DNA from: a virus
Virus record (IMG/VR): IMGVR_UViG_3300037847_000264
Span: 1-57,627 of that record
DNA: 57,627 nt
Direction: 5' to 3' (one strand)
This document shows positions 1-57,627 of this stretch, in pieces. The notes under the pieces were generated by a model that made no database searches, was not told the origin of the DNA, and saw nothing but the letters and a program-made list of their open reading frames with translations. The position numbers and the translations under genes were made by a program. How positions within the stretch are numbered: position 1 is the stretch's first letter; each line of letters opens with the position of its first letter.

Positions 1-300
1 TTTAAAAATTATGTAAGTAGTTCGGCTGTAGGCACTTCAGAGGTAACAATCTACACCGTACCATCAAGTACTACTGCAGTTATCATTGGTTGTAACATAG
101 CTAATGTAACAAGTAGTCAAATAAGAGTCACTGTAAAAGTTGCAGATACACATGTTGTGAAAGAAGTACCTGTACCTGCAAACTCTGCAATATCTGTTTT
201 AGACGGTAAAATAATTGCAGAAACAACAGACACTGTAAAGGTGACATCTAACACAGCAGCAAGTGCTGATGTAATCGTGAGTGCATTGGAGCAAACATAA
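1..300 (+). CDS. Small tail-region structural protein, 3' part (same gene as 57293-57604)
   Basis: The window opens in frame (Phe-Lys-Asn-Tyr...) inside a 103-residue protein whose full copy lies at 57293-57604. The first five codons are missing here only because the sequence was cut at this point. The product is rich in Val, Thr and Ser, with alternating polar/hydrophobic stretches that suggest an all-beta fold, and has no Cys. It sits between two tail-fibre genes, and its stop overlaps the next ATG by one base (TAATG), which implies translational coupling. A virion or fibre-associated role is inferred from context; I do not recognise a named family. Confidence 0.75.
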   Translation, partial: FKNYVSSSAVGTSEVTIYTVPSSTTAVIIGCNIANVTSSQIRVTVKVADTHVVKEVPVPANSAISVLDGKIIAETTDTVKVTSNTAASADVIVSALEQT

Positions 301-323
301 TGAGTAAATATATCGGTACTCCT
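1..323. repeat. Terminal redundancy, left copy (matches 57305-57627)
   Basis: Bases 1-323 match 57305-57627 with an offset of 57,304 and three differences, at 138 (A/G), 153 (T/C) and 318 (A/C). The first two are silent in the small tail gene. The third changes residue 7 of the following fibre from Thr to Pro. Both copies are cut mid-gene by the window ends, so the simplest reading is one locus seen twice in a circular or circularly permuted genome, with strain variation between the reads. Confidence 0.9.
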
Positions 324-1898
324 GTAGTAAGTCTCGTTACAGACACTGTAGACGTAACAGGAGATATTACAACTACAGATGCTACACCAGAGGTTATCAT
401 AGTAAATGATACACATGAGGATACCGATGGTGGACGTGAAGGTAAAGTCACTTTTAAAGGACAACAATCTGGTGGAGAAGAAACTACGCTTGCACAGATA
501 CAGGCTTCACATGACGGTACATCAGACGATGAAAAAGGCGATCTGATATTCAAAACAAATGACGGTTCTGACGGAGCATCACCTACCACTGCTATGGTTA
601 TAGACTCTGGTCAAAATATTTTGATTGGTAAAACTGATGCTGAAACTACAATTAGTGGTGGCACACCTGCTTTCCAAATAACTGGTGCAGGATTTGATTC
701 TATTTCTTCTCATACAAGAAGAGAAGCCAGTGCTTCTGGTGCAGCTTTAATATTGGCAAAAAGCAGAAACACAACTCCTAATAACTATACTATAGTTCAA
801 GATGGTGATACTTTAGGTTCTATAATATTTATTGGAGATGATGGAACTAACTTAGATACTTATGGCGCATCCATTGCTGCTACAGTTGAGGCTACTCCAG
901 GGGCTAATGATATGCCCACAAGATTAACCTTTTCAACAACTGCTGATGGTGCAGCCTCTCCTACAGAACGTATGCGTATTGCCAATCATGGTAACATTGG
1001 TCTAGGTTATAATTCTGATCCCCAAAGTTTAGTTCACATTCTAAGTGGCAACACAGGTTTTGTAGCATCAAATGGAGCAGGTGTTAACGGTATCCAATTA
1101 TCACGCTCTACTGGTAATAGTGAAAACCTCTACATATATACTAGCAGTGGTGCAGGTTTTAATGCAGGTGGTACTGGTTTTGTAGGACGTATAGAGACCT
1201 ATGGTAATAACGCATTGGAAATAGGCTCACAACAGACTGTGGCGATTGTTTTTGGTACTGGCAATACAGAACGTGCTAGATTTAATGCATCAGATGGAAA
1301 ACTTAAACTAGGAGATGCTAATGATGCTGCACATACCTTTACTAGCTCAAATATATTACAGACTGAGTTTGGTTGTGCATTCGGACACAACCATGTTGTT
1401 TGGGCAACAGGGGCGCATACCTCTGCGTATAATGTACAAGTTTTTAGAAATGGTAATGGTATTGTTGGTCATATTCAAACTTCTGGTTCTGCAACTTCTT
1501 ATCAAACATCATCAGATTACCGTCTTAAAGAAAATGTCGTAGATATTACCGATGGCATTACAAGAGTAAAGCAACTATCACCTAGACGTTTTAACTTTAT
1601 TGCAGACCCAGATACTACAGTAGATGGTTTTATTGCACATGAAGCTCAAACAGTTGTGCCTGAAGCAGTATCAGGAACAAAAGATGGCATGATGGATGAA
1701 GAGTATGAAGTTACTCCTATTGAATTTGATGATGACGGAAGAATAATCAATGATGCAGTTATGGGTACTCGTTCTGTTCCAGATATACAGGGTATTGACC
1801 AAGCCAAGTTAGTACCATTATTAACTGCTGCATTGCAAGAGGCTATAGCCAAGATAGAAACGCTAGAAACAAAAGTAGCGGCACTGGAGGGAGAATAA
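300..1898 (+). CDS. Tail fibre with C-terminal S74 intramolecular chaperone domain
   Basis: A 532-residue beta-rich fibre. Residues 30-100 contain an acidic segment (HEDTDGGREG ... ASHDGTSDD) shared with the next gene. Residues from about 403 carry the S74/endosialidase chaperone signature (SSDYRLKENV, then a RFNF segment and DGFIAHEAQ ... VPEAVSG), ending in a short coiled coil. In this family the C-terminal domain trimerises the fibre and then cuts itself off at the Ser of the SSD motif. The fibre probably contacts the host surface. It overlaps the upstream small gene by one base and is followed one base later by a paralogous fibre. The specific receptor cannot be told from sequence. Confidence 0.88.
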   Translation: MSKYIGTPVVSLVTDTVDVTGDITTTDATPEVIIVNDTHEDTDGGREGKVTFKGQQSGGEETTLAQIQASHDGTSDDEKGDLIFKTNDGSDGASPTTAMVIDSGQNILIGKTDAETTISGGTPAFQITGAGFDSISSHTRREASASGAALILAKSRNTTPNNYTIVQDGDTLGSIIFIGDDGTNLDTYGASIAATVEATPGANDMPTRLTFSTTADGAASPTERMRIANHGNIGLGYNSDPQSLVHILSGNTGFVASNGAGVNGIQLSRSTGNSENLYIYTSSGAGFNAGGTGFVGRIETYGNNALEIGSQQTVAIVFGTGNTERARFNASDGKLKLGDANDAAHTFTSSNILQTEFGCAFGHNHVVWATGAHTSAYNVQVFRNGNGIVGHIQTSGSATSYQTSSDYRLKENVVDITDGITRVKQLSPRRFNFIADPDTTVDGFIAHEAQTVVPEAVSGTKDGMMDEEYEVTPIEFDDDGRIINDAVMGTRSVPDIQGIDQAKLVPLLTAALQEAIAKIETLETKVAALEGE

Positions 1899-1899
1899 C

Positions 1900-3750
1900 A
1901 TGTCAGGATATATAGGCCCAATACCAGTACCACAGGGTATACAAAACAAAGAAACGTTTACAGCAACTGCAGGGCAGACAACCTTTAACACAAATGGTTA
2001 TACAGATGGTGCGTTTATTAATGTGTATCTCAATGGTGTACGCCTTATAAATGGTACTGACTACACAGCCACAAACGGTAGTGACATTGTGCTTACACAA
2101 GCAGCAGGTGTTAGTGACGTACTGGACTTTGAAACATTCAATGAGTTTAGTCTAGCAAGTCAGCAGTTTGAAAACATTACCCTTAAAAATCCTACCCATG
2201 AAGATACAGACGGTGGTAGAGAAAGTGCTGTATCATTTAAAGGTGAGCAATCAGGTGGTGAGATTAGCACACTGGCTCAGATACAGGCATCACACGATGG
2301 CACATCTGATGATCAGAAGGGTGACTTAATCTTCAAGACCAATGATGGTAGTGACAACGATGCACCTACTGAGCGCATGAGGATAGATAGTGCAGGAACT
2401 ACAAGTATAACTGTAATTGGTAATGAAGATACATTAAATTTAATTAGTACAGATGCAGATGCTTCTTTTGGTCCTGTTTTAAATTTACATAGAAATAGTG
2501 CAAGCCCTGCTAATAGTGATTCCACAGGAAGAATAAATTTTCAAGCTGAAAATGATGCAGATGAAAAAATAACTTATGCACAAATTTTTACTTCCTTACA
2601 AAATGTAGCTGATGGTTCTGAAGATGGAAGGTTTAAACTAGGAACTATGGGCGGTGGTAATTTTAACAGCCGCATTGACATAACTAACACAGAGACAGTT
2701 TTTAATGATGATAGCAAAGACCTAAACTTTCGTGTTGAGTCAGATGGCAATGCTAATGCTTTGTTTGTTGATGCAGGAAATAACGTTGTAGTTATAGGAT
2801 CAGACGTTGCTGAAAACAGACTTAATCAACCTTTAGCTGTAACATCTGCAGGTGCTAGAGGCGGCATAACAATTAATTCGTTTTTTAATTCAGCATCTGG
2901 TCCAATTTTAGATTTCCAAGTGTCACGAAATGATACAGCAGGTTCTCATACTATTGTTCAAACTAATGATGCTTTAGGTACTATTATATTTAGAGGTGAC
3001 GATGGAGATGAGTTTAAAGACGCAGGTGCAATAGAATGTAATGTTGATGCTACTCCAGGCAATGATGATATGTCAGGTCGTTTAAGCTTTTTTACAGCAC
3101 CAGATGGGTCAAGTGGTTTATCAGAAAGGATGCGTCTTTCTAGTGCAGGTGATCTGATGTTTGAACAATTTGACATGTCTAGTGGATGGGGTGTTAATAA
3201 CAGGGCTGCCATACGTCACGGTGCTAATTACAAATTTTGGAGTTCTCGTAATTCTACAACTTCTCGTGGGCATATGATTTTTTATAATCCAAATGGGGCT
3301 GTAGGTTCTATAACTACAGATGGTACTGCAACACTATTTAACACATCTTCAGACTATCGTTTAAAAGAAAACGTAGTAGATATTTCGGATGGTATTACAA
3401 GAGTTAAACAATTAGCTCCTAAACGTTTTAACTTTATTGCAGACGCTAACAAAACAGTAGATGGTTTCTTAGCTCATGAAGCACAATCTGTAGTACCAGA
3501 AGCAATAACTGGCGCACATAACGGATTAAAGGTTTGGCAAGATGATGAAAAATTACCAGACGGTGTTTCTGTTGGCGACAACAAGTTAGATGAGGATGGT
3601 AACACTATTCCAGAATATCAAGGAATTGACCAAGCCAAATTTGTGCCATTGCTAACCGCTGCATTAAAAGAAGCAATCACAAAAATAGAAACACTAGAAA
3701 CAGAAATGACCAGTGTTAAATCGAGACTAGACGCATTGGAGGCAGAATAA
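1900..3750 (+). CDS. Second tail fibre with S74 chaperone domain (paralogue of 300-1898)
   Basis: A 616-residue protein. Residues 1-80 form a distinct N-terminal domain (ETFTATAGQTTFNTNGYTDG ...) of the kind found at the virion-proximal end of fibres. This is followed by the same HEDTDGGRE / ASHDGTSDD segment as the previous fibre. The S74 chaperone signature (SSDYRLKENV) begins near residue 482 and ends in a coiled coil (KIETLETEM ... RLDALEAE). The middle is unrelated to its neighbour, as expected for swapped receptor-binding sections. Relative to the first fibre, the chaperone carries an extra insert near KVWQDDEKLPDG. The stop overlaps the next ATG (TAATG). Confidence 0.87.
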   Translation: MSGYIGPIPVPQGIQNKETFTATAGQTTFNTNGYTDGAFINVYLNGVRLINGTDYTATNGSDIVLTQAAGVSDVLDFETFNEFSLASQQFENITLKNPTHEDTDGGRESAVSFKGEQSGGEISTLAQIQASHDGTSDDQKGDLIFKTNDGSDNDAPTERMRIDSAGTTSITVIGNEDTLNLISTDADASFGPVLNLHRNSASPANSDSTGRINFQAENDADEKITYAQIFTSLQNVADGSEDGRFKLGTMGGGNFNSRIDITNTETVFNDDSKDLNFRVESDGNANALFVDAGNNVVVIGSDVAENRLNQPLAVTSAGARGGITINSFFNSASGPILDFQVSRNDTAGSHTIVQTNDALGTIIFRGDDGDEFKDAGAIECNVDATPGNDDMSGRLSFFTAPDGSSGLSERMRLSSAGDLMFEQFDMSSGWGVNNRAAIRHGANYKFWSSRNSTTSRGHMIFYNPNGAVGSITTDGTATLFNTSSDYRLKENVVDISDGITRVKQLAPKRFNFIADANKTVDGFLAHEAQSVVPEAITGAHNGLKVWQDDEKLPDGVSVGDNKLDEDGNTIPEYQGIDQAKFVPLLTAALKEAITKIETLETEMTSVKSRLDALEAE

Positions 3751-4865
3751 TGACTAGAGCAAGAGAACTAGCTGAACTAGGTTCGGTGTATGATAATAGT
3801 GCGTTGTCGAACAGGAACCTCATAATTAATGGCGCACAGAATATTCATCAAAGAGGGAATCAAACTGGTTTAACTGCTAGTGCTTATGGAACAGATAGGT
3901 TTGAATTTACTATACAGGGGAGAGATGAATTAGTTTATAATCTTGCACAAAATACTGATGTGCCATCTGGTTATGGGTTTGCTAATAGTCTTAGCTATCA
4001 AACAACAACTCCTGAAAGTGCTATTGCAGCAAACGAATATGCTTTTATAAGTCAAAAAATCGAAGCACAAAATTTACAACACCTAGCTTATGGTACAAGT
4101 AGCGCAAAAAAACTAACAGCTTCTTTCTGGGTAAAGTCTAGTGTAACAGGAACTTTTTGTCTTGGATTGTATAAAGATGATAGTACAACACAAGTTCATA
4201 ACAAAACATACACAATTAGTTCTGCTTCAACGTGGGAGCATAAAACTATAACCTTTGAAGCTAATACTTTAAGTGGAGGAGCTATAGCTGACGATAATGG
4301 TCTTGGTCTTTACGTAACTTGGCATTTAGCCGCTGGAAGTGATTATGATTCAGGTTCTTCAACATCATCTGGTTGGGCAACTGCTGCTGCTAATAATTGG
4401 TGTGAACCTAGTACAACAGATGCTGTTATAACAACTACAAATGCTACTTTTCTTTTAACAGGCGTTCAGTTGGAAATAGGCGACACTGCCACACCCTTTG
4501 AGCATAGAAGCTATGGTGATGAGCTTATAAGGTGTCAGAGGTATTTTTGTAAAATAGAAAACACTACAGGTTCAGGACAATATTTTAGTATGTTGCAAGC
4601 CTATGGCAATAATGTATTCGGTGTTCTAGCAGATTATCCTGTAACTATGAGAACTACACCTGCTGCTGCACAAAGTGGAACTTTTGGTGCATATATTGCA
4701 GATTCTGCTAATGCTTCTCTGTCTAATACCATAGGTTCTTTAGTACCAACATCAAGGTCATGGACATCACAAGGTTGGGGAGCTAGTTCAAGTTTGGCCG
4801 CAGGGGATGCTTCTGTAACATTCTGGAATAGTGGTGCATTTCTAACAGCCGATGCGGAGTTATAA
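3750..4865 (+). CDS. Tail fibre / carbohydrate-binding-like tail protein
   Basis: A 371-residue protein. It begins MTRARELAELG, a start typical of marine phage tail proteins, followed by SNRNLIINGA and a beta-rich body (ASFWVKSSVTGTFCLGLY ... LTGVQLEIGD) that resembles the jelly-roll, carbohydrate-binding-module-like region of phage fibres. It ends with a ...RSYGDELIRCQRYFCKIE segment that often marks the end of this module, plus about 110 further residues. It has no S74 domain. Its position after two fibres, in the same direction and overlapping by one base, supports a receptor-binding role. The assignment rests on family resemblance recalled from other phages. Confidence 0.75.
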   Translation: MTRARELAELGSVYDNSALSNRNLIINGAQNIHQRGNQTGLTASAYGTDRFEFTIQGRDELVYNLAQNTDVPSGYGFANSLSYQTTTPESAIAANEYAFISQKIEAQNLQHLAYGTSSAKKLTASFWVKSSVTGTFCLGLYKDDSTTQVHNKTYTISSASTWEHKTITFEANTLSGGAIADDNGLGLYVTWHLAAGSDYDSGSSTSSGWATAAANNWCEPSTTDAVITTTNATFLLTGVQLEIGDTATPFEHRSYGDELIRCQRYFCKIENTTGSGQYFSMLQAYGNNVFGVLADYPVTMRTTPAAAQSGTFGAYIADSANASLSNTIGSLVPTSRSWTSQGWGASSSLAAGDASVTFWNSGAFLTADAEL

Positions 4866-4867
4866 AA

Positions 4868-5044
4868 ATGAATATAGAGTCAGCAAAATATATTGAAGAT
4901 ATAAACAATAACAAAGTAGCGGTATCTGTTGTCATAGACGGAGAAACACTATCTGTTCCATTAAATGTAGAAGATAACCGACACTGGGTAGCTATTCAAA
5001 AATGGGTGGCTGAAGACGGTGGCGAAATACAAGCTGCCGATTAG
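4868..5044 (+). CDS. Small acidic protein of unknown function, 58 aa
   Basis: A short ORF that begins two bases after the preceding stop and runs in frame to TAG at 5042-5044. The product (MNIESAKYIEDINNNKVAVS ... WVAEDGGEIQAAD) is acidic, with one Trp-containing helix near the end. Small proteins of this look commonly follow tail-fibre genes in phages, but I cannot name a function. It fills an otherwise empty 200-bp gap in a tightly packed operon, and its codon use looks like its neighbours'. Confidence 0.65.
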   Translation: MNIESAKYIEDINNNKVAVSVVIDGETLSVPLNVEDNRHWVAIQKWVAEDGGEIQAAD

Positions 5045-5069
5045 TAAACTTTAACAAAGGAGAATGACA

Positions 5070-5288
5070 ATGGGAAAAAATGAAAAAACCCCTATCGTTA
5101 TAAACGACAAAGAATATTTAGTAGAAGACTTAACACAAGAGCAACAGGCTATGGTTAATCATGTAGCAGACTTAGATCGTAAATTATCTAGTGCTAAATT
5201 TAACCTAGACCAGTTAACTGTAGGACGTCAAGCATTTGTTGACATGCTAACAAAGTCTTTGGATACACCAGAAGAGAAAGCTGCATAA
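5070..5288 (+). CDS. Small conserved phage protein (DUF6447-like), 72 aa
   Basis: I chose the ATG at 5070 rather than 5064. The strong ribosome site AAAGGAG (5056-5062) is 7 bases from 5070 but only 1 base from 5064. The product (TPIVINDKEYLVEDLTQEQQ ... LDRKLSSAKFNLDQL) has a short N-terminal strand region and a long helix, and resembles small proteins in the tail/lysis region of marine phages that I associate with DUF6447. Function is unknown. It is followed by a one-base overlap with a membrane-protein gene. Confidence 0.72.
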   Translation: MGKNEKTPIVINDKEYLVEDLTQEQQAMVNHVADLDRKLSSAKFNLDQLTVGRQAFVDMLTKSLDTPEEKAA

Positions 5289-5470
5289 TGAAACTTGAGC
5301 AAGTCATTGGTGTAATTGCACTAGGTCTATTAAGTTGGGGTTCACTCCAGATATACCAGATCAATGCCAAAGTCTTGCTCATGTCGTACAAAGTAGATGA
5401 GAATCATAAAATGATCAAACCCATGTGGGAAGACTTCTTGATTCGTAACTCACAGGTAGCAAAAAAATAA
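5288..5470 (+). CDS. Small single-span membrane protein, 60 aa
   Basis: MKLEQVIGVIALGLLSWGSL forms one N-terminal transmembrane segment (about residues 5-24), followed by an amphipathic tail with Lys and Met. It is the first of three consecutive small membrane proteins (5288-6311) that overlap or nearly touch. A role in lysis (accessory holin or spanin-like) or as a virion membrane-contact component is possible, but no family motif decides it. The stop overlaps the next ATG. Confidence 0.6.
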   Translation: MKLEQVIGVIALGLLSWGSLQIYQINAKVLLMSYKVDENHKMIKPMWEDFLIRNSQVAKK

Positions 5471-5832
5471 TGGAAAACATGAAACTTCCTATAGCCCTTG
5501 TTATGGCAATGGCTGTACAACTTGCAGGTGGTGTCTGGTGGGTATCTCAACAGGCAGCTACAATAGAATCACTAGAAGAAAATGTAGAACAGTTTGCTAG
5601 TCGCATGGCTGTAGAAGACACTGTAAATCTTAAACGTGATGTACAGGAAGGTAAGTCTGACATAGCAGAACTATGGGAAGACAGTGATGAACTATGGGAA
5701 GAGATGGCAGCTATGCTTGCTTCCTTCAATTCCATTAATGAATTAAAACAAAGAATAGCTTTACTGGAAACAGAATTAAAATACATGAATCGTGAACATA
5801 ATAGAATGATAATGAATGACGATGGAATGTAG
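5470..5832 (+). CDS. Membrane-anchored coiled-coil protein, 120 aa
   Basis: The N-terminal hydrophobic segment (residues 5-28, LPIALVMAMAVQLAGGVWWV) is followed by about 85 residues of acidic heptad-type coiled coil (SLEENVEQFASRM ... ELWEDSDELWEEMAAML ... IALLETELKYM). A signal anchor plus periplasmic coiled coil is the layout of inner-membrane spanins and of phage haemolysin XhlA-like proteins. No outer-membrane spanin partner is evident next door, so this is a structural resemblance only. Confidence 0.6.
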   Translation: MENMKLPIALVMAMAVQLAGGVWWVSQQAATIESLEENVEQFASRMAVEDTVNLKRDVQEGKSDIAELWEDSDELWEEMAAMLASFNSINELKQRIALLETELKYMNREHNRMIMNDDGM

Positions 5833-5834
5833 AC

Positions 5835-6311
5835 ATGATAGATCCTGCCAGTGCGATTGCTATTGCAACTACGGCCTTCTCTGGAATTAAGAAAGCTGTA
5901 GCTGCTGGTAAAGAAATATCAGAGCTAGGTAAAGACATATCCTCTTTTGGTAGGGCTGTATCTGACCTAGACTATATGGGAAACAAAGCTAAAGATCCAC
6001 CACTATGGAGAAAGCTTGACCCTAAGTTTGATACCTCTGCTATAGAGATATGGGCAGCGCAGCAAAAAGCCAAAGAGATGCGTGAGGAATTGAGACAACA
6101 CATTAGTCTCTACTACGGACCTTCAGCTTGGGAAAGTATTGTACAGATAGAAGCTGAACAACGAAGAATGCAGAAAGAAGCTGTATACCGTAGACAAGAA
6201 AAAATAGATAATCTTATAAACGTTACTATTGGAATTGTTATGGTGCTTACTGGCTTTATTATATTCGGTGCAGTAATATACTTTATAGGTAAACACCGAG
6301 GTACTTGGTAA
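5835..6311 (+). CDS. Tail-anchored helical protein, 158 aa
   Basis: A helical protein with an Ala-rich N-terminus (ASAIAIATTAFSGIKKAVAAG), a charged central helix containing Trp and Tyr, and a C-terminal transmembrane segment (about residues 128-151) followed by a basic tail KHRGTW. Proteins of this plan occur between fibre and lysozyme genes in marine podoviruses. I infer a virion or membrane-associated role during DNA entry or lysis. I do not recognise a named domain. Confidence 0.6.
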   Translation: MIDPASAIAIATTAFSGIKKAVAAGKEISELGKDISSFGRAVSDLDYMGNKAKDPPLWRKLDPKFDTSAIEIWAAQQKAKEMREELRQHISLYYGPSAWESIVQIEAEQRRMQKEAVYRRQEKIDNLINVTIGIVMVLTGFIIFGAVIYFIGKHRGTW

Positions 6312-6323
6312 TAGGAAATAAGC

Positions 6324-8198
6324 ATGGAACAAAATAAAGCACAAAGAGATTTAGAATTAGATGCTATGTATAACATGGCAAGTAAGTTTATGAATTACGA
6401 AGGTCCAAGAACTCGTAAGGCTATGCTTGAGTTTGCTAATTCTAGTCCTGCTATTGCCGCTAAGATGGGTCAGTATCAACAAACCATGAAAGGTATGTTG
6501 CAAAAGAAACCTGTAGGTATGGCTGCTGGTGGTTTTAGTTATGATAAAGATGTTGTTCCTAAGTTTGGTGATACTGTTAGTGCTACAATGGCAGCTACAG
6601 ATCCTAAAGATACTCAGGCTACAATAACAGAAGATCCCGATCAAATAATAGCAGATACAGCAGGTCAAGTTACTGGTACTGATCCTAGCTATACAGCTGG
6701 ACAAGGTACAGCATCAACAGCACAAGCTGCTGGTCAACCAGGCGCAGCTACTATGCAAGCTGCTCAATCAGCTCCAGGAGTTTCTCAAGCAGTCGGTGCA
6801 ATGAATGCTGCACAATATCAAACTCAAGTAAGTCCAGCAGCTCAGGTTCAAGCAGCACAAGCAAATCAATCATCTGTTAGCGGATTACAAGCAGCTCAGG
6901 GTGCTGCAACTATGATGAACAACCCTGTTCAAAGACAGATACAAAGTGGTGAACTTATATCTGGTGCTGCAGATGCAGCTAAAGCTGCTGCTTTTACTGA
7001 ACAGATACAAGCAGCTTCAGCAACTCCTTCCCAACAAGCTACAGTACAAGGTCAACTAGATGGGTTGATGCAAGACTTCCAAGGAGGTAAGACACCTGCT
7101 TGGGCTGCTGGTGCTATGAGAGCAGCTACCAGTGCTATGGCTGCTCGTGGATTAGGAGCTTCATCTTTAGCTGGACAAGCTGTCGTACAAGCTGCAATGG
7201 AAGCTGCATTACCTATAGCTCAAGCTGACGCAGCGACACAAGCAAGATTTGAATCTCAGAACTTGTCAAACCGTCAACAACGTGCTATGCTTGCTGCACA
7301 ACAACGTGCTGAGTTTATGGGTCAAGAGTTTGATCAAGCATTTCAATCTCGTGTTGCCAACGCTTCAAAGATTAGTGACATAGCTAACATGAATTTTACT
7401 GCTGAACAACAGGTAGCTCTAGAAAACTCTCGTGCAGCAAACACAATGAATCTTGCTAACCTAAACAATAATCAAGCTATGGTTATGGCAGAGGCTAGTG
7501 CGTTAGCTAATATGGATATGGCTAACCTTAGTAATAGGCAACAGGCTGCTGTTAAAAATGCACAGGCATTTCTAGAGACAGATTTTAGAAACATGGATCG
7601 TATGCAGCAGATAGATACATTTAAAACACAACAAAAAGTTGCTGCACTTTTTACTGACCAAGCTGCAGAAAATGCTGGAAGACAGTTTAATGCATCTAGT
7701 GAAAACCAAGTCAATCAATTTTTTGCTAATCTAGAAACTCAAACAGCACAGTTTAATTCTGCACAGAAAAATGCAATGGAACAATTTAATGTTAGTGCAG
7801 AAGATGCATCTCAACAGTTTAACCAAGAAATGAAAAACCAAAGACAACAGTTTAACGCTAAGAATGGTTTAGTTATCGCACAAGCAAATGCTCAGTGGAG
7901 ACAGAATATAGCTACAATTAATAATGCTGTAGAAAATGAAAACAATATGGAATACGCCAAGACTATGAACAATCTTACTACTAAGAACATAGACGCAGTA
8001 TGGCAACGTGAGCGTGACCTAATGAGCTACAATGTTTCTTCAGAAGAGTCTGCTAAAAATAGAGCATTAGAATTAATAAAAGCTGATATGGATCTTCAAG
8101 CCTTACAACAAAAGATTGGTTACAATAATGATGCAGCTAAAACAGAACTAGCATTTAGATTTTTATTTGGAAGTTCTTTTGGTGGACTATTTTCATAA
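6324..8198 (+). CDS. Ala/Gln/Asn-rich internal virion-like protein, 624 aa
   Basis: A long, helical, low-complexity protein. Residues 1-60 are a charged helical head. Residues 120-260 are very rich in Ala-Gln (QAAQGAATM, AAKAAAFTEQIQAA). Residues 260-600 are a long helix with repeated AN/QF patterns (QQFNQEMKNQRQQFNA and several QFN repeats). This composition and its place before a lysozyme and two more large proteins match the ejected internal (core) proteins of T7-like and related podoviruses, which form the channel for DNA across the envelope. The role is inferred from composition and context. Confidence 0.65.
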   Translation: MEQNKAQRDLELDAMYNMASKFMNYEGPRTRKAMLEFANSSPAIAAKMGQYQQTMKGMLQKKPVGMAAGGFSYDKDVVPKFGDTVSATMAATDPKDTQATITEDPDQIIADTAGQVTGTDPSYTAGQGTASTAQAAGQPGAATMQAAQSAPGVSQAVGAMNAAQYQTQVSPAAQVQAAQANQSSVSGLQAAQGAATMMNNPVQRQIQSGELISGAADAAKAAAFTEQIQAASATPSQQATVQGQLDGLMQDFQGGKTPAWAAGAMRAATSAMAARGLGASSLAGQAVVQAAMEAALPIAQADAATQARFESQNLSNRQQRAMLAAQQRAEFMGQEFDQAFQSRVANASKISDIANMNFTAEQQVALENSRAANTMNLANLNNNQAMVMAEASALANMDMANLSNRQQAAVKNAQAFLETDFRNMDRMQQIDTFKTQQKVAALFTDQAAENAGRQFNASSENQVNQFFANLETQTAQFNSAQKNAMEQFNVSAEDASQQFNQEMKNQRQQFNAKNGLVIAQANAQWRQNIATINNAVENENNMEYAKTMNNLTTKNIDAVWQRERDLMSYNVSSEESAKNRALELIKADMDLQALQQKIGYNNDAAKTELAFRFLFGSSFGGLFS

Positions 8199-8207
8199 GG
8201 GTAAATA

Positions 8208-8981
8208 ATGTTTTACAAAGACGCAACTTTAAAATTTAGAAAGATGATAGAGCAGGGTGCATCTGGCACAGAGCTTACCGATCAATTACTATCAGATATT
8301 AAACGTACAAGTGGATTAGCATCGAGGTATTCTCAAGGTATGGATATAGAAGAGCCTGTAGTAGATCTTGAAACACAGATTCGTGGTCGTTATGAACAAG
8401 AGTTTAAAGAAAGTGCTGACTATTTAGCAGCTAAAGAACGTATGTTAGCTTCTTTAAATATGCCAAAAGATGGTGATGAGACTCCTGTAGTACCACAACC
8501 AAAACTTAATAAAGGATTGGGCAGTCGTATAGAAAAAACTGAAGATCAGTCAATAGCAGAGTTTATTGCTTCTTTCGAATTGTCTGAACAAAAAGAAACT
8601 TATGAAGCTTATTGGGATGAAAAACAATACTCAATAGGTTTTGGTACAAAAGCTAAAAGTAAAGATGAAGTAATTACTCATGAAGAAGCTTTATCTAGAT
8701 TAGAAGCTGCAACCCAAGAAGCAAAAGAAGATGTTCTGGAGATTGCAGAAAAGTTTGGATATGATTTTAATGATGATCAAATCAAAGCTCTTACAAGTTT
8801 TACATATAACTTAGGCAGAACAAACTTATTAAGGCTAACTGAAAATGGTACAAGAGGTACTGAAGAAATTGCTGATATGATTCTTGAGTATGACAAGGTT
8901 GGTAATACAGTTAGGCCAGGATTAACAGAACGTAGAAAAGCTGAGTACGAACTTTTTTCAGCAGGTTCAATAGCCGACTAA
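8208..8981 (+). CDS. Virion-associated lysozyme (GH24, T4-lysozyme-like C-terminal domain)
   Basis: Residues 1-110 are a charged helical region without a known domain. Residues 113-257 match the phage GH24 muramidase family: Glu124 (ASFELSEQ), Asp137 (AYWDEKQ) and a YSIGFGT segment stand where T4 lysozyme has its Glu, Asp and Thr, with Ser142 in the Thr place. A later NDDQIKALTSFTYNLG segment is typical of the family. The enzyme cuts peptidoglycan glycan strands. Because it lies among internal virion proteins and away from the holin/endolysin set at 33.3 kb, it probably acts during DNA entry. There is no signal peptide. Confidence 0.85.
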   Translation: MFYKDATLKFRKMIEQGASGTELTDQLLSDIKRTSGLASRYSQGMDIEEPVVDLETQIRGRYEQEFKESADYLAAKERMLASLNMPKDGDETPVVPQPKLNKGLGSRIEKTEDQSIAEFIASFELSEQKETYEAYWDEKQYSIGFGTKAKSKDEVITHEEALSRLEAATQEAKEDVLEIAEKFGYDFNDDQIKALTSFTYNLGRTNLLRLTENGTRGTEEIADMILEYDKVGNTVRPGLTERRKAEYELFSAGSIAD

Positions 8982-8992
8982 GGAAATAATAA

Positions 8993-9508
8993 ATGTATAA
9001 TGCACCAATTCCAGGAGAGTCTTTAACGGTAGAACCAAAGAGTATGCCGTATGAAAGACCGCCAGAAATATCAGATCCTATAAAAGCTTTAGATGTACAC
9101 ATTGATAACCTATCAAATCCTACAGCTATGGAAGATGTACTATTCTTTTTAGAAATGGGTACACCTCTAACCAATTTGACAGAGGGTATTCTTAGAAGTG
9201 CAGTTATGGAAGGTATACACAGTGTTGATATAAGTCTTATTATTGCACCTGTTGTACATGAATTTATTCGTAAACATGCCATTGCAGCTGACTTAGATTT
9301 TGATGAGGGTTTTGATACTTCAAGACAAGATGAAGCTATACAGTATGAACGTGATACTATGAGAGCTAAAAATATGTTGCGTAAATTAAGGGAACAAGAG
9401 GGTACTGAAGAAGAACCACCTATGATGATGGCACAACCACAAGAAGAAGCAATGCCTGAAGAGCCTCCAAAAGAAGAAGCTCCTAAAGGTTTAATGGCGA
9501 GGGTATAA
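8993..9508 (+). CDS. Conserved marine-phage virion-region protein, 171 aa
   Basis: MYNAPIPGESLTVEPKSMPYERPP begins a protein with a Pro-rich head, a helical middle (about residues 40-125) and a disordered Pro/Glu-rich tail (QPQEEAMPEEPPKEEAPKG). I recognise the general type from marine podoviruses between lysozyme and internal virion proteins, but know no function. The genes on both sides are separated by 2-11 bases, so it belongs to the same late operon. A minor or internal capsid role is an inference. Confidence 0.65.
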   Translation: MYNAPIPGESLTVEPKSMPYERPPEISDPIKALDVHIDNLSNPTAMEDVLFFLEMGTPLTNLTEGILRSAVMEGIHSVDISLIIAPVVHEFIRKHAIAADLDFDEGFDTSRQDEAIQYERDTMRAKNMLRKLREQEGTEEEPPMMMAQPQEEAMPEEPPKEEAPKGLMARV

Positions 9509-9510
9509 CA

Positions 9511-10518
9511 ATGGCATTTAGTTGGGTTGGTTTTAAAAACTACGTAGATTGGGCAGATGAAAAACAAGCCGAAGAACAAAAGAGGATGGACGACAAAGAA
9601 GCCTTAATATTTAGCATAGCTGGGAAGTATGGTGTAGACTTCTTAAATGGTGGTGCTAACACTACATTAGCAGGAGCTTCTGCAACTACAGAAGGTTTTA
9701 ATCAGGCTGCTAGTAGTAAAAGTGGTATTGCGGTTAAGGTTTTACAAGACAAATATAACATAAGTGATGATGTTCTTGTGCCTATAATTGCTAGTGGTGA
9801 TAAAGAAGGGCCAGCTAAATTATTAGCTCAATTAGAAAAACAAAGAATTGAGTATGAAAAAAGAAAAATGCAAATACCTGAGTCTGTTATTGCTCAAATT
9901 GCAGAAAGTGCTATAACAACTCAACCATCTGGAAAGAAAATAAACTTTGACAAGATGGAAGAGTACATAGGCCGTGAGATGGACTCATTGTATAAAGCAA
10001 TTTTAACAGCTCAAAGCACAAAAGCAGGTGAGGTTTTTGTACCAGAGGCAGCTTTTGCCCCGAATCCTGATCAAGATGATTTAGATAGATTTGAAAAACG
10101 TGCGCTTAGTTTTAATGTATCTCGTGCGGCAAATGAGATTAGTTTACTAAACAAACAATTAACTACACTTCAACAACTTCAAGAGTCACAAAACTTAAGT
10201 GTACAAAAACAAGCTGAATTAAGTTGGATTACCGACAGATTAGTAGAAGTAAAAGATAAGCTTGAATCTTATGAAAAAGGTAATATTGTACCTATTGCAG
10301 GTTTATATGGTACTTTATATTTTGATCAGTTACTAGAAGCTTATCCTAGTTTTAAAGGTGTGCCACTTAACCCTGCACTTTTAAACGAATCTAAAGCAAA
10401 TCAAATTACTGTACCTAGCAGAGCTGTAGCAGAAAGCTTGGCAAGAGCAGGTATACTTAAAGTTGGTGACGTAGTAATAAACTTAGAGACAAACAAAAAA
10501 ATTAAAATTGGTGGATAA
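9511..10518 (+). CDS. Internal virion-like protein, 335 aa, function unknown
   Basis: A soluble, helix-rich protein with a Trp/Lys-rich first segment (SWVGFKNYVDWADEKQAEEQ) and a coiled-coil region around residues 205-255 (ISLLNKQLTTLQQLQESQ ... LSWITDRLVEVKDKLESYEK). It starts two bases after the preceding stop, and its own stop lies directly against the next ATG. No catalytic motif was found. Context between the lysozyme and a 1191-residue protein supports an ejected or internal virion component. Confidence 0.6.
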   Translation: MAFSWVGFKNYVDWADEKQAEEQKRMDDKEALIFSIAGKYGVDFLNGGANTTLAGASATTEGFNQAASSKSGIAVKVLQDKYNISDDVLVPIIASGDKEGPAKLLAQLEKQRIEYEKRKMQIPESVIAQIAESAITTQPSGKKINFDKMEEYIGREMDSLYKAILTAQSTKAGEVFVPEAAFAPNPDQDDLDRFEKRALSFNVSRAANEISLLNKQLTTLQQLQESQNLSVQKQAELSWITDRLVEVKDKLESYEKGNIVPIAGLYGTLYFDQLLEAYPSFKGVPLNPALLNESKANQITVPSRAVAESLARAGILKVGDVVINLETNKKIKIGG

Positions 10519-13500
10519 ATGGACGAGTTTGAACAGCCAATTATTATAGGCGGAACTCAACCTGAACCCCCTATAGTTTTTGATCCAGATTTTGAAGAGC
10601 CTATTAGCATAGGTGAATCTATTTTTAATACAGACCCTATTGTATCTCAAGGTGTAGACAACTCTTCTTATACAGATCTTAACAATATATTTAGTCAGTA
10701 CAATCGTAAGCTAACTAAAGAAGACATCTTAAAAGATGATCGTCTTATGGATGTTATTCGTACTAACTTAGAAGCTAGGTTTACCCCAGGTGGCGCACTA
10801 ACTAAAGCCAGACGTGGACTTACAGGCTTAAGCGGTGGTGCTATTGGAGGTTTATCTTCTCAAGACTATCGTGACATGAGTGATGAAGATGTCTTCGAGG
10901 TCTGGCAAAACTATCAACGATCTTTTTCTGGTGGTCAGACTGTAACCACAGCTAATGAAATAGCTTATGGTATGGGTGCTGATGACACTATTAAAGCCCA
11001 ATTAGGCGCTGGATATTTATTGTTCGATCAGATGGACAATGCATTTACTGGTGAAGGTTCTTGGGCTGAGATGGGTGACGCAATCTGGGACTACGGTAAG
11101 TCTGCAGTATACGACCCATCAACTATTCTTTCCCTTGGTCTTGGTAAAATTATTGGTTGGGGTGGAACTAAAGCAGGTTCCGCAGCGGCTAGGTCTATGA
11201 TGACCAAGGCTTATCAAAACCAAATTAAAAAGGGTGTTACTAAGAAAACAGCTTTATCTAATATAGGTACAGCTGCAGCTAAGTCTTTACCTTATGCTAC
11301 AGCAGATGCTATTATAGGAGCTGGAGTTGATGTAGCTTATCAGATGCAGCTTATAGACGTAGGCGCTCAAGAAGAATACAGCAAGTTACAAACTTCCTTT
11401 GCTGCTTTAGGCTCTCTTGTCGTAATACCTACACTAGTTAGTCTAGGAGCTACAGCTAAAGAACTTCGTAAGAGTCCTTATGCCCCACAGTTTTTAGCTT
11501 ATAAAGAGTTTGATAAAACAGCTCTTAAACTTAGTGCAGATGAAGCTGAAAAACAGCTAAACAAAAGAGTCATTAAGGGTATGGTGCTTGACTCTGTTGA
11601 TGAAAACTTTGGACTAGTTCGTGGCGACACCAAAAACTTTTTAGAGTGGGCTGAGTTTAGACGTAAAGCAAAAGATCGTGTAACTGTACGTGGTGAAAGA
11701 TATACTGATGACGAAATAACCAACGCATTTTTTCAACAATTTTTCTTAGGTAGTGTAGATGGATCTACTAAAGGTTACTATCAAGTACTAAAAGAAGCTG
11801 GGTTTGTTTTACATCCAGCTATGAAAGAAAAATATGGTACAGCAGGTGCATTTGCACAGACCATAAAGTTTCTAACCCCAGCTAAAGTAAAGTCTGTTGT
11901 TAAAAAGTTTGAAGATGACACAGGTTATAAGCTAAGGTTTATGGATGCTGAAGGTAACATTGTTACTGGAGATAAAGTAACTCCTGTAAGTTTAGCTGCA
12001 CACTTTGGTCGTCAAGCAAGCGTTGCAGGTGAAAGTCTTTGGTTATCATCACATCTTAGTAGACTTGAAAAGTCTGGTGTAAATGTTAAACAAGCGGTAG
12101 AAATAGCTGGAGGTAAGACTAAACCTACAGAAGATCCAAAACGTTTACAATATTTACTGTCAGTATACAAAAGACTTATAACATCTCACTTATCTACAAC
12201 TGGTGCAAACGTAAAAGGTTTTACACAGCTTGTATCTTTAAACAGCGTTGCTGATATTTTTACAGCTTCTGTAAACTTAGGTCAATCAGGTGTTGCAAAA
12301 ATGATGGGTGACACAGCAGCTGCAGAAGTGTTTTACAATAGAGCATATGGCTCTTTGTTTGGCGCACTTCGTCGTGGTGCTGATGTATTTTCTCCAGATA
12401 TACCAATAGAATACGCAGATAAAATACTAGCACTTAACCCTGAAGAAGCGGCTAAGTTGTTTAGAGATGTTGCTGGAGATGGTGGTGTTAGAGATGCACT
12501 AACAGATTTTAATCTTGACCCCAATAATATACTTTATAAAGGTGTAGATGTAACAACTAAAGGCGCTCAAACAGTGAGTATGGTTAGACTACAAGATGAT
12601 TTAACTAAGCGTTGGGCATTTGGTACAAATGTAAACCAAGCTATTATGAGAGCTTATGGTCAAACACCAGAAGAATTTTTTAAACGATCTGATGCTGCAC
12701 TTGAAATGGCTTCTGACAAATTTCAAAAAGAAGTACTTGATAAGGCTGTGTTTAGAACACTACGAGAAACTGCATCTGTAAACTGGTCTAGTTTGCCAGG
12801 AAAAGAAAGTTTAATATCTGCTAGAACATGGGCAAAAGGTTTTGAATTTTTTACAAACAGAACACCAGTAGGTTTTGTCGTACCTTTCGGTAGTTTTTTA
12901 AATACTACTGCAGCTACAATGGGTGATTTAACTGGTATAAATGCCCTTAGATTTGGCATTAAAAGAATGACTGGTAAAGAGTTAGATTTTGCAACTCGTG
13001 AAGGTGCTGAGTCTCTCGGTAGAATGGCAGCAGGTTGGTCTATAATAACTCTAGGTGTTTATGCCAGAGGTGGTGGTAAAGATAGGATAGAAAACAATCT
13101 TGCTTATAACCAAGACTTGCAAGATGATGGATCTATACAAGACAGACGTTATGATTGGCCACTATCTACTATGAGATTGTTATCTCAAATAGCTGCTCAT
13201 GGTATGGGCGATAGTAATAATATTACTGATATTAAATTTGATAACATACCATCAGATCTTTTAAAAGAATTAGGAACACAAATAGGTGGTCAATCTGTAA
13301 GAGACTTAGATGAAGTTGGTCAGACAATGATCTATGCAAGTGAGCAACTTATAGAAGGTAATGCACAACCATTAATTGAAATGATGCAAGGCGCTGGTAG
13401 TCGTATAGTGAATGGTATGACAAGACCACTTGATCCAGTTAATCAGGTTGTAGGTATGGTAACTGATTCTAATATGAATCCAGATCTACGACAAGGTGCT

Positions 13501-14094
13501 GAGTTTCAAAACCAAATGCTTCGTTATGTAAATAATATTATTGGTGGTACAGAAGATGCGCCTCGAAGATCTACACCTACAAGAGGTTCTCAATATATAC
13601 CTGATATTGGTAAACAAATATTAGGTAACAGAACTTTACAAACTCCTAACCTTGTAGAAAAAATGATGAATGCTGCTGGTAAACCTTACTGGAAATCAAT
13701 TCGTTTTGACGGGCCAGCAGAGATACGAAATAAAATGGATGGATTAGCTGCCCCATTCTTTGAAGCTGCTGCTATAGAGTATCTCAAAAAGAATCCAAAT
13801 TACTTTGAGTTACCACAGCAAGACAAAGAAAAAATATTAAATCAAATGGCAGTTGAAGTTAGAGCTAATGTACTAAGTACAATGGAAGCTGGTATGCCCC
13901 GAAGCATAAACGTACTTAGACTTCTAACAAATAAAAATAAAAAACAAGTTAAAAATGTTATGGAGTTTTTAAATATAGAAGGTCCACTTGAAGATGTGTT
14001 GCAACAAGAGGACGCACTTCAAAAGTTACTAAAGATACAAGCGTTGGTAGATAACTACGATGATATATTTTATGGTGACTTAAACTTAGACTAA
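10519..14094 (+). CDS. Very large internal virion (ejection) protein, 1191 aa
   Basis: This is the largest gene of the phage and the last of the plus-strand late operon. The protein is soluble and helical, with Gly/Ala-rich stretches (GLTGLSGGAIGGLSSQDYRD; GIIAGVDVAYQ-like region near 270-285) and no clear enzymatic signature. Size, position at the operon end and neighbours match the giant ejected core proteins of podoviruses (the place of T7 gp16), but I see no transglycosylase motif, so the name is positional. It ends 13 bases before a convergent minus-strand gene. Confidence 0.65.
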   Translation: MDEFEQPIIIGGTQPEPPIVFDPDFEEPISIGESIFNTDPIVSQGVDNSSYTDLNNIFSQYNRKLTKEDILKDDRLMDVIRTNLEARFTPGGALTKARRGLTGLSGGAIGGLSSQDYRDMSDEDVFEVWQNYQRSFSGGQTVTTANEIAYGMGADDTIKAQLGAGYLLFDQMDNAFTGEGSWAEMGDAIWDYGKSAVYDPSTILSLGLGKIIGWGGTKAGSAAARSMMTKAYQNQIKKGVTKKTALSNIGTAAAKSLPYATADAIIGAGVDVAYQMQLIDVGAQEEYSKLQTSFAALGSLVVIPTLVSLGATAKELRKSPYAPQFLAYKEFDKTALKLSADEAEKQLNKRVIKGMVLDSVDENFGLVRGDTKNFLEWAEFRRKAKDRVTVRGERYTDDEITNAFFQQFFLGSVDGSTKGYYQVLKEAGFVLHPAMKEKYGTAGAFAQTIKFLTPAKVKSVVKKFEDDTGYKLRFMDAEGNIVTGDKVTPVSLAAHFGRQASVAGESLWLSSHLSRLEKSGVNVKQAVEIAGGKTKPTEDPKRLQYLLSVYKRLITSHLSTTGANVKGFTQLVSLNSVADIFTASVNLGQSGVAKMMGDTAAAEVFYNRAYGSLFGALRRGADVFSPDIPIEYADKILALNPEEAAKLFRDVAGDGGVRDALTDFNLDPNNILYKGVDVTTKGAQTVSMVRLQDDLTKRWAFGTNVNQAIMRAYGQTPEEFFKRSDAALEMASDKFQKEVLDKAVFRTLRETASVNWSSLPGKESLISARTWAKGFEFFTNRTPVGFVVPFGSFLNTTAATMGDLTGINALRFGIKRMTGKELDFATREGAESLGRMAAGWSIITLGVYARGGGKDRIENNLAYNQDLQDDGSIQDRRYDWPLSTMRLLSQIAAHGMGDSNNITDIKFDNIPSDLLKELGTQIGGQSVRDLDEVGQTMIYASEQLIEGNAQPLIEMMQGAGSRIVNGMTRPLDPVNQVVGMVTDSNMNPDLRQGAEFQNQMLRYVNNIIGGTEDAPRRSTPTRGSQYIPDIGKQILGNRTLQTPNLVEKMMNAAGKPYWKSIRFDGPAEIRNKMDGLAAPFFEAAAIEYLKKNPNYFELPQQDKEKILNQMAVEVRANVLSTMEAGMPRSINVLRLLTNKNKKQVKNVMEFLNIEGPLEDVLQQEDALQKLLKIQALVDNYDDIFYGDLNLD

Positions 14095-14100
14095 AAGAAA

Positions 14101-14123
14101 AGAGGTCTTACGACCCCTCCTCT
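14101..14123. terminator. Possible weak bidirectional terminator between convergent operons
   Basis: AGAGGTC-TTAC-GACCCCTCCTCT can fold with GAGGTC facing GACC...CTC, and it lies exactly where the plus-strand late operon meets the minus-strand early operon. There is no clean U-run and the stem is imperfect, so read-through is possible. Confidence 0.3.
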
Positions 14124-14341
14124 AACATTTTATCTGCCCACTCATAAGCTTCTCTTCTTATATCTTCAAACCTAACATAGCCTGGTTGGTTAGCCAACAG
14201 TCCTGCAAGAGCTTGACCTGCTAGGTATATACGTGCTGTCATTGGTTTATCTGGTGGCAGCTTTTTTTGTTTGAACTGTCTAGCTTCTTCCAATAAATTG
14301 TTTGTTTTAGGTGGTCTACCTCTAGGTTTTTTTATCTCCAT
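14108..14341 (-). CDS. Small basic AT-hook-like protein, 77 aa
   Basis: The N-terminus MEIKKPRGRPPK contains an AT-hook core (PRGRPPK), which in other proteins inserts in the minor groove of AT-rich DNA. It is followed by a helical region (LLEEARQFKQKKL ... EDIRREAYEWADKMLEEGS). It is the most distal gene of the long minus-strand operon. I infer a DNA-binding accessory role, perhaps nucleoid or replication related. It has no enzymatic motif. Confidence 0.65.
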   Translation of the reverse strand: MEIKKPRGRPPKTNNLLEEARQFKQKKLPPDKPMTARIYLAGQALAGLLANQPGYVRFEDIRREAYEWADKMLEEGS

Positions 14342-14342
14342 A

Positions 14343-14678
14343 TTATTTCCTTGACTGCTGCTGTATTAAAGCCTCAAGATACCATCGGGCTTTCTTTAAA
14401 TCTTCTATACCATTTTTATATCTCCAACGGTGTAGATATTTAGCAATGTTTCCTCGTAGATAGCCAGTGTATTCATCGTTACTTAAAAAGTCTTTTATAT
14501 ATTCTATGCACTCTATCCTACCCTGACCATAATGAGGAGGGTTATTTACAGAGTCTTCTATATCTTCTATGTCATCAAACAGATCTTCAATTTCAAACTC
14601 TGCTTCCTTATCTAGTTTATTTTTATTTAGTTCAGGAAACAACATTCCTTGATCTTTAAGGTATTCATCTACAATCAT
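14343..14678 (-). CDS. DUF3310-family protein
   Basis: A 111-residue protein. The C-terminal half carries the DUF3310 pattern: NPPHYGQGRIECIEYIKDFL, then YLRGNIAKYLHRWRYKN, then EDLKKARWYLEAL. The acidic N-terminal half (residues 25-48) is phage-specific. DUF3310 proteins are common beside nucleotide-metabolism genes in phages; their biochemical role is not settled. It overlaps the upstream nuclease-like gene by four bases, so the two are co-translated. Confidence 0.8.
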   Translation of the reverse strand: MIVDEYLKDQGMLFPELNKNKLDKEAEFEIEDLFDDIEDIEDSVNNPPHYGQGRIECIEYIKDFLSNDEYTGYLRGNIAKYLHRWRYKNGIEDLKKARWYLEALIQQQSRK

Positions 14679-15154
14679 TGCACCTCCACTACATGCTCAG
14701 TATGCTCTAACAAAAAGTCTACAGGTATCATTGCTGCTAGATCGTGTCGTCCTGGCCTAGTGTTTAAACCCCACAAACCTCTATAATGCTCTGTACATTT
14801 TTCCTGTAGTAAGTTGTTTACTTTATTTGGATCAACAAGAATAAATTTATCTTCTAATCTAAAAGCAATAAACCTTTTTTCTTTATTGGGTGTACCCCAC
14901 CCAGGTTTACCTGTAACATTTTTAAACTCCCACCAATGTATTGAGTAATCAACTGGGCCACCACGATACTTACGCTTACCTGCTTTGATGTCTACCTTTC
15001 CAAACTCTTTATCTAAAACATCCCAATGTTCATTCATATCCTCAGTGCGAGTAGCTCTGCGTATAAAATTATCTTGTCGTAAATTGGCAAACTCTTGTTC
15101 AGCCATTGTGCCTTCTTGAAAAGAATTATTATATTTTGTTCTAGCTGTTTGCAT
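14675..15154 (-). CDS. Putative PD-(D/E)XK nuclease-like protein, 159 aa
   Basis: It contains an acidic residue in EHWDVLDKEF, then KVDIKAGKR and WWEFKNVTGKPGWG, which fit the Asp ... Glu-X-Lys core of small PD-(D/E)XK enzymes, followed by a FIAFRLEDKFILVD strand pair. If active it would cut DNA, for example during recombination or host DNA breakdown. The ATG at 15154 overlaps the glutaredoxin gene by 14 bases and has AAAGGAG 10 bases upstream. An internal ATG at 15106 with GAAGG close by is an alternative start. Confidence 0.5.
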   Translation of the reverse strand: MQTARTKYNNSFQEGTMAEQEFANLRQDNFIRRATRTEDMNEHWDVLDKEFGKVDIKAGKRKYRGGPVDYSIHWWEFKNVTGKPGWGTPNKEKRFIAFRLEDKFILVDPNKVNNLLQEKCTEHYRGLWGLNTRPGRHDLAAMIPVDFLLEHTEHVVEVQ

Positions 15155-15377
15155 CTGAAAGATACTCCTTTAATTCTAACAGTCCACCAAGATGTGTTCC
15201 GTCTGGTTTAAATATTTGGGGTACTGTATTTATAGTAGACTTTTTTAATAAAGACAATACCCATTTACTACTTTGTGATTCAATATTATATTCAGTGCAG
15301 GATGCATCGACACTTTTTAGTAGTGCCTTTGCATCGTCACAAAAACTGCAGTGATCTCTTGTTATCATTACCCACAT
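15141..15377 (-). CDS. Glutaredoxin-like thiol-disulphide protein
   Basis: A 78-residue, single-domain protein with redox pair Cys10-Ser-Phe-Cys13 near the N-terminus, a cis-Pro segment TVPQIF and a terminal Gly-Gly (HLGGLLELKEYL): the standard glutaredoxin pattern. It starts in the stop of the class II ribonucleotide reductase gene (one-base overlap), so the two are made together. It probably re-reduces the C-terminal cysteine pair of that enzyme, using host glutathione or thioredoxin reductase. Confidence 0.88.
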   Translation of the reverse strand: MWVMITRDHCSFCDDAKALLKSVDASCTEYNIESQSSKWVLSLLKKSTINTVPQIFKPDGTHLGGLLELKEYLSDANS

Positions 15378-17272
15378 TATGTTATGTCCACTATTTCACA
15401 GGCATCACCACTACATGCCATTGTTTGCATTGCTACTGTGTTATCTTCCTGTTCATAGTCTGATAGTTTAGACCAATCAATCTTATCTGGCATACATGAC
15501 AGTAACATTTCATAGTCATGCTTACCGCAGTCTTGATATGGTGCTTGTTGATAGGTGTGATCAGAGTGTGGTAGAAATGACACACCTGACATTTCATCAA
15601 AGTGATCATAAACAAATGCACCTACAGCCATCCACTCATTATCACGCACTGTAATAGTTACAGATGGTTTATGCTCACACCAATGTCTTTGATAGGTAAG
15701 CCATAACTCTAGCTGCTCAATAGCAGTCATGTCGTCACGAGTTACAGCTTTATTAGGAGACTTTTGTGGAAAGCTAAACACTGTAGTAGTATCGCCTTTG
15801 AAAACACAAGGCTCATTAGGTATGCCTTGGTCTTTCATAAATTGTGTTAGAGGATCTTTGTTATCACCTCTTACTGTTCTTATGTAATACTTGCTGTGTC
15901 TTGCGTGTATTCCAGAGGCACTATCGACAAGCTGGCTAACCGTTCCGCTAGGCTTGACGCAGGTGATAGATGTACTCTGTGGTATGCCAAGGCGATCAGC
16001 ATACTCAATATTAGTGCTAACAGCAACTTCTCGTAAATGTTCAAGAGTCTTATCCAATCCTTTGTTTTTAGATGTTAGTAATGGGTTATCCATTATTCCA
16101 GTGAGCGACACACCCAACAGTCGTTCTTCTTCTGTATTTCGTTGCCACACTTTTCGCAGGTAAGGGAACTTAGTGTAGGAAGATTGAATCGTTCCAAGAA
16201 TAGTTGCCAACCTAACTTTACGTTCAAGATCATTGATACTATCTGTAGACCTAACCACGACCTCAGTGAGGTTACAAAATTGATAAGGCCGTAAGATAAT
16301 TTCGGAACATGGGTTAGTACCAAACTCATGGTTTGGATCACGTCTACCATATTTTTGAGCTTGTTTCTTAGATGCTTCACGATTAAAAACTCCTCGCTCA
16401 CCTGATTTACTTTCAACTAATGAAAGCCACTCACGCATAAATGTTTCTGTGTCTGGTCTTTCTGTATAGGTAACAGAGTTGTTTGCTAATGCACGATGTG
16501 CAGCAGTCTCCCACCACTGTCCAGACTTTGCATGACGCATACGATCATCACTAAGATTAGACAGTGAGATCATTGCACTACGTCTTACTCCACCAACTAC
16601 GACTATCTGACCAATAAAACACATAAGGTCATGACACTCTATAGAAGATAGCCTACGTCCTTGTGCATCTTTAAATGTTTTAACAGCAAAGTTAAACAAC
16701 TCTACAAGAGGCGCTGGTCCAGATGCCCTACCGCCAAATGTTTTTAACCTAGATCCTGCAGGACGCACACGAGAAACATCCCACTTAGGAATCTCACCTG
16801 CCCACAACAAGGCTAATAGTTGACGAAATGCTTTAGCCCAACCTTCTTTACTGTCTTTAACAACAATCATTGTGTCGCTATCGTATAAGTCAGGAACTTC
16901 TGGTAGCTTTTGTACGAACTGTCGCTCAACACTAAAGCCTACACCTGTACCACACAGAAGAATAAACATAGCCTCATCAAAAGATTTAGGATCATCTACT
17001 GGTAAGTAACTACAATTATATCCTGCAGTATTGTCACGATCTAGTGCAGCTCCTGCTGTCATCATGGCTCTCATACTTGGCATAACTTCTAGACTAAGTA
17101 TAGCTTGTTCTATTTCGTTTGTAGTTTGTTCGTCAACAATAGTATGTACAACATTAGATACATAACGACTAACTGTTTCAGGCCAAGACTCTCGACCCTT
17201 GTCGTCAAAGTATTTTGCATAACGTGACTTGTGTATAAAGGACTGATAGTCAGTAGGTAAATAATTATTCAT
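15377..17272 (-). CDS. nrdJ: Class II (adenosylcobalamin-dependent) ribonucleotide reductase, monomeric type
   Basis: A 631-residue enzyme that makes deoxyribonucleotides using a B12-derived radical. Cys87 (GYNCSYL) and Cys333 fit the redox pair at the active site. Cys322 with Glu324 in FGTNPCSEI fits the thiyl-radical cysteine. The extreme C-terminus holds Cys620-X4-Cys625, the shuttle pair of the monomeric Lactobacillus type. The Cys322 to Cys333 spacing equals that of the Lactobacillus enzyme (408/419). At 631 residues it is shorter than that 739-residue enzyme. Dependence on host or imported cobalamin is implied. Its start overlaps the stop of a 28-residue peptide gene (ATGA). Confidence 0.92.
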   Translation of the reverse strand: MNNYLPTDYQSFIHKSRYAKYFDDKGRESWPETVSRYVSNVVHTIVDEQTTNEIEQAILSLEVMPSMRAMMTAGAALDRDNTAGYNCSYLPVDDPKSFDEAMFILLCGTGVGFSVERQFVQKLPEVPDLYDSDTMIVVKDSKEGWAKAFRQLLALLWAGEIPKWDVSRVRPAGSRLKTFGGRASGPAPLVELFNFAVKTFKDAQGRRLSSIECHDLMCFIGQIVVVGGVRRSAMISLSNLSDDRMRHAKSGQWWETAAHRALANNSVTYTERPDTETFMREWLSLVESKSGERGVFNREASKKQAQKYGRRDPNHEFGTNPCSEIILRPYQFCNLTEVVVRSTDSINDLERKVRLATILGTIQSSYTKFPYLRKVWQRNTEEERLLGVSLTGIMDNPLLTSKNKGLDKTLEHLREVAVSTNIEYADRLGIPQSTSITCVKPSGTVSQLVDSASGIHARHSKYYIRTVRGDNKDPLTQFMKDQGIPNEPCVFKGDTTTVFSFPQKSPNKAVTRDDMTAIEQLELWLTYQRHWCEHKPSVTITVRDNEWMAVGAFVYDHFDEMSGVSFLPHSDHTYQQAPYQDCGKHDYEMLLSCMPDKIDWSKLSDYEQEDNTVAMQTMACSGDACEIVDIT

Positions 17273-17355
17273 CTATCGTATCTCCTTGTTACAACCCATA
17301 TAGCACCTGCAATTATTGATGCAAGTATAAACATTGCTGTTAATATTTCACTCAT
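17269..17355 (-). CDS. 28-residue membrane peptide coupled between mazG-like and nrdJ
   Basis: The ATG at 17353-17355 overlaps the TGA of the mazG-like gene (ATGA), and its own TGA overlaps the ATG of nrdJ (ATGA). An AGGAG ribosome site lies 7 bases upstream. The product, MSEILTAMFILASIIAGAIW followed by VVTRRYDR, is a single transmembrane helix with a basic cytoplasmic tail. The double stop/start overlap and good ribosome site make chance unlikely. Function is unknown; it may only relay ribosomes onto nrdJ. Confidence 0.6.
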   Translation of the reverse strand: MSEILTAMFILASIIAGAIWVVTRRYDR

Positions 17356-17711
17356 CTCTTGTCTCCTGATCCTGATAGCACACCACGTTCTTGTCTATCT
17401 TTTAATTTTTTAATGTTGTTATCTGCGACATCTTGCATGTTTACATTTAAGTCACGACATAAAGCAGCTATGTACCAAAGGCAGTCACCTACTTCATCTG
17501 CAATAGCTTCTCTATCAAACTTACCGTCACGCATTATCTTCTTTACTTTGTTTGCAACCTCTCCTGCTTCAGCAGCAAGTCCTAATGCAGGGTATATTAC
17601 TGCATGTTCTTGCTTGTATATAGCTGTACTTGCAGCAGCTCTTTGATAGTCGTTCATTTGATTAGAATCAAACAACTCAAAAGAGTCTATGTCAGTCCAC
17701 TTACTTATCAT
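17352..17711 (-). CDS. MazG-like nucleotide pyrophosphohydrolase
   Basis: A 119-residue protein with the single-domain MazG pattern: LGLAAEAGEVANKVKK supplies the Glu-X-X-Glu metal site and ADEVGDCLWYIAALC the Glu-X-X-Asp half, followed by DNNIKKLKDRQERG. Such enzymes hydrolyse NTPs or dNTPs to the monophosphate. In marine phages they are thought to shape nucleotide or alarmone pools. It is co-translated with a 53-residue gene upstream (11-base overlap) and a 28-residue gene downstream, in the nucleotide-supply part of the early operon. Confidence 0.85.
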   Translation of the reverse strand: MISKWTDIDSFELFDSNQMNDYQRAAASTAIYKQEHAVIYPALGLAAEAGEVANKVKKIMRDGKFDREAIADEVGDCLWYIAALCRDLNVNMQDVADNNIKKLKDRQERGVLSGSGDKR

Positions 17712-17862
17712 CTTTTACCTCGCATTCAAGTATTGTTGTATCATCAATGTCGTACATCAAGTTGTAAATTAAATCTGCTAACACTTCTTTATTGTCACCA
17801 AAGGTTTCTAAAAAGTTTGCATCTGGATCTACTCTAAGTCTAATGTTAATTTCAAACTCCAT
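17701..17862 (-). CDS. Small acidic protein, 53 aa, function unknown
   Basis: An ORF from ATG (17860-17862) to TAA (17701-17703) that overlaps the mazG-like start by 11 bases. The product (MEFEINIRLRVDPDANFLET ... ILECEVKDDK) is predicted strand-helix with an acidic surface. It fills what would otherwise be a 150-base gap in a gap-free operon. I do not recognise a family. Confidence 0.62.
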   Translation of the reverse strand: MEFEINIRLRVDPDANFLETFGDNKEVLADLIYNLMYDIDDTTILECEVKDDK

Positions 17863-17871
17863 GACGAACCC

Positions 17872-18108
17872 CTAGTTATATCCAGCCATAGCCGACATGT
17901 CAATAATTAACGGCTCTATTGTTCTCATAAAATGTTTCTGCCATTCGTAGGCATCATTAAAATCTTCGAACCAAAAATTATCATCTGCTATAATACCATC
18001 TACTTCTGCCCTACAAACCATGTACCAGTTTGCTTCTTCTGGTCCTTCTTCTGGACATTCTTCAGCAGCAATCGGCCCTTCAATTACATCCCATATTTTA
18101 ACTATCAT
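17872..18108 (-). CDS. Acidic protein, 78 aa, function unknown
   Basis: The product (MIVKIWDVIEGPIAAEECPE ... FWFEDFNDAYEWQKHFMRTI) is strongly acidic, with two Cys and several Trp/Phe, and looks like a compact alpha/beta protein. Its start overlaps the end of the upstream resolvase-like gene by 11 bases. No family recognised. The acidic, aromatic surface could suit a protein-binding inhibitor, but that is speculation. Confidence 0.6.
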   Translation of the reverse strand: MIVKIWDVIEGPIAAEECPEEGPEEANWYMVCRAEVDGIIADDNFWFEDFNDAYEWQKHFMRTIEPLIIDMSAMAGYN

Positions 18109-18454
18109 TATTATTACTCCAGGATTTTAATAAGTTCATGTAGTGATCAAGGCCAACCATGACTACCCAAGGTTTACGATCTGATCTATAACAAACTACA
18201 GGCTCACCTTTACCGTGAGACTCAGCCTGTTCTATGTAGTCATACACAGTCTTCAGTGCAGACTTTCTTCTTTTAACTTCTATTGTTATTGGTATCCTTC
18301 GTCTAGCTGCAGGAGACAGTTGAATATCTTCTCCACTGTCCCCCATAGTAGTGGACTTAACGTCATCAGGTTCTAACTCAGGAAATGTTTCTAGTATTTT
18401 ATCTCTGATTTCGTTTTGTCCAAGACGACCTTTTGCTTTAGCTGCCCTTGTCAT
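18098..18454 (-). CDS. PD-(D/E)XK resolvase-like nuclease, 118 aa
   Basis: It contains a Gly-Glu-Asp segment (TMGDSGEDIQLSPAARRR) followed by ITIEVKRRK, the Asp ... Glu-X-Lys core seen in small Holliday-junction-resolvase-like and other PD-(D/E)XK phage nucleases. A predicted helix (YDYIEQAESHGKGEP) and a final strand (PWVVMVGL) complete the fold. It overlaps the Cas4-like nuclease gene by 17 bases. A job in resolving replication or recombination intermediates before packaging is likely. Confidence 0.65.
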   Translation of the reverse strand: MTRAAKAKGRLGQNEIRDKILETFPELEPDDVKSTTMGDSGEDIQLSPAARRRIPITIEVKRRKSALKTVYDYIEQAESHGKGEPVVCYRSDRKPWVVMVGLDHYMNLLKSWSNNNDS

Positions 18455-19301
18455 CAGTAACCTCTGGAACCTTTGGTGGTTTTTCTACATGTACCAAGTA
18501 CTCAATACCATAAGAGTACTGATACATCTTTAGGTTAGGCCAACAAACTTTCTTGTACTCACAGAACTGACAGGACTTGTCTAGCTTTGTGTTAGGACTA
18601 GACTTGCTGGCAGGTACGGGTGATATACGTTCAGTAGGTATAGAACCTGCGACCAATTCTTTTGCAGCTTCCATCTCTGTTTGTTTGGTAGAAAGCTCAT
18701 TAGAAAAATCATATACGTCAAGACAAATCTCCCCATTAACTTTATCAATAGCTAGGAAAGCACCACGAGTTTTATCTGTAACTAGTGGATCATCCTTTGC
18801 TGCATAAACATAAGATGATAACTGACTAATGTAACCAAAGGGATCATTGTCACGTAGCTCTCCATCACGAAACTTTTTAAATGCAAATGGACTGCAAGAC
18901 TTTACATCAATAGTCATACCATCAATAACTGCATCTCTGTGTCCACGAATGCCGTGAACATTTACACGATCTTGCATACCATTTACAGTATGACCAGAAG
19001 CCTTAACCATAGATAGTATTAACTCTTCTATCATATCTCCATAGAAAAACTTAAGCAGCATCTTAGAATCAAGACGCTCTCCAATCTCTGGTTTGTTTAC
19101 CTTATACCAAAGCTTACGTTTACAAGGCGTACCAATAGACGACAAAGATAGATACCCACGAGGTTCTTGTGGCTTACTAAATCTCTTACTTGCAACTTCA
19201 GCAATATTTTTACCCATTGCATTTGCAATAGAGTTAGTCCAACCACCTTGTCCGTAAATAACTGACTCAATGTCCTCGACTAAAGTATCAATATTTTTCA
19301 T
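18438..19301 (-). CDS. Cas4/RecB-like PD-(D/E)XK exonuclease with probable Fe-S cluster
   Basis: A 287-residue protein. Cys60 (GTPCKRKLWY) pairs with a C-terminal cluster Cys244-X2-Cys247-X5-Cys253, the four-cysteine iron-sulphur signature of Cas4/AddB nucleases. The nuclease core is visible as GDMIEE (88-93), GHRDAVIDG (His121, Asp123), IDVKS (Asp132, Lys134) and QLSSY (Gln160, Tyr164). It probably processes DNA ends in replication and recombination, in the place T7 gp6 occupies. No CRISPR array or cas1 is present, so the Cas4 resemblance is structural. An intrinsic terminator precedes it. Confidence 0.82.
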   Translation of the reverse strand: MKNIDTLVEDIESVIYGQGGWTNSIANAMGKNIAEVASKRFSKPQEPRGYLSLSSIGTPCKRKLWYKVNKPEIGERLDSKMLLKFFYGDMIEELILSMVKASGHTVNGMQDRVNVHGIRGHRDAVIDGMTIDVKSCSPFAFKKFRDGELRDNDPFGYISQLSSYVYAAKDDPLVTDKTRGAFLAIDKVNGEICLDVYDFSNELSTKQTEMEAAKELVAGSIPTERISPVPASKSSPNTKLDKSCQFCEYKKVCWPNLKMYQYSYGIEYLVHVEKPPKVPEVTDDKGS

Positions 19302-19312
19302 GTTGTATCCTT

Positions 19313-19337
19313 AAAAGGCAGCTCCCCGAAGGGAGCC
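19313..19337 (-). terminator. Intrinsic terminator with UUCG loop between ssb-like gene and nuclease gene
   Basis: Read on the minus strand: GCTCCC-TTCG-GGGAGC, a six-base-pair stem closed by C(UUCG)G, the unusually stable tetraloop, followed after TGCC by TTTT. It lies between the SSB-like gene (19356-19865) and the nuclease gene (start 19301). The next gene's AAGGA ribosome site directly follows the T-run, so a fraction of read-through must supply the distal genes. Confidence 0.7.
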
Positions 19338-19355
19338 ACAGTTGAGAGAGGAGTA

Positions 19356-19865
19356 TCAAAACAGAACTGCTTCTGCTTCTTTATTGTCTGCCTTTGGCAG
19401 AGTATCCGCTGAAATAGTGTCAGCTTGGATTACGGAGTCCACGGGTACGTGTTCGATAACCCTAACGGAATCAAGTCGTGTACCTGGACGGTTCTTGTAA
19501 CTGGTATCGTATACTGAAAGCATAACCTCTACAGTAGATCCGTTACCAATGGGACCATCATGATCGAAGCTCCAAGTATCACCATCAGCATTTGTAACAG
19601 TAGGCGCACCGCTGTCCCAATCCCTGCCAGTGTCAAACTTACGAACGAACTTCGCCTTAAATAAACCATTGCCAACATCCTTTGGATTTTTAATTGAACG
19701 TGATGCTTTTAGTGCAGCAACATTCTTTTCATCCATGAGTAGGTCAATAGTACAAGCACCATCATGTGCTTCGTATGCTCCCTCAAAACCTTTGAGGTCA
19801 CGATTTTGAGCAAACACTTTTGCCCATTCTGCAGTACCAGTTAATTTTACTTTTCGTGTAGCCAT
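19356..19865 (-). CDS. T7 gp2.5-like single-stranded DNA-binding protein
   Basis: A 169-residue protein with an OB-fold-like alternation of strands (DLKGFEGAYEAHDGACTIDL ... TVEVMLSVYDTSYKNRPGTR) and an acidic C-terminal tail ending in Phe (KEAEAVLF). T7 gp2.5 and its relatives end in an acidic tail with a terminal aromatic residue that contacts polymerase and helicase. It lies just upstream of the DNA polymerase gene and is preceded by a good GGAGAG ribosome site. It is shorter than T7 gp2.5 (232 residues). It should coat single strands at the fork. Confidence 0.75.
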   Translation of the reverse strand: MATRKVKLTGTAEWAKVFAQNRDLKGFEGAYEAHDGACTIDLLMDEKNVAALKASRSIKNPKDVGNGLFKAKFVRKFDTGRDWDSGAPTVTNADGDTWSFDHDGPIGNGSTVEVMLSVYDTSYKNRPGTRLDSVRVIEHVPVDSVIQADTISADTLPKADNKEAEAVLF

Positions 19866-19882
19866 ATGGCTCTCCTTTCAAG

Positions 19883-21730
19883 TTAGTGTACTTCACTATA
19901 GCGTTGACCATATTGTATGTCAATACCTAAGTCAACATTTAATTTTAAATCTTCATTAAGTTTTTTGATAGCCCATGTCAATGCTGAACTATGCTCATCT
20001 TCTTCTCCTTTTTTAACAAGATTAATTGATTCATCATGAAACTGACCGATGATATTTGGTCTGCGAGTACGGTAGTAAGCAACCCATTTGTCAAAGCAGT
20101 ACGCTCCAGTAGATTGATTAAGAGTAGAGAATACATCTTTCTCATACCTAAGCGAATGCCAAAACTTACTTACAGGGTTTTGTACCCACATCTCTCCGTT
20201 GATCTTTCGTATTGATTGATCTTCAGAAAACTTTTTGACTGACCAATTACGTTCCCAATAAGCATCAAGAAGTTTTTGTGCTTCAGGCACTGGCAGTCCA
20301 GTAGTACGTGATAACTTAGGCGCACCAACGCCATAAGTAGCAGAGTAGTTTACAACTTTAAAGTTTTTACGTAAGTCTTTAAGTTGATTGTTTCTACCTG
20401 CATTGTATTCATCTATCTCTATTTGAGATACAGCATTAGCATGTAAAGCTAGGTCAAGGTGAGGATCAAATCCTTTTTGTGACATATCGTTTACATAGTC
20501 TGGATCATAAGGATACATGTAGTGACGTTTAGTTGTATCCTCTAGTGAGGTCATATCAGCACCACATAGAACATAACCATCTGGAACTGTAAGACAACCA
20601 CGTATTTCTTTACCCCAAGGTCTATCAACACCAGGAAGATTGACCAAAGGTTTTTTATGTTTGAATCGTAGCGTATTTGTTAAGCCATCTATCTCTGCTT
20701 TAACATAACCATTACGTTCACACTCAATAAAAGCTTCAAAGATTTTAAGTCTGTGTTGCATAACAGTCAAACCTTCTAGCACTTCTACTATTGGATTGTC
20801 GTCAATTAAAAGTTTAACTGAGTCTGTTAGCTCACCATCCTTACGGACTTGAGGTATCTTTCTTTCCTTACCAGTCTCTTTATTCTTATCGTACTTAAAT
20901 GTACAAGGCTCCCAACCAAGAGAGGTAAGCCACTCTTTAACTTGGTCAGTAGAGTTAGGGTTAGGATCTTCCCAACCTTTTGTAACAACAAGATCATCGT
21001 TGTAATGGTAAGGTAGTTTATGCTCATCAAGCAAAGCAAACCATCGCACACCATGCGAGGATGGACTGCCATCTTTTTTGAAACAAACTTTAGGTCTGCG
21101 TTTAATTGTAGTAAGCCTACGCTTAGGCATAACTAATTTAAGTTCAGACTCTTTGTCTGCCTTCTGTTTTGTTAAAGTATCTACACACTGCTTTGCCAAT
21201 TCAATATCTAACTTCCAACCTACCTGTTCTGCTTTAGCTGCACAGTCCATTTTAAATTGTAAGTATCGAAAGAACTTATCTAGCTCAAGCTTATCTTTAT
21301 AGATAAACATAAACCTTTCTAAAACATTTTGCCATAACTTCCAATTAATCTTTACATCTTCTACACAACGATGACGATAGTCATCTTGAGTAAGATTATG
21401 CCAGTCATCTATTACTGGTTTGGGTATACCAAAGTCTTCACCGAAAGACTCAAGTCCATGCTTAGGTCTGTTGTAGTTAAGAACCCAAGACATAGGCAGG
21501 GTATCAAACAACCTAGACTTAATCTTAATACCTAAGATCTTTTCTAACAATGGCACATCATACCTAATAATGTTATGACCTATCAGACCTGATTGACTTA
21601 GAAGTAAGTCTCGCATTTGATCGTAGTCAAACAAAGTATCTATGGCCTGACCATCAGATGTATATGACAAGCAATGTATTTTAGTAGCATCGTCTAATAG
21701 ACCATCAGCTTCTACATCAAATACAATCAT
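19883..21730 (-). CDS. Family A DNA polymerase with 3'-5' exonuclease (T7-like)
   Basis: A 615-residue protein. Exonuclease: Asp5-X-Glu7 (FDVEADG), His52-Asn53 ... Asp58 (GHNIIRYD), Asp125 (RCVEDV). Polymerase: Asp392 with Glu397 (GADMTSLED), motif B Arg454-X3-Lys458-X3-Tyr462 ... Tyr466-Gly467, and His565-Asp566-Glu567 (QFHDES). Tyr462 stands where E. coli Pol I has Phe762, a position discussed as a lifestyle marker in marine phages. It replicates the phage genome with the helicase and SSB next to it. Its start overlaps the primase-helicase stop (ATGA). The DnaJ-like zinc insert described for HMO-2011 polymerase is not seen. Confidence 0.93.
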   Translation of the reverse strand: MIVFDVEADGLLDDATKIHCLSYTSDGQAIDTLFDYDQMRDLLLSQSGLIGHNIIRYDVPLLEKILGIKIKSRLFDTLPMSWVLNYNRPKHGLESFGEDFGIPKPVIDDWHNLTQDDYRHRCVEDVKINWKLWQNVLERFMFIYKDKLELDKFFRYLQFKMDCAAKAEQVGWKLDIELAKQCVDTLTKQKADKESELKLVMPKRRLTTIKRRPKVCFKKDGSPSSHGVRWFALLDEHKLPYHYNDDLVVTKGWEDPNPNSTDQVKEWLTSLGWEPCTFKYDKNKETGKERKIPQVRKDGELTDSVKLLIDDNPIVEVLEGLTVMQHRLKIFEAFIECERNGYVKAEIDGLTNTLRFKHKKPLVNLPGVDRPWGKEIRGCLTVPDGYVLCGADMTSLEDTTKRHYMYPYDPDYVNDMSQKGFDPHLDLALHANAVSQIEIDEYNAGRNNQLKDLRKNFKVVNYSATYGVGAPKLSRTTGLPVPEAQKLLDAYWERNWSVKKFSEDQSIRKINGEMWVQNPVSKFWHSLRYEKDVFSTLNQSTGAYCFDKWVAYYRTRRPNIIGQFHDESINLVKKGEEDEHSSALTWAIKKLNEDLKLNVDLGIDIQYGQRYSEVH

Positions 21731-23325
21731 GCTGCAATTACACTCCCTTGATATGGTGCTTCTTCACTAAGGATCGTTGTCTCTGGATCGTAGTAGACTG
21801 ATCCTGCTCTACCTAATTTAGCAAACGGTCTGTTTTTGTCAACAATAAAATCAGTAGTATTCTGAACTATTTCATCATCAGACTCAACATCACGTTCAAT
21901 CTTTATACATATTATTGCCTCTTCTTCAAGAGACCCTGCGTATTTTGTACGCCCATCGTCATTGACCTGTGATATAAATACCACACCGATGTTGAGTTCC
22001 TTGGCTAGTTGTGCCATGCGTGAACCCAATGTGGTAAGCGTACTTGTCGCACCATCTACACCTGATTGTGATAAGTAGGCAAGACGTTGTACGTGATCAA
22101 CAAAGATAAAGTCAGCTCCATAAACAGACGCTGCAAGTCTGGTATAGTCAAGCAACTTAAGAGGATCGTCATGACTACGCATCTCAAATACTATTGTGCG
22201 TTCTCCTTGAGTCAACTCTTGTGCTGCTTTGATTACACTCTCCTCTGTATAGCCACTGTCTTTTGCGTCATCTTTAGTCCTGACATTTGTACCGAGGTGG
22301 TACGTAGCCATAGCACGATACGTTGTAGACTTCATCTCTTCCATGTGTAATAAAGCTATTCTTGTTGAGTTGTCACGGAGCAGACCAGTCTCAAAGTATC
22401 GGATGACTTCGGTCTTACCAGTACCACGAGGAGCTTTGATAAAAGTAAGACCTCCCTTAACCATACCACGTATCTTGTCATCGAGGCCAGAATGACCAGT
22501 GGGTACATACTCGTAAGGGTTTTCGTTAAGTATTGCCTGTTCGACATCCGTATCAGAACAGAAAAAGTTTTCTGGTGAGTAGCGTTGAGGTTTCTTTGCA
22601 GCCCACATAAGCTCACTACCATCACCTGCTTGTAAAAAATCATTAGCATCTTTGTGCTTTGTCATTGGCACGTACCAAAACTTTTCTGGAAAAGCTTGAT
22701 ATAATTTGTCAGCAGCTCTACGACCTGCATCATCTAGCTCACCTGCATATACAATCTCTTTGAAGGACGACAGATAAGCATGGTTGTGCTTGATAAACTT
22801 CTCACCGATAGCTGCGCTGGGCAGTGACTTGACAGGAAATGTTTTACCAAGAACCTGATACAAAGATGCGGCATCGAACTCGCCCTCAGTTATGTATATG
22901 CGTTGGCTTGTACCTGCGTTAAACTCAGGGCCAAACAAGAAGTGCATACCAAGTCCTTTGTCTTTCATCCAAGTCTTGGACTTGTCGTTATACAATCTGT
23001 ACTTGATTGTATGAGGGTACTTGTATGCGTACCGTACTGGTTTACCTTCACCAGTTTGAATTTGTATTCCGTATAACTCGCAGACATCTGGTTCGATACC
23101 ACGAATGCCTTCGTAAGTTACACCATCAACAGGTATATCCATAGGGTTTCTCCTCTCTTTTAATGGGTACTCTGAACTTACCCAATCAAAAACTTCTGGC
23201 ATGTCTTTCATTGGATAGGAATTTCCACAAGAATGGCAGTGACCAAAGCCATCGTCATTCCAATTAAATGCATCGCTAGATCCACAGTCAGTGTATGGAC
23301 AAGCTAGGTGTGGGTTGTCACTCAT
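21727..23325 (-). CDS. T7 gp4-like primase-helicase
   Basis: A 532-residue protein. The zinc-binding primase head has Cys9, Cys14, Cys30 and Cys33. The TOPRIM acid Glu147/Glu149/Asp151 lies in ITEGEFDAAS. The DnaB-type helicase has Walker A APRGTGKTE (298-306) and Walker B Asp410 (DFIFVDHVQ). It makes RNA primers and unwinds DNA at the fork. It is close in size to T7 gp4A (566 residues). It overlaps both neighbours by four bases, so polymerase and primase-helicase are co-translated. Confidence 0.93.
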   Translation of the reverse strand: MSDNPHLACPYTDCGSSDAFNWNDDGFGHCHSCGNSYPMKDMPEVFDWVSSEYPLKERRNPMDIPVDGVTYEGIRGIEPDVCELYGIQIQTGEGKPVRYAYKYPHTIKYRLYNDKSKTWMKDKGLGMHFLFGPEFNAGTSQRIYITEGEFDAASLYQVLGKTFPVKSLPSAAIGEKFIKHNHAYLSSFKEIVYAGELDDAGRRAADKLYQAFPEKFWYVPMTKHKDANDFLQAGDGSELMWAAKKPQRYSPENFFCSDTDVEQAILNENPYEYVPTGHSGLDDKIRGMVKGGLTFIKAPRGTGKTEVIRYFETGLLRDNSTRIALLHMEEMKSTTYRAMATYHLGTNVRTKDDAKDSGYTEESVIKAAQELTQGERTIVFEMRSHDDPLKLLDYTRLAASVYGADFIFVDHVQRLAYLSQSGVDGATSTLTTLGSRMAQLAKELNIGVVFISQVNDDGRTKYAGSLEEEAIICIKIERDVESDDEIVQNTTDFIVDKNRPFAKLGRAGSVYYDPETTILSEEAPYQGSVIAA

Positions 23326-23585
23326 GAGTTTATTTTACTCCTTTCTCTTGCCCTGTTACGTTCATCAAAACTAAATGGTCTGATGTCGTTATAACTATTT
23401 ACTTCATCTACAGATCTGTTTGTATCAAAGTCTACTATCACACCAGTATTCCATTTAGCACACTCAGCCTCTGCATCTTTTAAATTATCAAACAGTCTAG
23501 GCTTAGGGTAATTAGCAAATACACTGCTATCTTCTGGTACATACATGATGTCGCCATCTATGTCAATAACTATTGCAAGTCTCAT
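23322..23585 (-). CDS. Small protein of unknown function, 87 aa
   Basis: It begins MRLAIVIDIDGDIMYV, a strand-rich head, followed by a helix containing Cys (LKDAEAECAKW) and a charged C-terminus (FDERNRARERSKINS). It is coupled to the primase-helicase by a four-base overlap and sits 11 bases after thyX. The IDIDGD stretch is acidic but does not form a recognised phosphatase motif with other residues. Unknown. Confidence 0.62.
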   Translation of the reverse strand: MRLAIVIDIDGDIMYVPEDSSVFANYPKPRLFDNLKDAEAECAKWNTGVIVDFDTNRSVDEVNSYNDIRPFSFDERNRARERSKINS

Positions 23586-23596
23586 CTTTTATCCTT

Positions 23597-24286
23597 TCAC
23601 TCTGCGTACATCCTCAGTGCTTCCCATGATACAGGATACAGTTTCATCATTACATCTTCAATCTGTTCAGCTACAAGTCTTGTCTCGTACTGAGCATCAT
23701 CTTGTAGACGTAGCCCACACATCTTTGCAAATGCGTACAAGCTACCTGACCAATACCACTCTGTCATTGTTGATTGTGGCAACACCATACGTGCTTGCTC
23801 AGGTGCTACCCCTGCATCAATAAAGTTACGATAGGCTTCCAGTGCTTTACCATCTGATAAACTTTGTATTGTAGTTGCTGATAAAGGAAACTTACCGTTT
23901 ACATCAATCATTCCTACAGCACCACTGCTGCCTTGTTTCTTATCTTTACTACGTCCACGCCAAACTTCAGGTATATAAAACTCAGGTTCACTGTCAACAT
24001 ACCTACGGCTTATTTCATTCCAAGGCATGTACTCATGCTTCTGTAACTGTCGTGCTACAAAGATAGGAGCCTTGACATGGAACGTAGTAAAGACATGATT
24101 AAATGGGGACTTGTGATTGTGTTTGGCTAGGTAGTGTATCAGCTTAATATCTTTATTGTGAAGCAGCTGAGGTTCACCTGAATAAACACGTTGAATCCAA
24201 TCACTCTTTTTACCAAAGCTAACTCGTGCTGAGTTTACTATGGTAAGGTCATTACCCATGTGATCTATGTAAGTTGCTTCAATCAT
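23597..24286 (-). CDS. thyX: Flavin-dependent thymidylate synthase ThyX (variant signature)
   Basis: A 229-residue protein. I use ATG 24286 because it overlaps the stop of the 56-residue gene upstream (ATGA) and has AGAGG about 10 bases before it; a longer ATG at 24367 lies inside that gene. ThyX features are SARVSF (19-24), PFNH (61-64), and ARQLQKHEYMPWNEISRRYV (78-97), where the usual RHRXXS reads KHEYMP, plus a final helix with ARMVLPQS and EWYW. It makes dTMP with folate and FAD. The variant motif with Trp-Asn-Glu-X-Ser-Arg-Arg-Tyr also occurs in other marine phage ThyX as I recall. Confidence 0.85.
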   Translation of the reverse strand: MIEATYIDHMGNDLTIVNSARVSFGKKSDWIQRVYSGEPQLLHNKDIKLIHYLAKHNHKSPFNHVFTTFHVKAPIFVARQLQKHEYMPWNEISRRYVDSEPEFYIPEVWRGRSKDKKQGSSGAVGMIDVNGKFPLSATTIQSLSDGKALEAYRNFIDAGVAPEQARMVLPQSTMTEWYWSGSLYAFAKMCGLRLQDDAQYETRLVAEQIEDVMMKLYPVSWEALRMYAE

Positions 24287-24453
24287 CTTGTGTCTACCTC
24301 TAAACACGCCAGTGTTTCTGAGCTGTGGTTGACTAACACCACCGCTTCTTTCAATGCTAACATGCACTCTTCTTCTTTACCATAGTTACCTAGTTGGTAA
24401 TAGTCAACCCCTTGGTTAGTAACTAATTGCATCCATACTAATATCCACATCAT
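24283..24453 (-). CDS. Small coupled protein upstream of thyX, 56 aa
   Basis: It runs from ATG 24451-24453, which overlaps the TGA of the preceding gene, to TGA 24283-24285, which overlaps the ATG of thyX. The product starts with a hydrophobic stretch (MMWILVWMQLV), then is soluble with two Cys (EEECMLALKEAVVLV ... LACLEVDTR). Overlap at both ends argues for a genuine coding region. Function unknown. Confidence 0.55.
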   Translation of the reverse strand: MMWILVWMQLVTNQGVDYYQLGNYGKEEECMLALKEAVVLVNHSSETLACLEVDTR

Positions 24454-24785
24454 TGTTCATTCTCCTTCATCGTTATTTCCAATGCTCTCTTAATTAGTTC
24501 TTTACCTTCATCATACTCTCCAGTAAATAACTTATCGTAGCCCCATCTGAAATAAGATAATGCTTCGTTTGGGACATCAGTATTTCTTGTCTTATGAAAC
24601 CATTCAGATACTGCCTCTTCACCATGTGGATCAGTACCTGAGCCTACCTTATTAGCATTTAGAAACCGTAACAAGCTAGGCTTGTCAGTAGGTACATTTA
24701 CTTCAGTGTAATTCTTGCCGCACATCTTACGTGCATCTGCTTGTGTACCTGCCCATACACCATTACTGTTCTTATATAGTTTCAT
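24450..24785 (-). CDS. Hypothetical protein, 111 aa
   Basis: The ATG at 24785 is preferred over 24794: AAGGAG lies 10 bases from the former and 1 base from the latter. The protein (LYKNSNGVWAGTQADARKM ... VPTDKPSLLRFLNAN ... ELIKRALEITMKENEQ) has an N-terminal strand pair and C-terminal helices that look tetratricopeptide-like. It resembles small early proteins of podoviruses that carry a VPTDK..LL.FLN segment, but I know no function. It lies between the PP-loop protein and thyX. Confidence 0.65.
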   Translation of the reverse strand: MKLYKNSNGVWAGTQADARKMCGKNYTEVNVPTDKPSLLRFLNANKVGSGTDPHGEEAVSEWFHKTRNTDVPNEALSYFRWGYDKLFTGEYDEGKELIKRALEITMKENEQ

Positions 24786-25543
24786 TGTTTCCATGCTCCT
24801 TCTTCACAGAATATTCCACAGTCAACATCGTAGCTTTTCATCTTGTGTCCCTTTGCTTTGGGGTCAAGTTGTTCAAGCGGAATGTACTGACCTTTTACTC
24901 TCACCAGTTTTGCACCGATTTCTTTTGACTGCTCAAGCCTATCCTGAAATACATCAGGGTATGTAACACGTAACCAGTTCCAGTACGTAGGTGAGTTTAC
25001 CTTTACACATCCAAGGCAGTTAGCGTTGGGGTGTCCGTTACGGTACAGGTCTGGCAATCTTATACCTGCCTTGTTGATAATGTCAAAGCAGTCTTGTTTG
25101 TTAAGACCAAGATCAATCAAGGGTGTAAGCAAAGTGTCACGCTCAGTCATCTTAAATCTATCTGCCCTTGCTTGTTCCTCTGCGGTAAAGCCAAGCACAG
25201 TCCAGTCTGGATTATACTTTGCTTCCCACTCCTGTCGTGGTCTCTTTTTTAGTTCCAACGTACAGGGTGCGCCGTGTATTCCAGACATATACTTTCGGTC
25301 AGTCCACACTTCTTTAACCGATCCGTTAGGATACTTGCTAGACTTTACCTTAAAGATTGGATAACCTAGCCAGTCTGCTACATCTCGTAAGAACCGTTGA
25401 TTGTCCTCACCCTCTTCTTTGATAGGGTTGTTGCAGATGTAGACAGTATTAGAATAGCCGTAGTAATCTACAATTAACTTGGCTGCTACAGCTGATGCAG
25501 CACCACAAGAAAACCACACAGCTATCTTCTGATCTTTCATCAT
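24782..25543 (-). CDS. PAPS-reductase-like PP-loop (adenine nucleotide alpha-hydrolase) protein
   Basis: A 253-residue protein. Residues 9-17 VWFSCGAAS form a PP-loop variant for binding adenylated substrates, and YICNNPIKEEGEDNQRF follows as in PAPS-reductase-like proteins. Cys pairs occur in GAPCTLELKKR, NANCLGCVK and DCGIFCEE. Relatives act in sulphate reduction, DNA phosphorothioation (DndC) or tRNA/queuosine-type chemistry. Without dnd or queuosine partners here, the substrate is unknown. It overlaps the integrase stop by four bases. Confidence 0.75.
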   Translation of the reverse strand: MMKDQKIAVWFSCGAASAVAAKLIVDYYGYSNTVYICNNPIKEEGEDNQRFLRDVADWLGYPIFKVKSSKYPNGSVKEVWTDRKYMSGIHGAPCTLELKKRPRQEWEAKYNPDWTVLGFTAEEQARADRFKMTERDTLLTPLIDLGLNKQDCFDIINKAGIRLPDLYRNGHPNANCLGCVKVNSPTYWNWLRVTYPDVFQDRLEQSKEIGAKLVRVKGQYIPLEQLDPKAKGHKMKSYDVDCGIFCEEGAWKQ

Positions 25544-26424
25544 TGTCTTTGTCTCCTCTCAAGAGCATTGCTTGCAGTTTTAAAACTGAACTTGTTGTAT
25601 GGATTAAGACTCGATACGTTCTTATGTCCAGACACTGACTGAATAGCCAGATGATCTACTCCACTTTCAATCATCTGAACTATTGCAGTCTTGCGTAAGT
25701 CTCCTACTCTCAGCTCCTCAGGAAGCCGTGCAATAGCCTTTACTTCTCCAAGCAGGGCAGTCATCTGCATGACTGTTAGTGGCTTGTATGCATCGTCTGA
25801 GGGCTTGTGGTGAGGGACTACATATTCTTGGAAGTCTAAGTCTTCTTTCTGCTGAGATAACATCTCAAATAAATTATCTGGTATTGGTAATTCTACCGTA
25901 GCTCCACGCTTGCTTTGTGTTATCGTAACCTTACGTTGATCTAAGTCAACACTCTCCCATTTCAAGTTACGAATATCAACTGGACGTTGACCCCACTCAT
26001 AACACATAAGCACAATCAAACCAATACTTCGATAGTCAAACTTAGTAAACGCTACATCTAAAAAGGACATCACTTGGTCGTGAGTCCAGACGACAGAGCG
26101 AGGTGTAGATGATCGCTTCTTAACTCTAGCCATAGGATTGAATAGCAATACGTCAGTAGCAATCAAGTAGTTCATGAGAACAGAGAACACTCTTGCATTA
26201 TGGTTTGCGTTGGAGGTCGATGTCTCTGCTTCCCATGTATCGTATATCTCGTGACACATAGGTGAGTTTATTCTATCAACTCTTACATTACCTAGCGTCT
26301 TGCCCATAATAGACATACGACAGAAAGATGCTAGAGCATACTCGTAGTTGCGTTGTGAGGAACGAGAGAGAGCAGCAAACTGCCGAGTATTTAAGTATTT
26401 ATTTTTAGCATCTTTTAACTTCAT
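25540..26424 (-). CDS. Tyrosine recombinase / integrase
   Basis: A 294-residue protein; ATG 26424 has TAGGA just upstream, while 26448 is a weaker alternative. The N-terminal SAM-like arm (residues 1-100) is followed by a catalytic domain with Arg147 (GQRPVDI), a Lys in TQSKRG (172), Asp242-Leu-Arg244 in place of the usual His-X-X-Arg, His267 (SGHKN) and nucleophile Tyr276 (NPYNKF). It could integrate the phage or resolve genome dimers. Its own promoter lies 110-140 bases upstream. No repressor or excisionase was recognised nearby, so lysogeny is unproven. Confidence 0.85.
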   Translation of the reverse strand: MKLKDAKNKYLNTRQFAALSRSSQRNYEYALASFCRMSIMGKTLGNVRVDRINSPMCHEIYDTWEAETSTSNANHNARVFSVLMNYLIATDVLLFNPMARVKKRSSTPRSVVWTHDQVMSFLDVAFTKFDYRSIGLIVLMCYEWGQRPVDIRNLKWESVDLDQRKVTITQSKRGATVELPIPDNLFEMLSQQKEDLDFQEYVVPHHKPSDDAYKPLTVMQMTALLGEVKAIARLPEELRVGDLRKTAIVQMIESGVDHLAIQSVSGHKNVSSLNPYNKFSFKTASNALERRQRQ

Positions 26425-26557
26425 ATTTTTCCTACCCAATGTGTACAATCATCATGTGCATCGTCCATAGTAATACCTCCAGTACTTTAAGTTTAACTTA
26501 TAGTATTAATAACTCTAATATTAAAGTTATTAAAACACCCTTAGTTATACTTATAGT

Positions 26558-26588
26558 ATTATATATAAGCAAACTAAAAGTTAGTCAA
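26558..26588 (-). promoter_or_regulatory. Sigma70-like promoter for the integrase-to-14 kb block
   Basis: On the minus strand TTGACT (26583-26588) is followed by 17 bases and TATATA (26560-26565). An overlapping TATAAT (26558-26563) has a 19-base spacer. Transcription would start near 26553 and give a leader of about 130 bases before the integrase ATG. The region is AT-rich, so some resemblance is expected by chance. Confidence 0.55.
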
Positions 26589-26590
26589 GT

Positions 26591-26605
26591 GTGACAGGTT
26601 GTCAC
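26591..26605. promoter_or_regulatory. Inverted repeat GTGACA-GGT-TGTCAC next to the integrase promoter
   Basis: A perfect 6-bp inverted repeat with a 3-base centre, located three bases upstream of the -35 element and overlapping the stop codon of the peptidase gene. Size and position fit a dimeric regulator site acting on the integrase promoter. Confidence 0.45.
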
Positions 26606-27567
26606 ATATACTTACGCCACGAATCCTCATCCAAATAATTACCTAGATGGTATGTGTCTTGTATACTACACTCTTCCATCAAATCATACGGATTAAATCC
26701 ATAGTCAGCAAGCATCTCACTGATCTCATAAGGATAGTCTTGTACTATATTGTATATAGCTTGGACATTCTCCTTAGATACATGATAGTTACCTCTTGTA
26801 ATACCTGATGACCTACCATAGTAAGGTGCATACTCCATGTCTTTCGGGTCACGAACAAAGACCAACTGCGACCAATCAGCGCACAGTAAAGCAGCAACCA
26901 ACATGTCCAAGTATTGCAAGTCTTGTGTCTCATTGACACCATGCTGACCATAGTAACCAACGCTGATATTAGTACATTCAGGTACTATCAATGAGTACTC
27001 GTTACTGTCTGTGTATGAGCCACCAGTGTCAGGCTTAAGCTGCGGCATGTTTAGTGCCTCTGCAAAAGATAAAGCAAACTCATCTGATGCAGTACGCAAC
27101 CCCATCTGGTGTGTGATCACAGAGTTGTCACCATATCTGTCAAAAGATATAACAGCTCTAGTATATTCCAACCAAGACGGATAGTCCTCTACAAGAGCAA
27201 AGCTACCCTTACAACCAGACTCTTCAGCTGCATGGATAACATACGTACCATCAATACCTGCTTCAATCATACAAAGTATGATGTAGATACCAGTGGTACA
27301 ATCAGCACCCAAACAGTTGGATACCTTGTTGTCAGCTACAGACACTATGTCGTTACTTACCAACAACTTCTGCATTCCACTGTCTTTGTGTACAGTGTCA
27401 TGGTGTGCAGTAAAACACAACTTAGGTGTGTCACCTACCTGATGTATGTAGTTGCCATGCTCATCAGGCAAACCAAACACAGGTTCTAAAAATCTTTTAC
27501 AAAACTGCCTCTGACTTACACTGTCTTGAGGCCGCATGTATCTCAACATTTCAATAATGCTATGCAT
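26602..27567 (-). CDS. M20/M28/M42-type zinc metallopeptidase-like protein
   Basis: A 321-residue protein with all five expected metal ligands in order: His55-X-Asp57 (TAHHDTVH), Asp89 (LGADCTTG), Glu115/Glu116 (HAAEESGCKG), Asp143 (ISFDRYG) and His209 (YYGQHGVNE). Members of this clan are aminopeptidases, tripeptidases or amidohydrolases. The intact ligand set suggests an active enzyme rather than a relic. It is unusual among phage early genes. It overlaps the Cys-rich 531-residue gene by eight bases. The substrate is unknown; it may be a host peptide or a conjugate. Confidence 0.75.
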   Translation of the reverse strand: MHSIIEMLRYMRPQDSVSQRQFCKRFLEPVFGLPDEHGNYIHQVGDTPKLCFTAHHDTVHKDSGMQKLLVSNDIVSVADNKVSNCLGADCTTGIYIILCMIEAGIDGTYVIHAAEESGCKGSFALVEDYPSWLEYTRAVISFDRYGDNSVITHQMGLRTASDEFALSFAEALNMPQLKPDTGGSYTDSNEYSLIVPECTNISVGYYGQHGVNETQDLQYLDMLVAALLCADWSQLVFVRDPKDMEYAPYYGRSSGITRGNYHVSKENVQAIYNIVQDYPYEISEMLADYGFNPYDLMEECSIQDTYHLGNYLDEDSWRKYM

Positions 27568-29155
27568 CTTTTCTCTCTCCTTTTAATTCCCAAACATCAT
27601 TGTCTGGGTTCTTTACATACCCATCGTTCTTTGCTTCATCAATGGATATGTCATGACCATCTTCGGTCATAGCCATTTGATCTAGGGGATACCACTCATT
27701 GTCAAAGTCAGACTCAAAGTAATCACTTAGTAATGTCTCTGGTATCCAGTCACTTTCATACTCTGACCAAACGCAGCAATCAGCGTGCCACCACTCACCA
27801 TCAACCTCTGAGTAACAGAATGTATCTCCATCGGTTTCCCACTCAGCAACTCTTTCTGTATCTGGTTGACCGTTTCTCAGGAAGTACACTGTCATCATAG
27901 CACTGTCATGCACATGCTCTCCTGCATACTCACAGTAGCTGTGAGTGTCATAGTAACAATCCTCACAGTAATGCTCGTCAGTACTCTCTGAGTAGTAGTA
28001 AGCATCCTCATTCAACCCCACATTACAACAGCTACAGTTAGTGTAGTGACCACCAAGTACACCGCTGTAACAGGTAGCATCAATCTCACCATCTTCACAG
28101 ACAACTAGGTGTTCACCATCATCATGCAGTGCCTGTGGAGATAGGTCTAAGTAAGGTGCGACAAAGCTATCCTCATCATGTACGATACGAGTTAGCCTAG
28201 CGCCATCCCAAGTAGCACTACCTGCCATTACAGCACCCTCGCTAGAGAGATGGTTCTCTATCATACTGATAGCTTGCTCTGACACGCCATAGATTGGCCC
28301 TGCCTGTGGTGCATCCAAGTGTGTAGCTACCACACACCTACCTGCAACCAAGTCATTCTGATCTAGTACATAGATAATCTTGAAGTCACCACTAGCATAT
28401 ACCTCAGCAGGATGTACTTGAAGATGATCAAAGTCATAACGCATACAGCTGTGAGCCATATGTTTTCTAGACCAAGTAGTATTTACATTCTCATTCTCAG
28501 ACTGCTCACCTGCATATGCAAGATAAAATTTAGCAGGTTCTGTTGACTCATGTACAGTAAGTTTACGAGGTGCAAACCTCTGCAAGAATCCATCGGTAAT
28601 ACCGATCAAAGTCTTGTGATCCAACTCAGGAAACATCAGACTGATTGCACGACCAGGTTTCATAGCCACCTCACGATTATCATCACGATCCTTGTGAGAT
28701 TGAAACACCTTGATCTTACCCTTATACTTGTCGGAACGTCTGGCATTGAATGCCCGTATACGACACATTACTTTGATCTTATCAAGGTGGTCAACACCAG
28801 AAAACAAAGGTACAATTTGCGTCTGTAGCCACAGCTGAAAATCAGTATCGTTCTCCTGACCAACCATAAACTCTCTGTAATCACCCCACTCTTGCAATAC
28901 TTTATCACTTTCATCAGGGTCTTTACGGTATTGTTTTTTAACAACAAATCCGTGGTCAGTAGGTTTAACTACATAGACTTGACTTGTGTCCGATAGTTGA
29001 ACACGACCACTGAAAGGGACATCACTATCAGTAGCGTCCCATTCAATATCATCAAACAAATGTGGTTGATATGGTACAAGTTTTTCAAAGAGTGCATCAC
29101 CGAAGTGATCTTTGATTTTGTTACCATCCACAGGTACAAGAGTATAATTAGCCAT
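27560..29155 (-). CDS. Large early protein with Cys-rich zinc-binding region, 531 aa
   Basis: It starts at ATG 29155 with GGAGGT upstream. Residues 1-340 look like a mixed alpha/beta globular region without a known motif. Residues about 350-420 hold many Cys/His: CCEDG-like pairs, NCSCC, HYCEDCYYDTHSYCEYAGEH, suggesting two or more zinc-binding knuckles. The rest is acidic and Trp-rich (ESDFDNEWYPLDQM). I do not recognise the family. Placed early, upstream of integrase and replication genes, it may take over a host function. Confidence 0.7.
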   Translation of the reverse strand: MANYTLVPVDGNKIKDHFGDALFEKLVPYQPHLFDDIEWDATDSDVPFSGRVQLSDTSQVYVVKPTDHGFVVKKQYRKDPDESDKVLQEWGDYREFMVGQENDTDFQLWLQTQIVPLFSGVDHLDKIKVMCRIRAFNARRSDKYKGKIKVFQSHKDRDDNREVAMKPGRAISLMFPELDHKTLIGITDGFLQRFAPRKLTVHESTEPAKFYLAYAGEQSENENVNTTWSRKHMAHSCMRYDFDHLQVHPAEVYASGDFKIIYVLDQNDLVAGRCVVATHLDAPQAGPIYGVSEQAISMIENHLSSEGAVMAGSATWDGARLTRIVHDEDSFVAPYLDLSPQALHDDGEHLVVCEDGEIDATCYSGVLGGHYTNCSCCNVGLNEDAYYYSESTDEHYCEDCYYDTHSYCEYAGEHVHDSAMMTVYFLRNGQPDTERVAEWETDGDTFCYSEVDGEWWHADCCVWSEYESDWIPETLLSDYFESDFDNEWYPLDQMAMTEDGHDISIDEAKNDGYVKNPDNDVWELKGERKDA

Positions 29156-29156
29156 A

Positions 29157-29648
29157 TTAAGACCTCCAATCTGGCTCCTTACCCCAACGCCAAGTCAAGG
29201 TAATATTACGTTCTTTCCAACGATCATTCATGTACATACGATACGCTTGATGCACATCATCGACATCTGAATAATCCACTCCACGTTCTAAATTCCTAGC
29301 ACAGTTTGCAAACGGTGTCAAGTATTCATCTGGAAAGTCACCGTTGTCTGCATACTTTTGGAACTCAGGTATAAGTCGGGCAGACTTGTGTTCGCCAGAC
29401 TTTTGATTGAATAGCCAACTCATGTGGTGTAACAGCCACTGAAAGTTAGCACGAGATTTCCTTGCCCATTTACTACATGGATGATTGATATAAGCCAGTT
29501 TGTATACAGGCAAGGTTGTGTCAGGATCAAGCCAACGTACTGCGGTGGACAACATCTGTGCAGACTCAAGAATCATCTTGTTCTTACGGACATCATCCAA
29601 CCACAGTGCGGATTGCATCGGACACTTGTCGAATGCGAATATATTCAT
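29157..29648 (-). CDS. Conserved phage protein of unknown function, 163 aa
   Basis: It begins MNIFAFDKCPMQSALWLDD followed by KNKMILESAQMLSTAVRWLD, NHPCSKWARKSRANFQWLL and a late NDRWKERNITLTWR. I recognise this pattern from a protein family spread through T4-like and other marine phages, but its function is not established. The invariant-looking Cys, Trp and His residues (NHPC, HHMSWLF) suggest a ligand or metal site. It starts eight bases downstream of the HTH gene. Confidence 0.7.
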   Translation of the reverse strand: MNIFAFDKCPMQSALWLDDVRKNKMILESAQMLSTAVRWLDPDTTLPVYKLAYINHPCSKWARKSRANFQWLLHHMSWLFNQKSGEHKSARLIPEFQKYADNGDFPDEYLTPFANCARNLERGVDYSDVDDVHQAYRMYMNDRWKERNITLTWRWGKEPDWRS

Positions 29649-29656
29649 AGCACCTC

Positions 29657-30049
29657 CTAGTTGTCAAACCCTCGTAACTTTATAACAGGGTTCTTTGCTT
29701 GCGGTGGAATTGCATCACCAATGTCATACAACTTATTCTTTAACCATTGCATATCCAAATTCGAATTGGTCAGGCGAGTTTCAAGTTCTGTAATACGATC
29801 TTTCAACTCAGTATTTTCTTTCTTAGTAATCAAGAAAGACTTACTCTTACGTTTCTGCACAGTGGGTTGCAAGTCTTCAGTATACAAATTGTAATTAAAA
29901 ATCTTGTTGCGATACCCAAGAGTAGCTCGCCAATTCTGTAAGGTATTTCTTTCGATACCATACTTTTCAATAGTCTGAACACCAGTGTGATTGTCGTAAT
30001 ACTTACACACCTCATGCTTAAACTCATTCGAATAATTTTTATACGCCAT
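29657..30049 (-). CDS. IS3/IS911 OrfA-like helix-turn-helix protein with coiled coil
   Basis: A 130-residue protein. Residues 1-45 match the transposase OrfA HTH (YSNEFKHEVCKYY ... GVQTIEKYGIERNTLQNWR). Residues 75-105 form a leucine-zipper-like coiled coil (KENTELKDRITELETRL). The layout is that of IS3-family OrfA, but no OrfB, inverted repeats or frameshift window follow, and it is embedded in an unbroken phage operon. I infer a domesticated DNA-binding regulator rather than an active element. Confidence 0.72.
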   Translation of the reverse strand: MAYKNYSNEFKHEVCKYYDNHTGVQTIEKYGIERNTLQNWRATLGYRNKIFNYNLYTEDLQPTVQKRKSKSFLITKKENTELKDRITELETRLTNSNLDMQWLKNKLYDIGDAIPPQAKNPVIKLRGFDN

Positions 30050-30064
30050 GATATTTACTCCTCT

Positions 30065-30274
30065 CTATAGATTATCATTGACCATTCTGTAAACAATACT
30101 GTTTACATTTTTGGTATCGCCATTAGGTAATAGCAATTCCAAATCCATATCGGTATGACCGAAATCCTCATCATCTTTTTTCAGACGACATACAATCTCA
30201 TTAAGACTGTGACCTTCCTCATTGACAGGCATTGCACCACCCTCAGTGTCGTACCATCCATTTAATTCCATCAT
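30065..30274 (-). CDS. Small acidic early protein, 69 aa
   Basis: Start at ATG 30274 with AAGGA about 12 bases before it. The product (MMELNGWYDTEGGAMPVNEE ... DMDLELLLPNGDTKNVNSIV) is acidic and compact. It is coupled to the 37-residue gene upstream through an AAATGA overlap. Small acidic early proteins often bind host enzymes, but I see no motif that shows this. Confidence 0.6.
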   Translation of the reverse strand: MMELNGWYDTEGGAMPVNEEGHSLNEIVCRLKKDDEDFGHTDMDLELLLPNGDTKNVNSIVYRMVNDNL

Positions 30275-30384
30275 TTCATTAATCCTTCACAAATTCTGCG
30301 GTCAGTGGATATGATAACGATCTTACCATTGTCATCATACAGTATCCACTTTCTACCACGTTGCACCAATGTCATTATATCCAT
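30271..30384 (-). CDS. Very small early protein, 37 aa
   Basis: A GGAGG ribosome site lies 4 bases before ATG 30384. The ORF reads MDIMTLVQRGRKWILYDDNG, continues KIVIISTDRR and ICEGLMK, and ends with TGA overlapping the next gene's ATG. Its ATG overlaps the TGA of the upstream 71-residue gene. Strong ribosome site and overlaps at both ends support translation. A predicted beta hairpin; function unknown. Confidence 0.6.
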   Translation of the reverse strand: MDIMTLVQRGRKWILYDDNGKIVIISTDRRICEGLMK

Positions 30385-30599
30385 CACTCCTCCTCAATCC
30401 AAGCACGAGCATTATACCTACATCTTGCAGCCCACTTACGTTCTTCAAGCGTAGCTTCTCGTGCATCCTCATCCCATTCCATCATCTGACCAACGCTATC
30501 CCATCCAAGATCAGCCCTATCGGGGTCTGGATCATCGGTCAGGCGTCCATCAGGTTGTTCATAGAACGGCCATGAATCACTTGTAATGTACATTTTCAT
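30384..30599 (-). CDS. Small acidic early protein, 71 aa
   Basis: The product (MKMYITSDSWPFYEQPDGRL ... DEDAREATLEERKWAARCRY) has an acidic, aromatic N-terminal half and a helical, Arg/Trp-containing C-terminal half. GGAGGT lies 5 bases before the ATG. It lies just downstream of the tRNA gene and is coupled to the 37-residue ORF. No family recognised. Confidence 0.6.
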   Translation of the reverse strand: MKMYITSDSWPFYEQPDGRLTDDPDPDRADLGWDSVGQMMEWDEDAREATLEERKWAARCRYNARAWIEEE

Positions 30600-30617
30600 A
30601 GTACACCTCCATAAAAT

Positions 30618-30691
30618 TGGCAGGGGTTGTAGGAATCGAACCTACAGCGATGGGTTTGGAATCCATCGTGTTACCATTACACCAAACCCCT
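30618..30691 (-). tRNA. tRNA-Trp (anticodon CCA)
   Basis: On the minus strand a 74-base cloverleaf begins AGGGGTT and closes with AACCCCT, discriminator G and encoded CCA. The D arm is GTGT/ACAC, the T arm GTAGG-TTCGATT-CCTAC. The anticodon loop TTCCAAA gives CCA (UGG codon, Trp). The anticodon stem ATGGA/CCCAT has an A-C pair next to the loop. Acceptor and discriminator agree with bacterial tRNA-Trp. It sits between early genes of the same strand, so it is co-transcribed and processed out. Confidence 0.85.
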
Positions 30692-30743
30692 AACATAGGT
30701 ATAGGAAAGCACCCCATGCAATCACAGGGTACTCATCCAATAC

Positions 30744-31241
30744 TCACGCAATGATAGCTTTGAGTGCTTTGATCTTGTCTGCATCGACAACATCACCATC
30801 TTGCAAACCATCTTGACGCCGCTTGTCTGCACGTGCAATCAGTGCAGCAATCATGTCGTCAAGGTTCATGGGTTTGTACTCAGGTTCTTTCTTGAACTCC
30901 CAGAATGGCGTAGCACATGCAGCCTTAGCATCATCAAGAGAAATCTTGGTGCGCTTCGCATGATAGGCAAAGCATGAATTGTCAGCGTCCCACACGAATG
31001 TGGCATAAGCCTCAACCCAAGCTTTGAACGCATTAGCACGAGCCATACTTGGTATAGCTGCAAGCAATGCATTCATCTGACGAACAGCAACAGACACGTC
31101 ACTGCTCTCATGCCATCGACGAACGATAGAACAAGCAGTACGGTGGATGTCCTTCTGAATAGACTTTCCACGCTTACTGATTGAAGCAATCATATCATCA
31201 ATCTTTGCATCGGTAGTAATAAGAGAAATTTTAGTAGCCAT
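30744..31241 (-). CDS. Conserved phage early protein, 165 aa
   Basis: I start at ATG 31241 because GGAGG stands 5 bases upstream, although the frame stays open to 31430. The protein (MATKISLITTDAKIDDMIAS ... SISKRGKSIQKDIHRTACSI) is helical, with a Trp/Phe-rich centre (AFKAWVEAYATFVWDADN) and a basic C-terminus. It is the promoter-proximal recognised gene of the minus-strand early block. Similar proteins occur in T7-like phages; function is not known to me. Confidence 0.68.
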   Translation of the reverse strand: MATKISLITTDAKIDDMIASISKRGKSIQKDIHRTACSIVRRWHESSDVSVAVRQMNALLAAIPSMARANAFKAWVEAYATFVWDADNSCFAYHAKRTKISLDDAKAACATPFWEFKKEPEYKPMNLDDMIAALIARADKRRQDGLQDGDVVDADKIKALKAIIA

Positions 31242-31395
31242 GTAAACCTCCAACGATATAGCCAAACACCATGCACTCACCATGAATGCACAGTGCAAGC
31301 TATACCGTAGGCCACGCACAAACCACAGTGTACGCAAAGTACCATTTACAAAAAATATTCCATGTAAACAGGTACTAATGTTTGCAGGTTCTCTA

Positions 31396-31566
31396 CTAAC
31401 TCGAACACGTTTTTCGGTAATTGCAAACATAAGCTACGTGGCCTATGGGTTCACTTGCATAACAATGGGTGCAGGTCTCAGCAGGTGCGTAGCATGTGTC
31501 GCACTTATCCCATTGCAATAATATTGCTATCCGAAACGGACGGTCATTTTGCAGGTTGACAGGCAT
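31396..31566 (-). CDS. Possible small CxxC-CxxC protein, 56 aa
   Basis: An ORF from ATG 31566 with AGGA about 10 bases upstream. The product has Cys22-X2-Cys25 and Cys32-X2-Cys35 (KCDTCYAPAETCTHCY), a zinc-knuckle-like spacing, plus two more Cys. It overlaps a short open stretch in another frame and contains a DNA palindrome at 31515-31527, so it may be non-coding. I give it low weight. Confidence 0.3.
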   Translation of the reverse strand: MPVNLQNDRPFRIAILLQWDKCDTCYAPAETCTHCYASEPIGHVAYVCNYRKTCSS

Positions 31567-31700
31567 CGCATAACGTTCCTGACCAATCAGGTAACGCACT
31601 TGCACTGATGCAAACGCACTGCAATATCGCATCCGATATACTTACTGTCCACCCTGAACCAATCCAAGCATTAGGCATGGCTCAGGCCTTACGGCACTGT

Positions 31701-31731
31701 CTTATTGGGCATCCTTCTAGCCACCAATAAG
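31701..31731. repeat. Hairpin CTTATTGG ... CCAATAAG
   Basis: A perfect 8-bp inverted repeat (31701-31708 and 31724-31731) around a 15-base loop. There is no T-run on either side, so it is not a standard terminator. Confidence 0.6.
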
Positions 31732-31740
31732 TATACGGTA

Positions 31741-31752
31741 CACCCTAGGGTG
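31741..31752. repeat. 12-bp perfect palindrome CACCCTAGGGTG
   Basis: A perfect self-complementary 12-mer, 9 bases to the right of the preceding hairpin. It could be a dimeric protein site or part of a cruciform. Confidence 0.6.
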
Positions 31753-31886
31753 CTATAGTCACTCTTTACGGTAGGTTCACCCGTCTGGCTGTGATAACCA
31801 GTAATATTGTGAAAACAGAATACCAAATAAGAATAAGAAATAAACAAAAAAGAATTGTTTAAAATCAAAGACTTAGAAAAAAAGTT

Positions 31887-31906
31887 ATATTCAGTAAAAT
31901 GAATAT
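31887..31906. promoter_or_regulatory. ATATTCA-N6-TGAATAT palindrome, site 1
   Basis: A perfect 7-bp inverted repeat with a 6-base centre. The same arms recur at 32022-32049 and 32193-32204, so this looks like one of a family of sites for a dimeric binder. Confidence 0.55.
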
Positions 31907-31960
31907 GATCACCTGAGCCTGACCAAATTCACGTTTTGTTCTCTTGATGTTCTATGTTAG

Positions 31961-31982
31961 TGATTCGTTCATGATTCGTTCT
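31961..31982. repeat. Two tandem 11-bp repeats TGATTCGTTC(A/T)
   Basis: TGATTCGTTCA is followed at once by TGATTCGTTCT. The 11-bp period is one helical turn, which places both copies on the same face of the DNA, as for cooperative binding. Confidence 0.6.
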
Positions 31983-32021
31983 CTTTTATTATATATAATG
32001 TGTCGGGTAGCTATGGGGTAT

Positions 32022-32049
32022 ATATTCAAGTATATGAATGTTTGAATAT
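32022..32049. promoter_or_regulatory. ATATTCAA-N12-TTGAATAT palindrome, site 2
   Basis: A perfect 8-bp inverted repeat. The arms repeat those of sites 1 and 3. A further ATATGAAT lies inside the spacer. Confidence 0.55.
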
Positions 32050-32063
32050 GTTGTAATTCCTAG

Positions 32064-32080
32064 TTGCGAATGAGTCGCAA
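32064..32080. repeat. Hairpin TTGCGA-ATGAG-TCGCAA
   Basis: A perfect 6-bp stem with a 5-base loop, in otherwise AT-rich sequence 15 bases right of ATATTC site 2. No T-run follows. Confidence 0.5.
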
Positions 32081-32184
32081 TTTCAAGAATACTTTATGTT
32101 TTTAGTAAGGTATTATTGTTTTATAATACTATATTGTGTAAATTATGTAATAAATACAATGTATTAACCTAATAAATTAGTGTC

Positions 32185-32204
32185 ATATTCACATATTCGA
32201 ATAT
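32185..32204. promoter_or_regulatory. ATATTC half-site plus ATATTCGAATAT palindrome, site 3
   Basis: A perfect 12-bp palindrome at 32193-32204 with an extra ATATTC at 32185-32190 and TTGAAT just to the right. It shares arms with sites 1 and 2. Confidence 0.55.
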
Positions 32205-32394
32205 TTGAATGTATTGATTGGGATAGGCATGGGACATACGGGGGGTATGGGATACGTATATACCCAGAATGACAGAAATTAGGAATTTAAAGTCTGTTAA
32301 CCACAATGAAATATCTACATGTTATACTATAACACCTTTATTTTATTAAATATATCAGTAGTATTGACCTATATTATGTAAATACTGTAGGAAG

Positions 32395-32441
32395 CCCCAG
32401 GAATTACGTTATCTCTCCACACAATGTGGGGTAGCCTGGGG
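32395..32441. repeat. Nested hairpin CCCCAGG ... CCTGGGG around CCACA-CAA-TGTGG
   Basis: The outer arms at 32395-32401 and 32435-32441 are perfectly complementary over 7 bp. An inner 5-bp hairpin lies at 32417-32429. It could form a cruciform, or a structured RNA if transcribed. It lies upstream of the 32566 promoter, so the main plus-strand transcript would not contain it. Confidence 0.55.
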
Positions 32442-32473
32442 GGTATCTTAGGTTATTCTGGGGGCATCTCAGG
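32436..32473. repeat. GC-rich direct repeat CTGGGGG(G)YATCTYAGG, two copies
   Basis: Copies at 32436-32452 and 32458-32473 are spaced 22 bp, two helical turns, in AT-rich surroundings. The first copy shares its left end with the nested hairpin. Iteron-like appearance, but only two copies are present. Confidence 0.55.
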
Positions 32474-32565
32474 AACTCTGACAGCTATTTTGCAGTGTTA
32501 CCCAATATATACGACATAATGGGGACACGTAATCAATAAATATTAAAAATATTTTGTCGTACCCC

Positions 32566-32595
32566 TTGACAGCGGGGCATAAAGTAATATATAAT
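32566..32595 (+). promoter_or_regulatory. Near-perfect sigma70 promoter for the plus-strand block
   Basis: TTGACA (32566-32571), an 18-base spacer, and TATAAT (32590-32595). Both hexamers match consensus. Transcription would start near 32602 and run into the gene at 32775. This is the strongest host-type promoter I see in the window. Confidence 0.8.
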
Positions 32596-32741
32596 ATACT
32601 TAATGTAATACATTACGCTTAACTTTAACTTTATTACTACTTTAATATAATAGTAATATTAATACTTATAGTAATACTTATAGTAATACTTCTAGTATGT
32701 ACACTCGATCTAACTTTTTTCTGTCGTATCAAGAAAAAGTA

Positions 32742-32769
32742 TTGACCTTAGTAGTTAAAAAGGTATAAC
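32742..32769 (+). promoter_or_regulatory. Promoter with TATAACTA -10, possibly giving a leaderless message
   Basis: TTGACC (32742-32747), a 16-base spacer, TATAAC (32764-32769). The -10 box continues to TATAACTA, as at 37880 and 48580. A start 6-7 bases downstream would fall on the ATG at 32775. Confidence 0.5.
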
Positions 32770-32774
32770 TAAGG

Positions 32775-33026
32775 ATGTCCAAATCAAGACTGTTTGCTTC
32801 AGACAAAGTAATAGAGGAATTTTACAAAGCTCTTGCTGACAAAAACGAAGCAAAGCTACGTAGAGTACACATACCACGTTCAGATGTATTCTACATACGA
32901 GAAAAAATTTACCAAGACACAGGCATTAGGTATTCTCTTGATAGAGTAGAAAGAGCTATGTACCTTGAGGGACATCTTAATAGGTACGATGTACTAGATC
33001 CTGACAAAAAGAGAGATTGGGAATAA
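32775..33026 (+). CDS. Small conserved phage protein, 83 aa
   Basis: The first gene of the right-hand plus-strand block. The product (MSKSRLFASDKVIEEFYKAL ... YQDTGIRYSLDRVERAMYLE) is a basic helical protein. The RYSLDRVERAMYLEGHL end looks like a winged-helix or HTH recognition region and is familiar from marine phages, but unnamed. AAGG is only 1 base from the ATG, which is poor spacing. Its stop overlaps the next ATG (TAATG). Confidence 0.65.
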   Translation: MSKSRLFASDKVIEEFYKALADKNEAKLRRVHIPRSDVFYIREKIYQDTGIRYSLDRVERAMYLEGHLNRYDVLDPDKKRDWE

Positions 33027-33328
33027 TGGTAGAAGAGTACGACTTAGATAAAAACGGAAAGTTAGACGCAGAAGAGCGTGAGATCTATCTTGAAGATAGA
33101 CGTAGAAAGATGGAAGACGAAGATGCCAAGCGTGATGCCCAGCGCAACATGACTTGGTTTGCTCTTTCAGGAATGGTACTCTATCCAATGGGTATCTTTC
33201 TTTGTACATTACTTAACATGGATACAGCAGCAATGTTGATAGCAGACATAGCTAACATCTATGTGGTATCTGTATCAGCACTCGTTGGTGCATACTTTGG
33301 ATTCAATGCAATAGGAAATAAAAAATGA
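33026..33328 (+). CDS. EF-hand plus two-span membrane protein (holin-like)
   Basis: A 100-residue protein; ATG 33026 overlaps the upstream TAA. Residues 6-17, DLDKNGKLDAEE, fit a calcium-binding EF-hand loop (Asp-X-Asp-X-Asn-Gly-X-Leu-Asp-X-X-Glu pattern). A very charged helix follows (DRRRKMEDEDAKRDAQR). Two hydrophobic segments (about 45-65 and 70-92) make it an integral membrane protein. It directly precedes a GTA-type holin and an endolysin, so it is probably a lysis accessory or second holin, perhaps sensing divalent cations. Confidence 0.7.
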   Translation: MVEEYDLDKNGKLDAEEREIYLEDRRRKMEDEDAKRDAQRNMTWFALSGMVLYPMGIFLCTLLNMDTAAMLIADIANIYVVSVSALVGAYFGFNAIGNKK

Positions 33329-33711
33329 TACAAGGTTTGATTGGACCTATAGCAAATTTAGCAGGGACATGGTTAAATGGAAAAGTTGAAACAAAAGCTG
33401 CAGAGACTAAAGCAAAAGTTGCCAAAGCTGAAGCTGAAGCGCAGATTATGCTGTCTCGTGCAACCAGTGAGGCAGATTGGGAAAAGATTATGGCACAAGG
33501 TAGCCAAGCTTCGTGGAAAGACGAATGGCTAACTATCCTATTTTCAATTCCATTAATACTAGCCTTTCTACCTTTTGAATGGGCAGACGCAGCTGTAGCT
33601 AATGGCTTTGCTGCTTTGGAGACTATGCCTCAGTGGTATAGCTATACACTTGGAGTAATCGTAGCGGCCAGCTTTGGTGTAAGGTCAGCTACTAAGTTTT
33701 TTGGGAAATAG
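33325..33711 (+). CDS. Holin of the gene-transfer-agent 3-TM type
   Basis: A 128-residue protein. The Lys/Ala/Glu-rich amphipathic head (residues 20-55, KVETKAAETKAKVAKAEAEA) is followed by SQASWKDEWLTILFSIPLIL and a second hydrophobic helix (YSYTLGVIVAASFGVRSATK). The SWKDEW entry and ASFGVR exit motifs are those I associate with the GTA_holin_3TM family, common in alphaproteobacteria and their phages. It would open the inner membrane to let the neighbouring endolysin reach the wall. Confidence 0.75.
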   Translation: MIQGLIGPIANLAGTWLNGKVETKAAETKAKVAKAEAEAQIMLSRATSEADWEKIMAQGSQASWKDEWLTILFSIPLILAFLPFEWADAAVANGFAALETMPQWYSYTLGVIVAASFGVRSATKFFGK

Positions 33712-33713
33712 AC

Positions 33714-34169
33714 ATGGCATTTAAATTAAGCAGACGTAGCCTTGATAGGCTAGAGGGTGTTGACGATAGAATGGTAGCAGTTGTTAAACATGCTATCACA
33801 GCTACTAACACCGACTTCGGGGTTATCCAAGGTATGAGAACTCTGGAACAACAAAAAGAATTAGTTGCAAAAGGCGCAAGCCAAACCATGAAGAGTAAGC
33901 ATTTAGAGGGACTAGCAGTAGATCTTATGGCTTATATCAATGGTCGTGGCTCTTGGGAGTTAAACCTATATGATGACTTAGCAGATGCTATGAAAGAAGG
34001 TGCAAACTTTGTAGGTTGTAAGGTTCGTTGGGGAGCAGCTTGGCACATAGACAATATCGGTGAGTACGAAGGTTCTATGGAAGAAGCTATGAATGAATAT
34101 ATTGATCTACGTAGATCTCAAGGACGTAGACCTTTTATTGATGGGCCACATTTTGAGTTGATGGTGTAG
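33714..34169 (+). CDS. M15 peptidase endolysin (D-Ala / L-Ala-D-Glu type)
   Basis: A 151-residue, single-domain protein. Zinc ligands fit His63 and Asp70 (SKHLEGLAVD) and His146 in the terminal GPHFELMV. RRSLDRLEGVDDRM and GMRTLEQQKELVAKGAS are typical of the M15C endopeptidase family. It cuts the peptide part of peptidoglycan. There is no signal sequence, so it depends on the holin three bases upstream. Confidence 0.85.
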   Translation: MAFKLSRRSLDRLEGVDDRMVAVVKHAITATNTDFGVIQGMRTLEQQKELVAKGASQTMKSKHLEGLAVDLMAYINGRGSWELNLYDDLADAMKEGANFVGCKVRWGAAWHIDNIGEYEGSMEEAMNEYIDLRRSQGRRPFIDGPHFELMV

Positions 34170-34171
34170 GT

Positions 34172-34456
34172 ATGGCAACAACTAAAGATGTAGAAAATTT
34201 AAGTAACGGTAGAAAAAAATATCGTGGTGAAATCTATCCAGGATATAACAAACCAAAGAAAACACCTGGCGGAGCTAAGAAATCTGCAGTGTTAGCAAAG
34301 AAAGGCGACCAAGTAAAGGTTGTTCGTTTTGGTGATCCCAACATGTCTATTAAAAAGGATCAGCCAGCTAGACGTAAAAGTTTTAGGGCTAGACATAATT
34401 GCGATACAGCAACTGACAAATTTACTGCAAGGTATTGGTCGTGTAAGGCTTGGTAA
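34172..34456 (+). CDS. Small basic conserved phage protein, 94 aa
   Basis: A Lys/Arg-rich protein (NGRKKYRGEIYPGYNKPKKT ... ARRKSFRARHNCDTATDKFT) ending ARYWSCKAW. The VVRFGDPNMSIKK ... RRKSFRARHNC ... YWSCKAW pattern is well conserved in marine phages; I associate it with DUF6321. The paired Cys and strong basic charge suggest nucleic-acid or capsid contact. It is the first of a run of very basic small genes. Its stop overlaps the next ATG. Confidence 0.7.
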   Translation: MATTKDVENLSNGRKKYRGEIYPGYNKPKKTPGGAKKSAVLAKKGDQVKVVRFGDPNMSIKKDQPARRKSFRARHNCDTATDKFTARYWSCKAW

Positions 34457-34644
34457 TGTGGCTTGCTATGGTATTAGCTTGCAGTACACCATACGCTCAG
34501 TCGTGCATAGTATTTGCAAAGAATGAAGAATTATTTATGACAGAAGAACTGTGTAAAGAAGAAACAGATAGAGTTACGCTTATGATGCAATCTCAAGGAA
34601 CATTTGCTAGACCTGCCTGTTTTAAAATCGGAACAAACTTATAG
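34456..34644 (+). CDS. Small exported Cys-rich protein or lipoprotein, 62 aa
   Basis: ATG 34456 overlaps the upstream stop. The N-terminal MWLAMVLACSTPYAQSC is a short signal region: either cleaved after Ala-Gln-Ala-type residues or lipidated at Cys9 (VLAC). Three further Cys follow in the mature part (TEELCKEETDRV, RPACFKIG), so disulphides are likely in the periplasm. Next to holin and endolysin it could be an outer-membrane spanin-like lipoprotein, but there is no proline-rich region to support it. Confidence 0.55.
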   Translation: MWLAMVLACSTPYAQSCIVFAKNEELFMTEELCKEETDRVTLMMQSQGTFARPACFKIGTNL

Positions 34645-34653
34645 GAGTATAAA

Positions 34654-35004
34654 ATGAAAAAATTATTACTGGCATCTGCATTTGCAGTTGCAGCTACATC
34701 GGTATCGGCTATTGATCTAGGTTATGGATTATCTGTTGGTGCTGAAACAGATATGAGTTATACAACAGGAACAGAAACATGGGAACTGGATGTTACCCCT
34801 AAACTAAGTATGGGTGCATACGGAGTTTCTTTTTCTGCTGAAACAACTGTAGATGTGTTAGACATTAACAATGGTGACATCTTTACAGGAGTAGACTGGA
34901 AAGCTGAATACGCTTGGAAAGGTCTAACAACATACACGGAAGTATCATCAGATGCTGACTTTGAATTTGGTGATATCACAATGGGTGCTAAGTTTAAATT
35001 TTAA
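34654..35004 (+). CDS. Small outer-membrane beta-barrel-like protein with signal peptide
   Basis: A 116-residue protein. MKKLLLASAFAVAATSVSA is a classical signal peptide with predicted cut after Ala19. The mature part alternates polar and hydrophobic residues in several strands (LGYGLSVGAETDMSY, LSMGAYGVSFSAE, AEYAWKGLTTYTEV) and ends ITMGAKFKF, with the terminal aromatic residue typical of proteins delivered to the outer membrane by BamA. About eight strands would fit. It could block superinfection or help lysis. It is unusual for a phage to encode one. Confidence 0.65.
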   Translation: MKKLLLASAFAVAATSVSAIDLGYGLSVGAETDMSYTTGTETWELDVTPKLSMGAYGVSFSAETTVDVLDINNGDIFTGVDWKAEYAWKGLTTYTEVSSDADFEFGDITMGAKFKF

Positions 35005-35016
35005 TCGGTGAGTAAA

Positions 35017-35226
35017 ATGACAGAAGAACAACTAGAAAAAGAAATCCAAGAAAAGCAACAGCAACTTCATGAACTTCGTTATGGAGAGATTGATAAAGCT
35101 TATGCTGAGTTTCAAGATGCACGAAAGGTTGCATTAGAAAAATATGAAGCTTGGAGAGAAGCTTGTCAAAAGCATGGCTCTTCTCCTAATAGTATTATGT
35201 ATTACTTCAACACTTGGAAATTCTGA
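35017..35226 (+). CDS. Small helical coiled-coil protein, 69 aa
   Basis: I take ATG 35017, preceded by GGTGAG about 6 bases away, over the GTG at 35008. The product is one long charged helix (EEQLEKEIQEKQQQLHELRY ... ARKVALEKYEAWREACQKHG) with a single Cys. It resembles small coiled-coil phage proteins of unknown role. Its stop overlaps the next ATG. Confidence 0.58.
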   Translation: MTEEQLEKEIQEKQQQLHELRYGEIDKAYAEFQDARKVALEKYEAWREACQKHGSSPNSIMYYFNTWKF

Positions 35227-35405
35227 TGCCTAAGAAAAAGAGTACAGTAAATGCTGCTGGTAACTACACTAAACCAACCATGCGTAAAAACTTGGTCGCA
35301 AAGATCAAGGCAGGTTCAAAAGGTGGCAAGCCTGGACAATGGTCAGCGAGAAAAGCGCAGATGGTTGCCAAACAATACAAAGCAAAAGGGGGAGGCTACA
35401 GGTAA
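35226..35405 (+). CDS. Small very basic protein, 59 aa
   Basis: ATG 35226 overlaps the upstream TGA. The product (MPKKKSTVNAAGNYTKPTMR ... KGGKPGQWSARKAQMVAKQY) is strongly basic, without acidic clusters, and ends KAKGGGYR. Widespread in marine phages in this position; the KGGKPGQWSARKAQM core looks conserved. A DNA-condensing or head-associated role is plausible from charge. Its stop overlaps the next ATG. Confidence 0.65.
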   Translation: MPKKKSTVNAAGNYTKPTMRKNLVAKIKAGSKGGKPGQWSARKAQMVAKQYKAKGGGYR

Positions 35406-35698
35406 TGAAGGCTCCCCAAAAGTCTCTGAAAAAGTGGACAAAGCAAAAGTGGCGAACCAAAAGTGGGAAGCCTAGTTCTAAAACTGGTGAACGTTATTTA
35501 CCTACTGCGGCTATTAAGTCTCTTAGCAGCGCTGAGTATGCCGCTACAACCAGAGCTAAACGAAAAGGCACGAAGGCAGGTAAGCAGCATGTGGCTCAAC
35601 CTAAGAAAGTCGCAGAAAAAACTAAACGATTTAGAGCCGCCAAAGGTGGAGTTGTAGGCAATGGCAAAACGACCAGATCCAAAAGTAGGAACAGGTAA
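35405..35698 (+). CDS. Basic conserved protein (DUF5872-like), 97 aa
   Basis: ATG 35405 overlaps the upstream TAA. KSLKKWTKQKWRTKSGKPSS, GERYLPTAAIKSLSSAEYAA and TTRAKRKGTKAGKQHVAQPK form a pattern found in many environmental phages that I associate with DUF5872. It is highly basic, so nucleic-acid binding is likely. It overlaps the next gene by 38 bases. Confidence 0.68.
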   Translation: MKAPQKSLKKWTKQKWRTKSGKPSSKTGERYLPTAAIKSLSSAEYAATTRAKRKGTKAGKQHVAQPKKVAEKTKRFRAAKGGVVGNGKTTRSKSRNR

Positions 35699-35960
35699 AA
35701 AACCTAAAGGTTCTGGACGTAGGTTATATACAGACGAGAACCCAAAAGATACAGTATCTATAAAGTTTGCTACTATAGCTGATGCAAAAGCTACTATAGC
35801 AAAAGTAAAAAGAATTAAAAAATCCTACGCAAGAAAGATTCAAATCTTGACAGTGGCGGAGCAACGTGCTAAGGTTATGGGAAAAACCGCAATAGCTAAA
35901 CTATTTAAAGAAGCTAAAGCACAGTTGCGAAGGAAACATAATGCCGTATCTAACAAGTAG
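35661..35960 (+). CDS. Basic conserved phage protein, 99 aa
   Basis: It starts MAKRPDPKVGTGKKPKGSGR, continues LYTDENPKDTVSIKFATIAD and has a helical, basic C-terminal half (TIAKVKRIKKSYARKIQILT ... EQRAKVMGKTAIAKLFKEAK). The GTGKKPKGSGRRLYTDENP segment is strongly conserved in marine phages I know. Function unknown. It overlaps both neighbouring genes (38 and 20 bases). Confidence 0.68.
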   Translation: MAKRPDPKVGTGKKPKGSGRRLYTDENPKDTVSIKFATIADAKATIAKVKRIKKSYARKIQILTVAEQRAKVMGKTAIAKLFKEAKAQLRRKHNAVSNK

Positions 35961-36621
35961 TATCCCTCACTTTAAAGCTTGGGTAAGAAGAGAATACACT
36001 AAAAACTTAGAAGAGTATCATGGAGAGTTCTTACATTGTATGGTCATTGGCGTCACTACTATGCCAAACAGGACTCTCAGCTTTCAAGTTATTTTTACAG
36101 GCTGCGAGTCTGACTTTGATGATGGTCCCAATATACATGGCGGTGCGATGTGGGCTAGATTACCTCTTGTAGCTCTTGTGGCAGACACCCCCCTAGAAGA
36201 TTGGCCAGAAGAGTTACCACCGTATCTAGCACAACCTTGGGATTGTATGTCGCACTATCACAGTGTATACAAGTTAGAACGTGCAAGCCCAGCGCCTTGG
36301 ATAGCAAAGATAGATGGAGAGTTTTATCCAGCTAAATATTATTTTACAGTAGACTACACAGATAGTGAAGTTGCTGACGATCCAGCACAACATAAACAAT
36401 CTCACGTATTAGAGTTGTTAGATGCTGGACAGTATACTGGTAACATTGTTGCGTTACCCAATAATAGAGTGAGAGTAACTCACCCAGCTTGGTTTGAAAC
36501 AGGAGAAGGCGCTCCAGACTTTAAACCAAATCAACATGTATACAACTCGAAAGAAAACGTAGACTATGTTTGGGATACGCAACGAGTTTTTAACAATTTA
36601 TATAGTGAGGAAGAATCATGA
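35941..36621 (+). CDS. Conserved protein of unknown function, 226 aa
   Basis: Unlike its basic neighbours this one is acidic: PYLTSSIPHFKAWVRREYTK, EFLHCMVIGVTTMPNRTLSF, GPNIHGGAMWARLPLVALVA, then a Trp/Pro-rich middle and WDTQRVFNNLYSEEES at the end. A beta-rich protein seen in marine podo- and myoviruses; I suspect a structural role. It overlaps both neighbours by a few bases. Confidence 0.62.
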   Translation: MPYLTSSIPHFKAWVRREYTKNLEEYHGEFLHCMVIGVTTMPNRTLSFQVIFTGCESDFDDGPNIHGGAMWARLPLVALVADTPLEDWPEELPPYLAQPWDCMSHYHSVYKLERASPAPWIAKIDGEFYPAKYYFTVDYTDSEVADDPAQHKQSHVLELLDAGQYTGNIVALPNNRVRVTHPAWFETGEGAPDFKPNQHVYNSKENVDYVWDTQRVFNNLYSEEES

Positions 36622-36959
36622 TGATGAAGAAAAAAGGTTACGCTAAGGGCGGCATGAAGAAAAAAGGAATGGCTAAAGGTGGAGCCATGATGAAAAAGAA
36701 AGGCTACGCAAAAGGTGGTTTGAAACCAGCACCAAACAAAGGTGCAGCATCACTACCTAAAAAAGTTCGCAACCAAATGGGTTTTATGAATAAAGGTGGA
36801 ATGGCTAAGAAAAAAGGTTACGCTAAAGGTGGTGCTATGATGAAGAAGAAAGCATACGCTAAAGGTGGTAAAGTAGCTATGTACAATCAAGGTGGCATGG
36901 TTAAGTCTACTGGCACAATGAATACTGGTATTAAGACTGCTAAAAACACATACAAGTAG
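36618..36959 (+). CDS. Lys/Gly/Met repeat protein, 113 aa
   Basis: Built almost entirely of repeats of the form (M)MKKKGYAKGG: at least five KKKGYAKGG or KKKGMAKGG units, with a short non-repeat centre (PAPNKGAASLPKKVRNQM). It is extremely basic and probably disordered, suited to neutralising DNA in the capsid or on its way to packaging. The underlying DNA repeats are imperfect, so the repeat is kept at protein level. Confidence 0.68.
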   Translation: MMMKKKGYAKGGMKKKGMAKGGAMMKKKGYAKGGLKPAPNKGAASLPKKVRNQMGFMNKGGMAKKKGYAKGGAMMKKKAYAKGGKVAMYNQGGMVKSTGTMNTGIKTAKNTYK

Positions 36960-36967
36960 GAAACGAT

Positions 36968-37480
36968 ATGGCTGTATCATTAAAAACATATTTAAATAAA
37001 AAACTAAAAGAAAAAGGCTTAACTGTTAAAGAAGCTAAAAAGAATGCTGGTAAATATAAGAGTATTGCTGCAGCCAAAAAAGCTGGGTCATTATATTACA
37101 CTAATAAAGAAGGTAAAGTAATGGCAGCTGTCTATGCAGAAGATCTAAAGAAAGCGTCTGTAAGACCTAAAGTTAGACCGAAAAAAGTTCCTGACAAAGC
37201 TCAAGGTCCAACTAAAGGAAGTGTAATGACACTTGATGAACAGATGGAAGTGATGGATGCTAATAGAACAACAAGACTTAGCAAACAACTACCTATGAGT
37301 ACTGCAGGAATTAGAAAGATGGTTCTTAGATCTTTGATGGAAGTTCCAGAAAATCAAAGTCAATCTTCTAGATTTAATGCTTGGTTTAAACAAAATCAAG
37401 CTAAGTATAAAAAAGAAGATGGTAGCTACAACTTATCTAAAGCTGTAAAAGATTTTTCTCTACTAACTAAAAGACGGTAA
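36968..37480 (+). CDS. Basic protein, 170 aa, function unknown
   Basis: The N-terminal region (LKTYLNKKLKEKGLTVKEAK) and YYTNKEGKVMAAVYAEDLKK look like a small LysM- or HTH-like head. A basic linker (RPKVRPKKVPDKAQGPTKGS) and a C-terminal helical part (RKMVLRSLMEVPENQSQSSR) follow. It is the last of the basic-protein run. A DNA-handling or virion role is inferred from charge and position only. Confidence 0.6.
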   Translation: MAVSLKTYLNKKLKEKGLTVKEAKKNAGKYKSIAAAKKAGSLYYTNKEGKVMAAVYAEDLKKASVRPKVRPKKVPDKAQGPTKGSVMTLDEQMEVMDANRTTRLSKQLPMSTAGIRKMVLRSLMEVPENQSQSSRFNAWFKQNQAKYKKEDGSYNLSKAVKDFSLLTKRR

Positions 37481-37485
37481 CATAT

Positions 37486-37851
37486 ATGGCAAACCCTGCT
37501 ACAGCTAAATACTTTACAAAAGCAAAGAACCTTTCAGCAACATCAGGTGGTGCAAGTGGTGATGTAGTGTATACATGTCCAAACAATCATGTGGCACTTA
37601 TTACTTTTTTGCATGTATCGAATGGAGCTACAAGTGCAAAGAAGTATAGCATACAGTGGTATGAACTTGCTACAACTACCTACCACAGTGTTGTAGACGA
37701 AGTAAGTTTAGCAGCAAGTACAAATGAAAATGTACTACAAGGTGGTGCATATCTTGCATTAGCTGCAGGTGATAAGATTATAGGATTTGAAGAAAGTAGT
37801 TCTGACTTCCACGTAACTCTGTCAGGTGCTGAGTATTACCAGCCGACATAA
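37486..37851 (+). CDS. Beta-rich decoration-like protein, 121 aa
   Basis: The product (GDVVYTCPNNHVALITFLHV ... KKYSIQWYELATTTYHSV) is all-beta in appearance, with ASTNENVLQGGAYLALAAGD and a short tail. It has the same general plan as the small tail-region protein at 57293 (central I(I/T)xxxxxN segment and a late GGAYLxxxxGDK/ DGKI turn), so both may be small virion decoration proteins. The assignment is by appearance and late-gene context. Confidence 0.58.
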   Translation: MANPATAKYFTKAKNLSATSGGASGDVVYTCPNNHVALITFLHVSNGATSAKKYSIQWYELATTTYHSVVDEVSLAASTNENVLQGGAYLALAAGDKIIGFEESSSDFHVTLSGAEYYQPT

Positions 37852-37856
37852 CGGGG

Positions 37857-37885
37857 TTGCAATATTATCTATAGTATGTTATAAC
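37857..37885 (+). promoter_or_regulatory. Promoter TTGCAA-N17-TATAAC (TATAACTA -10) for the DUF1127-like gene
   Basis: TTGCAA (37857-37862), a 17-base spacer and TATAAC (37880-37885), extended to TATAACTA as at 48580 and 32764. Transcription would start near 37892, six bases before a hairpin that covers the next ribosome site. Confidence 0.68.
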
Positions 37886-37897
37886 TATATGTGTAAA

Positions 37898-37927
37898 ACT
37901 ACTCCTGCACAAATAAAAAGGAGTAGT
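37898..37927 (+). promoter_or_regulatory. 5'-UTR hairpin that hides the ribosome binding site of the DUF1127-like gene
   Basis: ACTACTCCT (37898-37906) is the perfect complement of AGGAGTAGT (37919-37927), with a 12-base A-rich loop. The AGGAG ribosome site (37919-37923) lies wholly in the 3' arm, 7 bases before the ATG. Translation would need the stem to open, for example by heat, an RNA or protein partner, or an upstream ribosome. Confidence 0.72.
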
Positions 37928-37930
37928 GCA

Positions 37931-38092
37931 ATGAAAAAATGGTTAAAAGCTTTAGGTAAAGCTATTCAAGAAAATCAACAAAAACGTGCAGATTATAGAA
38001 TACTGCAGATGTTAAGTGACAAAGATCTGAATGACCTTGGTATAGGAAGGTCACAAATAAAAGAAGTAATTTATGGCGAGAAACCTCACTGA
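37931..38092 (+). CDS. DUF1127-like small protein, 53 aa
   Basis: ATG 37931 has AGGAG 7 bases upstream, inside a hairpin. MKKWLKALGKAIQENQQKRA leads to the DUF1127-type core RILQMLSDKDLNDLGIGRSQ followed by IKEVIYGEK. DUF1127 proteins are short Arg-rich proteins of alpha- and gammaproteobacteria linked to RNA turnover and stress or phosphate/nutrient responses. A phage copy may alter host RNA metabolism. It has its own promoter and overlaps the small terminase gene by 20 bases. Confidence 0.7.
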   Translation: MKKWLKALGKAIQENQQKRADYRILQMLSDKDLNDLGIGRSQIKEVIYGEKPH

Positions 38093-38438
38093 AAAACAAC
38101 AAGCATTTATAGATGCATTGTTTAATGAAGCTGAAGGCAACCCTGTTATGGCATTGAAAATGGCAGGGTATGCCGAAGGCACATCTACAACTACGGTTAT
38201 GGCTCCTCTTAAAGAAGAGATAGCTGAACGTACCCGTGATTTTATAGCAACTCGTGGACCTCAAGCTGTTTGGTCTATGATGCAGGTTATGAGATCCCCC
38301 ACCGACTTGGGCAATAAAGAGAAGATGGCAGCAGCTAAAGACTTTCTTGATAGAGCTGGCTTTGTAAAAACAGAAAAAGTCGAAGTTAAATCAGAAAGTC
38401 CTTTGTTTATCCTGCCTCCAAAAGCAGATGAAAACTAA
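38073..38438 (+). CDS. Terminase small subunit (probable)
   Basis: A 121-residue protein. LTEKQQAFIDALFNEAEGNP, then ALKMAGYAEGTSTTTVMAPL, fit the HTH N-terminal region of small terminases, which recognise the packaging site. The helical middle and C-terminal tail (ESPLFILPPKADEN) could contact the large subunit. It lies just before another small HTH gene and the large terminase. The order supports the call. Confidence 0.75.
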   Translation: MARNLTEKQQAFIDALFNEAEGNPVMALKMAGYAEGTSTTTVMAPLKEEIAERTRDFIATRGPQAVWSMMQVMRSPTDLGNKEKMAAAKDFLDRAGFVKTEKVEVKSESPLFILPPKADEN

Positions 38439-38850
38439 GACTTGGAAATTACCTAAGCCTGAAAAAGTAGACGGTGAATGGAAATGGGAACCAATAGTTA
38501 GAGTTGGAAGATTTATACCATTTGGGTATAGACAAGACTCAGATGATTGTGATATACTACAACCAATTCCAGAAGAGCTAGAGCTTTTTGAACAGGCTAA
38601 AAAACATTTAAAACAGTATAGCTACAGAGAAGTAGCTGCTTGGTTAAGTGAAACTTCTGGTAGATACCTTTCACATGTAGGTCTATATAAGAGAGTTAAA
38701 CTTGAACACAAGCGTAAGAAAGAGGCTTCAGTCCAACGTTTCTATGCCGAAAGGTACAAAGAGGCAGCAGAAAAAGCGGAAAAGCTTGAAGCCCAAAGAC
38801 TCGGTGCAAGAACCAGAGTTGACTCCAGTCACTCCGAAGTACACGCCTAG
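38428..38850 (+). CDS. Packaging-region HTH protein, 140 aa
   Basis: The product (MKTKTWKLPKPEKVDGEWKW ...) contains a probable HTH segment (YSYREVAAWLSETSGRYLSH) followed by a long basic helix (KRKKEASVQRFYAERYKEAA). It overlaps the small terminase gene by 11 bases and runs over 100 bases into the start of the large terminase gene. A second packaging-site binder or terminase accessory is likely. I do not know a family name. Confidence 0.6.
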   Translation: MKTKTWKLPKPEKVDGEWKWEPIVRVGRFIPFGYRQDSDDCDILQPIPEELELFEQAKKHLKQYSYREVAAWLSETSGRYLSHVGLYKRVKLEHKRKKEASVQRFYAERYKEAAEKAEKLEAQRLGARTRVDSSHSEVHA

Positions 38851-40261
38851 TATTGAAGAACAGGTACAAAGAGAAGTAATCTTTGAACCAAACCCTGGCC
38901 CACAAACAGACTTCTTAGCTTCAACAGAACAAGAAGTTTTATACGGGGGTTCTGCAGGTGGTGGTAAATCATATGCGATGGTTGCCGACCCTGTAAGATA
39001 TTTAAATAATCCAAATGCTCGAATGCTTCTGGTACGTAGAAGTACTGAAGAGCTTAGGGAACTTATCTCTGTCTCTAAACAGTTATATCCCAAAGCAATT
39101 CCTGGTATCAAGTTTATGGAACGAGATAAGACTTGGGTAGCCCCTAGCGGAGCTACACTCTGGATGTCGTACCTTGACCGTGACGATGATGTTATGAGAT
39201 ACCAAGGTCAGGCATTTAACTGGATTGGTTTCGACGAATTAACGCAATGGCCTACACCCTATCCTTGGAATTATATGAGGTCACGTCTTCGTACAACCAA
39301 AGCTAGTGGGCTACCTTTATATATGAGAGCTACTAGTAACCCAGGTGGTCCTGGCCACCAGTGGGTAAAGAAAACATTTATAGATCCTAGTACACCTAAT
39401 GAAGATTTTTGGGCAACAGATACAGACAGTGGTGAAGTCATCTCTTGGCCGAAAGGACATTCAAGAGAGGGTGAGCCATTATTTAAACGTAGGTTTATAC
39501 CTGCTACCTTATTCGATAATCCTTACTTAGCTGAGGATGGAATGTATGAAGCAAACTTGCTTTCACTTCCAGAACATCAACGTAGGCAGCTATTAGAAGG
39601 TGATTGGGATATTAACGAGGGGGCAGCATTTCCTGAGTTTAACCGTAACATACATGTGGTAGAACCGTATGATATACCAAAAAGCTGGGTTAGGTTTAGA
39701 GCTTGCGACTATGGTTATGGTTCTTATACTGGTGTTGTATGGTTTACTATTACCCCAGCAGAACAGTTGGTTGTATACAGAGAGTTATATGTTTCAAAGG
39801 TTACAGCTACAGATTTAGCTGATATGATACTTGAAATAGAAGACGGAGAAAAAATACGCTATGGGGTTTTAGACTCTAGTCTTTGGCACAATCGTGGTGA
39901 TACTGGTCCTTCACTGGCGGAACAAATGATAATGAAGGGTTGTAGATGGAGACCCTCTGACAGATCTAAGGGTTCTCGTGTCGCAGGTAAAAACGAATTA
40001 CATAGAAGATTACAGGTAGATGAATTTACAGAAGAACCTAGATTAATCTTTTTTAACAACTGTACTAACATTATTTCACAACTACCTGCTATACCACTAG
40101 ATAAAAATAATCCAGAAGATGTGGATACAAAAGCAGAAGATCACTTGTATGATGCTTTACGATATGGTATAATGACTAGACCACGTAGTAGTATATTTGA
40201 TTTTGATGCTAGTACTCAAAGATCTGGATTTCAAATATCAGATTCAACGTTTGGTTATTAA
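38744..40261 (+). CDS. Terminase large subunit
   Basis: A 505-residue protein. Walker A is GGSAGGGKS (68-76), Walker B is NWIGFDE with Asp164/Glu165. The C-terminal nuclease carries RACDYGYGS, GVLDSSLWHN and AEDHLYDALRYG with metal-binding Asp residues. It drives DNA packaging and cuts concatemers. The start is uncertain: ATG 38744 lacks a good ribosome site and the frame opens from a TTG at 38702. The overlap with the upstream gene suggests translational coupling. Confidence 0.9.
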   Translation: MPKGTKRQQKKRKSLKPKDSVQEPELTPVTPKYTPSIEEQVQREVIFEPNPGPQTDFLASTEQEVLYGGSAGGGKSYAMVADPVRYLNNPNARMLLVRRSTEELRELISVSKQLYPKAIPGIKFMERDKTWVAPSGATLWMSYLDRDDDVMRYQGQAFNWIGFDELTQWPTPYPWNYMRSRLRTTKASGLPLYMRATSNPGGPGHQWVKKTFIDPSTPNEDFWATDTDSGEVISWPKGHSREGEPLFKRRFIPATLFDNPYLAEDGMYEANLLSLPEHQRRQLLEGDWDINEGAAFPEFNRNIHVVEPYDIPKSWVRFRACDYGYGSYTGVVWFTITPAEQLVVYRELYVSKVTATDLADMILEIEDGEKIRYGVLDSSLWHNRGDTGPSLAEQMIMKGCRWRPSDRSKGSRVAGKNELHRRLQVDEFTEEPRLIFFNNCTNIISQLPAIPLDKNNPEDVDTKAEDHLYDALRYGIMTRPRSSIFDFDASTQRSGFQISDSTFGY

Positions 40262-40270
40262 GGAATTAAT

Positions 40271-42388
40271 ATGGAAGAAGATAAAATCCTAGAAAACGAA
40301 ATGATGATGGATGCTGAAACGGCATCATCAATAGACGATGTAGATAAGGATTTGTTTCATGATCCGCAATCTGGTCAGATTGTTCAGTTTGTTAAAGAAA
40401 AGTATAGTAAGGCTAATACGGCTAGGCAACTGGATGAAGAACGTTGGATTCAAGCTTACCGTAATTATCGTGGTATATATGGACCAGATGTACAGTTTAC
40501 TTCTACAGAGAGATCTCAAGTCTTTGTTAAAGTTACTAAGACGAAAGTACTAGCAGCTTATGGTCAGATAGCTGATGTATTGTTTGGTGGTAACAAGTTT
40601 CCAATTACCATTGACCCTACTAAACTTCCTGAAGGTATTGAAGAGGTAGTAAACTTTGAAACTAATCCACAGATTAGAAAAGCTGTAGCTGAACAACCAG
40701 AAGCTATGGAAGAACTACTTCCAGGAGAAACACACCAAGAGTTTACAGAACGTCTTGGTTCTATGAGAAAAAAGTTAGAACCTGTTCTAGATGATATAGA
40801 ATCTGGATTTAATGGTAGTGCTACTGCAGCTAACTTTTATCCTGCAGAAGTTGCTGCTAAAAAGATGGAAAAGAAAATCCATGATCAGCTAGAAGAATCT
40901 CATGCAAAGAAACACCTTCGTGCTGCAGCTTTTGAAGCTGCCCTGTTTGGTACAGGTATCATGAAAGGGCCGTTTGCAATAGATAAAGAATACCCTAATT
41001 GGAATGATCAGGGTGAATACTCTCCAGTATTTAAAACAATTCCACAAACATCGTCTGTATCTATCTGGAACTTTTATCCAGACCCTGATGCAGCTACGAT
41101 GGAAGAAGCAGAGTATGTATTAGAGCGTCATAAGATGTCACGCTCTCAATTACGTAGTTTAAAAAATCGTCCTTACTTTCGTAAGAATGCGATTGACCAT
41201 GCACTAACTCTTGGTGAAAATTATAACAAAGAGTGGTGGGAACATATTATGGAAGACAACACCGAACAGGATCAAGCAGATCGTTTTGAGGTCTTAGAGT
41301 TCTGGGGTTTTGTTGATACAGATATTGTTAAAGATCAGGGTGTAGAAATTCCAGCAGAGTTAGCAGACTCTGAACAACTTAGTATGAATGTCTGGGTATG
41401 TAATGGACAAGTAATTCGTTTAGTAATGAATCCATTTACTCCTGCATATATTCCATACTTTGCTGCACCTTATGAAATGAATCCTTACAGTGTTTTTGGT
41501 ATAGGTATCGCAGAAAATATGGATGATACCCAAACACTTATGAATGGCTTTATGCGTATGGCAGTTGATAACGCTGCCCTATCTGGTAACTTGCTAATTG
41601 AGATAGACGAGACTAATCTCGTCCCAGGGCAAGACCTCTCCGTGTATCCAGGCAAAGTGTTTAGGAGACAGGGAGGGGCGCCTGGTCAGGCTATCTTCGG
41701 AACTAAATTTCCTAACGTATCTAACGAGAACATGCAGATGTTCGATAAGGCAAGGGTATTAGCCGATGAATCAACTGGATTTCCATCTTTCGCTCATGGT
41801 CAAACAGGCGTACAAGGCGTGGGCCGTACTGCTTCTGGCATTAGTATGCTCATGTCTGCTGCCAACGGCTCTATCCGTAATGTAGTTAAAAACGTAGATG
41901 ACTATTTACTAGCACCACTAGGTAAAGCATTCTTTAACTTTAACATGCAGTTTGACTTCGACGATGAGATCAAAGGAGATCTTGAAGTCAAAGCTCGTGG
42001 TACAGAAAGCTTGATGGCTAACGAAGTACGTAGCCAACGCCTAATGCAATTTATGCAGGTCGTATCCAACCCAGCGCTTGCACCGTTTGCTAGGATGGAT
42101 TATATTGTTCGTGAGATTGCTAAGTCTATGGATCTTGATCCAGATAAAGTTGGTAACAATATGTCAGAAGCAGCTATACAAGCTGAGATACTAAAACAAT
42201 TTCAAGCAGCAAATCCACCTGAACCACAGCCAGGTCCACCTCAAGAAGGCGCACAGGGCGCTCCTGCTGGCGCACAGGTGCAAGATACCAGTGGCGCAGG
42301 GGGAGGTACTATAGGAACAGGAACAGCACCTCAGCCAGGAGAACAGGGCTTTTCAGGCAATACTGGTGAAGAACCTACAGTACAATGA
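40271..42388 (+). CDS. Portal protein
   Basis: A 705-residue protein of the large P22-type podovirus size. RWIQAYRNYRGIYGPDVQFT, VKVTKTKVLAAYGQIADVLF, FYPDPDAATMEEAEYVLERH and NPYSVFGIGIAENMDDTQTL fit portals of marine podoviruses. QTGVQGVGRTASGISMLMSA is the conserved region toward the stem. A Pro/Gly/Gln-rich C-terminal tail (from about 660) may form the barrel or a disordered end. It forms the dodecameric ring for packaging and ejection. The stop overlaps the next ATG. Confidence 0.88.
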   Translation: MEEDKILENEMMMDAETASSIDDVDKDLFHDPQSGQIVQFVKEKYSKANTARQLDEERWIQAYRNYRGIYGPDVQFTSTERSQVFVKVTKTKVLAAYGQIADVLFGGNKFPITIDPTKLPEGIEEVVNFETNPQIRKAVAEQPEAMEELLPGETHQEFTERLGSMRKKLEPVLDDIESGFNGSATAANFYPAEVAAKKMEKKIHDQLEESHAKKHLRAAAFEAALFGTGIMKGPFAIDKEYPNWNDQGEYSPVFKTIPQTSSVSIWNFYPDPDAATMEEAEYVLERHKMSRSQLRSLKNRPYFRKNAIDHALTLGENYNKEWWEHIMEDNTEQDQADRFEVLEFWGFVDTDIVKDQGVEIPAELADSEQLSMNVWVCNGQVIRLVMNPFTPAYIPYFAAPYEMNPYSVFGIGIAENMDDTQTLMNGFMRMAVDNAALSGNLLIEIDETNLVPGQDLSVYPGKVFRRQGGAPGQAIFGTKFPNVSNENMQMFDKARVLADESTGFPSFAHGQTGVQGVGRTASGISMLMSAANGSIRNVVKNVDDYLLAPLGKAFFNFNMQFDFDDEIKGDLEVKARGTESLMANEVRSQRLMQFMQVVSNPALAPFARMDYIVREIAKSMDLDPDKVGNNMSEAAIQAEILKQFQAANPPEPQPGPPQEGAQGAPAGAQVQDTSGAGGGTIGTGTAPQPGEQGFSGNTGEEPTVQ

Positions 42389-42591
42389 AGCTAGTCGTGA
42401 ATAATACATTAAAACCTTTTGTAAACAATCCAGAATTTTATACCCCTTATATAGAGGAGATAGCTGAACGGATTGCATTTACTCATGTTGCTCTAGAACA
42501 ATCTAGAGAGTTAGATGAAATCTACAGACTACAGGGTGAGATACGTGCATTACGTAGTCTGTTAAAACTACGAGAAAAAATAAATGCCTGA
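42385..42591 (+). CDS. Small protein after portal, 68 aa
   Basis: ATG 42385 overlaps the portal stop (ATGA). The product (MKLVVNNTLKPFVNNPEFYT ... YRLQGEIRALRSLLKLREKI) has an extended N-terminus and a C-terminal leucine-rich helix. Small proteins with an IYRLQGEIxALRxLLxLR ending follow portal genes in marine podoviruses; the function is unknown. It overlaps the next gene by 8 bases. Confidence 0.62.
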   Translation: MKLVVNNTLKPFVNNPEFYTPYIEEIAERIAFTHVALEQSRELDEIYRLQGEIRALRSLLKLREKINA

Positions 42592-45013
42592 GTTTACGGA
42601 TCGTGATCGTTCTATTATAAGAAATGCTATTAACCTTGAGTGGTTTTTAAGTGCAATAGATAAACGTAATCCTGAACACGAAGAAGAAGGTGCAGCTCAT
42701 ACTGAAAGTTATGAGTATAATGGTATGAATATACTAGTACCAAGAGTTCGTATAGTAGATGGCAAAGCTGTTTTAAATGAAGATCCTGTAGAAGAGTCTG
42801 TAAAGAGGGGAGACTTTCTTGTTGTACCCAAAGGAGAAGATCCAGATCAGTATTCTCAAGATCTAAGTAAGGTAATAGGTAAGTTTAGGTACGGATACTC
42901 TAGTGGTGGACTTTCTTTAGATAGTATACCATTTTTTAAAAGGCCAATAGGTGCTAGTAAAAATGATCAGATTGTAGGTTACGTTGACGGTGATAAACGT
43001 TTTCCTATTTATCAAAGTGCAACTGGTGGTCAGTATACTATAAATTTAGCTGAAGACCAAAGAACTGGAATGCAGCAATTTAAACAGGATACCTTACCTG
43101 TTATAAAAAATTGGATTAAAAACCCAACTGCACCCTCATTAGATCAGATAAAAGAAATGGGTAAAGCCATTGCAAGTTCTGTATATGAAACAGCTAGTAT
43201 ACCTGCAGATTTACTAACGGGTAAAAAGTCTGCTATGGATGTAACCTATCAAGATGTGGCTGATATTGCTACAGGTGTAGGAACCGCATCAGCAACCTTT
43301 GAAGTTCCTGAAGGTGCGTTAAGAGTCTTTGGTGGCGTTGGTGCTAAGAAGACTAAAAACTTTAAAGAAGCTCAATCATTTCTGCAAGATGAAATGAAGA
43401 AAATAAATCCTAACAACCCTGATCAATTTTATTGGGCAAACTATAGAACATGGAAAAAGACTGGTTGGTATATTGATCCTGCAGATAAACAGTGGCGTTT
43501 TGAAATTGACGACTCAGCTTCAAAACCTACCCTTGAAAATTTACAGATGACAACATATGAGTTGTTAGAACAAACTTCACTTGGCAAAAGTAATAATGTA
43601 GAAACTACTTTATCTCAAATATTTAAACACGATAAGTTATATAAACAATACCCACACTTAAAAGATATGAAAGTAGTTTTATATAATGACCCTAATAGTT
43701 CGACACTAGGTTCTAAAATTGTTGGTGAAAATACTATAACAGTAAATCTTGACGCTCATAGATATGATTTTGTAGAACAAAAAACTCGTGCAGGTGGGCT
43801 AGAAAATGATACAGCTCAAGGTAACTTAGCTAGAACTATACTACACGAAATTCAACATGCTGTACAAGAGTATGAAGGATTTACAAAAGGTGCTAATCAA
43901 GCTAACATTCCAGATGAATTACTGGCCAATACAGCTTATAACTTAGGTAATATTTACAACAAAGCTGATGCTTCTTTTAATGATAGTGTTGCAAAAATTA
44001 ATGATATAATGACTAGCCTTCCAAAAATTCCTGGAGTAGAATTTAACATAGCAGGTTATTTTCCTAGAGGTTATAATCAATTAGACATAGGTTATAACGG
44101 AGAAAGAGCAAGAAAACAATTTCAGGATATGGTTAAAATACATAATATCCCAGAAGGGTCTCCTTCTTATAAGGCTATTAAAAAAGAAGTAGAAAATATA
44201 ATAAAAGCAGTAACTGATAGAAGAGCTGCTGAACGATTACAAAGCAAAATGGAAACTGAGTTTTACATGGGTGCTGGGGGAGAGATAGAATCTCGACTTG
44301 TTGAAGATAGGTATTTATTTACAGAAGCAGATCGTGCAGAAAGTTTTCCTGTAAAAGCCCGAGAAACAATGTTAAAGTCTGAAGTAGACAAAGGTGAAAT
44401 AGAAGACACATCTACTTTCGCAGGTCAAAAAGGTGTTGACCCGTATCAACCCAGAAGAGTTTTTGAAGGTGAGGGTATCGGTCAGAGAGATATAATGTTA
44501 GACTTAAGTTGGAGAGATTTTAGACGACCTAAAGATTCTCAAGGTAAGCTTGTTAGAAATACTCAAAAGGCAGCATGGGGTAAACTAAGAAGTATCTTTA
44601 AAGATGACCCACGACTTAATTTTATATTAGATCCTAAAAATAAAGGTAAAAAATTTGAATACAAAGGCAATACTTACATACTAAAAGACTTAGTAGATGG
44701 TGAGTATGCAAAAGAAGGTTTACCTAAAGATAAAGGTGTTTTTACTTTAGATCATTTACAAAGAAACCCATATAGTAAAAATGCATCGGAAAAATATGTA
44801 CAGATTCCAGAGATAGTAGCAGAAAGAACTGATGGTCAAACTGCTAGAATAGGTTTACATCATTTTGTAGATGATACTCAAAAATATGCAGATGTAAAAA
44901 TAAAATCTGATGATGATGATAGTATCTTTGGGGCTATAAAGAAAACATTCGGATTTGCCGAAGGTGGGGCAGTAGATAAACAAATGGACGAATTATTCGC
45001 AGGGAGTATATAA
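42584..45013 (+). CDS. Polyvalent-protein-like large protein with HEIQH (LPD23-type) metallopeptidase motif
   Basis: An 809-residue protein. The N-terminal 0-130 is a globular head. The segment LARTILHEIQHAVQEYEGF near residues 420-440 carries a His-Glu-X-X-His zinc site, as in large polyvalent-protein domain LPD23. C-terminally FGFAEGGAVDKQMDELFAGS is a short tail motif common in marine phage head proteins. It lies between portal and scaffold, so it could be a head-maturation protease or an injected polyvalent effector. Only the motif, not activity, is visible. Confidence 0.62.
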   Translation: MPEFTDRDRSIIRNAINLEWFLSAIDKRNPEHEEEGAAHTESYEYNGMNILVPRVRIVDGKAVLNEDPVEESVKRGDFLVVPKGEDPDQYSQDLSKVIGKFRYGYSSGGLSLDSIPFFKRPIGASKNDQIVGYVDGDKRFPIYQSATGGQYTINLAEDQRTGMQQFKQDTLPVIKNWIKNPTAPSLDQIKEMGKAIASSVYETASIPADLLTGKKSAMDVTYQDVADIATGVGTASATFEVPEGALRVFGGVGAKKTKNFKEAQSFLQDEMKKINPNNPDQFYWANYRTWKKTGWYIDPADKQWRFEIDDSASKPTLENLQMTTYELLEQTSLGKSNNVETTLSQIFKHDKLYKQYPHLKDMKVVLYNDPNSSTLGSKIVGENTITVNLDAHRYDFVEQKTRAGGLENDTAQGNLARTILHEIQHAVQEYEGFTKGANQANIPDELLANTAYNLGNIYNKADASFNDSVAKINDIMTSLPKIPGVEFNIAGYFPRGYNQLDIGYNGERARKQFQDMVKIHNIPEGSPSYKAIKKEVENIIKAVTDRRAAERLQSKMETEFYMGAGGEIESRLVEDRYLFTEADRAESFPVKARETMLKSEVDKGEIEDTSTFAGQKGVDPYQPRRVFEGEGIGQRDIMLDLSWRDFRRPKDSQGKLVRNTQKAAWGKLRSIFKDDPRLNFILDPKNKGKKFEYKGNTYILKDLVDGEYAKEGLPKDKGVFTLDHLQRNPYSKNASEKYVQIPEIVAERTDGQTARIGLHHFVDDTQKYADVKIKSDDDDSIFGAIKKTFGFAEGGAVDKQMDELFAGSI

Positions 45014-45014
45014 C

Positions 45015-47351
45015 ATGCAGAACAACGCAGTACCACCGCAGGGTGGTCTCACAACAGATGGACAAAAGGTAGACCCTGTATCAGGTAATGAAGTTCCTTT
45101 AGGTTCAAATGCACAGGAAGTACGTGACGATCTTCCAGCTCAGTTATCTGAGGGGGAGTATGTTGTACCTTCTGATATTGTTCGTTATTATGGTGTAAAG
45201 TTTTTTGAAGATCTTCGAGATCAAGGCAAGGGTGGACTAAATGAAATGGCTGCTAATGGTCGTATTGGTGGACAACCTATGCCTCAAGGTGGACCTCAAG
45301 CTAACGATATAACTCCTGAAGAAATGAAACAAATGCAAAGTATGACTCAGGGTTATTATACTGGTGGCTTTGGTACTAGAGAATCTATTACAACTCCTTC
45401 AAGATATACAGGTGCTTTTAGTTGGGAAACCCCAGACCCAGAAGAAACTAGTGGTGGTGGAGAAGACGAAGGTACTCAAGTAACTTTATACTGTCCTGAT
45501 GGTTCTGTAAATGTTTTACAGTTACCTGCTGACCAAGATAGATACAATGAACTTACCCAACAAGGTTGTGGTGTTGATTCAGCTATTGCTCAACCAGCTC
45601 AAGATGATGACGGACCTGACCCAGATGATATGCCAAAAGCAGATCCAACTGCTTGGATGGAAGACTATGGTTATGTAAAATGGGAAGATCGACTTAATCC
45701 TGAAAACGATGGTAAGACAGAAAGTTGGCAGGACATTTGGCAATCTTCTATGGATGCACTTGAAGAAAAAGATCAAAACTTTATTGAAAAACTTTTATCA
45801 GGTGGTGCTATTGGTAAATTTCAACAGGCAACTACAGCAGCTCAAGTAGCTGGTAACTGGGCTGTTTTAAATGCTAACGCTCAAACAGATGAAGAAAAAG
45901 CACAGGTTGCAAAACTTAAAGCAGAGTGGGATAAGTATGTAAAAGAAAAAGGTTTGGGTTTACTACCAGATGAATTTATTAATGGCGATCAGTTTGCAAA
46001 ACAAATTAGTTCTACTCAAGTAGATTGGGCATTAGCAGAAGATGATGTAGATATAAATGGTGATCCAATATTTAATAGCACAGAAGAGTTTATTGAACAG
46101 ATGGAAGAAACTGCATCAGATAAAGATAAAGGTATAACTGCTACTTACATAGCACCTGGAGCTACATATACTGATTCTATAACAGGAGAGCAAAAGACTA
46201 ATACTGGAGAAGGTTTTCTCCAAATGGACTACGATGATAAAAAAGCAGGCTATCTAGCAACTGTAAAACCAAAGCTTAGACCTGAAACTTCAAAAATAAT
46301 AGATGGTAATCAAGACGATGATGATGACGATGAAGGTCCAGAGGTAACATTACTTCCTGACGAATTAAGTTTTGAAACTCCTTTTGATAACACACCAACT
46401 ACTGATGTTGGACTAACTGATGATGACATGGGTTTACCATCAGAGCCAGTAGACTTTTCTCAGTTTGAAACAGCATCAGTACCTAATAAAGATATGACTA
46501 TGGCAGAACAGTATGCATCATATGGTCAAGGTAAAGCTGGAGAGGTTGATGATGGTTCATACGAAGTTGCGACTAGTGATCCTACTGCAGCGTTTGATAA
46601 GTTTATAGAAGATACAAGTCAACCTCTTGAAATAACTACCTACACAGGTCAACCTCAAAAAGAAGATACAGGTAGTTATGACGAAGCTCCTGTTACTTAC
46701 ACACCACCAGCTGATGACGATCCTACCCCTGCTTTTACTTATACTGCACCTGCTAGTGATCCATACGCAGAGCCAGGTAGACCTACAAGTAGTAGTAATG
46801 ATGATGATCCAAACTCCATCTTTAACCCAAGCTCTCCTATAAATACAGCTGGAAATAAAAACGTTACAAAAACTTCATTTGATAATCAAAGTGCAGCAGA
46901 AGAAGCTATGTATGGTGGTAGTTCTACAAGTAGTTCACCTTCTTACAGCAAACCTGCAAACGATCCATATGCAGAAAAACGTGGAGGTAGTTCTAGCTCA
47001 AGTAGTTCTAGTTCTAGCTCAAGCAGCTCAAGTAGTAGTAGCAGTGGAGGTGGTTGTGTAATTGCAACTCACGCTGTAGCTAGTGGTTCATTTCAATGGT
47101 CAGATAAAGAAAACGCTATGGAATGGTGCAAGAAAACACTTCACGATAAATGGTGGGGTGAGACAATGCGTAGAGGTTATAGATACCTAGGACGTAAACA
47201 TATTGCAAATGGAACTGCAGAAACAGTATACAAAGAGTTTAAAGAATGTATTGAGTGGGCAAATGGTAAACGTCCATTTGAAACTAAAATTGCAGCTAGA
47301 TATTATTATCGTGCAATACAAACATTTTTTGTTGGACTATTTGTAAAGTAA
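45015..47351 (+). CDS. Modular virion-region protein with poly-Ser linker and CVIATHA-type C-terminal domain
   Basis: A 778-residue protein. Residues 1-100 contain DDLPAQLSEGEYVVPSDIVR and GGLNEMAANGRIGGQPMPQG, a head common in marine podovirus structural genes. The middle 300-640 is acidic and probably disordered, rich in Asp, Pro and Thr. Near 655-676 there is a run of about 20 Ser, followed by GGGCVIATHAVASGSF and a basic, Trp/Tyr-rich 100-residue domain (LHDKWWGETMRRGYRYLGRK ... YYYRAIQTFFVGLFVK). The CVIAT motif resembles CFIATA-type proteins. Structural or effector role unknown. Confidence 0.62.
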   Translation: MQNNAVPPQGGLTTDGQKVDPVSGNEVPLGSNAQEVRDDLPAQLSEGEYVVPSDIVRYYGVKFFEDLRDQGKGGLNEMAANGRIGGQPMPQGGPQANDITPEEMKQMQSMTQGYYTGGFGTRESITTPSRYTGAFSWETPDPEETSGGGEDEGTQVTLYCPDGSVNVLQLPADQDRYNELTQQGCGVDSAIAQPAQDDDGPDPDDMPKADPTAWMEDYGYVKWEDRLNPENDGKTESWQDIWQSSMDALEEKDQNFIEKLLSGGAIGKFQQATTAAQVAGNWAVLNANAQTDEEKAQVAKLKAEWDKYVKEKGLGLLPDEFINGDQFAKQISSTQVDWALAEDDVDINGDPIFNSTEEFIEQMEETASDKDKGITATYIAPGATYTDSITGEQKTNTGEGFLQMDYDDKKAGYLATVKPKLRPETSKIIDGNQDDDDDDEGPEVTLLPDELSFETPFDNTPTTDVGLTDDDMGLPSEPVDFSQFETASVPNKDMTMAEQYASYGQGKAGEVDDGSYEVATSDPTAAFDKFIEDTSQPLEITTYTGQPQKEDTGSYDEAPVTYTPPADDDPTPAFTYTAPASDPYAEPGRPTSSSNDDDPNSIFNPSSPINTAGNKNVTKTSFDNQSAAEEAMYGGSSTSSSPSYSKPANDPYAEKRGGSSSSSSSSSSSSSSSSSSSGGGCVIATHAVASGSFQWSDKENAMEWCKKTLHDKWWGETMRRGYRYLGRKHIANGTAETVYKEFKECIEWANGKRPFETKIAARYYYRAIQTFFVGLFVK
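46985..47054 (+). repeat. AGT/AGC/TCT serine-codon repeat
   Basis: An alternating AGT-AGC-TCA-TCT tract that encodes about 20 consecutive serines. Such tracts are prone to length change by slippage, so the linker length may differ between relatives. Confidence 0.8.
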
Positions 47352-47359
47352 GTGTTATA

Positions 47360-47560
47360 ATGGATATAACTGAATATATAAACAAAGTGGCAGAGCGCCA
47401 CAAGACTCTTTCTGATGAAGAGAAAGAAACTGTTAGACGTACAGTAGGAACTCCTGTAGGAAGCATCATAACAAAACTATTGCCTGAGTTAAGGCAAGCA
47501 GTTACTATTGGTAAACCTACAGAAGCACAACCTAAGCGTAGTGGCTTAGGATCACGATAG
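47360..47560 (+). CDS. Small protein before scaffold, 66 aa
   Basis: The product (MDITEYINKVAERHKTLSDE ... VGSIITKLLPELRQAVTIGK) is one or two helices with a basic tail (AQPKRSGLGSR). It lies between the modular protein and the scaffold gene. Perfect hairpins CCTAAGC-GCTTAGG (47531-47550) and CCAGC-GCTGG (47574-47586) surround its end and may slow transcription, but no T-run follows. Function unknown. Confidence 0.6.
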   Translation: MDITEYINKVAERHKTLSDEEKETVRRTVGTPVGSIITKLLPELRQAVTIGKPTEAQPKRSGLGSR

Positions 47561-47608
47561 GCGATAAGGCTACCCAGCGCAGCTGGCCCCAACATAAGGA
47601 GAATATAA

Positions 47609-48553
47609 ATGCCTGAATTACAAGCAGTAGAAACCCCAAAGAATGCTGGTTTTGTACAACGTGGAAGTAACTATGCACGTAAACAAGAACGAATGAAACA
47701 AGAAGAAGAAGAAATTGCTAGACTAGAGGCACAGGCTCGTGGCGAAGAAGTTGAAGAGAATGAACCCGATGGCGAAGGATCTGAGACAACCGAAGTACAA
47801 GCCACAGGTGATACCGAACAAGAAGAAACCGACACTAAAGAAGAAGCACAAGAAGATGATTCTAACTTAAGTCGTGAAGAAAAGTCGTTTAAGAAACGTT
47901 ATGGTGATCTTAGACGACATATGAATGAGAAAGAAAAAGAGTGGAAAGAAAGACTTTCTGCGTTGGAAAAACGTATGGAAGGTGAAAACATTCGTCCACC
48001 AAAGTCCAATGAAGATATAGAACAGTGGGCTAATAAATATCCTGACGTAGCTGGTATCGTAGAAACGATTGCAGCAAAGAAAGCACAAGAGATGTTTTCT
48101 AAAGCTGAAGGTAAACTGCAAGAGTTAAATGAAGCTCATGAAGAAGCTTCTCGTGTAAAAGCAGAAAATATAATTCGTAAAACACACAAAGACTTTGATG
48201 ATTTACGTGCAGCAGATGAGTTTCATGATTGGGCTGAAGAACAACCTAAGTGGGTTCAAGATGCTTTATACGAAAACTCAGACGATCCTAAGTCTGTAAT
48301 ACGAGTTATTGATCTTTACAAATCTGATAAAGGTTTAACTCCTGCAGCAAAGAAAGAAAAAACAAAAGCAGCAGCTTCCTCAGTTACTAAACGTAGTAAG
48401 ACACAGGTAGATGTAGCTGATGCTAATGACGTAATTCGTGAATCAGATGTTGCTAAGATGTCTGATAAAGAGTTTGAAGAACGGTCAGACGATATTAATA
48501 AGGCTATCCGTTCAGGCAAATTTCTATACGATGTTTCTGGCAAAGCCAGATAA
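47609..48553 (+). CDS. Capsid scaffolding protein
   Basis: A 314-residue acidic, helical protein just before the major capsid gene. It has a charged N-terminus (ARKQERMKQEEEEIARLEAQ), an acidic disordered stretch (residues 50-90), a coiled coil (RYGDLRRHMNEKEKEWKERL) and a basic C-terminal region (AAKKEKTKAAASSVTKRSKT) suited to bind coat protein. Composition and position match podovirus scaffolds, which guide coat assembly and leave the head. A ribosome site AAGGAG lies before the ATG. Confidence 0.82.
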   Translation: MPELQAVETPKNAGFVQRGSNYARKQERMKQEEEEIARLEAQARGEEVEENEPDGEGSETTEVQATGDTEQEETDTKEEAQEDDSNLSREEKSFKKRYGDLRRHMNEKEKEWKERLSALEKRMEGENIRPPKSNEDIEQWANKYPDVAGIVETIAAKKAQEMFSKAEGKLQELNEAHEEASRVKAENIIRKTHKDFDDLRAADEFHDWAEEQPKWVQDALYENSDDPKSVIRVIDLYKSDKGLTPAAKKEKTKAAASSVTKRSKTQVDVADANDVIRESDVAKMSDKEFEERSDDINKAIRSGKFLYDVSGKAR

Positions 48554-48557
48554 ACTG

Positions 48558-48585
48558 TTGACAATAAACAAATCAGCAGTATAAC
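48558..48585 (+). promoter_or_regulatory. Promoter TTGACA-N16-TATAAC for the major capsid gene
   Basis: TTGACA (48558-48563), a 16-base spacer and TATAAC (48580-48585), extended to TATAACTA as at 32764 and 37880. It lies five bases after the scaffold stop and explains how the capsid gene can be expressed more strongly than the scaffold. Confidence 0.75.
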
Positions 48586-48595
48586 TATGAGAATA

Positions 48596-48630
48596 GAGAC
48601 AAAAGCCTCTTGATGACTACCTTTTGTCTC
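48596..48630 (+). promoter_or_regulatory. 10-bp hairpin at the 5' end of the capsid mRNA
   Basis: GAGACAAAAG (48596-48605) is perfectly complementary to CTTTTGTCTC (48621-48630), with a 15-base loop. It starts about four bases after the expected transcription start, so it would cap the message. There is no T-run, which argues against a terminator. About 165 bases of untranslated leader remain before the ATG. Confidence 0.65.
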
Positions 48631-48795
48631 GACTCAATTTCCGAAAGTCTAAAACTAATAAGAACTACCTGCTCAAGTACAGGCCCGTTAATTATCTGGT
48701 AGGCCAACTAGATAGGAAACGCACCCTAGAAAACGAACAGCCTCTTGTCGGTGTTTAGCTTTGTAACTCGAAGCCAAATATCAGGAGGATTTACT

Positions 48796-49869
48796 ATGGC
48801 TTTTACAACTGCAACGGGTCACGGAAATTTACCAAACGGTAATTTTAGTTCCGTAATCTATTCCAAAAAGGTGCAGCTTGCATTCCGTAAGTCTACGGTT
48901 GCAGGTGACATCACAAACTCTGACTATTTTGGCGAGATCGCTGCTCAAGGTGATACCGTTAAAATTATCAAAGAACCTGAAATCTCAGTTAGTTCTTATG
49001 CACGTGGTACAACAATCACTGCACAAGATCTTGACGATGAAGATTTTTCTCTTGTCGTAGATAAAGCAAACTACTTTGCGTTTAAAATCGACGACATCGA
49101 AGAAGCTCACTCACATGTGAACTTCATGGACTTGGCTACTAATCGTGCAGCATATCGCTTGTCAGATCAGTACGACCAAGAAGTATTAGGCTACTTGGCA
49201 GGATACAAACAGTCTGCACTACATACTGCAGCTGATACTGTAAACGACCAAGTAAACGGTACAAAAGCTGTTTCAACCGCAGGTTCAGACGAATTGCTTT
49301 CAAGCATGAAGCTGAAAAAAGGTGACTTTGGCAACATCACAACAACTTCTGCTGGCGATCACTCGATTCCAGTAGCAGCTCGTTTGCCAGGAGCAACAGC
49401 TTTACCAACAGCCACAGCTTCACCAGCAATGGTTGTAGCTCGTATGGCTCGTCTACTTGATCAACAACAAGTTGATAAAGATGGACGTTGGTTGGTTGTA
49501 GATCCAGTATTCATGGAAATTCTACGTGATGAAGACTCACGTCTTTTCAACGCAGACTTCGGTGAATCAGGTGGACTACGAAATGGTCTTGTCTTGAATA
49601 ACTTCCACGGATTCCGTGTATATACTTCAAGCAACCTACCATCAGTCGGTACAGGCCCAGGTACAACTGGTTCTGCTAACCAAAACACTAACTATGGTGC
49701 TATTGTTGCAGGTCATGATTCTGCTGTCGCAACTGCGGAGCAAATCAATAAGACTGAAACTTACCGTGATCCAGACAGCTTTGCTGACATCGTTCGTGGT
49801 ATGCATCTATATGGTAGAAAGATCCTTCGTCCTGAAGGTATCGTTACTGCCAAGTACAACGCAGCGTAA
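48796..49869 (+). CDS. Major capsid protein
   Basis: A 357-residue protein. ATG 48796 is preceded by AGGAGG at good spacing; the frame opens from 48745 without a ribosome site. VIYSKKVQLAFRKSTVAGDI, GDTVKIIKEPEISVSSYARG, FKIDDIEEAHSHVNFMDLAT and the late HGFRVYTSSNLPSVG fit major coats of HK97-fold podoviruses. The gene is flanked by its own promoter, a 5' hairpin and, after the next gene, an intrinsic terminator. It forms the icosahedral shell. Confidence 0.87.
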   Translation: MAFTTATGHGNLPNGNFSSVIYSKKVQLAFRKSTVAGDITNSDYFGEIAAQGDTVKIIKEPEISVSSYARGTTITAQDLDDEDFSLVVDKANYFAFKIDDIEEAHSHVNFMDLATNRAAYRLSDQYDQEVLGYLAGYKQSALHTAADTVNDQVNGTKAVSTAGSDELLSSMKLKKGDFGNITTTSAGDHSIPVAARLPGATALPTATASPAMVVARMARLLDQQQVDKDGRWLVVDPVFMEILRDEDSRLFNADFGESGGLRNGLVLNNFHGFRVYTSSNLPSVGTGPGTTGSANQNTNYGAIVAGHDSAVATAEQINKTETYRDPDSFADIVRGMHLYGRKILRPEGIVTAKYNAA

Positions 49870-49883
49870 GGGAGGATTGAACT

Positions 49884-50369
49884 ATGGCATTAGGTGATAA
49901 CACACTCCAAGCGGCACGAGGTAACTCACAACGTGGACGCAACCCTTATTACGTTCAAACTGTATTGAACTTAGCAACTGCTTTGTCTGACAAAGGTACT
50001 GCATTAGCAGCAGCTGATGCTATTCCTGTAATTGCTGTACCAAAAGGTCATATGGTATTAAATGCAGGTATTGAAGTTGATACTCAATCCGATGGTTCTA
50101 CTTTTACAGTAGACCTAGGTATGGTAGATGCTGACGTATTTGTTGATGGCTTTGACGGTACATCTGCAGCAGCAGTAGTTGCACAAAACCCTGCAGCATA
50201 TCAGCCAGTAATGGCTGTAGCTAATGACAACATTGATTTGACAATAGCTACATTGTCAGGTGGTGCTGTTACTACAGGTAAATTCCGTATCTGGGCTGTT
50301 CTTATGGACTGTACAGATGCAGGTAATGACGGTACTGCTAATGAAGTAGACCGTGACTTACTAGCATAA
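49884..50369 (+). CDS. Capsid decoration-like protein, 161 aa
   Basis: MALGDNTLQAARGNSQRGRN begins a protein with a short Arg-rich head and a beta-rich body (VPKGHMVLNAGIEVDTQSDG ... FTVDLGMVDADVFVDGFDG, GKFRIWAVLMDCTDAG). It is the only gene sharing the capsid promoter and terminator, so it should be made in amounts close to the coat. A shell-binding decoration or accessory head protein is a reasonable inference. I do not know a named family. Confidence 0.65.
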   Translation: MALGDNTLQAARGNSQRGRNPYYVQTVLNLATALSDKGTALAAADAIPVIAVPKGHMVLNAGIEVDTQSDGSTFTVDLGMVDADVFVDGFDGTSAAAVVAQNPAAYQPVMAVANDNIDLTIATLSGGAVTTGKFRIWAVLMDCTDAGNDGTANEVDRDLLA

Positions 50370-50379
50370 AATAACTTTA

Positions 50380-50404
50380 GGGGCTGCTTTTGGGTGGCCC
50401 CTTT
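50380..50404 (+). terminator. Intrinsic terminator after the capsid unit
   Basis: GGGGCTGC-TTTTGG-GTGGCCCC forms an 8-bp stem with two G-T pairs and is followed by TTT. It lies 11-35 bases after the decoration-like gene. The U-run is short, so partial termination is likely. Confidence 0.65.
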
Positions 50405-50415
50405 AGCACATCTAA

Positions 50416-50808
50416 ATGATACTTAAAGCTAAAAATAAACTACCTAGTTGGGATATTAGAGTATTTAATCTAGATGAAGTACACACCGAAATGGATGAAG
50501 CTGCTTTACTAGATAGAAATTTTTTAGCTGCTATTAAAAAATCATTAGATAATAATGGAATGCTTTGGCCTCCTATAGTTTGGACACAAGAAACTTTTTT
50601 AGTTTATTGGCAAGAGCAATCACACAGACAAGACCCTAATAAACCTGTAGACGTAGATTTTAAATATCGTTGTGCTATAGGAAATAATAGGTTTAACTAC
50701 GCTAAAGAAAATGGATATAAACAAATAGAATGTGTTTATGTTCCAACTTGGCAAGATAAAGATGCAGTATTAGAAACAACTAAGATGGAATACTGCGTAG
50801 ACTTTTAA
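50416..50808 (+). CDS. ParB-N-like protein, 130 aa
   Basis: LLDRNFLAAIKKSLDNNGML followed by WPPIVWTQ and YRCAIGNNRFNYAKENGYKQ, then IECVYVPTW, resembles the ParB/sulfiredoxin-fold N-terminal domain, where Pro-Pro-Ile and G-N-N-R-F take the place of the usual nucleotide-binding boxes. Some of these domains bind CTP or are nucleases or kinases. It is odd inside a capsid module and just after a terminator. The ribosome site is weak. Confidence 0.55.
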   Translation: MILKAKNKLPSWDIRVFNLDEVHTEMDEAALLDRNFLAAIKKSLDNNGMLWPPIVWTQETFLVYWQEQSHRQDPNKPVDVDFKYRCAIGNNRFNYAKENGYKQIECVYVPTWQDKDAVLETTKMEYCVDF

Positions 50809-50824
50809 ACAAAGGGATTCAAAC

Positions 50825-51262
50825 ATGGGCATTACAACAGCAATGTGTACAAGTTTTAAATCAGAAGTTCTGGGTGGTGTCCACGATCTGGATACCCATA
50901 CATTAAAACTTGCATTAATTAAAAGCGGTGAGTCTGGTACATATGGCGCAGCAACAACTAATTACTCAGACGTTACAGGTAACTCTGACGAAGCAACAGG
51001 TACTAACTACACAGCAGGTGGACAAAACCTAGATGGTGCTACTATTAGTACAGATGGTACTACAGCCATAGTAGATTTTACAGATGAGGTTTTTTCTAAC
51101 GTAACAACTTCAGCAGCAGGTTGTATTATTTACAACTCCTCTGCTTCAAACAAAGCAATATGCGTAATTTCTTTTGGTGGTACTGTAAGTGCTACAGCAG
51201 GTGACTTAACTATTGAATTTCCTGCAGCAGCAGCGAGTACTGCCGTAATACGTATTGCCTAA
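50825..51262 (+). CDS. Virion structural (head or tail decoration) protein, 145 aa
   Basis: The product (MGITTAMCTSFKSEVLGGVH ... LKLALIKSGESGTYGAATTN) is a beta-rich protein with YTAGGQNLDGATISTDGTTA and a strand-rich end (CVISFGGTVSATAGDLTIEF). The start and the TNYS ... GTNYTAGGQ pattern are familiar from marine phage virion proteins of unnamed role. It follows with AAAGGG as ribosome site. Placed between capsid and tail connector genes. Confidence 0.68.
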   Translation: MGITTAMCTSFKSEVLGGVHDLDTHTLKLALIKSGESGTYGAATTNYSDVTGNSDEATGTNYTAGGQNLDGATISTDGTTAIVDFTDEVFSNVTTSAAGCIIYNSSASNKAICVISFGGTVSATAGDLTIEFPAAAASTAVIRIA

Positions 51263-51265
51263 CAA

Positions 51266-52024
51266 ATGTCTTTCTCAGGAGTTAGTGCAACTGGCGCAAT
51301 AGAAACTGTAAGCGTTGGTGGTTTTGAAATTGACATATCTGAGAACCTACTTAGTGTATCAGCAACAGGTACAATAGGTTCTGTAGGAGTAGGCAATAGT
51401 GCAACACTTACTGGTGTAAGTGCTACTGGTAGCATAAACACAGTAAAAGAAAATGTTGCAGAAGAATTAGGAAGTGTATCTGCCACAGGTGCTATAGGTA
51501 CAATAGAACCACAGGTAGATGAAGACCTAGTTAGTGTATCAGCTACAGGTGCAATAGGTACACTAACAGTAAATGTAAGTGAAGCTTTAGCAAGCGTATC
51601 TGGTACAGGCGCAATAGGTACAGTAGAAGCTAAAACTTCTGAAGACTTACTTAGTGTAACAGCCACATTTACAGTAGGCACTGTTAAACCCAATGTATCT
51701 GAAACACTAGGAACAGTAGTCGGTACATCTAGTACTAGTGCAGTAACTACTAGGGCAACTGCCACACCACCAATTACAGGACTAGAATTAACTGGTTCGA
51801 TAAATGCACCAGAACCAGTAGTAGATGAATCACTACAAAGTGTATCAGCAACAGGTGCAGTCGGCAGTGTTAATATAAGTGTTACTGAAAAATTAGTAGG
51901 TGCATCTTCTTCTGCTTTAATAAACTTACCAGTAGGAAATGTAACATCAATTCAATTTGATTACGAAGCAGTTAAACACAGATACAATAAAAGAAGAACT
52001 GTCTTACTACCGAGGGTTGCATAA
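51266..52024 (+). CDS. Repeat-rich virion protein with VSATGAIGT units, 252 aa
   Basis: Residues 1-215 are built from about ten repeats of roughly 20-24 residues with core (V)SATGAIGT(V/I), for example SVSATGTIGSV, SVSATGAIGTI, SVSGTGAIGTV and SVSATGAVGSV, with acidic linkers (EELG, DEDLV, SEDLL). The C-terminus (FDYEAVKHRYNKRRTVLLPR) is unrelated. Beta-solenoid or extended fibre is likely. It may be a head fibre or neck component. The stop overlaps the next ATG. Confidence 0.68.
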   Translation: MSFSGVSATGAIETVSVGGFEIDISENLLSVSATGTIGSVGVGNSATLTGVSATGSINTVKENVAEELGSVSATGAIGTIEPQVDEDLVSVSATGAIGTLTVNVSEALASVSGTGAIGTVEAKTSEDLLSVTATFTVGTVKPNVSETLGTVVGTSSTSAVTTRATATPPITGLELTGSINAPEPVVDESLQSVSATGAVGSVNISVTEKLVGASSSALINLPVGNVTSIQFDYEAVKHRYNKRRTVLLPRVA

Positions 52025-52209
52025 TGCCCACTTCACCTTCAGAAAGAACTGTGCTAGTAAGACCTCAAAACAGATTAGTTTTTGTAGACGCACAAACCAC
52101 TACTAGTTCTAAAGATAGAACTGTGATAGTAGAAAAACAAAATAGATTCGTATTTATAAAAAGAAAGCCTAGATCAGCAGATCGTGTTGTCTATGCTAAT
52201 GAGGATTAA
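52024..52209 (+). CDS. Small protein with internal repeat, 61 aa
   Basis: It contains two copies of a strand unit, RTVLVRPQNRLVFV and RTVIVEKQNRFVFI, joined by AQTTTSSKD, then a basic tail (KRKPRSADRVVYANED). The duplicated beta hairpin and one-base overlap with the repeat protein upstream suggest a small structural partner of it. Not a known family to me. Confidence 0.6.
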   Translation: MPTSPSERTVLVRPQNRLVFVDAQTTTSSKDRTVIVEKQNRFVFIKRKPRSADRVVYANED

Positions 52210-52211
52210 AA

Positions 52212-52559
52212 ATGAGTTTCCGTTGGCCAAGTAAAGACCCTGATGAAACATTAGACTATAGCGTAGACTGGTCAAGATTTCTTGATACAGCTATAATTAA
52301 CTCAGTAGTATGGTTTGTAAAGTCTAATGTGTATAATGTAAAAACACAATTAAATGCAGGACAAAACTTAACCAACGCTTCTAGTAATGCAGTAACAGAT
52401 ACAATACAAAATGTGTCTCAAACAAACACTAATACTGTTGCAACTATAAATATTGCTGGTGGATCAAACAATGTAGAGTATACTTTCTTTTGTCAGATGA
52501 CAGACGATACAGGAAGTACTGCAGAACGTAGTATTAAACTTCGACTAAAGGAACGTTAA
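52212..52559 (+). CDS. Conserved virion protein (neck/tail region), 115 aa
   Basis: FRWPSKDPDETLDYSVDWSR near the N-terminus, followed by beta-rich sequence rich in Asn and Thr (NAVTDTIQNVSQTNTNTVAT, NVEYTFFCQMTDDTGSTAER). The (F)RWPxKDPDExLDYSxDWS pattern recurs in phages as a structural protein before the connector. A head-completion or fibre-attachment role is inferred. Confidence 0.65.
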   Translation: MSFRWPSKDPDETLDYSVDWSRFLDTAIINSVVWFVKSNVYNVKTQLNAGQNLTNASSNAVTDTIQNVSQTNTNTVATINIAGGSNNVEYTFFCQMTDDTGSTAERSIKLRLKER

Positions 52560-52560
52560 G

Positions 52561-53298
52561 ATGGCTTATGATTATATTGGAATTGTAAACGACATAAATC
52601 GTAGACTTAACGAAGTTGAACTTACAGGTGGCACAGGAACAAACGCAAACTTCCTTACAGCCACTGGTGAATACTCTATGATTAAAGATGCAGTTAACTC
52701 TGCAATTCGTTTTATTAATCAACACGAATACGAATGGCCTTTTAATCACGTAGAAGAAACTGAAACACTAACCCCAGGTTTGGTAAGATATGCATCTCCT
52801 ACTGATTCTAAAGTATTAGACTTTGATAGTTTTCGTATTAAACGAAATGACACACTAGGAAACGACACCAAAAAACTTCGTTTGCTATCTTACGAAGAGT
52901 ATTTAGAAAAGTATTCTGATTATGAATACAATACTTCTACTGGTATACGTGCATTACCAGAGTTTGTTTTTAGAACTCCTGATGATGGCTTTGGTATAGT
53001 AGCTCCGCCAGATAAAGCTTACGAGTTAGTCTACGAGTATTACAGACTACCTGTTGATTTAATTAATGATACTGATGTACCCACAGTCCCAGAACAATTT
53101 AGACATGTTATCGTAAATGGTGCAATGCACTTTGCCTATATGTTTAGAGGTGAAACACAAGAGTCTATGCTTATGCAAACAAAGTTTGAGACTGAAATAA
53201 AACAAATGAGGAGCCTGTATATTAACCGTTACGATTATGCTAGATCTACTGTTGTAAACAGAGGTAACGTTTCTTACAACACTATTCAGGTCAACTAA
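52561..53298 (+). CDS. Tail tubular A-like / head-tail connector protein
   Basis: A 245-residue protein. IGIVNDINRRLNEVELTGGT, YSMIKDAVNSAIRFINQHEY and RYASPTDSKVLDFDSFRIKR, then LVYEYYRLPVDLINDTDVPT and FRHVIVNGAMHFAYMFRGET, fit connector (gatekeeper) proteins of podoviruses, T7 gp11-like. It is followed three bases later by the large tail tubular B-like gene, as is usual. Confidence 0.78.
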   Translation: MAYDYIGIVNDINRRLNEVELTGGTGTNANFLTATGEYSMIKDAVNSAIRFINQHEYEWPFNHVEETETLTPGLVRYASPTDSKVLDFDSFRIKRNDTLGNDTKKLRLLSYEEYLEKYSDYEYNTSTGIRALPEFVFRTPDDGFGIVAPPDKAYELVYEYYRLPVDLINDTDVPTVPEQFRHVIVNGAMHFAYMFRGETQESMLMQTKFETEIKQMRSLYINRYDYARSTVVNRGNVSYNTIQVN

Positions 53299-53301
53299 TA
53301 A

Positions 53302-55725
53302 ATGCCTACCAATCGCCAAACATATCCCATTAAGTTTAGTGGTGGGCTTATAACTAATATGAGTCCTTTGCAGCAAGGTATGGAAATGCCTGGATCTGCA
53401 CGTATTCTTAGAAACTTTGAACCATCTATCGAGGGTGGATATAAACGAATACTAGGCTACGATAAATACGATCTAGATATTATACCACCTTATGGTATAC
53501 CTGTCGTACATGGTGCATCACAAACTGGTACAAGTTTAGCTCTTGCAAATATTAGACAAACACCAGAAACAGGTGATAAGTTTAAACTAGTGCATGGCAC
53601 TGCAAACATAAATGGCACATCTACTATTGGTACTTCAAATGGTCCAACTGCTCTTGTTAATGGTGCAGTAACAGCAGACAATACTATTATTGTAGATACA
53701 GTTGCTGCAGGTACTATAGCAAAAGGTCAGGCTGTAACAGGTGTAGGTATTGGAAGTAATGTTACAGTATCTAGTGTTACAGCAGGAGCAGCAGGTAACT
53801 TTACTGTAGTGTTAAATAGTAATGTAACTGTTGCAGATAACTTAGCATTACAGTTTACTTTTAAAACTACTACCTTTGCAATAGATGGTATAACAGGTAC
53901 AATACAAACAGGTATGGAAATTGTTGGCACTGGTATTCCAAGAGGAACAACAGTACAAGCTTTTTCATCACCAAATATTACAATAGGTAGTGCAGCAGAT
54001 ACACTATCATTAGTACTTACAGATGATACTGCATTAGAGTTTAAAACTGAGTATACCATTGGTGCAAGTGTTACTTTTGACGATGATGATAATAGAGCAA
54101 CTGTAGATATATCACCTACTCTTGTTGCCTCACCTGCTAACGGAGATGATGTAGAGTTTACAAGTACAACTACCAAACATCTTACAATAGGGTGTGGTGT
54201 ATTTCTTGACTCAGTTATTGTAGCTAGAAACGAAAGTTTAGTTAAAACATCTGGTACTGGGTTCTCACTAGTAAATGTACCTACATACGGAACTGTATTA
54301 GTAAACGGTGCATCACAAACAGGAAGCAGCTTAGTTGTAGATGGATTAGATTCTACACCACAACTAGGCGATGTATTTAAAATTGCAGGTGTAGATAAAA
54401 TATATACAGTAACTGCAACACCAACAGTTACATCAGGTGGAGCTACAATAGCAATAGATCCTGCACTAGCAAGCTCTCCTGCAGATAATGCTGTTATAAC
54501 TTTTTTAAGTACGTCAAGAGAAAATGCTGGTAAAACTAGATTTTCTAGGTATAACTATACGGGAACAGAAAAAATTGCTATAGTTGATGGTATTAACGTT
54601 CCTGCACTATACAATGGTTCTCAGTTTACAGCACTTAACGATGCACCTACAGATGTAAATGCAGCAGAGTTTGTAGTAAGTTTTAAAAATCACTTATTTT
54701 TTGGTAAAAATAACTTACTAACTTTTACTGCTCCCTTTACAGATACTGACTTTACAGCAGCTAATGGTTCTGGTACAATATCTGTAGGAGCAAACATTAC
54801 TGGTCTAATCGTATTTAGACAACAGCTTATTATCTTTACTGAGTCATCTATATTTCAACTACTAGGAAATACTTTAGGTGATTTTAACTTACAACCAGTA
54901 ACAACTGATATTGGTTGTGTAGATAAAGACACAATACAAGAAGTTGGTGGCGATGTAATGTTTCTTGGTCCAGACGGTCTAAGACTTTTAAGTGCTACAG
55001 AAAGACTTGGTGACTACGGACTAGGTGTTGTATCTAAAACAATACAAAAAGAAGTAACAGACTTTATTACAGCCAACACTTCTTTTACTAGTGTAGTTAT
55101 ACGTGATAAGTCGCAGTACAGAATATTAGGTTACAATAATAATATTGCTGAGGCTAACGCTCAAGGCATACTTGGCACACAGATGGCAGGTCAAGGTGGC
55201 GAGGGAATGGCTTGGGCAGACTTGAGAGGAATAAGAGCATACGTAGCAGATAGTAGATTCTTTCAAAATGCAGAAACAATAGTATTTGCAAATGATGATG
55301 GTTACTTATATCAGATGGAAGAAGGTAATAGTTTTGATGGAGATAACATTCAAACAACTTTTGCTACACCTTATATGCCAATTAACGATCCAAGGGTACG
55401 TAAGACATTTTATAAAATGTTTTTATATACCGATCCGCAAGGTAGTGTTTCATTTGATGTAAGTTTAAAACTAGACTTTGACCAAAAAAATAGTGTGCAA
55501 CCTACAAAGATTGACTTTAATAATGCTACAGGAACGGTTGCATTTATGGGTGCAGCTACATTTGGATCATCAGCGGTGTATAGCTCTAAACTAAAAACAT
55601 TATTTGAAACTCAAATTATAGGATCAGCTTTTGTCGTATCTCTACAGTATACATCAGACAGCGTAGATCCACCGTTTTCTTTAGACGCTATAACATTAGA
55701 ATACGCTACAAACACGAGAAGGTAA
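53302..55725 (+). CDS. Tail tubular B-like / tail nozzle protein
   Basis: An 807-residue protein starting PTNRQTYPIKFSGGLITNMS and PGSARILRNFEPSIEGGYKR, the beginning typical of T7 gp12-like nozzle proteins. The middle (about 70-410) contains beta-sandwich insertions with Val/Thr/Gly-rich repeats (GVGIGSNVTVSSVTAG, GTGIPRGTTVQAFSS), and from about 440 the conserved body (FSRYNYTGTEKIAIVDGINV ... NLLTFTAPFTDTDFTAANGS). The insertions make it longer than plain nozzle proteins. Confidence 0.78.
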   Translation: MPTNRQTYPIKFSGGLITNMSPLQQGMEMPGSARILRNFEPSIEGGYKRILGYDKYDLDIIPPYGIPVVHGASQTGTSLALANIRQTPETGDKFKLVHGTANINGTSTIGTSNGPTALVNGAVTADNTIIVDTVAAGTIAKGQAVTGVGIGSNVTVSSVTAGAAGNFTVVLNSNVTVADNLALQFTFKTTTFAIDGITGTIQTGMEIVGTGIPRGTTVQAFSSPNITIGSAADTLSLVLTDDTALEFKTEYTIGASVTFDDDDNRATVDISPTLVASPANGDDVEFTSTTTKHLTIGCGVFLDSVIVARNESLVKTSGTGFSLVNVPTYGTVLVNGASQTGSSLVVDGLDSTPQLGDVFKIAGVDKIYTVTATPTVTSGGATIAIDPALASSPADNAVITFLSTSRENAGKTRFSRYNYTGTEKIAIVDGINVPALYNGSQFTALNDAPTDVNAAEFVVSFKNHLFFGKNNLLTFTAPFTDTDFTAANGSGTISVGANITGLIVFRQQLIIFTESSIFQLLGNTLGDFNLQPVTTDIGCVDKDTIQEVGGDVMFLGPDGLRLLSATERLGDYGLGVVSKTIQKEVTDFITANTSFTSVVIRDKSQYRILGYNNNIAEANAQGILGTQMAGQGGEGMAWADLRGIRAYVADSRFFQNAETIVFANDDGYLYQMEEGNSFDGDNIQTTFATPYMPINDPRVRKTFYKMFLYTDPQGSVSFDVSLKLDFDQKNSVQPTKIDFNNATGTVAFMGAATFGSSAVYSSKLKTLFETQIIGSAFVVSLQYTSDSVDPPFSLDAITLEYATNTRR

Positions 55726-55729
55726 AAAT

Positions 55730-57286
55730 ATGGGAACAGGCTACACACGTAACGACACAGCAAATAACATTGCTGATGGTAACGTTATTAACGCTGCCGA
55801 TTTTGATGGTGAATATGACGCTATTGAAGCTGCATTTAATTCGTCTACAGGCCACACACACGATGGTACTGCTGCAGAAGGTGGTGCTATTACAGTTATT
55901 GGTCCTGCCCAACAGCTAGTAGCAACATCTACATCTATTAATCCAAGTACAAACGCAGGGTTAGACTTGGGTACATCATCATTACAATTTAAAGATTTGT
56001 ACGTTGATGGTGTTGCATACATAGACAGTTTTAGTGGAGACATGTCTGTTGCCACAAACAATAAGTTACAATTTCGTGATGCAGACTTATCCATTAACTC
56101 TAGTGCAGATGGTCAATTAGATGTTGCAGCAGATACTACAGTAAAGATTACATCACCAGAAGTTATTATGACAGATGATGTAAGACTAAAAAGTGATGCT
56201 TCTATTCTTACATTTGGTGCAGACGATGATGTTAAACTTACACACGTAGCTGACACAGGTCTTGGTGCTACAGCAGCTAGTGGGTTTCAACTATCATTAC
56301 AAACATCTGACATTTCTGTAGACAGTGGTAATACAATCGGTAAGATTAGTTTTAATGCTCCACTAGAAGACAGTGGTACAGATGCTATACTTGTAGGTGC
56401 TGAGATAGAAGCACAAGCAGAAGCTAACTTTGGTGCAGCAGATAACTCTACTGCCCTTATATTTAAAACAAATACAAGTGCTGCAGCTACAGAGCGTATG
56501 CGTATTAAATCAGATGGTGACATTGTATTTACTGGTGCAGCATACAATATGACCTGGGATACCAGCGCCAATGCGTTAGACTTTGCAGATAATGCAAGTA
56601 TAGTTCTTGGTACAGGTAATGATCTTACAATTAAACATGACTCGTCTGATTCTTCTATAGTAAATACAACAGGGGAGTTGACAATACAAGGCGATGGTGT
56701 TACAATACAAAGTAACACTGGCACTGAAAAGTATATGGATATGGATGTTAACGGTGCGGTTAACTTATACCATAACAATGTAAAGAAAATAGAAACAACA
56801 GCAGATGGTGTAGACGTTAGTGGTGACATTAGCGTTGGTAATCTTAACGTAGATGGAAACACAGTATCTTCTACAGATACAAATGGTAATATAAACCTAT
56901 CACCAAATGGTACAGGCACTGTTGTAATTAATACTGATCTTGATGTAGATAATGTTAACATAAATGGTAATGCTATTACATCAACAGATACCAATGGAAA
57001 CATTGACATAAATCCGAATGGCACTGGTATCGTTAAACTAAAATATAACAATTCGGATGTATTAGTAACAAGTGCCACTGGTGCAACTTTGACAGGTGCA
57101 ATCGCTGCAACTACTTTTAGTGGTCAGTTAGATGGTACTATATCGTCAGCTACGACAGCAACAACACAGAGTGCAGGTGACGACAGCACAAAGATAGCAA
57201 CAACTGCATACGTTGATGGTGCTACTGGAACAACATCAACAGCATCAGATGCTTCTGCACTTGCATTCGCAATAGCTTTAGGGTAA
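55730..57286 (+). CDS. Tail fibre, N-terminal virion-attachment type
   Basis: A 518-residue protein. MGTGYTRNDTANNIADGNVI and EYDAIEAAFNSSTGHTHDGT form the N-terminal adaptor of marine phage fibres that anchors to the tail. The body holds beta-helix-like segments, with NTVSSTDTNGNINLSPNGTG and NAITSTDTNGNIDINPNGTG as two near-identical 31-residue units near residues 380-440. No S74 domain. It is the first of the fibre set that continues past the window junction. Confidence 0.8.
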   Translation: MGTGYTRNDTANNIADGNVINAADFDGEYDAIEAAFNSSTGHTHDGTAAEGGAITVIGPAQQLVATSTSINPSTNAGLDLGTSSLQFKDLYVDGVAYIDSFSGDMSVATNNKLQFRDADLSINSSADGQLDVAADTTVKITSPEVIMTDDVRLKSDASILTFGADDDVKLTHVADTGLGATAASGFQLSLQTSDISVDSGNTIGKISFNAPLEDSGTDAILVGAEIEAQAEANFGAADNSTALIFKTNTSAAATERMRIKSDGDIVFTGAAYNMTWDTSANALDFADNASIVLGTGNDLTIKHDSSDSSIVNTTGELTIQGDGVTIQSNTGTEKYMDMDVNGAVNLYHNNVKKIETTADGVDVSGDISVGNLNVDGNTVSSTDTNGNINLSPNGTGTVVINTDLDVDNVNINGNAITSTDTNGNIDINPNGTGIVKLKYNNSDVLVTSATGATLTGAIAATTFSGQLDGTISSATTATTQSAGDDSTKIATTAYVDGATGTTSTASDASALAFAIALG

Positions 57287-57292
57287 AATAAT

Positions 57293-57604
57293 ATGGCAAA
57301 CACATTTAAAAATTATGTAAGTAGTTCGGCTGTAGGCACTTCAGAGGTAACAATCTACACCGTACCATCAAGTACTACTGCAGTTATCATTGGTTGTAAC
57401 ATAGCTAATGTAACAAGTAGTCAAATAAGAGTCACTGTAAAGGTTGCAGATACACACGTTGTGAAAGAAGTACCTGTACCTGCAAACTCTGCAATATCTG
57501 TTTTAGACGGTAAAATAATTGCAGAAACAACAGACACTGTAAAGGTGACATCTAACACAGCAGCAAGTGCTGATGTAATCGTGAGTGCATTGGAGCAAAC
57601 ATAA
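57293..57604 (+). CDS. Small tail-region structural protein, full copy, 103 aa
   Basis: MANTFKNYVSSSAVGTSEVT begins a beta-rich protein (VIIGCNIANVTSSQIRVTVK ... NSAISVLDGKIIAETTDTVK) lying between two fibre genes. This is the complete form of the gene cut at position 1. Its AKVSN-type turns (LDGKIIAETTDTVKV) recall small decoration proteins. Its stop overlaps the start of the first S74 fibre. Function inferred from context only. Confidence 0.72.
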   Translation: MANTFKNYVSSSAVGTSEVTIYTVPSSTTAVIIGCNIANVTSSQIRVTVKVADTHVVKEVPVPANSAISVLDGKIIAETTDTVKVTSNTAASADVIVSALEQT

Positions 57605-57627
57605 TGAGTAAATATATCGGTCCTCCT
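57305..57627. repeat. Terminal redundancy, right copy (matches 1-323)
   Basis: The right-hand partner of the repeat at 1-323, differing at 57442, 57457 and 57622. The window ends eight codons into the first S74 fibre. Confidence 0.9.
57604..57627 (+). CDS. First S74 tail fibre, 5' end (continues as 300-1898)
   Basis: ATG 57604 and eight codons (MSKYIGPP) of the fibre whose full form is at 300-1898, cut by the window end. Residue 7 is Pro here and Thr in the other copy. Confidence 0.85.

What the first reader, a model, noticed from the sequence alone, without database searches (positions are those of the whole stretch)
37857..37930. Promoter plus hairpin that exactly hides the ribosome site of a DUF1127-like gene
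Seen: TTGCAA-N17-TATAAC, then ACTACTCCT perfectly pairing with AGGAGTAGT, whose AGGAG is the ribosome site 7 bases from ATG. The hairpin would begin about six bases after the expected start. A perfect 9-bp pairing that covers a complete ribosome site right after a promoter is unlikely by chance. Inference: post-transcriptional switch, possibly heat- or RNA-controlled, on a gene family linked to RNA turnover.
Basis: partly seen in the sequence, partly recalled or inferred. Interest (0 to 1): 0.78.

Follow-up and report, generated by a model that had tools for sequence, protein, structure and literature searches.

The report
Start-site-controlled translation switch in marine phages
In front of a small gene next to the DNA-packaging genes of a dominant group of ocean viruses lies an RNA hairpin that hides the ribosome's landing site in long messages, and a promoter-like signal is placed so that messages starting there would lose half the hairpin and become readable; this on/off design has been kept through dozens of sequence changes.

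Summary
At 37857-37930: TTGCAA-N17-TATAAC, then a perfect 9-bp stem whose 3' arm contains AGGAG, 7 nt before the ATG of a 53-aa DUF1127 gene upstream of terS/terL in an HMO-2011-type marine podovirus. I collected 230 distinct relatives of this leader (61 families). Arm sequences change almost freely, yet pairing with the ribosome site persists, so the stem is selected. In most families a -10-like element, TA(T/A)AA(C/T), abuts or overlaps the 5' arm. Half carry an extended -10 TGn, a purine sits at the expected start (offset 13), and the hidden ribosome site is freed at that point (mean opening cost 8.3 to 1.4 kcal/mol, 57/60 families). In a few families the whole 5' arm lies upstream of the -10. 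Best reading: start-site choice sets translation. The mechanism resembles T4 gene e and I-TevI. Heat control is unlikely. No start site has been mapped, and the inner promoter is weak in this window. New are its conservation, the tandem-promoter version with fixed spacing, and a second, alternative stem.

The parts
37857..37885 (+). P1 promoter: -35 TTGCAA, 17-nt spacer, -10 TATAAC; predicted start about G37893
   Evidence: in 22/22 tandem families TTG(C/A) lies exactly 17 nt before this -10. Start site inferred.
37894..37899 (+). P2 -10-like hexamer TAAAAC; predicted start G37907, right after the 5' arm
   Evidence: hexamer TATAAC/TATAAT/TAAAAC/TAAAAT in the 61 families, TGn in 31/61; TTGAC-N17-TAWAAC promoters elsewhere in these genomes. 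In the window itself P2 lacks TGn and a -35.
37898..37906 (+). S1 5' arm (anti-ribosome-site) ACTACTCCT
37919..37927 (+). S1 3' arm AGGAGTAGT containing the ribosome site AGGAG (37919-37923)
37906..37910 (+). S2 5' arm TGCAC, alternative stem at the 5' end of the short transcript
37926..37930 (+). S2 3' arm GTGCA; shares bases with the S1 arms, so full S1 and full S2 exclude each other
37931..38092 (+). DUF1127 gene, 53 aa
   Evidence: (PF06568)
38073..38438 (+). putative terminase small subunit; start overlaps the end of DUF1127 and has a poor ribosome site, so translational coupling is possible
   Evidence: Terminase_2, below cut-off; PHROG 2538
32742..32771 (+). upstream promoter TTGACC-N16-TATAACTA before the lysis and small-gene block; possible source of read-through transcripts
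   Evidence: no + strand terminator found at 35000-37931; the stretch 32771-35000 was not scanned

Best explanation
The leader is a start-site-dependent translation switch. Any transcript that begins upstream of about 37900, by read-through from the lysis block or from P1, contains the anti-ribosome-site arm and folds S1, hiding AGGAG, so DUF1127 (and perhaps the overlapping terS by coupling) is not translated. A transcript that begins at P2, whose -10 overlaps the 5' arm and whose start falls just after it, lacks the arm; its ribosome site is open, and in many families its 5' end forms a second small hairpin (S2). Choice of start site, for example by phase of infection, thus sets translation. 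Shown by comparison: S1 is under selection, and removal of sequence up to the P2 start frees the site (modelled). Inferred: that P2 is used, when it is used, and that terS is coupled.
For: S1 pairing kept with changing arms: 38 families, mean duplex energy -11.7 vs -7.7 kcal/mol for swapped partners (2000 permutations, lowest -9.3); a neighbouring upstream segment shows no difference. Opening cost of the ribosome site is 8.28 kcal/mol in long RNAs and 1.44 in RNAs from the predicted P2 start; it falls by 2 or more in 57/60 families; shuffled leaders 4.0 and 3.4; short real 1.46 vs shuffled 2.95, minimum at offset 13. P2 hexamer always TA(T/A)AA(C/T); TGn in 31/61 vs 5% background; purine at offset 13 in 44/61 vs 48% background; CRP-3 and CRP-212 have TATAAT with compensating 3' arms. 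TTGAC-N16-19-TAWAAC matches 56 times vs 5 for the reversed control in 16 records. In families L344, L345, L414 and L349 the whole 5' arm lies upstream of the -10. Mutually exclusive S2: 22/42 distinct window pairs vs 12% swapped. Bacterial DUF1127 leaders show no such effect (3.91 vs 3.97 shuffled).
Against: No transcription start has been mapped. P2 lacks a -35, and in the window it is the weaker TAAAAC without TGn, whereas P1 is a complete promoter, so in this phage hairpinned RNA from P1 may dominate. L010-type and L358 leaders show no drop in opening cost; the L191, L225 and L200 types have little or no S1 and instead a short stem between ribosome site and start codon. Families are related, so counts are not independent events. 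Folding was computed on isolated RNA. Hexamers were located by pattern, with seven leaders assigned by hand.
Confidence: 0.63

Rival explanations
1. P1 is the real promoter and its 5'-proximal hairpin is a conditional switch opened by temperature, a protein, a small RNA or a ligand.
For: Complete P1 in 22/61 families with exact 17-nt spacing; P1 start lies just before the hairpin; P2 is weak in the window.
Against: 39/61 families lack P1. Modelled site closed from 4 to 60 C. Arms and loops vary in sequence and length, with no conserved binding core; no Rfam match. Does not explain why the site opens at a promoter-defined point or the S2 stem.
Confidence: 0.17
2. The second TAWAAC hexamer is a sigma-dependent pause element just after the P1 start, as at lambda PR', for loading an antiterminator on the late operon; the hairpin is secondary.
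For: P1-to-P2 hexamer spacing fixed at 14 or 15 nt; packaging and structural genes follow.
Against: 39/61 families have the hexamer without P1; TGn enrichment and a purine at the expected start point to initiation; no antiterminator was searched for; does not explain S1 covariation. The lambda comparison rests on general knowledge.
Confidence: 0.08
3. The inverted repeat is a DNA operator for a regulator, not an RNA structure.
For: It overlaps promoters; a conserved CGGG element and weak dyads lie upstream.
Against: Arm sequence and arm spacing vary widely between families while pairing with the ribosome site is kept; operators conserve sequence.
Confidence: 0.05
4. Only insulation: the stem silences read-through RNA at all times to prevent mistimed translation, with P1 and P2 equivalent weak promoters and no timed switching.
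For: The stem is selected; same-strand genes abut and no terminator was found between 35000 and 37931.
Against: P1-initiated RNA would be silenced too, so P1 would be pointless; both promoters are kept at fixed spacing.
Confidence: 0.07

Closest known systems
T4 gene e (lysozyme) leader and relatives (soc, gene 49)
   Same: Stem hides the ribosome site in upstream-initiated RNA; a promoter overlapping the 5' strand of the stem makes RNA lacking it (PMC3014915).
   Different: T4 uses TATAAATA late promoters with gp55; here the motif looks like the alphaproteobacterial RpoD -10 (TANAWC-like; PMC8144410). Here there is a DUF1127/terS leader, a tandem P1 at fixed spacing in a third of families, and an alternative S2 stem.
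I-TevI, I-TevII, I-TevIII, segB and Aeh1 mobE hairpins
   Same: Same dual-transcript logic for homing endonucleases (PMC2988022).
   Different: Unrelated genes and phages; this case is preserved across 61 leader families with covarying arms.
S. meliloti duf1127-1 leader
   Same: A DUF1127 gene controlled through its mRNA leader (PMC12218461).
   Different: That is uORF-dependent, probably Rho-dependent attenuation in a bacterium; here the stem covers the ribosome site directly, and bacterial DUF1127 leaders in my sample show no hidden site.
RNA thermometers (ROSE, fourU)
   Same: Stem over the ribosome site.
   Different: Modelled site does not open within 4-60 C; the arm is CUCC, not UUUU.

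Membership tests
T4 gene e-type start-site-dependent hairpin | Stem pairs the ribosome site or start codon in long RNA | tested here: met
T4 gene e-type start-site-dependent hairpin | Internal promoter whose start lies downstream of the 5' arm | tested here: inconclusive
   Sequence signals strong across families; weak hexamer in the window; no mapped start
T4 gene e-type start-site-dependent hairpin | Upstream transcription runs into the gene | tested here: inconclusive
   Upstream promoter and no + strand terminator at 35000-37931; the P1 promoter would also do it; no RNA data
T4 gene e-type start-site-dependent hairpin | Long RNA poorly translated, short RNA well translated | not testable with these tools
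   Only opening energies
RNA thermometer | Site opens within the physiological temperature range | tested here: not met
   Modelled P(unpaired) 0.000 at 4 C to 0.011 at 60 C
Riboswitch or known RNA family | Match to a curated family | tested here: not met
DUF1127 protein family | Pfam PF06568 above its cut-off | tested here: met
   28.2 vs 23.3 bits
Lambda PR'-type paused promoter | -10-like element just after the start of a complete promoter | tested here: inconclusive
   Present in the 22 tandem families incl. the window, absent in the other 39

The most novel reading that the evidence does not exclude
In tandem families such as the window, two overlapping promoters 14-15 bp apart have opposite outputs: P1 is a dedicated promoter for a silent message and also blocks P2 by occupying the same DNA, so switching polymerase between them turns packaging-gene translation on or off. 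This would be a phage counterpart of the long undecoded transcript isoforms of eukaryotes, with S1 and S2 as the two states.
Probability: 0.22. Interest if true: 0.78.

Novelty: new variant of a known kind. Interest (0 to 1): 0.62.

Why it matters
HMO-2011-type phages are a dominant, broadly distributed marine viral group (PMC9038755), and the papers read here say nothing about how their genes are timed. The leader gives a testable handle on the timing of the packaging operon, suggests this group's promoter motif, and shows that the T4 style of switch recurs in unrelated phages, including a version with a dedicated promoter for the silent message. The covariation across 61 families makes it unusually well supported for a purely sequence-based finding.

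Tried and rejected
Rfam search, gathering and permissive: nothing. H-type pseudoknot of S1 plus S2: considered first because GCAC/GTGC covaries, rejected because the two stems share bases and there is no linker to span a 9-bp stem; read instead as alternative structures. Intrinsic terminator: no T run. RNA thermometer. DNA operator: arms vary freely. Inheritance from a bacterial DUF1127 leader: 67 bacterial leaders show no hidden site. Packaging (cos/pac) signal near terS: considered, not tested; arm variability and pairing with the ribosome site speak against it. HMO-2011 itself gave no DUF1127 hit, so the leader could not be compared there. A literature search on Caulobacter promoters failed on syntax and was replaced.

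Full report
Observation. The window is a virus record of 57,627 bases whose terL region best matches the Roseobacter phages CRP-13 and CRP-9 and Puniceispirillum phage HMO-2011. The reported elements are exactly where stated. The gene at 37931-38092 is a 53-aa DUF1127 protein; terS overlaps its end and terL follows. The stem is the only perfect inverted repeat of 9 or more bases in 37600-38100 at the settings used, RNA from the predicted P1 start folds with z = -3.3, and the ribosome site has the highest opening cost of the 45 window genes tested (9.5 kcal/mol, next 6.3, mean of the others 3.1).

Relatives. Seven viral scans and named phages gave 230 distinct leaders with a -10-like hexamer in 61 families at 80% identity. 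Sixteen leaders of the first batch had no such hexamer and were left out; most belong to other kinds of locus, but one (L115) keeps an AAACTCC/GGAGTTT stem. Different families carry entirely different arms, for example ACTACTCCT/AGGAGTAGT (window), ACTATCTCC/GGAGATAGT, GTCTCCG/CGGAGAC (CRP-13), ATCTCCATA/TATGGAGAT, TATATGTAC/GTACATATA, TATAACTCCT/AGGAGTTATA, TCTCCAGTT/AACTGGAGA and AAACTCTCCTTAGT/ACTAAGGAGAGTTT. Swapping 3' arms between families weakens pairing from -11.7 to -7.7 kcal/mol (2000 permutations, lowest -9.3), while a neighbouring upstream segment shows no difference. Bacterial DUF1127 leaders have ordinary sites (3.91 vs 3.97 shuffled), so the feature belongs to the phages.

Promoters. 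In 65 of 65 tandem leaders of the first batch (22 of 22 families overall) a TTG(C/A) lies exactly 17 nt before the first TATAAC, and a second TAWAAC follows 14-15 nt later. The other 39 families keep only the second hexamer, with TATTCC, TATGCA or TTGCA-like sequence some 31-32 nt upstream, usually after a conserved CGG. That TAWAAC is a -10 in these phages is supported by TTGAC-N16-19-TAWAAC matches elsewhere in 16 related records (56 vs 5 for the reversed pattern) and by the Caulobacter RpoD consensus GCTANAWC (PMC8144410). The second hexamer behaves as a -10: it is always TA(T/A)AA(C/T), is preceded by TGn in 31/61 families against 5% background, and a purine stands at offset 13 in 44/61 (background 48%). 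The hexamer pattern was part of the selection, so its own uniformity is not independent evidence; TGn, the purine and the structural profile are.

Structure against start site. Truncating the RNA from its 5' end leaves the site closed until the arm is lost and reaches the lowest opening cost at offset 13, the expected start (8.5 to 1.46 kcal/mol, 38 families; 8.28 to 1.44, 57 of 60 families falling by at least 2). Shuffled leaders give 4.0 and 3.4, and shuffled short leaders are less open than real ones (2.95 vs 1.46). In the window the cost falls from 9.6 to 0.1 at offsets 9-13 and rises again to 2.9 when S2 is cut. In families L344, L345, L414 and L349 the whole 5' arm lies upstream of the -10, so the inner transcript lacks it entirely. 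In many families a second stem begins at offsets 11-15; in short leaders it uses bases of the S1 3' arm (GCAC/GTGC, GTAC/GTAC, ACAC/GTGT, CGCAC/GTGCG) and pairs more often than swapped controls (22/42 vs 12%). A stem that excludes S1 is most easily explained if a transcript without the S1 arm exists.

Mechanism. The simplest account is that start-site choice sets translation. The precedent is T4 gene e, where early read-through RNA is silenced about 100-fold and late promoters within the 5' strand make open RNA (PMC3014915), and the T4 homing endonucleases (PMC2988022). A likely source of read-through is the promoter at 32742-32771 before the lysis block; no + strand terminator was found in 35000-37931. 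For the window itself there is a caveat: P1 is complete while P2 is the weak form (TAAAAC, no TGn), so the balance between them must be measured.

Limits. No start site is mapped; folding is in silico; families share ancestry; hexamers were located by pattern, with seven leaders assigned by hand; a minority (L010, L358; L191, L225 and L200 types) depart from the scheme and hide the region between ribosome site and start codon, or nothing. The role of phage DUF1127 is unknown: RNA binding is known for Rhodobacter CcaF1, but other members act differently (PMC11707872).

Noticed in passing
window 48558-48640: Promoter TTGACA-N16-TATAACTA before the major head gene (48745), followed by a leader hairpin (GAGACAAAAG...CTTTTGTCTC); CRP-13 has a similar leader with GGACTACC in the loop.
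   Followed up: partly
window 37847-37856 and relatives: A conserved CGGG element follows the stop codon of very different upstream genes and lies about 42 nt before the P2 hexamer, often with a weak dyad between; possibly an activator site or recombination boundary.
   Followed up: partly
L082:4104-4265: In Roseobacter phage CRP-13 (MW514247) the DUF1127 gene is not annotated in the GenBank record.
   Followed up: yes
window 30618-30691 (-): tRNA-Trp gene (anticodon cca).
   Followed up: no
L243, L247, L250: DUF1127-like genes in other phages without the promoter module still show a CCTCGT/ACGAGG stem over the ribosome site, with the 5' arm apparently inside the upstream gene.
   Followed up: no
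window 35941-36621: Protein matching a PHROG labelled ferredoxin / host takeover (E 1e-29).
   Followed up: no
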